A stretch of DNA of 21,076 nucleotides from a virus. Made by a program: the position numbers and the translations under genes. Numbering within the stretch: the first letter of the stretch is position 1; each line of letters starts with the position of its first letter. Positions 1 through 21,076 of this stretch are shown in pieces. A model generated the notes under the pieces. It worked only from the letters and a program-made list of their open reading frames with translations. It ran no database searches and was not told where the DNA came from. Location of the stretch: IMG/VR virus record IMGVR_UViG_3300047562_003363, positions 1-21,076 of that record; one strand, written 5' to 3'.

Positions 1-977
1 CCTAATATTTCGTTCACAGTATTTTTTACTGATCCTCTATATTCAATTATTATTTCTCTACCCTCTGATGCTCTATATTCTTTCAATCCACCAAAATGTT
101 TTTCATTGGCTTTTTTTGAACTCATGCCATAAAATTCAACAAACTTCTTCGTCTCACGAATCAGTTCATATGATTGAGGATAATCTTCAGATGTATATTC
201 AATTTGATTTGTGACATAATGTTTTTCAATAATCTCTCCACCACCTTCATCATGACCAGCAAGCATTCCGCCTAACATAACAAAATCAGCACCACCAGCA
301 AATGCTTTTACAACATCTCCTGGACAAGTGCATCCACCATCAGCAATTACTAATCCACCCAATCCATGTGCAGCATCAGCACATTCTATCACGGCTGATA
401 ATTGTGGATAACCTACACCTGTTTGAATTCTTGTGGTGCAAACTGCGCCTGGACCAATTCCAACTTTAACAACATCAACACCACTTAAAATCAGTTGTTC
501 TGTCATCTCACCAGTAACAACATTACCAGCAATTATTTTTCCTTTTTTAAAAATTTCCTTTATTTTAATAACAAATTCTACAAACCTTTCACTATAACCA
601 TTAGCAACATCAATACAAACATATTGTAGATATTTGCACATAGAATATACATCCAAGAATTTACGGTAATCATAATCAGTAATGCCAATACTCATTGCAG
701 TATGTTGACAATTATCTTTGTTTGAAAAGAATTCAATTAACTGAGAAGTGTCATATGTTTTTCTCAATGTAGTAAACATTTTAAATTCTGATAATGTTTT
801 TGCCATTTCAAATGTCCCTACACCATCCATATTTGATGCCATGATAGGAATACCGTTCCAATCAAAATTTGCAAAGACTCTATTTAGATTTACATCTTTT
901 CTTGATCCTAATGTTGACCTTTTGGGTTTCAGCAAAACATCACTATAATCAAGTTTTAGTTCATTCTCAATTCTCAT
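1..977 (-). CDS. guaC: GMP reductase, C-terminus cut by window edge
   Basis: I translated this by hand: 325 full codons run open to the left edge, so about 20 residues are missing if it has the E. coli GuaC length (about 347). GMP reductase converts GMP to IMP plus ammonia with NADPH in the cytoplasm, feeding guanine nucleotides back towards adenine nucleotides. The N-terminus (LKLDYSDVLLKPKRSTL), the catalytic loop GIGPGAVCTTR with Cys180 and Thr182, the phosphate-binding segment IADGGCTCPGD (211-221), FVMLGGMLAGH (232-242), GMSS (284-287) and YRASEG with Glu305 are family hallmarks. They separate it from IMP dehydrogenase. Between GMLAGH and GMSS there is an insertion of roughly 20 residues relative to the human and E. 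coli enzymes as I remember them. The start at 977 lies 8 nt after the oxygenase stop, with AAGAAG just upstream, so the two genes are probably cotranscribed. Confidence 0.93.
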   Translation of the reverse strand, partial: MRIENELKLDYSDVLLKPKRSTLGSRKDVNLNRVFANFDWNGIPIMASNMDGVGTFEMAKTLSEFKMFTTLRKTYDTSQLIEFFSNKDNCQHTAMSIGITDYDYRKFLDVYSMCKYLQYVCIDVANGYSERFVEFVIKIKEIFKKGKIIAGNVVTGEMTEQLILSGVDVVKVGIGPGAVCTTRIQTGVGYPQLSAVIECADAAHGLGGLVIADGGCTCPGDVVKAFAGGADFVMLGGMLAGHDEGGGEIIEKHYVTNQIEYTSEDYPQSYELIRETKKFVEFYGMSSKKANEKHFGGLKEYRASEGREIIIEYRGSVKNTVNEIL

Positions 978-984
978 ATTCTTC

Positions 985-1824
985 TTAGTAACTTTGATTT
1001 AAACGCCAAACCAAATAATCTTTGGCTCCAATTTCATCATACTTCTGTTCACCAACTAAACTACCAACAATTACATCATCTCTCGGATGAACAAAATGAG
1101 GAAAACTGTAACGACTTTTATTCAGTTGTTCATTCACAACACGATGAGGTGTGGAAACATAAATGTCATTTGTCCATCGTTGAAGCAAATCACCCACATT
1201 AATAATGCAAGTATTAGGTATGTATGGCGCATCTATCCATTCTTCTTTTCCTCTTGGTTTGATTTGCAATCCAGGATTCTTGTCTGTAAATAATATTGTA
1301 ATTGTTCCATAATCAGTGTGTTCTCCACCACGCATTTGATTTTCTTGTATTTCGCCATTCCAAGGTGGATAATGAAGCATTCTGGTTGTTGTTGATTTTG
1401 AATACATATGTTTGTCAATTAAATACATTGGTCTTAAATCTAGTATAATTTCTATCATTGACAAAATACAATTCGTAATCAAATATAATTCATCATTCCA
1501 ATTTTTACATATTGTTTTCTGTTCTTCATTGTACCATTGATTATCTTCTCTATGTTCACACCAATTAAATGCTTCTTTCAAATCAACAGGTGTTCCAGGT
1601 GTCAAACTTTCTATCATTCCTTGATAACCTGAATTTGATTCAGTAGACTTGTATGCTAGTTTATTTTTTTCTTCAAGAGGTAATGCAAAAAAATCTTTTG
1701 CATGATTCATAATGTCAAATATTTCAATATCTGTTTTAAAATATGCGAACCCTATTGTCTTAAATGCATCATCAAGTTTCTCATGTGCATTTATATCTTT
1801 TAAATCTATTACTGGTATTTTCAT
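985..1824 (-). CDS. 2-oxoglutarate/Fe(II)-dependent oxygenase, isopenicillin N synthase-like
   Basis: The 279-residue protein has the double-stranded beta-helix iron site of the isopenicillin N synthase-like oxygenases: His169 and Asp171 in GGEHTDYGT, distal His227 in STPHRVV, and the 2-oxoglutarate-binding Arg238-x-Ser240 in SRYSFPHF. The N-terminus MKIPVIDL is the usual first strand of this family, which supports the start at 1824. The family usually runs to 300-340 residues, so this is a compact member. Such enzymes oxidise small molecules or residues with O2 and 2-oxoglutarate. The substrate cannot be read from the sequence. Genes of this superfamily are common in marine T4-like phages. 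The gene starts 9 nt after the T-tract of the preceding terminator and has no clear Shine-Dalgarno sequence, which is odd. It is followed closely by GMP reductase. Confidence 0.9.
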   Translation of the reverse strand: MKIPVIDLKDINAHEKLDDAFKTIGFAYFKTDIEIFDIMNHAKDFFALPLEEKNKLAYKSTESNSGYQGMIESLTPGTPVDLKEAFNWCEHREDNQWYNEEQKTICKNWNDELYLITNCILSMIEIILDLRPMYLIDKHMYSKSTTTRMLHYPPWNGEIQENQMRGGEHTDYGTITILFTDKNPGLQIKPRGKEEWIDAPYIPNTCIINVGDLLQRWTNDIYVSTPHRVVNEQLNKSRYSFPHFVHPRDDVIVGSLVGEQKYDEIGAKDYLVWRLNQSY

Positions 1825-1833
1825 GATTGACTT

Positions 1834-1859
1834 AAAAAAAGGGGAAAGTGAATTCCCCC
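1834..1859 (-). terminator. Rho-independent terminator after the BMP-family gene
   Basis: On the minus strand a GGGGAA/TTCCCC stem (plus-strand arms 1841-1846 and 1853-1858) with a 6-nt loop is followed by seven T residues (1834-1840). It lies 10 nt past the BMP-family stop and is the clearest intrinsic terminator in the window. It should separate the solute-binding protein transcript from the oxygenase and guaC genes downstream. Confidence 0.85.
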
Positions 1860-1869
1860 TGAAAAGTTT

Positions 1870-2928
1870 TTATGGCATTGGTGAGATTACACCATCAACA
1901 AAGAAATCCATAGATTCAATTCCTGATCTTCCCATACCTGCTGGCACTACTGTTCCATCTTGTTTAGTGAAACCTGCGGAAAATGGAAAAGAAGCATCAT
2001 ATTTTTCTAATACAAACTTTTTCTTTTCTGATTCAACAATATTCACAACTTCAGTAGGAACATTCGGACCCCAAGGACTTAGATCAACACAACCTTTTTC
2101 CATGCCCCAGAATGGTGTGTCTACTTCCCAAGTTCCATCTTCAACAGATTTCATTACATGACTGTAGTAAACATCCCAATTGAACATCGGACCAGTTGCA
2201 TATCGGTCAGGACCAAAAGAATTCATTGGTGCATCATTGCCCATACCCCAAAGTGGATTTTCTGGTGTTGATTTCTTTTGTGCAAGCATCACCACAGATG
2301 GTGAATCCGTAGTTGTAAAGAACACATCTACACCATCGCTGTGTAAAGCATCAGCAGCTGCAGCATCTTTGCTTGGGTCAAACCATGAATTAATCCAAAC
2401 AATCTGAACTGTAATATCCGGATTTACTGATTTAGCACCAAGAGTTGCAGCATTAATATTTGAAATGATTTCTGGAATTGGATGAGAACCTACAAATCCA
2501 ATCTTGTTTGTTTTGGTAAGCAATCCTGCAGTAATACCTGCCAAATATCTTGCTTGAAACAATCTACAATTGTAGTTATTCATGTTCTCAGCAGTTTTAA
2601 ATCCTGTGGCATGCATGAATTTTACATTCGGATATTTCTTTGCCGTACTTACCATCGGTTCCATATAACCAAATGATGTACCAAATACCACATCATGTTT
2701 TCTTGCTAATCTACTGAACACTCTTTCCGAATCTGCTTCTGCTACAGATTCTACATAATCAAATTCATATCCAGATTCAACCATACCTTGATAATGCCGC
2801 ATACTCCATCCACCATCACTTTTTGGACCAACAAGAACTAATCCTGCAGTTGGTTTTTCTGCTGCAATTACAGCAATTGAAAATGTAATTAATATAACAA
2901 ACATTATTGCACTAACAATTTTTTTCAT
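1870..2928 (-). CDS. BMP/PnrA-family periplasmic solute-binding protein
   Basis: This is a 352-residue secreted binding protein of the BMP (basic membrane protein/PnrA) family, the substrate-capture part of ABC importers. Characterised members bind purine nucleosides. Residues 1-23 form a signal peptide (KK, hydrophobic core, cleavage near IAA-EK). There is no lipobox Cys, so it should be a soluble periplasmic protein of a Gram-negative host. Family features include the first strand and loop LVLVGPKSDGGW (30-41), HATGF (106-110), the segment around RYLAGITAGLLTK (127-139), GFVGSHPIPE (144-153), GAKSVNPD (164-171) and a DGVDVFFTTTDSP strand and turn (198-210). The start at 2928 has a strong site (GAGGAGA) 4 nt upstream. 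No permease or ATPase gene is present here, so it would have to use the host transporter. It is flanked by hairpins on both sides and looks like an independent cassette between gp47 and the oxygenase. The nucleoside ligand is inference. Confidence 0.92.
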   Translation of the reverse strand: MKKIVSAIMFVILITFSIAVIAAEKPTAGLVLVGPKSDGGWSMRHYQGMVESGYEFDYVESVAEADSERVFSRLARKHDVVFGTSFGYMEPMVSTAKKYPNVKFMHATGFKTAENMNNYNCRLFQARYLAGITAGLLTKTNKIGFVGSHPIPEIISNINAATLGAKSVNPDITVQIVWINSWFDPSKDAAAADALHSDGVDVFFTTTDSPSVVMLAQKKSTPENPLWGMGNDAPMNSFGPDRYATGPMFNWDVYYSHVMKSVEDGTWEVDTPFWGMEKGCVDLSPWGPNVPTEVVNIVESEKKKFVLEKYDASFPFSAGFTKQDGTVVPAGMGRSGIESMDFFVDGVISPMP

Positions 2929-2966
2929 TCGTTCTCCTCTTTTGAGATAAGTTAAACATACAAAAT

Positions 2967-2983
2967 TGATGCATCATGCATCA
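2967..2983. repeat. 17-bp palindrome before the BMP-family gene
   Basis: TGATGCAT and ATGCATCA face each other around a single central base. As DNA it is operator-like. As minus-strand RNA it can fold as a 7-bp stem with a 3-nt loop followed by ATTTT, so a weak terminator is equally possible. It sits 38 nt upstream of the BMP-family start. Confidence 0.6.
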
Positions 2984-2986
2984 GCA

Positions 2987-3007
2987 TAATGTGGAACACC
3001 CACATTA
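2987..3007 (-). terminator. Hairpin just after gp47 (weak terminator candidate)
   Basis: An 8-bp perfect stem TAATGTGG/CCACATTA with a 5-nt loop begins 7 nt after the gp47 stop codon. No T-tract follows directly, so it may act together with the palindrome at 2967-2983, or may protect the 3' end of the message instead of terminating it. Confidence 0.4.
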
Positions 3008-3014
3008 ATTCTTT

Positions 3015-4076
3015 TCATAACTCTAATTCGCTTGCTTCAAGATACAAAGATTTCATCATTCCAGATAATCTTGTTTTGTCAAGTGAAATATCCAATTCAT
3101 TAACATAATTTTCAAGCAATGAAATAGTGTCTTCTGACTTGTCAACAATATCATCTGAAACATTTTCTGCAGTCAAGTCTGAAAAATTCTCAGTAATTTT
3201 TACATCATGAGCAGAACTCTTTAACAGTTTATCAATGAACAAATCAAAAGAATACAAATCTGTTTTGTTGACAACAACTACTTTAATGTATTTTTCTACA
3301 ACAGATTCAAAATCAAATTTTGAATAATCAAAAGTAGTGTCATCATAATATATTTTCATAAAAATATGATGCGGATTTAGTACACGTTCTAGTTCTCTTG
3401 TTTCAGTATCAAAAATATGAAATCCTCTTGGACATTCATAATCTGTCCATGTTATTTCATAAGTGTTTCCAAGATAATAAATTTGTCCATCGTCTGATTT
3501 CTTGTGAAAATGACCAGAAAATACAATATCAAATTTATTGAAGATATTTTTTTCATATCCTCCTTGAGCAAAATGTCCAGAATGCATTTCAAATCCATTT
3601 ATTTCAAGATGTCCCATTGCGATTTGTGCTTTGGTTTTTTTGATTGCATTCATGGTTGAGGCATAATTTTCACTATTGATCCAAGGAATCATCATAATAG
3701 GTGTATCATCTATTTGAATAGTTTCACACTCTTCGTAAATATGAATATTATCAAATCTTCCATGAATTAATTCACGTAATGAATTTACACGATTTGTGTT
3801 TCTATAAAATATGTCATGATTACCAGCAAGCATATGAACAGTAATATTATTGTCTGTGAAAGGTTGTAAAAATCTTTCACGAAAATCCTTGGCAATCTTA
3901 TAGGAAACAAACTTACGTCTATCCATCACATCACCAAGATGAATCACTGTTTTAATCTCATTCTCTTTCAAATAAGGAAAGAAAGTTTCTTCCCAAAACT
4001 TGTAGAAAAACTCATTAAAAACAATACTGTCATTTCTTGCCCCAAAATGTGAATCAGTAATTAATGCTACTTTCAT
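3015..4076 (-). CDS. 47: gp47, SbcD/Mre11-like recombination nuclease subunit
   Basis: The 353 residues (T4 gp47: 339) carry the calcineurin-like phosphoesterase motifs of SbcD/Mre11: Asp8-x-His10 in ITDSHFG, GDVMDRR with Asp49, GNHD with Asn86-His87, His156 in MGHLEINGF, and GHFH with His189 and His191. These residues bind the two metal ions of the nuclease. In T4, gp47 pairs with the SMC-like ATPase gp46 to resect DNA ends for recombination-dependent replication and to degrade host DNA. Gene 46 is not next downstream as it commonly is; metabolic genes follow instead. The start ATG overlaps the gp55 stop in an ATGA, which points to translational coupling. Confidence 0.95.
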   Translation of the reverse strand: MKVALITDSHFGARNDSIVFNEFFYKFWEETFFPYLKENEIKTVIHLGDVMDRRKFVSYKIAKDFRERFLQPFTDNNITVHMLAGNHDIFYRNTNRVNSLRELIHGRFDNIHIYEECETIQIDDTPIMMIPWINSENYASTMNAIKKTKAQIAMGHLEINGFEMHSGHFAQGGYEKNIFNKFDIVFSGHFHKKSDDGQIYYLGNTYEITWTDYECPRGFHIFDTETRELERVLNPHHIFMKIYYDDTTFDYSKFDFESVVEKYIKVVVVNKTDLYSFDLFIDKLLKSSAHDVKITENFSDLTAENVSDDIVDKSEDTISLLENYVNELDISLDKTRLSGMMKSLYLEASELEL

Positions 4077-4600
4077 ACTTTACAAAACTTTTCCAGACCT
4101 TTTGGTTTGTCATTCTTTTTAGTTTTTGTTTTATAAACTTCTTCATCAGGTAAATAATTTTTCTGTAAATAATCCATATAATAATTGTTTAAATCCTCAT
4201 TATCTTCAATTCCAATAATTGATGGATCAAAATTCATGTTTTCAATAATCTTGTGTTTGATGTGTTGTTGTTTCTTTTCTTTTTGTATTCTTCTTACAAA
4301 GGCATAGAAAACAATCTGTGTGAAATAACCAAATGGATTCTTATATTTTTCATAATTAAAATTATGTGCGTACTGAATACAATTTTCAATGCCATCCAAT
4401 ATCATCTCATCTTTATACGTATAATTAATAAAATTTGGACGATAAGAAAGATGTGTTGCTATTTTTAAAAAACATTCACCAAGATACTCAGGTATAGGTG
4501 GAGTTTCTTCACCTAAATTTTCAGCTTCATTGTATTCCTCGAGCCATATTTTTATCGCATTATAAAATTCTTCATTATCAATATAATGTCTTTTACTCAT
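4073..4600 (-). CDS. 55: gp55, late-transcription sigma factor
   Basis: I place the start at 4600, giving 175 residues (T4 gp55: 185). GGAGAAG lies directly before this ATG, a consensus promoter ends 24 nt upstream, and the open frame beyond it would encode a Phe/Leu-rich leader that reads through the promoter. The protein matches the T4 gp55 type of minimal sigma-70 relative: an N-terminal helical part, a core-binding segment with YKDEMILDGIENCI (about 62-75), the region NPFGYFTQIVFYAFVRRIQKEK (about 87-108), and a charged tail. gp55 directs host RNA polymerase to TATAAATA late promoters and, in T4, contacts the gp45 sliding clamp through a short hydrophobic/acidic C-terminus. The end GLEKFCKV here may play that part. 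It overlaps gp47 by 4 nt. Confidence 0.93.
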   Translation of the reverse strand: MSKRHYIDNEEFYNAIKIWLEEYNEAENLGEETPPIPEYLGECFLKIATHLSYRPNFINYTYKDEMILDGIENCIQYAHNFNYEKYKNPFGYFTQIVFYAFVRRIQKEKKQQHIKHKIIENMNFDPSIIGIEDNEDLNNYYMDYLQKNYLPDEEVYKTKTKKNDKPKGLEKFCKV

Positions 4601-4624
4601 ACTTCTCCAAATCAAATAAAACCT

Positions 4625-4653
4625 ATTATACCCCAGAAAAAATAAAATGTCAA
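4625..4653 (-). promoter_or_regulatory. Consensus sigma-70 promoter for gp55
   Basis: On the minus strand TTGACA (4653-4648), a 17-nt spacer and TATAAT (4630-4625) match the bacterial housekeeping consensus exactly. The predicted start of the RNA is about 18 nt before the gp55 ATG. This suits early expression of gp55 and gp47 by unmodified host polymerase. Confidence 0.88.
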
Positions 4654-4692
4654 GGAAAAATATATGAAAAAAAAAACTTGACATTTTATTTT
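4639..4692. repeat. 16-bp perfect inverted repeat between uvsW and gp55
   Basis: Arms 4639-4654 and 4677-4692 are exact reverse complements with a 22-nt A-rich centre. Each arm contains TTGACA reading outwards. As RNA from uvsW it would form an A/U-rich stem followed by a U-rich run, so it could also terminate the uvsW message ahead of the gp55 promoter. Confidence 0.85.
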
Positions 4693-4706
4693 GGGTTTAG
4701 TAGAAT
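4678..4706 (+). promoter_or_regulatory. Diverging sigma-70-like promoter facing uvsW
   Basis: TTGACA (4678-4683), a 17-nt spacer and TAGAAT (4701-4706) form a near-consensus promoter on the plus strand. It would start RNA near 4713 that is antisense to the 3' end of uvsW. No plausible plus-strand gene follows. The TTGACA is a forced copy of the inverted repeat, so only the well-placed TAGAAT is independent evidence. Confidence 0.45.
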
Positions 4707-4724
4707 AGCTTTGTTGGGGGTTGA

Positions 4725-6200
4725 TCAAGAGATCCGGATCTTATGTATCTCATATTCAAAGTGTTCGCTATTATAAATATTGATTCTCTCTAGAAAATGA
4801 TTCATCGTATAATTATTTTTACTTCTGACTGATAAGTCATCAGCAATATCATAGAGTGTAGCAAATGTTTTTTGTTCGTTCTTTCTTAATACTCTGCCTA
4901 TTGATTGCAATGTACGAATTCTTGATTTACTAGGACTGGCAAAGATAATGTTATGAAGATTCTTGATATTGATGCCTGTTGAAAAGGTTCCGTATGATGC
5001 AACAATAATACAGTTTTCACTTTCTTCCGTCAGTCTTCTTGTTTCCTCCCGTATCTCAGTATCAGTTCCACCATAAATGTAATGAACAGGTCGATCAACT
5101 GAATCTTTGATTTGATTGTATAGTTGTTCTCCATGCTTTTCTACAAACTGAAATAAAAGAAGTGTATTGTTTTTAAGTCGAAGTGTAAGATCACAAATAA
5201 ATTTATTTCTTTTGTTATGTGATGTCAAAAAATCCATCTCTTCATGATATGACATTTTCTTGACAAGTTTTCTTTCTTCATCACTATAAGAAAGAACTAA
5301 TGCCTGAATGTTTAAATTAGCCAACGTATTGGTTTGCATCAATTCTTTTGTTGATACTACTTTTTTTACAGGTCCAAAAAGACCTTCAAGCACAAGACGA
5401 TGAGTTTGTGTATCATCAAGTGTTCCTGTTAGTCCAAACCTGTATTTAGTCTGATGAAGTTTATGCATAATTGATGCAAGGGATTTGGCTTTGAATAAAT
5501 GACATTCATCACCAATTACTGCACCAAATGGATTAAAATAGCTGGTTGGAAATTTATAAACAGATTGCCATGTAGAAATGACAACAGGATGTGTTATGTT
5601 ACGATCATGACCAGAATAAATTTTTTGAATGTTTGATTCTTGCCAACCATAGTCAACAAAGTCTTTTGCTAATTGTTCAACCAAAGATGTAGTTGGAACA
5701 AGAATTAAAATTTTATCTTGACTTGTTTCTTCTAGAATATTTAAATAAAATCTAACTAAGCAGTATATGATAAGTGATTTGCCTGAAGCAGTAGGACTGA
5801 TAAGTAATGTCCTATTGTTTCTGATTGCGTGTGCCAAGGCATCAATTTGATAGTCACGAGCTTTGACATTCTTTCCGCCAGATTTAAGTTTAAGATATTT
5901 TGTGAATGATTCAACATCTTTTGTAGAAATGGAAACTGTATCATTTAATAATTCCTCTGAAAGTGTATATTCTATTTCTTGTTGTTGAAGGTATTCGGTA
6001 AGATATGAAAGAAGTCCAACATATAATTCACCTGTCATCACATTAAAAAGTCTTATTTTACCGTCCCATATTTTATTTCTGACAGCAGGCATGAATTTTG
6101 CACCTGGAACTTCAAAAGTAAAATATGCAGATATTTGTCTTGCTTCGGATGGTTCGCAATTGACTTTTAAATATACTTCATTCTTTTTTTCAATTTCCAT
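4725..6200 (-). CDS. uvsW: UvsW, recombination/branch-migration helicase
   Basis: The 491 residues (T4 UvsW: 503) form a superfamily 2 helicase. Motifs in order: Q-like RDYQ (115-118), Walker A SPTASGKS (135-142), VPTTSL (168-173), DECH (231-234), LTGT (257-260), and motif VI QSIGRVLR (432-439). An N-terminal domain of about 100 residues containing RNKIWDGKIRL (41-51) is the UvsW-specific DNA-binding part. UvsW unwinds R-loops and migrates branched DNA, ending origin-dependent replication and promoting recombination-dependent replication late in infection. The start overlaps the upstream membrane-protein gene by 11 nt. The stop at 4725 lies just before the inverted repeat at 4639-4692. Confidence 0.95.
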   Translation of the reverse strand: MEIEKKNEVYLKVNCEPSEARQISAYFTFEVPGAKFMPAVRNKIWDGKIRLFNVMTGELYVGLLSYLTEYLQQQEIEYTLSEELLNDTVSISTKDVESFTKYLKLKSGGKNVKARDYQIDALAHAIRNNRTLLISPTASGKSLIIYCLVRFYLNILEETSQDKILILVPTTSLVEQLAKDFVDYGWQESNIQKIYSGHDRNITHPVVISTWQSVYKFPTSYFNPFGAVIGDECHLFKAKSLASIMHKLHQTKYRFGLTGTLDDTQTHRLVLEGLFGPVKKVVSTKELMQTNTLANLNIQALVLSYSDEERKLVKKMSYHEEMDFLTSHNKRNKFICDLTLRLKNNTLLLFQFVEKHGEQLYNQIKDSVDRPVHYIYGGTDTEIREETRRLTEESENCIIVASYGTFSTGINIKNLHNIIFASPSKSRIRTLQSIGRVLRKNEQKTFATLYDIADDLSVRSKNNYTMNHFLERINIYNSEHFEYEIHKIRIS

Positions 6201-6675
6201 TTTTTTCTGGTAAATAATGTTTCACATTCATTTCATGAAGAACCAACTCTCCTCCCTTAGATTTATTGGTTCCAAGTCCAGCTTTTTCACCTTCATTCTC
6301 TTTTTCTGATTCTGAAAACTCGCCTTCTATTTGTTGCCCTTCCATTAGTTTATCAGATACTTTTTCTAGTTCTCTGTGAGTATCAGCATCATATGCTATG
6401 AAAATTGCCTTTGGTAAATTTTCATTTTCTTGTTGTATCCAAAAATATATTTTATCATCTTCTTCATTTACCATGAATGAAATTAATCTGAATTTTTTTT
6501 CATTTGTTTTGAGAACTGGATATCCAAAAACAGAATCAAAATAAAAATAAGATCCTGCAATAAAAAATAATGTTAATGGAATAATGTATACTAAATGTAT
6601 ACTTGCTCTTAATTCAATTATAAGATAAAGAAAGATGCTAAGTAGCACCAAACTTGAAATGATTAAATAAGTCAT
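6190..6675 (-). CDS. Two-helix membrane protein of unknown function, third gene of the ExbBD-like cassette
   Basis: I do not recognise the family. The 161 residues begin with two membrane helices (about 2-20 and 26-46) joined by a short turn. A soluble domain with alternating hydrophobic strands follows (about 60-110), including a Phe-Trp-Ile-Gln strand (IYFWIQQ) and IFIAYDADTHREL. A Glu/Lys/Gly-rich linker runs from about 112 to 140, before a short hydrophobic C-terminus. It overlaps the ExbD-like gene by 4 nt (ATGA) upstream and uvsW by 11 nt downstream. This arrangement suggests it is translated with the ExbB/ExbD-like pair and may be an accessory subunit of that complex. That role is inferred from position only. 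Confidence 0.85.
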   Translation of the reverse strand: MTYLIISSLVLLSIFLYLIIELRASIHLVYIIPLTLFFIAGSYFYFDSVFGYPVLKTNEKKFRLISFMVNEEDDKIYFWIQQENENLPKAIFIAYDADTHRELEKVSDKLMEGQQIEGEFSESEKENEGEKAGLGTNKSKGGELVLHEMNVKHYLPEKNGN

Positions 6676-7304
6676 GGTCGTGAAAATATTTGTTGTTCGG
6701 CACCTGACATGATACCAGTCTTTTTTCTTACAATATCTTTTGGCAGATAATTTAGTTTTAGTATATTACCAACGGAATCAATTGTAAATCTGACAAATGT
6801 TTCTTCCTGTGAACGATAGTCAAAAAGTTTTGATCCTTGATAGATTTGAATATAAGGATTTAATTTGATTACTTCTATGCTAACATCAGTTTTAATATCC
6901 TCATCTCCGTTTGAATAATAAAATGCGTTGACAACATATTCTCCAGGAACTATTCCACGAATGTTTACAACTTCACGATTTATATGTACAATTTTTCTAA
7001 CACTATTTTCAAGATATGTGTCATTCCGATGACCAAGATCATCACGATCAAGAAACATGTTTCCTTGTTGTGGAGTAGTAAATCCAACATGTCCTGTTGG
7101 GCCATCTATCCATAAATCAATATCTTTGTTGGCTTTAGCATCCCAACTTAGAATAATCATGAATTCTGCTTTTTGTTCAACACCTTCATTCTTTACAGGA
7201 TCATTGATAAGAATAAAACTGATAATAAAAAGAAAAACAAAGCCAAGAATCAGATTGAACAATAAGTCAATGAATGCAAGATTACTATTGTAGGTTCGTT
7301 TCAT
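6672..7304 (-). CDS. ExbD/TolR/MotB-like membrane protein with extracytoplasmic beta-rich domain
   Basis: I choose the ATG at 7304 (210 residues); a TTG 9 nt upstream is possible. The N-terminus has one membrane helix (about 11-33) that begins with FIDLLFNLILGF. Asp13 there lies where ExbD, TolR and MotB carry the Asp that takes protons through the stator channel. The rest should face the periplasm. It has ILSWD (51-55), DIDLWIDGPTG (61-71), LDRDDLG (85-91) and a GEYVVNAFYY strand (121-130), resembling the beta-sandwich of YfaP/DUF2135-type proteins, not the ExbD periplasmic domain or the peptidoglycan-binding OmpA domain of MotB. It overlaps the ExbB-like gene by 20 nt with no clear ribosome site, so coupled translation is likely. 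Stator function is inference. Confidence 0.85.
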   Translation of the reverse strand: MKRTYNSNLAFIDLLFNLILGFVFLFIISFILINDPVKNEGVEQKAEFMIILSWDAKANKDIDLWIDGPTGHVGFTTPQQGNMFLDRDDLGHRNDTYLENSVRKIVHINREVVNIRGIVPGEYVVNAFYYSNGDEDIKTDVSIEVIKLNPYIQIYQGSKLFDYRSQEETFVRFTIDSVGNILKLNYLPKDIVRKKTGIMSGAEQQIFSRP

Positions 7305-7728
7305 TTTTTGCAATTATGAGTTGGCACTTGATTAGTACACTGGAAATCAATCCTACAAGTGTAGTTAAAAGTGCGGTTCCCATACCTTTTGCCATTAGCA
7401 TCATGCTTTGTTGTAGTTTAGCAGGATCATCAACATTCAATTCTGAGAATGCAGCATATAGCATGAAAATGAATCCAACAACAGTTCCAATCATTCCTAG
7501 ACTAATTACTACTTCTGATGCGAACCATTCTATTTCAAAGTCATGATTATTTTTGTAATATTTGTAACCAATAATGATTGTAGTAAAAAATAGAATGGCA
7601 ATAATTACAAAACTTAGTTTGGTGAAGTCATTTGCATATAAGAAATTTATAAATGAAAAATACCAAGTCACTGCACCCGACAAAATCATCAGAATGAATA
7701 TTAACCACCATTTAAGAAACAGATTCAT
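7285..7728 (-). CDS. MotA/TolQ/ExbB-like proton-channel protein
   Basis: The 147 residues have four predicted membrane helices (about 5-28, 36-57, 72-93, 113-137) with short loops. The last two carry the family signature: LGMIGTVVGFIFML (77-90) and MAKGMGTALLTTLVGLISS (112-130). These resemble the G-x-x-GTV-x-G and G-x-x-x-AL-x-TT-x-GL motifs of TolQ/ExbB/MotA, whose Thr and Gly residues line the proton path. The large cytoplasmic loop of TolQ and ExbB is missing, so this is a minimal form. The start at 7728 has AGGAGA 8 nt upstream and lies 9 nt after uvsY. It overlaps the ExbD-like gene, its expected partner. Together they would form an inner-membrane complex driven by proton flow. What it acts on is unknown. 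Confidence 0.88.
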   Translation of the reverse strand: MNLFLKWWLIFILMILSGAVTWYFSFINFLYANDFTKLSFVIIAILFFTTIIIGYKYYKNNHDFEIEWFASEVVISLGMIGTVVGFIFMLYAAFSELNVDDPAKLQQSMMLMAKGMGTALLTTLVGLISSVLIKCQLIIAKNETNLQ

Positions 7729-7737
7729 TTTATTCTC

Positions 7738-8148
7738 CTAATTTAATCCCTCGCAGAATTTCTTCCAATCAATTGCATTTTTGATTTGGAATCCTCTATT
7801 ATTTAGAGATTTCAAAATGCCTTCTATATATGTTAAAATGTTTTTATAATATTCCATTTTATTTTTTGCTTTACTTAATTCTTCATCTGCATCAAGATAT
7901 ATTGTCATATCTTGTTTTAAAACTTTTGTTAAAAATGGTGTTTCTCCCTTTCCGGAATAATGTTCCCACTTTTTACGATACATTATTTTATATTCCGTTT
8001 CAGATTGTTTAACGAGAAGATTGTAATTAGAATACTGCTTGAGGTATTTGTGTTGAAGTTCTGGTATTTTTAAAGATTCTATATCAAGATTATCTTTATC
8101 AATTTTCATATCCTTTTCTGCAATTTCTTGCAGCTCATCAAATGTCAT
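7738..8148 (-). CDS. uvsY: UvsY, recombination mediator
   Basis: The start is the ATG at 8148, with TAGGAG 8 nt upstream; the in-frame GTG at 8157 overlaps that ribosome site. The resulting 136 residues compare with 137 in T4 UvsY. The protein is mainly helical and matches the T4 layout: an N-terminal MTFDELQEIAEKD segment, the central HYSGKGE (T4 has YYSGRGD as I recall), a DADEEL helix, and the end SLNNRGFQIKNAIDWKKF, parallel to the T4 SRGFAIKHIQDMRAF. UvsY loads the UvsX recombinase on single-stranded DNA covered by gp32. A late-promoter motif at 8176-8183 precedes it. Downstream uvsW is separated from it by the membrane cassette. Confidence 0.9.
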   Translation of the reverse strand: MTFDELQEIAEKDMKIDKDNLDIESLKIPELQHKYLKQYSNYNLLVKQSETEYKIMYRKKWEHYSGKGETPFLTKVLKQDMTIYLDADEELSKAKNKMEYYKNILTYIEGILKSLNNRGFQIKNAIDWKKFCEGLN

Positions 8149-8175
8149 AATATTCACTCCTACATAATGTAAAAT

Positions 8176-8183
8176 TATTTATA
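8176..8183 (-). promoter_or_regulatory. T4-type late promoter before uvsY
   Basis: An exact TATAAATA on the minus strand, 27 nt before the uvsY ATG. It overlaps the stop codon of the gp3-like gene. Confidence 0.7.
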
Positions 8184-8715
8184 CTACCCTTCTTAATTCA
8201 ATATCTGTAAATTTAAATGTAGCTGTTGCGGATAATGAAACCACATCAGTTTGTTGTGTATCATATTCTAATCCTGTTAATGTTGTAGGATAAACATTTT
8301 TATATAAAATTTGTAGAATAGGATTATTTTTATTTGAAAGAATTGTTAGTGTTGCTTCTGAGAACATTGTTTGAGGTTCTTGTTCACTTTCTGTTATCAT
8401 GGAAGCAAATTCTCCTCTTGTATCAGGAAATGCTATTCCACGTACCCAATTATAAATTTCTTCCCAATTCTCTAGAGATTCATTTACCATAAATTTTACG
8501 ATTAAATCATCATAGTCTAGAATATCTGCGCCATTATAAAATGTTTTAAAGGGAGTATTAACTTCAGCTTCACCTGTATGTGAAATTTGAGGAATGTTAG
8601 CTGCAACAACAAAATATTCTACATTAGGAAGTCTTGCGATTTGAAAACGAAATTGTGTTGGAGATGCGTAGTCTATGTTGGAAGGAACACGATTAGCAGA
8701 AATTACATCAACCAT
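8179..8715 (-). CDS. Tail-tube-fold structural protein, probably gp3-like tail completion/sheath stabiliser
   Basis: The 178 residues have the shape of the tail-tube (gp19) superfamily: PTQFRFQIARLPNVEYFV (about 19-36), a polar IPQISHTGE turn, then YDDLIVKFMVNESLENWEEI and NWVRGIAFPDTRGEF, followed by beta strands. In T4-like phages this fold is used by gp19, gp3 and gp54. The length (T4 gp3: 176) and the place between gp23 and uvsY, where marine T4-like phages carry gp3 as I recall, favour gp3, the protein capping the tail tube. A second tube-like paralogue is the alternative. A late promoter at 8759-8766 and an AGGA ribosome site precede the start. Confidence 0.72.
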   Translation of the reverse strand: MVDVISANRVPSNIDYASPTQFRFQIARLPNVEYFVVAANIPQISHTGEAEVNTPFKTFYNGADILDYDDLIVKFMVNESLENWEEIYNWVRGIAFPDTRGEFASMITESEQEPQTMFSEATLTILSNKNNPILQILYKNVYPTTLTGLEYDTQQTDVVSLSATATFKFTDIELRRVV

Positions 8716-8729
8716 TGAAATATCCTATA

Positions 8730-8763
8730 AAATAGAGGTATGCTTTTGAACATACCTCTATTT
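8730..8763 (-). terminator. Hairpin after the gp23 gene, overlapping a late promoter
   Basis: A 13-bp perfect stem (arms 8730-8742 and 8751-8763) with an 8-nt loop lies 16 nt past the gp23 stop. Its 3' side in RNA ends in UAUUUU. Only four G-C pairs are present, so termination may be partial. It would limit run-on from the very highly expressed capsid gene. Confidence 0.65.
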
Positions 8764-8766
8764 ATA
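8759..8766 (-). promoter_or_regulatory. T4-type late promoter before the gp3-like gene
   Basis: An exact TATAAATA on the minus strand, 43 nt before the ATG at 8715. Its downstream half is part of the 5' arm of the hairpin at 8730-8763. Confidence 0.75.
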
Positions 8767-8778
8767 AGAATCGTATGA

Positions 8779-10086
8779 TTACATGATGTTGGTTACTTGA
8801 ACTCTTCTGTAATATACGTTGGCATTAGCAGTCAATGCTCCAGTTCCAGGAGCAGTTGCGCCACCAGCAAAAGGATTAGCAGTCATGCCGTAGCGTGTCT
8901 TAAATCCGATTTTTGGTTGGAAGGTATTGCTATCAACTGCACGAACCATTTGCAATGGAACGTATGGGCAATAGAATACGCCAGCATCAGCAAAAGAAGA
9001 TCCTTTGTAACCAATTACATAGAATTGCTTTGCTGCTTGATTTGCTGCATATGGATCGATGTATACACGATACTTACCGTTCAATACACCAGCAAAGGTG
9101 TTTCCGGTATCATCGTCAGCAAGGTTGTTTGCAAGAGCAGGAGTGTAATCCAACTTACCTGCTTGATTCAATGCACTTGCAACATCGGAAGAACAGATAA
9201 TTACATTACCACGTCCTCTTCTGGTCTTTTGAGCAATAACATTTGCATCACGCTCAATTTGGAACATCAATCCTTTGAACTTCTCAACACTCCATCGTCC
9301 GTTTGAATCAACGTCCAAATCAAAGATACCAGGATTGGCTGTATCAGTTTGAGCACCTTTTTCAGCAACAGTGTAAATTGTTCGAACAACTTCACGGTTG
9401 ATTTCTGTCAAGATTTCTGAAGACAAGATGTTGGCCAATTCGGTCTCAGCATCAAGTCCATGAATTGCTTTCAAGTCTTGAGCCAATTCCATTGAGTATT
9501 CTGCTCTCAATGCTCTTGATTTAGCTTCTACACTGAACTTCTCAATTGAGAATGCCATTTCAGCGAAAGCTGTTCCTGCACCCAAATCTTCTGCAGTAGC
9601 AGTTGACATAGCACCACCAGTGGTATATGTTCCAGGTGAAGCAGTACCACCACTATTAACATCGTTCAATACTGATGGATTTGTTCCTGCATGAGCGGTA
9701 CCAGCAGCATCACCAGAAAATTGTGTATTTGCTTCGTCATAGAATGCTTCAGCACCTGCTTGAGAATCATATCTTGAGCGCATGGCAAAGACCAATCCAG
9801 TTGGTCCAGTCATAGGTTGTACACCAGCAACGTCATATGCAATCAAGTTAGGCATTGCACGTCGAACCAATGAGATCAAAATCGGATCCCAGTTGCTAAC
9901 TCCAGCACCAGTTGAGTTGGTAGGTGCAGCTTCTGACAAGAATCGAGTATCTTCGTTCAATGCTCGTTCTTGGTTTTCCAAAATAACAGCAGTAACTGCT
10001 TTTCGGTATTTGTCTTGAATAGGTGACAAATCTTGATGATTCAAGACTGGTGACCATTTTTCTTGAAGGTGTTCTGATTTGAACAT
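8779..10086 (-). CDS. 23: gp23, major capsid protein precursor
   Basis: The 435 residues form the HK97-fold hexamer subunit of the T4-like head (T4: 521, marine relatives shorter). The N-terminus (FKSEHLQEKWSPVL, then AVILENQE) is the scaffold-like propeptide. The segment FLSEAAPTNS gives an L-x-E site for the gp21 protease, so cleavage after Glu52 is predicted, matching the T4 site after Glu65. Downstream motifs WDPILISLVRRAMPNLIAYD (66-85), VQPMTGPTG and FYCPYVPLQM are typical of gp23. The C-terminus has an Ala/Gly-rich stretch (FAGGATAPGTGALTANANVY). TAGGAG lies 9 nt before the start. I found no TATAAATA directly upstream, so it probably depends on the promoter before gp22 or on one I cannot recognise. 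Confidence 0.96.
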   Translation of the reverse strand: MFKSEHLQEKWSPVLNHQDLSPIQDKYRKAVTAVILENQERALNEDTRFLSEAAPTNSTGAGVSNWDPILISLVRRAMPNLIAYDVAGVQPMTGPTGLVFAMRSRYDSQAGAEAFYDEANTQFSGDAAGTAHAGTNPSVLNDVNSGGTASPGTYTTGGAMSTATAEDLGAGTAFAEMAFSIEKFSVEAKSRALRAEYSMELAQDLKAIHGLDAETELANILSSEILTEINREVVRTIYTVAEKGAQTDTANPGIFDLDVDSNGRWSVEKFKGLMFQIERDANVIAQKTRRGRGNVIICSSDVASALNQAGKLDYTPALANNLADDDTGNTFAGVLNGKYRVYIDPYAANQAAKQFYVIGYKGSSFADAGVFYCPYVPLQMVRAVDSNTFQPKIGFKTRYGMTANPFAGGATAPGTGALTANANVYYRRVQVTNIM

Positions 10087-10112
10087 TTTAAAAACTCCTA
10101 AAGGTTAATTAA

Positions 10113-11225
10113 TTAAAATCTATTTTTTGTGGTTGTAATTGCTTGCAAATACTTTGCCATTGAACCACTGACTTCAACATTTTCAATTGAAGTATCCTGT
10201 GTGTCTACAGATTCAGAGACAACTTTAGTTCTTGGGAAATAGCTTTCTTTCAATGCACTCAATTTAAACTTGAATGATTCCTCATCAATGTATTCTAGTT
10301 CTTCTACCAAAGAACCAAACTTTTCCTTTTCTGTTGCACTCAAATCTTCAGAAACTTCAACAAAAATTGACTCACGGATGTACTGTGACACCTGATTTTT
10401 CAATTCTATATTTCGTTGAATTTCTTCATTCAATTTAGTTTCCAAATTCTCTAGTTGCTGTTCTTGTGACTCAAGGATGTCATACTTCTCATTTGGTACA
10501 TCAATATAATGCTCTTCAAACAATCCTTTCAATCCAGCAATAAAGTCTTCGGCAATTTCACCCTTCAATCCCCGTTCAACTGCTAGTTGATTTTCGGTCA
10601 TCCATTGTTCTACAACATAATTCAAGTATTTGTCAACTTTTTCAACTAATTCATCTTTATAACCATCTACAAACTCGTTAATCTGCTCTTCTTTTTCTTC
10701 TTCCAATCTTTGAATCTCTTCACGCAATTTTGATTTAACTGCTGCTTCAAAGATTACAGAAGCCTTTTCTTTAAATTCTTCAGAAAGATCATGACCTTCA
10801 GTCAATGCATTAACATCTTCTGAAACATCAATAGAAGCAAGACGATCTTCAAAAGATTCTTTTTTCATCTTTTTCTTATCGTACATTTCTTCTTGTTCTT
10901 CTTCATCATCTTCCATGTCCATGGCTTCTTCCATGTCCTCTTCATCTTCTTCTTCGTCTTCCATCTCTTTCATGGATTTCTTTTCTTCCAACTCTTCTGC
11001 GTCTTCCATATCAAATTCTGTTGAAGCAGAAATTGTTTTTGGTTGAGCAGCCTTTTTCATTTTACTGGCTGCAGCTTCAGGCTTTTCACCTAAATCTTCA
11101 GTTTCTCCAGAAACGGATTGCATTTTATCTGGACTCTTAGCAGATTTCTTGGGAGCATTTGCATCGTTCATTTCTTCCAAAATTTCTGCTTCAAGTTGTT
11201 CAATTGTCTTGTCTAGTTCTGACAT
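10113..11225 (-). CDS. 22: gp22, prohead scaffold protein
   Basis: I place the start at 11225 (370 residues), where AAGGAG lies 8 nt upstream; the open frame extends 15 residues further without support. The protein is highly charged and almost wholly helical, as expected for the gp22 core scaffold that shapes the T4-like prohead and is later degraded by gp21. Residues 72-122 are a Glu/Asp/Met/Lys-rich low-complexity tract. The region 150-300 is coiled-coil-like (EIQRLEEEKEEQINEF, EQQLENLETKLNEEI). The end KYLQAITTTKNRF is typical of T4-like scaffolds next to gp23. It is longer than T4 gp22 (269), mainly because of the acidic tract. Confidence 0.9.
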   Translation of the reverse strand: MSELDKTIEQLEAEILEEMNDANAPKKSAKSPDKMQSVSGETEDLGEKPEAAASKMKKAAQPKTISASTEFDMEDAEELEEKKSMKEMEDEEEDEEDMEEAMDMEDDEEEQEEMYDKKKMKKESFEDRLASIDVSEDVNALTEGHDLSEEFKEKASVIFEAAVKSKLREEIQRLEEEKEEQINEFVDGYKDELVEKVDKYLNYVVEQWMTENQLAVERGLKGEIAEDFIAGLKGLFEEHYIDVPNEKYDILESQEQQLENLETKLNEEIQRNIELKNQVSQYIRESIFVEVSEDLSATEKEKFGSLVEELEYIDEESFKFKLSALKESYFPRTKVVSESVDTQDTSIENVEVSGSMAKYLQAITTTKNRF

Positions 11226-11260
11226 TTGGTATACTCCTTGAAAAGTTCTAATATTATATT

Positions 11261-11268
11261 TATTTATC
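11261..11268 (-). promoter_or_regulatory. Late-promoter-like motif before gp22
   Basis: GATAAATA on the minus strand, one mismatch from the T4 late element and 35 nt before the gp22 ATG. An overlapping AATAAATA lies at 11257-11264. It overlaps the end of gp21. Confidence 0.45.
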
Positions 11269-11914
11269 ACATTATTGATTTGAAGAATTTTGCGAATGCA
11301 AGTGCTTGATACTTTGTCTGTTTTGCTCTTGCACCTTTTTCAATATCCTCTTTAATCTCATTCACTGCAACTTCTTTCAACAATCCATTGTCCCAGATCC
11401 ATTCTTTGCCTTCCATAATACCCTCAACAAATGCTTGAGGAGCAGAAGGATCCGCAACAATATCTGCTGCAGTTGCAAGATAAAAATCATCCTTTACATA
11501 ATTGACACCATTTCTTGACTCTAGAGAACCCATGCCTCTAGAAGAAACTCCCAATTTACCACCATCACTAATAAGTGCCTTCGCAATTTCCCCCATAGGT
11601 GTAGAAAGTAATTTTGCTTCACCAATGAAGTTCTTTCCATCTGGTTCTAATCTTGTAATCATGTGTGAAACACGATCAAGATTAACAGTAGGGCCATCTG
11701 GATGTCCAAGTTCACCAAATGCTCGCCCTTGCTTTATGAATTCTTCGTTGTATCTTTTGACTTCTTTTTCTAACACATTGAAAGGATAAACACGACCGTT
11801 GCGATTCTTTTGCTCAGATTGCATGAATATACCACGAATCTTCATATTTTTAGAACCAGATTTATCCTCAATGATATATTCTACATCTTGAATGTGTTCC
11901 GCAATAAGTTTCAT
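11267..11914 (-). CDS. 21: gp21, prohead core protease
   Basis: The 215 residues (T4 gp21: 212) belong to the herpesvirus-type serine proteases of T4-like phages. Hallmarks are the segment KNRNGRVYP (36-44), His71 in GELGHPDG and the serine motif GVSSRG (122-127). The protease assembles inside the prohead, cuts gp23, gp22 and the small core proteins after Leu/Ile-x-Glu, then destroys itself. It lies between small core-protein genes and the scaffold, as in T4. AGGA lies upstream of the start. The DNA 3' end doubles as the leader and probable late promoter of gp22. Confidence 0.95.
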   Translation of the reverse strand: MKLIAEHIQDVEYIIEDKSGSKNMKIRGIFMQSEQKNRNGRVYPFNVLEKEVKRYNEEFIKQGRAFGELGHPDGPTVNLDRVSHMITRLEPDGKNFIGEAKLLSTPMGEIAKALISDGGKLGVSSRGMGSLESRNGVNYVKDDFYLATAADIVADPSAPQAFVEGIMEGKEWIWDNGLLKEVAVNEIKEDIEKGARAKQTKYQALAFAKFFKSIM

Positions 11915-11922
11915 GTTAGTTC

Positions 11923-12171
11923 CTATGCTTCTAGTGTTTCTTTTTCAAAATATTGAACCAATGCTTTTGCTTCAACTTTATGTTTTTTAGCAGTCTTTTC
12001 AATAAACTTATCAAATGTTGCCAGAAAGTCAGATGGATTACTTTCTAAAAATTTAAAAACATCATCAACAGCTTTCTTCATTCTTGGAGATAATGTTTTG
12101 TATCTATCAGAAAGTTTGTGTTCATTTTTTTCTTGTAACTGCGAAAAAAATATTTCAAATGATTTATGCAT
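11923..12171 (-). CDS. Small basic helical protein, possible packaged internal head protein
   Basis: I do not recognise this 82-residue protein by sequence. Its place between the gp67-like gene and gp21 is that of gene 68 in T4, but it is much shorter than gp68 (141). The first 14 residues (MHKSFEIFFSQLQE) end in an L-x-E site. They are laid out like the short capsid-targeting peptides of T4 internal proteins, such as MKTYQEFIAE of IPIII, which gp21 removes. The remaining 68 residues are Lys-rich and helical (SPRMKKAVDDVFKFL, FIEKTAKKHKVEAKALVQYF). An internal head protein packaged with the DNA is therefore a candidate function; an ordinary core protein is the alternative. It starts 2 nt after the gp67-like stop without a clear ribosome site, suggesting coupling. 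Confidence 0.75.
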   Translation of the reverse strand: MHKSFEIFFSQLQEKNEHKLSDRYKTLSPRMKKAVDDVFKFLESNPSDFLATFDKFIEKTAKKHKVEAKALVQYFEKETLEA

Positions 12172-12173
12172 AA

Positions 12174-12983
12174 TTAGCTTTTAGGTGGTTTAATGTGTAT
12201 TTTATACATTTCATTTCCACCAGAGCCAATAGCATTAAAATCCCAAGTATTTCCATCTTTATCTGTATGTTTTATTTTGTCATATGTTTTTCTATTATGT
12301 TCCAAACCATCAATCTTATACTTAACAATACCATCTACAAAATTTATAGCTGGAATACCAAATTTAGTGCTAGGTTTAACCTCTAATGTTATTGTGCCAT
12401 CAGAATTATAAATTGCTAATGTCGAAGATCCACCTTGACCTGCTAAATAATTTTCCATATTTTTTTGCCAATCAGATTCTGGTTTCCCTTTTTTTCTTAT
12501 CTTTTTTGGCCTATATTTTGCTTCTTGAATAGGGTCAAAAGATTCAAAGTATTTCATGCCGTCATCATCAGAAACTGGATTGACTTTTCTTTTTTTCAAT
12601 TCTTTTCCTATAAGAACAGTCAATGGATGTAATTTACCACTACCTGATCCTCCATACCCCATATTATGAAAATACAAATACAATAAAAATTGTGTTGGAG
12701 TTTTAGAAATATTTGCTTTATCATCTTCTATCTTTTCAGCCCAATCATCTGCTTTTTGATGATCTTTATCAGTAAAAGCCTTTGTGATTTTAAAACCTAA
12801 ATCGTCTTTAGCTTCTTGTATATCAGAAGAATTAATAAATGATTTTGCAACTTCTATTCTTTTTGTTTGCAAAGCATCACTAATTCTTGTTGACATTTCA
12901 GAATCAAAGTTGCTTTGAGCTTTGATATTATTTCCTGCATCAATCGCATCAATAAAATCTCTCAAAAAATTATTATCGCTCAT
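12174..12983 (-). CDS. gp67-like prohead core protein with a long C-terminal extension
   Basis: The first 50 or so residues (LRDFIDAIDAGNNIKAQ, MSTRISDALQTKRIEVAKSF) follow the pattern of T4 gp67 (MEGLIEAIKSNDLVAARKLF, then MAARTIDLIKEEKIAIARNF, as I recall it). T4 gp67 is only 80 residues; this protein has 269. Two nearly identical sites, DIQEAK (Glu57) and PIQEAK (Glu154), match the gp21 Ile-x-Glu cleavage rule. The part after Glu154 starts with a very basic stretch (KYRPKKIRKKGKP) and continues as a Gly-rich, beta-strand-like domain (TITLEVKPSTKFGIP, MYKIHIKPPKS). The gene begins 1 nt after the portal stop, with AAGGA in the portal's last codons. The gp67 relation fits its position next to gp20. 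The function of the extension is unknown. Confidence 0.8.
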   Translation of the reverse strand: MSDNNFLRDFIDAIDAGNNIKAQSNFDSEMSTRISDALQTKRIEVAKSFINSSDIQEAKDDLGFKITKAFTDKDHQKADDWAEKIEDDKANISKTPTQFLLYLYFHNMGYGGSGSGKLHPLTVLIGKELKKRKVNPVSDDDGMKYFESFDPIQEAKYRPKKIRKKGKPESDWQKNMENYLAGQGGSSTLAIYNSDGTITLEVKPSTKFGIPAINFVDGIVKYKIDGLEHNRKTYDKIKHTDKDGNTWDFNAIGSGGNEMYKIHIKPPKS

Positions 12984-12984
12984 G

Positions 12985-14583
12985 TTATTTTTCCTTTAAA
13001 TATTGTGCTTTAACTTCTTCTTGTTCATCCTTTTCAGGTTCATCATCTTTTGGTTCTTCATCAGGTTCTGGAGATGGTGAAGAAAATGATGATGAATCCT
13101 CACTGTCATCACCAAAGTCATCATATTCACCATCTTCTTTTTCATCTTCAATCTGATCTTCAATTTCTTCTATTTCTTCATCAGACATTTTAAGAATGTT
13201 CTTTTTAATCCATTCTTTTGAGAAGAAACTTCCTACATACGGTTCAACTTGTGAAAGCATGTCTAGTCTTTCACGCATCACTTCTGCATTCTTTAATTCA
13301 GTAAAATGACCATCTTGTAGAAAATCGAATTGAATGTGTTCTTTAATGTCATTCCATTCTTCAGCTGCAATCACACCCTTTAAAATGAGTTGCGTTTCTA
13401 GAAGATCATGAAAAAGGACAACAAACTTTTTTCTTATTCTTTGTACAAACTTTGTAAACTTTAATTCATCTCTTGTGATGTTATCTGAACGACCAATTGA
13501 AAATGTCCCTTCAGATTCAAGTCTTGAAATCGGTACATTCAGAGAGCGATAAAGTTTCTTTTTAAAATATTCTATGTCTTCAATTTCACCAAGATTTGCG
13601 CCTCCTGGAAGTGTAGAGATTTCTGTTCCTCTTCCACCTTCTCTTCTTGGCAACCAGAAATCTTCCAACATGGACATATGATTTCTGTCATCACGAATTT
13701 CGCCTGTTTTCGCATCATAAACTAATTTGTTTCTATAACGATTCATTACATCTTTGAGGTACTGCTCTGCTTTTGCTTTTGGCAAGTTACCAACATCAAT
13801 GTAAAAAATTCTTCTTTCTGGTGCACGGGAAATACGATAGATAACCAATGCATCTTCAATCATTCTTAGCTGATTGACAGGTTTGATTGCTTTATGTAAA
13901 TGTGAAAGAATCAAGCCTTTTTGAGCATCAATCAAACCAGAAGGACAGTATGAAACAGAATCACTGGTAAGTTTCAAACCAGAAGCTGTTCCTGATGCAT
14001 GCTCAATTCCTTTTTCATTATAGATGTAATATTCATTAATTCCTAAAATTACATCAGCACCATTACTATCTTTGCCTTTTTGAATCTCTCGCATTTTCTT
14101 AATCTTGCGAGGATCAATATATCTTAATTCTGTGATTCCATTTTTTGGATTATTGGAATCAATAATCTTGTGATAGTATATTCTTCCATCAACATACCAT
14201 CTTCTAAAAATATCATGCCCTTTGGCATTAAAATCTAAAAGCGAAAGAATGTTATTAAATTCTTCTCTTATTTTCTTTTTAATTTTGTCAGAATATTCTA
14301 ATCTATCCAATGAGACGGATACAGATTGATCCCTCTCATCAGATACGATTGCTTCATTTACAATATCTTCAATTGCAGAATCACACTCTGGGTGCATTGC
14401 AATATCACGATAACGTCGCAGGAGATCAAGTTCTCCTCTATCTCGACCTTCCATGTCAAGATATTCTGAGAAGAACCCACCTCCAGCAATATCGTATGCA
14501 CCATCATCAGAAGTAGGAAAAGTCGGTTGATTCTTCTCTACTTCTGATGCTCTGGTGATTTTGAAACCAAATATTTGTGCCAT
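12985..14583 (-). CDS. 20: gp20, portal protein
   Basis: The 532 residues (T4 gp20: 524) form the dodecameric portal through which DNA enters and leaves the head and to which the neck and terminase bind. T4-type motifs include GGGFFSEYLDMEG (30-42), RYRDIAMHPECDSAIEDIVNEA, RRWYVDGRIYYHKI, LRYIDPRKIKKMREI, RISRAPERRIFYIDVGNLP, MLEDFWLPRREGGRGTEISTLPGG (in two conserved parts), and KKLYRSLNVPISRL. The last 45 residues are a disordered Asp/Glu/Ser/Pro-rich tail ending in QYLKEK. An exact late-promoter motif lies 31 nt upstream and AGGA precedes the start. Confidence 0.96.
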   Translation of the reverse strand: MAQIFGFKITRASEVEKNQPTFPTSDDGAYDIAGGGFFSEYLDMEGRDRGELDLLRRYRDIAMHPECDSAIEDIVNEAIVSDERDQSVSVSLDRLEYSDKIKKKIREEFNNILSLLDFNAKGHDIFRRWYVDGRIYYHKIIDSNNPKNGITELRYIDPRKIKKMREIQKGKDSNGADVILGINEYYIYNEKGIEHASGTASGLKLTSDSVSYCPSGLIDAQKGLILSHLHKAIKPVNQLRMIEDALVIYRISRAPERRIFYIDVGNLPKAKAEQYLKDVMNRYRNKLVYDAKTGEIRDDRNHMSMLEDFWLPRREGGRGTEISTLPGGANLGEIEDIEYFKKKLYRSLNVPISRLESEGTFSIGRSDNITRDELKFTKFVQRIRKKFVVLFHDLLETQLILKGVIAAEEWNDIKEHIQFDFLQDGHFTELKNAEVMRERLDMLSQVEPYVGSFFSKEWIKKNILKMSDEEIEEIEDQIEDEKEDGEYDDFGDDSEDSSSFSSPSPEPDEEPKDDEPEKDEQEEVKAQYLKEK

Positions 14584-14614
14584 AATTTATTTCATCCTAC
14601 TAATGTTGTAGAAT

Positions 14615-14622
14615 TATTTATA
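14615..14622 (-). promoter_or_regulatory. T4-type late promoter before gp20
   Basis: An exact TATAAATA on the minus strand, in the gap directly after gp19 and 31 nt before the gp20 ATG. Confidence 0.75.
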
Positions 14623-15162
14623 TTAATTGATTTGGAACTCAGTATATCTCCAAGTCACATCAAATGTTTCAACTTCGTTTCGAGTATCCCAACTCAACTC
14701 AATCGGTGCAATTACTGTTGGCCAGCAATTTAAAAGAGTATAGGATTTCAATACTTCATCCTCTGCGCCTCTTCCCAGTTGTCTAACAGTCATTTGCCCC
14801 ATGTAAGAAGTAATATCACCTGCAGCAGCACCACCAACTGATACGTTAGTATTCAAATTATTGATGGTATTTACCCAAGCCTCAAGTTTATTTCTTACAG
14901 CAAAATCAGTATCATTAATGACAGTAGTTGTCCATGTATCGAATGTTCTATCACCATCCAAATACAAAATTCTACCACGATAGTTAATGGCAACTTCTTC
15001 AATGGTATGTCCAGGAAGAGAAGCTGCTTTAATAAAGAAGCTATCCGAACTTCCTCCTGGAGGAGTGCCGCCTGGAGTTGCAAGAAATACTTCAAATTGA
15101 TTGGCTCTTGCACCACCTTTACTAAATGCGCTGGTAAATCCGTTTAATGCTAAAGTTGTCAT
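14623..15162 (-). CDS. 19: gp19, tail tube protein
   Basis: The 179 residues (T4 gp19: 163) form the inner tube of the contractile tail. Typical segments are GGARANQFEVFLATPGG (16-32), FFIKAASLPGHTIEEVAINYRG in adjoining parts (42-63), LDGDRTFDTWTTTVIND (68-84), RNKLEAWVN, and a C-terminal PIELSWDTRNEVETFDVTWRY half. The TPGGTPPGGSS loop near residues 29-39 is longer than in T4. The gene starts 2 nt after the sheath stop and was probably transcribed together with it from the promoter at 17398. Expression of gp20 can then be topped up from the promoter at the end of this gene. Confidence 0.95.
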   Translation of the reverse strand: MTTLALNGFTSAFSKGGARANQFEVFLATPGGTPPGGSSDSFFIKAASLPGHTIEEVAINYRGRILYLDGDRTFDTWTTTVINDTDFAVRNKLEAWVNTINNLNTNVSVGGAAAGDITSYMGQMTVRQLGRGAEDEVLKSYTLLNCWPTVIAPIELSWDTRNEVETFDVTWRYTEFQIN

Positions 15163-15164
15163 GA

Positions 15165-17345
15165 TTAACCTCCTATCTCGCTAAATGACACACCTGTCCT
15201 CACCGCAATGAAGTTGAGTGTGATAAAGTTAATAGAACGAGCAGGTTTGATATAAATGTCTGCAACAAATTCATTTCGATCAATTACCTCGCCTGTATTG
15301 TTTGAACTATCACAAACAACACTAAAGTCAGTAATACCTCTTCTTCCTTGAACTTGTCTCAAGAAAGGTTCAACAAGTGCTTTAAACTGCGCTTGTGTAA
15401 ATGCATCGTTGAACTCAAACAATTGAAACTTAGCTGCTCTTGCGATAGATTTTTCAAGCACCAAGAACAATCTTCGTACATTGATTCTATCAAATGCGCT
15501 TGGTTTTGCCAATGCAGTTTTGTCACCAAAGAGTAGTGTTCCTTGTCCAGGGAATGTAACAACTGGGTTAATTCTAGCAGGATAAAGAATGTCTCTTTGT
15601 GATTTGGTAGGATTGTATGCAAGTTTTACTGCACCACGAATCTGACCTCTGTTTAGACCTCCTGGAGAGAACCATGGATCTGCAACATTATCAGTATTGG
15701 CGCACAAACCAGCAATGTCACCATTCAATGGCACATATCGGTAAACATCATTGTATCGGTCATACATGTACTTGTATCCAGAATCAAATACTGCATATGA
15801 TGAACTCGCAATTCCGTCAAAGAATTCTTTAACATTCAATGTTTGAGTAATGCCACTGGAAATTCCAACAACATCTTGTCTTCTTGGTGATACGAAAGCA
15901 ACACAGTCTTTTCTGCCTTCAACCAAGTCAATCATACCTACAATGTGCGTTGTTCCATCAGTGCTGTCTGGTGTCTTTCCACCCATTACCAAGTTAATAT
16001 CAACGATATCTGGATCAGCAAAATAATCATATGCTAACAATGTTTCACCAGATGTTGGAGAAAAGTCATCAGAAGCTGTAGAAAGTGTATCAACAATTGG
16101 TAATGGAACATCTGTAAAGATTTTTACAGAACTTACTGATGTAATATCAGTTCCCCAGTTTGTTCCAGCTGAAGCATGATCCATCCACCAAACATATGCT
16201 GAAGTTCTGTTTACAACATCAACATAGTAATTTGTTCCACCTTGAGCAGTTTTTGCCTTTGGGTGTTTGGATAAAAACTCAAATGTTTCAATAACTGCAT
16301 TGCCTCTGTTTCCAGCTACATCACTATCATATCCTGTAATCTTTCCTTGAGTATCATATACTACAATATGCATTTCATCTGCATTTGTTGTACCCAATCC
16401 TAATCCAACAGCCCAATCAGAAGTTCCTGGAGCAGCATCAAACAAATCGTAGTATTTCCATCTTCGTCTAATCTGTGTTCCAGAAGCAATAACAGATTTT
16501 AATCCACCACCTTTTGGATCATCAAATCTTCGAATCGTAATATCAGAAACACCGATTGCAGTTACTTCATATTGTTGTCCTGATGTTTCTTGGAAATAAA
16601 CAACATCACCTACTTGAAACCCAGCAACACTTGTTACAGCAATTACTGTTTCATCTACTGGTTCTTCAGCAGTTGTTGTGGTTACATTAGTTTTCTCATA
16701 TGCATCAGCTGAACCACAAATTGAAACTCCTAGTGAGTTACCCCAATCTCCTGGATACTTGGATGCCCAATTACCAAAAGAACCTTGTCCATCAGCATAA
16801 TTATTGTTATAATCATCATCATTGGTAATTTTAGCACCAAGTTTAACACTAATATTTCCAGAACCAGCAGGAGGAGCAGAAGTAAATGAAATAGTTGTTC
16901 CATTTACTGTGAATGCTGTTGTAACAACACCTTCAACTGTTACATATAACAAATCTGCGTCAGAAACAGATTGTGCCATTGTAAAATCAGTTGTTGAACC
17001 ATCTCCATCTGGTGCGCTAGAACCGTCAGAATTAGCATTATTTGTTAACAATTCTACGCCACCACCAGAAATTGCATTTCTTGCACCTGTTTCAATTCTT
17101 ACTACTCTTAGAGCATTACCGTATTGCAAGAAGTTTGCAGCAGTAAACCAATTTTCAAAGTTTGTATTATTTGGCTTACCAAATACTTGAATCAATTCCC
17201 GTTCTGAACCAATTGGAATAACTTCATTCATTGGGCCTTTTTCAAATGCGCCAACTATTGCACCAATGGAAGTAGCAGAAGCAGGAACGACATTTGTCAA
17301 GTCAATCTCTTTAACGAGAACACCTGGACTTACTTGAAATGCCAT
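15165..17345 (-). CDS. 18: gp18, contractile tail sheath protein
   Basis: The 726 residues (T4 gp18: 659) form the sheath. The conserved N-terminus SPGVLVKEIDLTNVVPASAT (6-25), GAIVGAFEKGPMNE and FTAANFLQYGNALRVVR, and the C-terminal core (RINVRRLFLVLEKSI, FNDAFTQAQF, EPFLRQVQGRRGI, NFIAVRTGVSF) are the polymerising domain. The variable middle (about 110-350), Thr/Val/Gly-rich with strands such as VTTAFTVNGTTISFTSAPPA, is the surface-exposed part and accounts for the added length. GGAGA lies 8 nt before the start. A late promoter and a leader hairpin lie upstream. It and gp19 follow in T4 order. Confidence 0.96.
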   Translation of the reverse strand: MAFQVSPGVLVKEIDLTNVVPASATSIGAIVGAFEKGPMNEVIPIGSERELIQVFGKPNNTNFENWFTAANFLQYGNALRVVRIETGARNAISGGGVELLTNNANSDGSSAPDGDGSTTDFTMAQSVSDADLLYVTVEGVVTTAFTVNGTTISFTSAPPAGSGNISVKLGAKITNDDDYNNNYADGQGSFGNWASKYPGDWGNSLGVSICGSADAYEKTNVTTTTAEEPVDETVIAVTSVAGFQVGDVVYFQETSGQQYEVTAIGVSDITIRRFDDPKGGGLKSVIASGTQIRRRWKYYDLFDAAPGTSDWAVGLGLGTTNADEMHIVVYDTQGKITGYDSDVAGNRGNAVIETFEFLSKHPKAKTAQGGTNYYVDVVNRTSAYVWWMDHASAGTNWGTDITSVSSVKIFTDVPLPIVDTLSTASDDFSPTSGETLLAYDYFADPDIVDINLVMGGKTPDSTDGTTHIVGMIDLVEGRKDCVAFVSPRRQDVVGISSGITQTLNVKEFFDGIASSSYAVFDSGYKYMYDRYNDVYRYVPLNGDIAGLCANTDNVADPWFSPGGLNRGQIRGAVKLAYNPTKSQRDILYPARINPVVTFPGQGTLLFGDKTALAKPSAFDRINVRRLFLVLEKSIARAAKFQLFEFNDAFTQAQFKALVEPFLRQVQGRRGITDFSVVCDSSNNTGEVIDRNEFVADIYIKPARSINFITLNFIAVRTGVSFSEIGG

Positions 17346-17361
17346 TTTAATTTCTCCTAAA

Positions 17362-17395
17362 AATGTTGAAAATCATATAATTCGTTTTCAATATT
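17362..17395 (-). promoter_or_regulatory. Stem-loop in the gp18 leader
   Basis: Arms 17362-17372 and 17385-17395 pair over 11 bp with one G-U and a 12-nt loop. With a start about 6 nt beyond the TATAAATA motif, most of the stem would be at the very 5' end of the late mRNA. The fold ends just before the AGGAG ribosome site. It could stabilise the message against decay. Confidence 0.45.
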
Positions 17396-17397
17396 AT

Positions 17398-17405
17398 TAT
17401 TTATA
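17398..17405 (-). promoter_or_regulatory. T4-type late promoter before gp18
   Basis: An exact TATAAATA on the minus strand in the 72-nt gap between gp17 and gp18, 52 nt before the gp18 ATG. Confidence 0.78.
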
Positions 17406-17417
17406 AAAAAAAGATTT

Positions 17418-19070
17418 TCACCAATTGGTCTCATAACTTCTTACAACAGGACTCCATTTTGTTCCATATTCATCAACAACATGTTCTTCATTATGATAAT
17501 CTGTTACACCATCAACAATAAATCCAAATGGTGCCATATCTTGTTCCATTTGATTTTGTTGTTCTAAGAAAAGCCTTGCTCGAATATCATCATTTGTCAA
17601 TTCTTTAAAATAGGTTTGTTGTACAGCCCATCCAAAAAGAACACAACACATTGCCAAGTCATCCGTATGTCCTTCTTCTGCTTCATAAGAACTTCCTCTA
17701 AGAATGAATGTAGACCATTCATTGATTAGATCATAATCCTGAACGATTAATTTGTCTGTTTCAATAATTTGCTTGATATTTGAGCACCCTGTTGCCTTTA
17801 CTGCCTTTGATGTTTTAACTCCAAGTTGCGCTTTACCTCCAGAGAATCCCCCACCAAGAATTTGTCCTGCTCGACCACGCATTGCTGCCATAATCATATT
17901 ATCATATTCTAGATCAAACTGTAATGCATTTGCAACCTGATCACCAATATCATTTACTTCTACCAAAACATATGCAGTATTATATCCTTTTGCAACCTCA
18001 TGGATTACATTTGGAAATAACATTGGTTTGATTTCGTTGTTTCTGTATTTTGCGGCAATCTTGTAAGGAACAGTTGTTACATCAAAAACAATGAATGCAG
18101 AATAATCATTTTGTGTTCCTCTTGCCACATCTGCAACCAAAAAATAGGTTCCTTCAGGTTTCGGATTTTCATATACATCCAATCCAGCATTAGATTTAAT
18201 AGGCAATTTGTAAGCCATCGAACGTATTTTTGTTGGATGTATTAATGTATTGGTTGAACCAACAAATAAACATTCAAATTCTCGAGAAAATTGTTCGACA
18301 CTTGTGTTTGCAATGGTTTCTGCTTTCCATTTCTCATCTCTTCCTGGAATTTCACTCCAGTGAACTTCTATTGGAACATATGAATTGATTTGATTCTCAG
18401 CATCGCTCCAAAGTTTATAAAACAAATTCATTCCATTTGGCGTGGAAATAACTACAACTTTGGTTGATTTACCAGAAGAAATGGTAGGATAAACAGAAGA
18501 AAAGAAGTCTTCAGCAATATTATGCGGCACGAAGGCAAATTCATCAAGAAAAATCATATTGTATGAACCACCACGAACTGCTGATGATGAAGTTGCTGAT
18601 GCAACAATTCTTGAACCATTTTCTAGTTCAAGAGATCCTTTGTTCCAAGAAAGAACACCTTGTTGCAACCATTTGGGAAGATGTTCATATGCAAGTTGAA
18701 GTCTAGAAAGAATGTCTCTTGCAGTGGCTGCTTTGTTTGCAAGAATGGCAACATTGATATTGTTATTGAAAAGAACATAATGCAAAATGTATGCAACCAG
18801 TGTGGTTGTTTTTCCGCTCTGTCGAGGTAATTTGCATATGGTAAATCTATTGTTGTGAATTGTGCCAACAATATCTTTTTGAAAAGGAAAAAGTTTAAAC
18901 GGAACAATACCTTCGTCCAAAGAAACAATCTTGATATAGTTTTCCACGAAATACAGTGGATCTTCCATGCATCTCTGATATTCAGAGATTGTTTCTTCAG
19001 TCCATTCTACTGCAACATTGGCACGTTTGAGGAGTGGATTACCAAGATATGATTCATTATCATTCATCAT
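17418..19070 (-). CDS. 17: gp17, terminase large subunit (packaging ATPase and nuclease)
   Basis: The 550 residues (T4 gp17: 610) form the DNA-packaging motor. ATPase: an FPFQKDIV Q-motif region (61-68), Walker A PRQSGKTT (82-89), Walker B MIFLDE (172-177) and the coupling motif STPNG (209-213). Nuclease: Asp314 in LVADVARG, Glu371 in VEVND and Asp470/471 in GHTDDLA form the RNase H-like metal site that cuts concatemers. The T4 N-terminal extension is shorter here. Two tandem ATGs (19070 and 19067) are possible starts; both overlap the end of gp16, and there is no good ribosome site, so translation is probably coupled to gp16. Confidence 0.97.
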   Translation of the reverse strand: MMNDNESYLGNPLLKRANVAVEWTEETISEYQRCMEDPLYFVENYIKIVSLDEGIVPFKLFPFQKDIVGTIHNNRFTICKLPRQSGKTTTLVAYILHYVLFNNNINVAILANKAATARDILSRLQLAYEHLPKWLQQGVLSWNKGSLELENGSRIVASATSSSAVRGGSYNMIFLDEFAFVPHNIAEDFFSSVYPTISSGKSTKVVVISTPNGMNLFYKLWSDAENQINSYVPIEVHWSEIPGRDEKWKAETIANTSVEQFSREFECLFVGSTNTLIHPTKIRSMAYKLPIKSNAGLDVYENPKPEGTYFLVADVARGTQNDYSAFIVFDVTTVPYKIAAKYRNNEIKPMLFPNVIHEVAKGYNTAYVLVEVNDIGDQVANALQFDLEYDNMIMAAMRGRAGQILGGGFSGGKAQLGVKTSKAVKATGCSNIKQIIETDKLIVQDYDLINEWSTFILRGSSYEAEEGHTDDLAMCCVLFGWAVQQTYFKELTNDDIRARLFLEQQNQMEQDMAPFGFIVDGVTDYHNEEHVVDEYGTKWSPVVRSYETNW

Positions 19071-19476
19071 TTTTATTTTTTAATAACTTTTGTAAATCAG
19101 CAGTACTACCAACATATAATGCATTTGTCACATTTCTTGGTCCAGTATTTTTTTCTGCTTTTACATTTTTCATTTTTTCTTGTAGAGCCATTAATTTATC
19201 AGTTACATCAGCCACATTTTTAATTAAATTGCCTGCAACTTCATATGCTCTAGGTTGATCAGATTCTCTTGCAATATTCAATATACCTTCTATAGCATCT
19301 TGACCACGTTCAACCAATGTATATAAATTTTCTCTTTGATATTTGTAATCGCCTTCAATGTCTTCCATATTCATTTTAGATACTGGTGTAGCTGAAGGAG
19401 TAATTACTGATGTGGCATTTTCCACTACATCAGTAATTCCTAGAACTTCATCAAGAGTATCAATCGACTTGCTCAT
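19060..19476 (-). CDS. 16: gp16, terminase small subunit
   Basis: The 138 residues (T4 gp16: 164) have the T4-like small terminase layout: a disordered N-terminus up to about residue 40, a central helical oligomerisation domain (YQRENLYTLVERGQDAIEGI, then RAYEVAGNLIKNVADVTDKL and MALQEKMKN), and a C-terminus NVTNALYVGSTADLQKLL typical of marine gp16. It forms a ring that stimulates gp17 ATPase and helps recognise DNA to be packaged. It overlaps gp15 by 17 nt and gp17 by 11 nt. Confidence 0.92.
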   Translation of the reverse strand: MSKSIDTLDEVLGITDVVENATSVITPSATPVSKMNMEDIEGDYKYQRENLYTLVERGQDAIEGILNIARESDQPRAYEVAGNLIKNVADVTDKLMALQEKMKNVKAEKNTGPRNVTNALYVGSTADLQKLLKNKNDE

Positions 19477-20266
19477 CTTGTCCTGTTACTGGATTGTATG
19501 TTTTTGCATCTTCAAAATATGATGTGGTCTCATTAAATCCGAAATCATCATCAAACGATGCAGTCACTGGATCAGGTGTAGCGGAATATCTTTGTTCTCT
19601 TGATACTGCAACATCTGGCGTATTTGTGTATTGATCCACCTGAACTGCTTTGATAACCTTTTGAGAACTTACTGGTCCGTACAAGAAAAACTTGACATTA
19701 AAGTTTAATGTGTATATAATTGCTCTTCTAGCAGTAAATTCACCCTCATAATTGTCTTCATAACTAATACTGTTTAATACAATCGGAACATCACGAATAA
19801 TGTCAAGCTCTGGTCTTTCTCTTAGTGTGACTGTATATTCTGGTTGAAAGAAAGGCAAGATTTGTTCCACAATCTGTAGTGCATCATCAGAATTTTTTGC
19901 CATCACATACAATTCAAATGATAAGTTATAAGGAACAGGCATGTATGAAGATGCTACTGATGAATTAGTATCTGCCTTCTTTTTTACCTTAATTGCACGA
20001 TTTAGTTTTCTTGTAGAATCATATTCCAGTGTTTGAATTTCAAATCCAATTCTAGGAAGTGTAATTGCAACAGCCTTTGTTTGATTGGCATTCTGAGATA
20101 AAAGTGTAAGCCATTTTTGTTTTGGTCCATATGCCAATGGAACTTTCATCTTTTGTGTGATTTGACCTGCTGAATTTGTGCGAGTCAAAAATATGTTATT
20201 AAAAAGCGAACCAAATGCTACAACAATATCTTTGGTTGTAGCATGATAAAAATGATCTCCAATCAT
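19460..20266 (-). CDS. 15: gp15, proximal tail sheath stabiliser / tail terminator
   Basis: The 268 residues compare with 272 in T4 gp15. The N-terminus (GDHFYHATTKDIVVAFGSLF, NNIFLTRTNSAGQ, KVPLAYGPKQKWL) and the mid segment (YNLSFELYVMAKNSDDALQI, VEQILPFFQPEYTVTLRER) are the gp15 signature. The protein forms the hexamer that ends the finished tail and joins it to the neck. The C-terminus (TTSYFEDAKTYNPVTGQDEQ) is acidic. The start overlaps the gp14 stop in an ATGA. Confidence 0.93.
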   Translation of the reverse strand: MIGDHFYHATTKDIVVAFGSLFNNIFLTRTNSAGQITQKMKVPLAYGPKQKWLTLLSQNANQTKAVAITLPRIGFEIQTLEYDSTRKLNRAIKVKKKADTNSSVASSYMPVPYNLSFELYVMAKNSDDALQIVEQILPFFQPEYTVTLRERPELDIIRDVPIVLNSISYEDNYEGEFTARRAIIYTLNFNVKFFLYGPVSSQKVIKAVQVDQYTNTPDVAVSREQRYSATPDPVTASFDDDFGFNETTSYFEDAKTYNPVTGQDEQVD

Positions 20267-20997
20267 GTTATGTCTCCAAATGGATTACTTTCACTAAAAT
20301 CTAGAACGGTGTTATTGAATGTTTCAAAAATATCATTCTGCGCTTTAGTATCTTTTATTTCAATAGTAAAATCTTCATTCAACAAATAATTTGTTCCATC
20401 ATCTTCTTGTAGAATTGAACCTGTGCCATCTTCTAGTGTTAATTGATAACTTAAAACATCAAGTGAATAAGTTGTTTCGATATTGTCAATTTCAACAATT
20501 CCAGTATCAATTTGTTCTGAACTATAATCGAATGATCTACACTTCAGTTTATAAACAGGAAGATTTTGTACCTGATAGAATGGATCATCATGATCAACAA
20601 ATGATATTTCAAAAATATGTTTTGTTCTTGGAAAATAAACTAGATCACCTTCGTTTGGTCTAGTGCTCACAATCAAATTCTGATCAATTGAAATTAATTG
20701 TTCCCAACGTCTTCTGGCTACAACAAAAGTTACTTCGTTCTGAATGTCAAGCCCAAACTTGGTCATCAATTCCTTTTCACCATCATATCCTTCTATATTC
20801 TCTACATACATTTCAATCAGATATGCATCATTAAATTCGGAAAGAGGATCTTCTCCAAAAATAGTATCTTCATTCACCAGTGTTCTTGGAAGATAAAAAA
20901 CTTCTTGACCAAATGCTCGAAGCTGCTCAATAATCAGGTCTTCATACAATCTTTGTTCTGGTATTGTTCCTGTGTCAAAATAAACCGAAGTTGGCAT
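20263..20997 (-). CDS. 14: gp14, neck protein
   Basis: The 244 residues (T4 gp14: 256) begin with TSVYFDTGTIPEQRLYEDLI, then EQLRAFGQEVFYLPRTLVN, EDPLSEFNDAYLIEMYVEN, VARRRWEQLI and DLVYFPRTKHIFEISFVDHD, all diagnostic of gp14. With gp13 it completes the packaged head and forms the connector to the tail. It starts 3 nt after the preceding stop, with AGGA upstream, and overlaps gp15 by 4 nt. Confidence 0.94.
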   Translation of the reverse strand: MPTSVYFDTGTIPEQRLYEDLIIEQLRAFGQEVFYLPRTLVNEDTIFGEDPLSEFNDAYLIEMYVENIEGYDGEKELMTKFGLDIQNEVTFVVARRRWEQLISIDQNLIVSTRPNEGDLVYFPRTKHIFEISFVDHDDPFYQVQNLPVYKLKCRSFDYSSEQIDTGIVEIDNIETTYSLDVLSYQLTLEDGTGSILQEDDGTNYLLNEDFTIEIKDTKAQNDIFETFNNTVLDFSESNPFGDIT

Positions 20998-21000
20998 TCT

Positions 21001-21076
21001 TTATCCTATCATGATTTCAGGTGGAAGTTCGTAAGCCAACTGAATCTGTTCTTCTAGTTTTAATAACTCTTCCTGT
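21001..21076 (-). CDS. C-terminal end of the gene upstream of gp14, probably gp13
   Basis: The last 24 codons of a minus-strand gene enter from the right edge and end in a TAA at 21001-21003. The translation is EELLKLEEQIQLAYELPP followed by EIMIG. The tail is too short to identify by itself. The conserved order 13-14-15-16-17 makes the head-completion/neck protein gp13 the likely identity. It ends 3 nt before the gp14 start. Confidence 0.6.
   Translation of the reverse strand, partial: QEELLKLEEQIQLAYELPPEIMIG

Follow-up and report, generated by a model that had tools for sequence, protein, structure and literature searches.

A three-gene cassette with a MotA/TolQ/ExbB-like subunit, shared by phages and Alphaproteobacteria, as a candidate ion-driven envelope machine

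The stretch of DNA analysed here (the window), a virus record 21,076 bases long, comes from a T4-like phage whose major capsid protein shares 74% identity with that of Methylophilales phage Melnitz and 70% with that of Pelagibacter phage Mosig. A first-pass annotation, made from the letters alone, had placed three overlapping genes between uvsY and uvsW. We confirm three overlapping minus-strand ORFs at these positions, termed A, B and C below, in the following setting:

4725..6200, minus strand: uvsW helicase, the downstream neighbour, assigned by family searches
6190..6675, minus strand: C subunit, 161 aa, two transmembrane (TM) helices, no family match
6672..7304, minus strand: B subunit, ExbD/MotB-type, 210 aa from an ATG at 7304; AF2 model, Asp13 and a profile match
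7285..7728, minus strand: A subunit, ExbB/MotA/TolQ-like, 147 aa; matches to Pfam, PDB profiles and PADLOC, and helices
7738..8148, minus strand: uvsY, the upstream neighbour (Pfam UvsY, 3.5e-35; PHROG, 2.5e-43)
8176..8183, minus strand: octamer TATAAATA, resembling a T4-type late promoter, upstream of uvsY, not clearly above chance

The reading frames overlap by 20 bases (A and B), 4 bases (B and C) and 11 bases (C and uvsW), with a TTG at 7313 as a possible alternative start of B, and hydrophobic helices number four in A, one in B and two in C. Because uvsY directly adjoins uvsW in Melnitz, and only one unrelated gene separates the two in HTVC008M, the cassette is an insertion with respect to these close relatives. 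The annotation had further set the cassette downstream of a late promoter and taken this to favour a late role. The octamer is indeed present, but it lies upstream of uvsY rather than directly upstream of the cassette, and the window holds five copies against 1.8 expected, with at least five reached in 5 of 100 shuffles. It is possible that this copy is the promoter of a run comprising uvsY, A, B, C and uvsW. The argument for a late role is weak, as other phages carry the cassette in different settings: flanked by gp15-like and gp16-like genes in a second T4-like clade, near replication genes, or behind the lysis genes.

The description of A as a four-helix MotA/TolQ/ExbB-like protein held up well. 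Its residues 75-132 match Pfam MotA_ExbB (PF01618) at 31.6 bits (cut-off 22.9, E = 1.5e-7), the match being limited to TM3-TM4; hydropathy predicts four TM helices; and the motifs GTVVG (containing Thr82) and ALLTTLVGL (containing Thr122/123) are present, as is an invariant Asp34 in the TM1-TM2 loop. A profile built from 19 A proteins retrieved MotA from the PDB (8gqy, 8.1e-6), along with PomA, ZorA and TolQ, and homologues from other loci also match MotA_ExbB (L001, 5.1e-6; L024, 5e-6; L030, 9.4e-9; cellular L077, 6e-8). By homology, A is a member of the MotA/TolQ/ExbB superfamily (ExbBD, TolQR, MotAB/PomAB, AglRS), with which it shares the sequence and motifs of TM3-TM4 and the four-helix layout of MotA, while the Asp-bearing helix of B and the A-B gene order are further common ground. 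In contrast to known A subunits, the phage-encoded version has nearly lost its cytoplasmic domain: the region between TM2 and TM3 spans about 16 residues in the clade of the window and about 16-22 across T4-like phages, from which the MotA-type domain present in cellular homologues is absent. Measured from the Asp34-type motif to the GT motif, the spacing is 37-49 residues in most phages (up to 63 in some), as against 58-155 residues, with a median of 113, in cellular A proteins. Every phage A row except one retains Thr123. At the position of Thr82, most 16-3-like phages have Asn and Pootjesviridae have Ala.

The AF2 model of B (mean pLDDT 82) comprises a TM helix at residues 6-33, with Asp13 at its start, and a periplasmic beta-sandwich at residues 46-185, in line with the earlier proposal of a partner carrying a membrane Asp. 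Conservation of this Asp was pivotal to that proposal: it is invariant in 19 divergent B proteins and in all phage rows with a complete N-terminus, and is found in 89 of the 103 B proteins overall. The other 14, which belong to one cellular clade (L061, L063-L065, L067-L070, L074, L075, L117, L118, L120 and L139), have Val or Ala in its place and keep the remainder of the module. Either the Asp is dispensable for some members or this clade works differently, which raises the question of what powers its version. The B protein of L032 matches Pfam MotB_plug over residues 11-36 (9e-4). In L029 (3885-3960), the B frame is broken inside the TM helix by a deletion and a frameshift, of natural or assembly-derived origin.

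The strongest conservation in B lies in the sandwich, where all 103 proteins share W54, D61, D63, D88, E111, R116, G121, N126 and E167. The annotation had likened this domain to YfaP/DUF2135, and profile comparison supports it: hhalign gave a probability of 94 (E = 1.5e-7) in a single comparison with a template profile of three sequences, the match running across the whole sandwich and including the W..(D)xDL and PGxYxVxxxYY signatures; a direct Pfam search of B gave no DUF2135 match. Unlike DUF2135/YfaP, the cassette sandwich is tethered to a stator-type helix within a three-gene unit. It likewise stands in place of the ExbD/TolR or OmpA-like domain of known B partners: neither the ExbD/TolR fold nor an OmpA-like peptidoglycan domain was matched in Pfam, and the model is a beta-sandwich. 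The nearest fold is that of TerD, to whose structures the predicted sandwich aligns over 133-143 residues at Z 9.8-11.8 (best Z 11.8, rmsd 3.6, 141 residues aligned to 3ibz; next group 6.9), a likeness that by itself shows no function. Membership of B in the TerD family by sequence was rejected (hhalign probability 0.4), and TerD is cytoplasmic whereas the B sandwich is periplasmic. Foldseek alone returned no match at E ≤ 0.001 for the models of B or C. The acidic residues of the B sandwich might, as in TerD, coordinate a metal, calcium for instance.

In C, TM helices at residues 2-22 and 27-50 are followed by a small OB-like domain and then by a tail that varies between homologues and ends in LPxK in 62 of 104 proteins. 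The model has a pLDDT of 73, and its resemblance to OB folds is weak (best Z 6.4). Pfam, PHROG and further family searches gave no match for C, including none to TonB or TolA, both of which it differs from in sequence.

Contig scans with A, B and C separately recovered 60 viral contigs with the module. All three genes occur in identical order and on the same strand in 52 of these, the other 8 being cut by the contig end, and contigs found through A alone also carry B and C; the ExbB-like gene regularly occurring without its ExbD-like partner, which would have told against a stator, was thus not seen, the co-occurrence being strict. Iterating the HMMs over their own loci inflated the E-values, but a single round started from 8 seed loci had been enough to recover nearly the same set. 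Across 79 loci, the between-gene evolutionary distances of A, B and C correlate at r = 0.84-0.89, against a highest value of 0.09 in 500 shuffles, and dN/dS values of 0.06-0.32 across the three genes indicate purifying selection on each. Conservation of the module in 60 viral contigs, together with this selection on all three genes, excludes chance, and these comparisons show A, B and C to travel as a single unit. Among the functions that the annotation offered as speculation is dissipation of the proton gradient, and one account of the cassette would have A and B do nothing else. An unloaded A/B channel could leak, to argue from superfamily membership, but a pure leak needs neither the periplasmic sandwich, the most conserved part of B, nor C, which is never lost from the viral contigs once contig-end cuts are allowed for; we consider this account very improbable.

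Searched against 50,697 named phage records, B matches only Rhizobium and Sinorhizobium phages: about 28 records, all infecting Rhizobiaceae, from Pootjesviridae, RHph_I1_18, the N3_19 group, the temperate 16-3 group and X2_25. Their module genes are annotated as hypothetical proteins (p038, p040 and p042 in phage 16-3). All named carriers have alphaproteobacterial hosts, which points to a target in envelopes of this type. The largest carrier contigs reach 254 kb. The T4-like contigs have the cassette at two sites, between uvsY and uvsW in the clade of the window and between gp15-like and gp16-like genes (L024), and the B proteins of both groups form one clade (support 100/99); hence, either the location moved within the lineage or the cassette was exchanged. 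In Pootjesviridae, the module lies among replication genes, and the genes for the late sigma factor and gp47/gp46 come immediately after it (L005, 6987-7475; L003, 7072-7554). These genes are also found in the window phage, just past uvsW, in a region loosely similar to that of Pootjesviridae.

In 16-3-like phages and prophages, the module instead comes after genes for a lysozyme and for Rz-like and holin-like proteins, and after one for a trypsin-like protease that bears a signal. This last setting would fit an accessory of lysis or egress, a motor that would loosen or break up the envelope as progeny are released. However, phage TM3_3_14B already encodes a SAR-type lysozyme, an Rz-like protein and an Rz1-like lipoprotein, the module otherwise keeps company with uvsY/uvsW or gp15/gp16 genes in T4-like phages and with replication genes in Pootjesviridae, and a near-core chromosomal copy (see below) is hard to square with a lytic agent. 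Given that at least one phage of the 16-3 type brings its own lysozyme together with Rz-like and Rz1-like genes, and that bacteria keep the operon as a near-core set, we regard a lytic role as distinctly unlikely, and our guess is that exclusion of later phages or upkeep of the envelope is the likelier function.

The trypsin-like protease, with a signal-like N-terminus, lies directly upstream of the module in L002 (4181-5080), L004 (4018-4728) and L034-L052. It is possibly a functional partner in the 16-3-like lineage. We rejected it as a fourth component of the module, since it adjoins the latter only in 16-3-like phages: in P10VF, the protease is at 49 kb and the module at 124 kb, and no such protease was found in the T4-like contigs, which are partial records.

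Another reading is a defensive role, as superinfection exclusion or an anti-competitor system akin to Zorya. The best PADLOC matches of A are ZorA2 models (2.5e-8, residues 26-136), Zorya ZorAB is likewise a motor of this superfamily outside flagella, and temperate and lytic phages alike carry the module. Yet the 147-aa A has no ZorA cytoplasmic tail, the cassette has neither the peptidoglycan domain of ZorB nor ZorC nor ZorD, B and C match no defence family in PADLOC, and no effector is a conserved neighbour. We consider a Zorya-like system unlikely; exclusion by the cassette without a Zorya-type effector may occur and belongs to the reading that we favour below.

The phages are only part of the distribution. 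The operon was detected in 61 of the 385 alphaproteobacterial genomes sampled (about 16%, a handful of them weak domain-only matches) and, by a whole-genome search with the B alignment, in 32 of the 297 genomes of the order to which Rhizobium belongs; phylum-wide, 25 of 398 genomes match, about nine of these weakly and through a short part of long proteins. Within one genus it comes close to being core, with 35 of 41 genomes carrying it. In those cellular loci that were inspected, A, B and C follow one another in this order, the ExbB-like subunit is larger than that of the phages, and the flanks hold unremarkable chromosomal genes, among them suf genes, sfsA and aspartate dehydrogenase. No conserved cellular neighbourhood was found, except for Sel1-repeat genes in a few genomes (just upstream of the operon in L079, L080, L084 and L086), nor did the family libraries and open-access papers searched yield a name for the operon. 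Comparison of these loci shows what is by homology the same operon to be chromosomal in many Alphaproteobacteria, the phage form having a smaller cytoplasmic A domain. The annotation was accordingly right that the cassette is no copy of a host Tol, Exb or flagellar system, but it missed that the cassette copies another host system, an unnamed three-gene operon common in alphaproteobacterial chromosomes. In the B tree, whose long branches leave exact placements unsure, 16-3-like phages fall near one cellular clade, with modest support (83/82), and the remaining phages near a large cellular clade. This suggests more than one host-to-phage capture, with phages having repeatedly borrowed a bacterial machine.

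These host copies also invite the idea that the phage proteins are decoys, or dominant-negative subunits that poison the host version of the operon, an idea to which the loss of most of the cellular cytoplasmic domain from phage A lends some colour. In Rhizobium, however, the host of many carriers, the module occurs in only 3 of 148 genomes of the genus, all as prophage-type copies. With no chromosomal copy there to imitate or poison, the phage-borne genes must function by themselves. The purifying selection on all three phage genes likewise speaks against decoys, which we judge the least probable of the alternatives.

We propose, with a probability of roughly 0.6, that the cassette encodes a machine of the inner membrane, driven by ions, akin to MotA/TolQ/ExbB and of 5:2 type, with an unusual outer part, a role that we infer only by analogy. 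ExbBD, TolQR and MotAB are the established analogues for ion-driven movement of B. In recent work the three are treated as 5:2 motors (PMC9389320), and the non-flagellar branch of the superfamily has varied added domains (PMC12505986). In the proposed machine, A subunits, probably five, would surround two B helices, and ions would enter where Asp13 on the B helix faces the conserved threonines in TM3/TM4 of A. The resulting movement would drive the periplasmic sandwich of B, together with C, against the envelope, with C, through its two helices, OB-like domain and tail, taking the place of the TolA or TonB of analogous systems. In the infected cell or lysogen, such a machine might alter the energised state or the architecture of the envelope to the benefit of the phage, most likely by blocking later infections or by keeping the envelope in order until lysis. 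Against this reading count the confinement of the Pfam match of A to TM3-TM4, the replacement of Asp13 in one cellular clade, the variability of Thr82 and a gene neighbourhood that differs between phage groups.

More tentatively, at close to but short of even odds, the cassette may represent a virus-encoded ion-driven, possibly rotary, envelope motor repeatedly captured from an undescribed three-component Tol/Ton-like system of Alphaproteobacteria. Most phages use or evade the stator-type motors of their hosts, and to our knowledge none is known to encode one; in the full text of open-access papers (subscription papers and preprints being outside this scope), we found no report of a phage-encoded ExbB, ExbD or TolQ. 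The finding links an undescribed alphaproteobacterial chromosomal operon with phages of several unrelated groups, and if it is truly a third Tol/Ton-like system, it would constitute a new force-transmitting design in the superfamily. As the well-studied phage 16-3, which grows on Sinorhizobium meliloti, carries the module, its function is directly testable.

Two further observations concern neighbouring genes. In L004 (1099-1699), the products of EVB67_005 and EVB67_006 of MN988496, annotated as 'endopeptidase' and 'hypothetical', resemble an Rz/Rz1 spanin pair, with a TM segment and coiled coil in one and a lipoprotein-like signal in the other. In the window, a 352-aa minus-strand ORF at 1870-2928 matches no PHROG and lies between a gene of unknown function and the gp47-like (SbcD-like) gene.
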